Under the pieces are notes generated by a model that was given only the letters and a program-made list of their open reading frames with translations, did not search any database and had not been told where the DNA came from. Below, piece after piece: positions 1-5,004 of a stretch of DNA of 5,004 bases (the first letter of the stretch is position 1; the number at the start of each line of letters is the position of its first letter). The position numbers and the translations under genes are program-made. The DNA is taken from contig CAIQOG010000057.1 in assembly GCA_903873355.1 (NCBI GenBank), forward strand, positions 1-5,004, given 5' to 3'. The DNA is from an uncultured Bacteroidales bacterium (lineage in GTDB: Bacteria; Bacteroidota; Bacteroidia; Bacteroidales; Paludibacteraceae).

Positions 1-31
1 AAAAAGAGGAACCTCATTCTGAAGTTCCTCT
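1..31 (-). terminator. Intrinsic terminator at the end of the minus-strand gene block
   Basis: Bases 5-12 (agaggaac) pair perfectly with 24-31 (gttcctct). After one mismatch the stem continues with tca (14-16) against tga (20-22) and closes on a three-base loop. On the minus strand the stem is followed directly by at least four T residues up to the window edge, the classical Rho-independent form. On the plus strand it is followed by cgtttctg, a poor T run, so it mainly ends leftward transcription coming from ung. The T run may continue beyond the window. Confidence 0.8.
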
Positions 32-236
32 CGTTTCTGTATAACTGAAGTCAATTTCTAATAGTTTGCTTCTCAGCAGAGTCTATCTCCTTTTCAACTT
101 CGCTTTAATGTTATTTTTTTTCTAATAAAACTACCAACTATATTTGGCATCATTACCTTTTTTATTCTATCGATGGGATTGATCAAGCCACCAATCTATG
201 ATTATTATCAGGAAAATTTTGTCGATAATCAATTAT
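32..236. other. Non-coding 3' region between ung and the terminator
   Basis: This A/T-rich stretch has no convincing gene. The longest candidate is a 19-residue minus-strand frame at 94-153 (MMPNIVG start, basic end) with no ribosome binding site. An eight-T run sits at 114-121. It may be the 3' untranslated region of the ung transcript or the eroded remnant of a lost gene. Confidence 0.5.
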
Positions 237-899
237 TTACCAGTCTATTTCCTGTTGCCCTCTCTCTCTAAGATATTTATTGGCTAACGAGAAGTGGTTG
301 TTGCCAATAAATCCACGGTATGCAGAAAGTGGTGAGGGGTGAACAGACTTTAAAACTAAATGTCGCTTGGTGTCAATAAATTCACCTTTCTTTTGAGCGT
401 AAGATCCCCAAAGTAAAAACACAAGATTTTCTTTTTTCTCAGCCAGAATGCGAATCACTGAATCCGTGAAAGTTTCCCAACCTTTGCCTTGATGAGAGCC
501 GGCCATGTGTGCCTGAACGGTGAGGCTGGTATTGAGAAGTAAAACTCCCTGGTGCGCCCACCGGATAAGATTGCCACTATCAGGCATGGTTTTACCCAAA
601 TCGCGATTTATTTCTTTAAAAATATTGATGAGTGACGGTGGAAAATCAACTCCGTCATTTACTGAAAAACAAAGTCCATGTGCCTGTCCATCGCCATGAT
701 AAGGGTCCTGACCAATAATTACCACTTTCACGTTATTGAACGGACATTGATCAAAAGCGTTGAAAATCAATGGGGCAGGAGGGAATACTTTCTTTGACCG
801 ATACTCGTTTCGGACAAATTCAGTAAGATTTGCAAAATAATCCTTATCAAATTCCGGCTGAAGAACTGCTTTCCACGAAGATTCGATTTTTACATCCAT
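237..899 (-). CDS. ung: Uracil-DNA glycosylase, family 1 (UDG)
   Basis: Ung removes uracil from DNA, arising from cytosine deamination or dUMP incorporation, and starts base-excision repair in the cytoplasm. The 220-residue length is close to that of E. coli Ung (229). All signature elements are present: the water-activating motif GQDPYHG (63-69) with catalytic Asp65, Phe78 for uracil stacking in [15 protein letters not shown] with Asn123 for uracil recognition, AGSHQGKGW (133-141), LLWGSYAQ (162-169), and the DNA-intercalation loop [11 protein letters not shown] (187-197) with catalytic His187 and Leu191. The start at 897-899 fits the family's N-terminus; a second overlapping ATG four bases on is out of frame and meets a stop at once. 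No Shine-Dalgarno is seen; the leader is an octamer repeat. The gene is last in the co-directional block, and the functional link to its neighbours is probably only positional. Active enzyme expected. Confidence 0.98.
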
Positions 900-911
900 G
901 GTATTTGGAGA

Positions 912-935
912 CTGGTTAATTGGTTAACTGGTTAA
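912..935. repeat. Three tandem octamers (ytggttaa) in the ung leader
   Basis: The plus strand reads ctggttaa, ttggttaa, ctggttaa with exact period 8. It lies 12 bases upstream of the ung start codon on the minus strand, inside the 49-base gap after the PatB-like gene. The tandem includes a gttaac palindrome. Whether it affects ung expression is unknown. Confidence 0.75.
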
Positions 936-946
936 TTTCTTGATTC

Positions 947-974
947 CACTACTGCCTACTGCCACTGCCTACTG
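947..974. repeat. actgcct tandem repeat forming the 3' end of the PatB-like gene
   Basis: On the plus strand actgcct (951), actgcc (958), actgcct (964) and actg (971) follow one another, giving a 13-base period. On the minus strand this reads as cagtaggcagtggcag and so on, encodes the last residues VGSGSRQ, and holds the TAG stop (949-951). Conserved family sequence ends before it, so the tail is probably a repeat that was read into. Confidence 0.7.
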
Positions 975-2211
975 AAAATTTTCCAACTGCTGTTTGTAGT
1001 TGTTTCATTGCCTGCTCTAAAATACTACGCGGACAAGCCACGTTCAGACGCAGGTGATACTCACCGCCCTGTCCAAAAACTGTTCCTTTGTTGAGACCAA
1101 GTCCCGCTTTTAGAGAAAAGAATTGGTGAAGTTCGTCGGTTTCCATGCCGAGGTCTTTGCAGTCAAGCCAAACCAGAAATGATGCTTCGGGAATCATTGG
1201 CTTCACCTGCGGAATATTCTTTTTCAGATAATCAACAACAAAATTGATATTAGCCTGAACATAATCAAGCATTTGGATGCGCCATTCTTCGCCTTGTTCA
1301 TAGGCAGCAACTGCAGCGATATAAGCAAAAATATTACCTGCATTCATCTCTGAAGCTTCCAGATAATGAGCAAATTTATCATGCAGTTCTTTGTTTGGTA
1401 TAATGAATACAGAACTGATTAATCCCGGCATGTTAAAAACCTTGGTAGGTGCCATAAATGTAACGGTGTTTTGTTCCGCCCATTCGGAAACTGTTGCAAA
1501 TGGCGTGTGAGGCGTGTTCCCCCGTAAAATCATATCAGCATGAATCTCATCAGAAACAATTGTCACTTTATTTTTTTCGCAAATTTCTGCAAATTGTTTT
1601 AATTCATCTTTTGTCCACACCCGACCACCCGGATTATGAGGATTGCAAAGGATAAATAATTTGGTTTTGGGCGAAAACTTTTTCGCCAGATCCTCAAAAT
1701 CCATTACGAATTTTCCATTTTCTTCCTTCAACTGATTGTTAACAAGCACGCGCTTGTTGTTTTCAATGACATGAAAAAACGGATAATATACCGGTGATTG
1801 AACTATGATTTCGTCGCCCACTTCAGTCAGACTTTGCACTGCAAAAGCCAGACCGGGTACAATCCCCGGCAGGAAACCCATCCAATCACGCTTCACATCC
1901 CAATCATGATGATCTGAAATCCATTTCATGGTCAGTGGAAAGAAATTTTTTGGAGGCATGGTGTAACCCAGAATTGGGTGTTCCAATCGTTCACGAATGG
2001 CATCCAAAATAAAATCAGGTGTGCGAAAATCCATATCGGCAACCCAGAGTGGCAACACATCTTCTGTCCCGAAAAGTGTTTTACAACGTTCCAGCTTTAT
2101 CGCTCCGGTGCCACGACGGTCAATTACTTCGTCAAAATTATAATTACCTCTAACCCCTAAAGGGGAACTGGAGCTACTTTCATTTCCTGTATTTTTATTA
2201 ATATTATTCAT
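949..2211 (-). CDS. patB: MalY/PatB-family PLP-dependent cystathionine beta-lyase or aminotransferase
   Basis: This 420-residue cytoplasmic protein is a fold-type I PLP enzyme of the MalY/PatB group. These enzymes cleave the C-S bond of cystathionine or cysteine conjugates, giving homocysteine or a thiol plus pyruvate and ammonia, and some have aminotransferase activity. The family opening starts at YNFDEVIDRRGTGAIK (24-39) and continues with LPLWVADMDFRTP (53-65), SPVYYPF (139-145), LCNPHNPGGR (188-197), SDEIHAD (220-226), the Schiff-base motif APTKVFNMPG with Lys257, and RLNVACPR (388-395), whose Arg388 should bind the substrate carboxylate. All key residues are present. Residues 1-23 have no counterpart in B. 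subtilis PatB, and SSSPLGVRG within them is encoded by a repeat; no alternative ATG, GTG or TTG lies in frame between them and the conserved start. The C-terminal SVGSGSRQ is also repeat-encoded. Upstream of the ATG at 2209-2211 there is only caagaccaag, no Shine-Dalgarno. Substrate cannot be read from sequence; the symbol is by family. Confidence 0.9.
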   Translation of the reverse strand: MNNINKNTGNESSSSSPLGVRGNYNFDEVIDRRGTGAIKLERCKTLFGTEDVLPLWVADMDFRTPDFILDAIRERLEHPILGYTMPPKNFFPLTMKWISDHHDWDVKRDWMGFLPGIVPGLAFAVQSLTEVGDEIIVQSPVYYPFFHVIENNKRVLVNNQLKEENGKFVMDFEDLAKKFSPKTKLFILCNPHNPGGRVWTKDELKQFAEICEKNKVTIVSDEIHADMILRGNTPHTPFATVSEWAEQNTVTFMAPTKVFNMPGLISSVFIIPNKELHDKFAHYLEASEMNAGNIFAYIAAVAAYEQGEEWRIQMLDYVQANINFVVDYLKKNIPQVKPMIPEASFLVWLDCKDLGMETDELHQFFSLKAGLGLNKGTVFGQGGEYHLRLNVACPRSILEQAMKQLQTAVGKFSVGSGSRQ

Positions 2212-2282
2212 CTTGGTCTTGAAAATAATTTAGTATTTACCTTTCTCCCTTTTAGGGGTTGGGGGTTCTTTTTAGGGGTTTA
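2146..2282. repeat. Inverted pair of C/G-run repeats spanning the PatB-like start codon
   Basis: The sequence aacccctaaagggga at 2152-2166 recurs in inverted orientation at 2246-2260 (tcccttttaggggtt), with 14 of 15 positions identical. A direct partial copy, tttttaggggtt, lies at 2269-2280, and a G run (2261-2265) sits between them. Each copy can fold into a small CCC(C)/GGG(G) hairpin. The arms enclose about 80 bases that contain the start codon of the PatB-like gene. The left arm is translated as part of that protein and the right end supplies the stop of the phosphatase-like gene. It resembles a short non-autonomous or interspersed element, but no target-site duplication is evident, so that identity is inferred. 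Confidence 0.6.
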
Positions 2283-3876
2283 TTTCAATTATCGGTTTTC
2301 CGATGCAGGCATTGGGCATTGGAATGTTAAGAATTCTGGAGATTGTTGGTGCAATGTCAGTGGTCTGATAGGAAGTGGAAATGGTTTGAGGTTTGATATT
2401 CCAGCCATAGAAATAAACCGGAGTGTACGAAACCAGCGAGTTAGATTCACCTACCGGATTGTTTTTATTGTCCACCTCCAACCAACCCGGTAATAAAGTA
2501 AATATCACATCACCAATAAAATTCTTATTACTTGAATTACGTATTTTCGAAATTTCGGAGTCCTGATTTCCCACTGAATTGATAATCTGATCGGATGAAT
2601 ATGTTGCCTGAATGCCTTCAAATTCGACCATAAACTCTGAAACTTTCTTCTGAACCTCATTAAAGTTGAGCTTTTTCTGAGTTATTTTCTCTTTATTCAG
2701 AAAAATATTTTTTCCATAATAACCGCTAATCCATTTTTCATTTCCATATAGCGCCATCAAATATGAACTCAGCAAAGCCAGCGAACGGTCAGCGTTGAAA
2801 TAACCGGCAGGAATCTTATTCTCACCAAGTTCTGAAGGCGAATGAGCAGCAGTTTGATTTCCAAATACAACAACCAGCGTTTTATCCAGCCCCACGTTCG
2901 TATCAATTGTTTTAAGCAGCGTTTCAATATCTTTATCCAGACGTAAATAAATATCTTCCTTTTCGGCAGATTGAATTGCCTGAGTTTTCTCAGAAGGAAT
3001 CCGAACCGAGAAGTTAAGCATTAAAACATCGGGATAAATATCTTTTCCGAGTTGTTCTTCTGTCAGAATTTTAGTGCCTAAATCAACAACAAGTTTATTC
3101 GCGTTGGGTGTGAATTTCAATATACTGGTATGTGTAGTCTTATTTTTGTTGCTTTTCGGGTCGTAATAAAAGCCCCATTTTTTGTCTTCGTGAAGAGGCT
3201 TATTCATGTACGTGTATATGTTGTAAAGCGGTTCCCAAATGCGTGAAGTGTAATCGTTGAATGTTCTTACGTTCATTTCGTCAGCCCAATGTGATAAGCC
3301 ATCAGAATAATAGCCGGTAGTAATCCATTTGAAATTTACATCATCAATCCATGCCACACTTTTCGCTGTATGACCGCCTAACATGATGGCTTCTTCAGGT
3401 CCCATTGCTACAGCGTAACTTTTACATTTCCCCGGATTTGTAAGCATAATTTCATCGGCTATAGTACTTGACAATAAATTATGCGCCGAAAGAGTTTGCT
3501 TTGTGCCGATTCCCACCTGATTGTCATCCTGAAGTATAGTTTCTGCACTATCATCAATTTTACTGTAAATATTATTCCCCACAATGCCATTGTAGTATGC
3601 TGTACTTCCGGTCACAACATTGGCTATATCGGATGCATTCCCAGCTGAAACAATGTTGTAGGATACATTTTGGCAATTTGCACCCTGACCGATAATTTTC
3701 TTGAAACCGTTCGGATCAAAATAATTCCATAAAATATCAATATGTTTCTGCTGAAGTCCGTTAATGAAAATACCAACAACCAAACGCGGACGTTCAGTGA
3801 CAACTGGCTGTGCAAAAAGGCTCAGTGACGCAAATGAAATGAAGAAAAGTAAGAAAATATTTCGGGATGAAAACAT
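2272..3876 (-). CDS. Secreted alkaline-phosphatase-superfamily (PafA-like) protein, probably catalytically inactive
   Basis: The protein has 534 residues. Residues 1-22 form a signal peptide (R5, hydrophobic 7-21, likely cleavage before Q23), so it is exported, probably to the periplasm. The fold is recognised from RLVVGIFING (31-40), DPNGFKKII, VVTGSTAYYNGIVGN (87-101), AIMLGGH (163-169), EDIYLRLDKDI (307-317), PVYFYGWNIK (486-495) and TDIAPTISRIL with MPNACIGKPI near the C-terminus. This order matches type I phosphodiesterase / PafA-like alkaline phosphatases. The active site is not preserved. By ungapped local alignment to remembered PafA, metal ligands D38, D305, H309, D352 and H353 become N39, I293, K297, N340 and Q341, nucleophile T79 becomes N80, and K162 and R164 become G159 and E161; only N100 (N101 here) is kept. 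No His is present where H486 is expected. The frame is open and well structured, so it is not a decayed gene. It may bind a ligand or act as a structural or regulatory pseudoenzyme; the real role is unknown. The last codons (Asn, Pro, stop) lie in a repeat. Confidence 0.85.
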   Translation of the reverse strand: MFSSRNIFLLFFISFASLSLFAQPVVTERPRLVVGIFINGLQQKHIDILWNYFDPNGFKKIIGQGANCQNVSYNIVSAGNASDIANVVTGSTAYYNGIVGNNIYSKIDDSAETILQDDNQVGIGTKQTLSAHNLLSSTIADEIMLTNPGKCKSYAVAMGPEEAIMLGGHTAKSVAWIDDVNFKWITTGYYSDGLSHWADEMNVRTFNDYTSRIWEPLYNIYTYMNKPLHEDKKWGFYYDPKSNKNKTTHTSILKFTPNANKLVVDLGTKILTEEQLGKDIYPDVLMLNFSVRIPSEKTQAIQSAEKEDIYLRLDKDIETLLKTIDTNVGLDKTLVVVFGNQTAAHSPSELGENKIPAGYFNADRSLALLSSYLMALYGNEKWISGYYGKNIFLNKEKITQKKLNFNEVQKKVSEFMVEFEGIQATYSSDQIINSVGNQDSEISKIRNSSNKNFIGDVIFTLLPGWLEVDNKNNPVGESNSLVSYTPVYFYGWNIKPQTISTSYQTTDIAPTISRILNIPMPNACIGKPIIEINP

Positions 3877-3882
3877 GTTTCA

Positions 3883-3918
3883 ATTGTAAATCGTAAATGA
3901 TAGAATTGTAAATTATAG
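3883..3918. repeat. Degenerate heptamer array between hisB and the phosphatase-like gene
   Basis: On the plus strand the units are attgtaa (3883), atcgtaa (3890), atgatag (3897), one spacer base, attgtaa (3905) and attatag (3912). The array fills almost the whole 36-base gap and contains the hisB stop codon (3913-3915) and the codon before it. Read on the minus strand it forms the leader of the phosphatase-like gene. Function unknown; it may be a replication-slippage microsatellite. No Shine-Dalgarno sequence is seen here. Confidence 0.7.
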
Positions 3919-5004
3919 AAGTCCTTTGGTGCTCGGCAATTCGTACTGATAAATATCACGCTTTACCGCCATTTTTATCGATTTTGCCAGTGCTTTAAAG
4001 ATACCTTCCAGTTTGTGATGTTCGTTTTCGCCTTCTGCTTTAATGTTCAGGTTCATACGGGCAGCATCGCTGAATGATTTGAAGAAATGGAAAATCAGTT
4101 CAGTTGGTAAATCGCCAATGTATTCACGTTTGAATTCCGCGTCGAAAACAAGCCATGCACGACCGCCAAAATCCAATGCCACCGAACAAAGACAATCATC
4201 CATGGGCAAATAAAAACCATATCGCTCAATGCCGCGTTTATTGCCGAGTGCCTTTCCAAAAGCTTCACCCAGGGCAATGGCTGTATCTTCGATGGTGTGG
4301 TGCTCGTCCACTTCCAAATCGCCTTTAACGTTGATAATCAGGTCAGAACCGGAGTGTTTTCCAATCTGTTCCAGCATGTGGTCAAAGAATTTCAGACCTG
4401 TATTGATGTTGCATTTTCCAGAACCGTCAAGATTCAGTTCAATCAAAATATCCGTTTCTTTGGTGGTGCGTTTTACAGAGGCAGTACGTTCGCCGGCAAA
4501 AAGAAATTCAGTGATTTTATTCCAGTTAGTAGTTTGTAGCGCACAGAATTCAGTCAATCCTTTTTCTGTGAGAATTTCAGCATCATCGCTTAGGAAAATT
4601 GCTTTACAACCCAGATTTTTAGCCAGTTCCACGTCGGTTATTCTGTCACCGATAACAAATGACCCTGCCAAATCATAGGCTTCCGAAAAGTATTCAGTAA
4701 GCATGGCAACTCCCGGTTTGCGGGTTGGCAGATAGTCTTCAGGGAAGGATTTGTCGATAAATATTTTGTCGAAAGTAATGTCTTCGTTAGCCAGTGTTTG
4801 CAGAAATTTAGCCTGAATATTATCGAAATTCTCCTGCGGATGTACTTCTGTCCCTAAACCATCCTGATTAGTAACCAATGCCCACTCAAAATCGAGTTTT
4901 TGGCGGATAAAGTGCAGATTACGCAACACTCCCGGCAAAAATTCCATTTGCTCCAGCGTGTCAACCTGAAAAGTTACGGGTGGTTCAACGATAATTGTTC
5001 CATC
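3913..5004 (-). CDS. hisB: Bifunctional histidinol-phosphatase / imidazoleglycerol-phosphate dehydratase, 5' end cut by window
   Basis: HisB catalyses two cytoplasmic steps of histidine synthesis: dehydration of imidazole-glycerol phosphate and dephosphorylation of histidinol phosphate. Of this copy 363 residues are visible. The reading frame runs past the ATG at 4945-4947 to the window edge and begins with DGTIIVEPP, which is the second half of the HAD motif DxDGT; roughly ten N-terminal residues are therefore missing. The HAD phosphatase domain follows, with VTNQDG (visible residues 44-49), TRKP (94-97) and GDRITD (119-124). The dehydratase domain starts near residue 175, with [20 protein letters not shown] (233-240) and ENEHHKLE (326-333) supplying the metal-binding histidines. 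It ends in STKGLL, close to the usual C-terminus. The loop that carries the zinc-binding Cys/His cluster in E. coli HisB reads [12 protein letters not shown] and has none of those residues. The stop codon lies inside a heptamer repeat. No other his gene follows downstream. Identification is secure. Confidence 0.97.

Follow-up and report, generated by a model that had tools for sequence, protein, structure and literature searches.

A PafA-fold pseudophosphatase of Bacteroidales and its likely link to the lipoprotein N-acyltransferase Lnb

Introduction

The protein described here has the fold of the phosphatase PafA and a dismantled active site. The replaced site is conserved in its clade, the gene is under purifying selection, and the protein is kin to copies that are adjacent to, or fused with, the lipoprotein N-acyltransferase Lnb. 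It is encoded in a window of 5,004 nucleotides from an uncultured Bacteroidales bacterium (contig CAIQOG010000057.1, assembly GCA_903873355.1), the window being the whole stretch of DNA that was analyzed. On balance, we favor the reading that it assists lipoprotein N-acylation in the periplasm without any catalysis of its own, within a PafA-fold family that has a dismantled site. With respect to Lnb, it would probably be a helper of lipoprotein acylation rather than a phosphatase. The new element is the link of this family to Lnb, and with it a PafA-fold pseudoenzyme family that probably acts in lipoprotein maturation.

Bacteroides complete their lipoproteins with the N-acyltransferase Lnb, which attaches the final fatty acid. 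The enzyme was described in 2024 (reference in PMC12994826). According to PMC12994826, DUF4105 is Lnb, constitutes a clade of permuted NlpC/P60 enzymes and has repeatedly been displaced by Lnt, the other N-acyltransferase. The words phosphatase and SecA are absent from the main text of that paper, and nothing in the literature listings that were searched connects the present protein to Lnb. Among the literature titles and abstract openings considered, there is likewise no description of a pseudoenzyme family of PafA type.

Results and Discussion

The PafA-fold pseudophosphatase (AP) is encoded by an intact ORF at 2272..3876 on the minus strand, which runs from ATG to stop and gives 534 amino acids. 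The NCBIfam model NF042991 (PafA) matches the protein end to end (1.2e-100) with 337.5 bits, a score that lies below the curated cut-off of 650 bits and leaves the protein outside the PafA family as defined by that model. The PafA structure 5tj3 is matched with 1.3e-49 over residues 27-532, and the Pfam gathering score of the alkaline phosphatase superfamily (PF01663 fold) is exceeded, with a matching fold. An earlier sequence-only reading had proposed an alkaline-phosphatase fold with a dismantled site, aligned to PafA around the motifs without gaps. The NF042991 and 5tj3 matches and the aligned replacements given below confirm this, and the alignment columns around each motif are indeed ungapped against 5tj3.

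The N-terminus carries a Sec-type signal peptide (3811..3876, minus strand; residues 1-22, with a putative cleavage site ..LFA-Q). Hydropathy gives a single hydrophobic stretch at residues 6-22 that ends in ..FAQ, with no Cys and no lipobox, and the predicted structure has a helix at residues 2-20. No sorting domain was found in a Pfam scan of the protein. The protein had previously been called secreted; the export signal stands, while the location is better read as periplasmic, given the Sec-type signal and the lack of a lipobox and of a Pfam sorting domain.

We now consider the active site. Four of its positions could be fixed independently by means of the mutant structure 5too, the title of which names T79S, N100A, K162A and R164A, and which differs from 5tj3 at those columns. 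For the aligned metal-ligand columns we use the numbers D38, D305, H309, D352, H353 and H486, which we take to be those of PafA. In the alignment with 5tj3, all six ligands of this two-metal site are replaced in the window protein. N39 (codon 3760..3762, on the minus strand like all codons given here) is aligned with D38, while I293 (2998..3000) stands in place of D305, K297 (2986..2988) in place of H309, N340-Q341 (2842..2859, up to and including H345) in place of D352-H353, and Y484 (2425..2427) in place of H486. From the set T79, N100, K162 and R164, only N100 is retained, as N101; the nucleophile T79 has become N80 (3637..3639), and G159 and E161 (G159-P160-E161, 3394..3402) replace K162 and R164. 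All these assignments agree with those made before from the sequence, to which Y484 is an addition. Because all metal ligands and the nucleophile are gone, the two-metal chemistry of PafA is not expected in the window protein, which, judged by this loss, would be catalytically inactive.

To what extent the replacements are shared can be seen from a protein search that gave 476 relatives, the best 120 of which were examined. The first one, P0001, is a 99% identical database copy and, for practical purposes, the same protein as that of the window. All of these best 120 have N340, Q341 and H345, and none of them has the D352-H353 pair, so that chance can be excluded for the replacement of the site, and close relatives with all ligands present were not found among them. 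E161 occurs in 115/120, and N80 and Y484 in 110/120 each. Position 297 is Lys in 106/120 and Arg in 12/120, and position 293 is Thr in 109/120, the Ile of the window being a minority state (6/120). The exception is position 39, with Asp in 115, Asn in 4 and a gap in 1 of the same 120; N39 is a private change and not general to the clade. At the level of the clade, the pseudoenzyme reading is well supported.

The dN/dS ratio of AP is 0.059 against L001, 0.079 against L002 and 0.120 against L003. These are the three computable pairs, the synonymous sites being saturated in five others. For the L001 pair, the neighboring genes patB and ung give 0.070 and 0.048, respectively. In pairs other than L001, the pN/pS of AP is 0.23-0.29 compared to 0.08-0.22 for hisB and ung, i.e. 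AP changes faster. The earlier proposal that the intact frame is kept by selection and is not decaying is thus borne out by the full-length ORF, the conserved replacements and the low dN/dS. That a true PafA is decaying here as an isolated copy is hardly credible: D39N, shared by the window and P0001, could be taken as a sign of decay, Asn39 being found in only 4 of the best 120 relatives, but a full-length frame, dN/dS values of 0.06-0.12 and an N340-Q341 pair without exception in the 120 speak against it.

Another option considered was that the old pocket now serves some other catalysis, as a hydrolase or transferase that works with one metal or none and relies on N80, E161, K297, N340-Q341-H345 and Tyr residues. 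The invariance of H345 in the best 120 relatives fits such a scenario, as does the mean identity of eight chosen former-site positions, 0.93 compared to 0.80 for the background (permutation p 0.022). However, the eight were selected after the counts had been seen, and with all ten former active-site positions the permutation p is 0.17; this conservation was therefore rejected as proof that a new active site exists. Furthermore, the residues at 340-341 differ by clade, with NQ in the window's clade, mostly KP in the fusions and mostly TG in the lnb-AP-secA clade (see below), and residues 344-353, just past N340-Q341, are predicted with a pLDDT below 50. We consider a new enzyme improbable.

We now turn to the genome context. 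In the window, lnb is neither directly upstream of AP nor fused to it. Instead, hisB (histidinol-phosphatase / imidazoleglycerol-phosphate dehydratase; 3913..5004, minus strand, with its 5' end beyond the window) lies 36 bases upstream. Downstream follow a patB-family C-S lyase (949..2211) and the uracil-DNA glycosylase gene ung (237..899), both on the minus strand, in the order AP-patB-ung. Both hisB and patB are neighbors of AP in related MAGs too. The distance between hisB and AP is variable there, and among the loci compared hisB is found beside AP only in the related-MAG loci (8 loci); this neighborhood is therefore taken as chance, and hisB was rejected as a functional partner. A palindromic repeat of the CCCCTAAAGGGG type is present at the AP-patB junction (2146-2166 and 2246-2280), encoding SPLGVRG of the PatB N-terminus as well as the last Pro codon and the stop of AP. 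Among the relatives read, the SPLGVRG peptide is also found in L004 and is absent from L002, L006 and L007.

In many other genomes, AP is preceded by a gene of one cluster, the checked member of which has the Pfam domains Lnb_N and 5TMH_Lnb. In 19 of the loci drawn, AP is followed by a gene of another cluster, and the member checked there is SecA. Out of 150 AP places listed, 96 are in genomes with Lnb, and among these 96 listed places lnb precedes AP on the same strand by less than 1 kb at 41, and is on the same contig but far apart at 5 more. L060 has the order lnb-AP-ung, with ung directly after AP, so that a downstream ung is common to L060 and the window; in L116, ung adjoins lnb. These observations point to lipoprotein N-acylation, and the role in regulating a true phosphatase that had been suggested for the protein finds no support in them.

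The two genes also co-occur. An AP homologue is present in 174 of 295 genomes of the order Bacteroidales; 116 genomes have both Lnb and AP, 58 have AP alone, 18 have Lnb alone and 103 have neither (Fisher 1.7e-19, uncorrected for kinship). Sorted by type of N-acyltransferase, AP is found in 95/105 genomes with only Lnb, 21/29 with Lnb and Lnt, 52/145 with only Lnt, and 6/16 with neither. The 18 of 134 Lnb genomes in which the window query found no AP were also searched with a profile, which gave weak partial matches in 2 of them and leaves 16/134 in which both searches were negative. Some of the absences of AP or Lnb may reflect incomplete genomes. In L137 and L144, lnb is followed directly by secA with nothing in between, and the search for AP was negative in both genomes, an apparent loss of AP from the lnb cluster. 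Together with the Lnb genomes that have no AP, this means that AP is not essential to Lnb.

In three cases (L153, L154 and L155), the gene for Lnt immediately precedes that of a dismantled AP. The three represent one lineage (Lnt 69% identical), so that the Lnt neighborhood counts only once, and it was rejected as a second independent link.

The position of the window protein relative to these copies was examined with two trees. The more careful tree contains 68 rows, 14 of 82 having been left out (6 long, 8 near-duplicates). Here, the window's clade falls together with the Lnb-adjacent copies on one side of a branch with support 100/97, and the 5 intact rows and all others fall on the opposite side. 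In a quick tree of all 82 rows, the corresponding branch has a support of 90. The Lnb-adjacent rows alone do not form one clade, requiring 2 changes on the 68-row tree, which means that the adjacency either was lost in the window's clade or has arisen twice. The second tree has 56 rows, including 20 sampled fusions of Lnb and AP. Of the latter, 17 group with L056 and the unfused L106 as the sister of the window's clade (100/99). The remaining 3 (P0178-P0180) are inside the lnb-AP-secA clade (100/100). If the tree is rooted on the intact side, there would have been two or more fusion events, or a single one followed by many splits. The window protein is thus placed with lnb-adjacent and Lnb-fused copies, in an Lnb-linked pseudophosphatase clade.

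To collect the fusions themselves, the fused ORF of L056 was used as a query; it gave 63 proteins, 59 of them, of more than 790 residues, being read as fusions. They consist of the Lnb N-terminal domain, five predicted hydrophobic helices, a further hydrophobic stretch and the AP domain. All 59 are without the phosphatase site, since Thr80, Asp340 and His341 are each absent throughout, while Asp at 39 is retained in 41. On the Lnb side, His67 and Cys166, which presumably correspond to the catalytic His-Cys pair of permuted NlpC/P60 enzymes, are kept in 54/54 aligned fusions. The Lnb N-terminal domain is periplasmic according to its Pfam description, and the extra hydrophobic stretch would place the fused AP domain on the periplasmic side too. 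This stretch resembles the signal peptide of AP, being hydrophobic in 54/54, and the fused parts may hence be cut apart by signal peptidase. For one fused protein, AlphaFold2 gave confident domains in an arrangement that is not confident (pTM 0.57), and the model was rejected for that reason as a guide to how AP and Lnb dock.

Across the wider family, the site has been lost to varying degrees, and metal may still be bound by some copies that are distant from the window's. The site could be read in 98 different genes, and 91 of them lack one or more of the seven catalytic residues (six ligands and Thr). The Thr is missing in 73/98, and all seven in only 2/98. The intact form is found in 7/98 (L024, L025, L028, L050, L062, L158 and L164), L158 having Asp in place of N100. 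In the 88 genomes for which the main copy could be read, the intact form occurs in 0/56 with Lnb and 5/32 without (kinship uncorrected). In L063, L067, L077, L083, L089 and others, a partly dismantled AP is located beside gldE-gldD-PPTase-pcrB, a gliding-motility lipoprotein region; other copies outside the Lnb clade adjoin other genes, such as crcB or an FKBP-like gene (these two named by eye). The family as a whole may, given these neighborhoods, have a broader envelope role.

This leads to the remaining alternative, namely a pseudophosphatase with an envelope role apart from lipoprotein acylation, for example as chaperone or scaffold for another envelope protein, the lnb neighborhood then being inherited gene order that means nothing for function. 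Besides the varied neighborhoods just described, the 58 of 174 AP genomes with no Lnb match are in line with it, as is the location of AP after hisB, away from lnb, in the window's relatives. On the other hand, it is hard to ascribe to inertia alone that lnb is directly upstream at 41 of the 96 listed places, or that Lnb has been joined to a dead domain at two separate places of the tree; the latter gives more weight to an Lnb accessory and less to an unrelated envelope role, which we regard as rather unlikely.

Returning to the favored reading of a periplasmic accessory of lipoprotein N-acylation, a possible mechanism would be as follows. AP is exported to the periplasm and has the fold of PafA. 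The old substrate face, or another surface, would then bind a partner or ligand, candidates for which are the periplasmic domain of Lnb, a diacylated lipoprotein and a phospholipid head group, and this binding would aid acyl transfer by Lnb. Since the gene has moved from lnb to behind hisB in the window's relatives, any cooperation there would be in trans. Each of the 11 related genomes that were searched has its Lnb match on a contig other than that of AP, and the match is partial or broken in G008 and G010. This separation weighs against the favored reading, as do the Lnb genomes without AP, the AP genomes without Lnb, the fused model with its uncertain domain arrangement, the possibly cleaved linker, the other neighborhoods outside the clade, the two changes required by Lnb adjacency, and the faster change of AP compared to hisB and ung.

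More tentatively, one can imagine that a widespread, dead PafA-type family of Bacteroidales is an unrecognized periplasmic accessory of N-acylation. It would help Lnb, as well as Lnt in one lineage, by presenting either the phospholipid donor or the diacylated lipoprotein, and its former phosphate pocket would have been turned into a binding face separately in each clade. If the accessory role is true, what databases call an 'alkaline phosphatase family protein' would instead be a component of envelope biogenesis, false phosphatases could be removed from phosphorus-cycling surveys, and a testable handle on how Lnb works would be available. The loss of the two-metal site to differing degrees, and with differing residues, in many lineages also makes the family useful for studying how an enzyme becomes a non-enzyme.

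Comparison with known systems

Among the closest known systems, PafA (5tj3; NF042991) has 26% identity with the window protein, in which the nucleophile, K162, R164 and each of the six metal ligands are replaced. Other members of the alkaline phosphatase superfamily, the ectonucleotide pyrophosphatases/phosphodiesterases and the sulfatases, are metal-dependent enzymes and share 8-16% sequence identity with it. Lnb (DUF4105; Pfam PF13387, PF25221) is not homologous to the window protein and is instead the gene partner of related APs, encoded directly before them or as the N-terminal part of a fusion. Pseudophosphatases exist as a class of pseudoenzymes, and it is these and other pseudoenzymes of known folds that the window protein resembles in its general character: the fold is kept, the catalytic residues are lost, and selection acts on a non-catalytic role.
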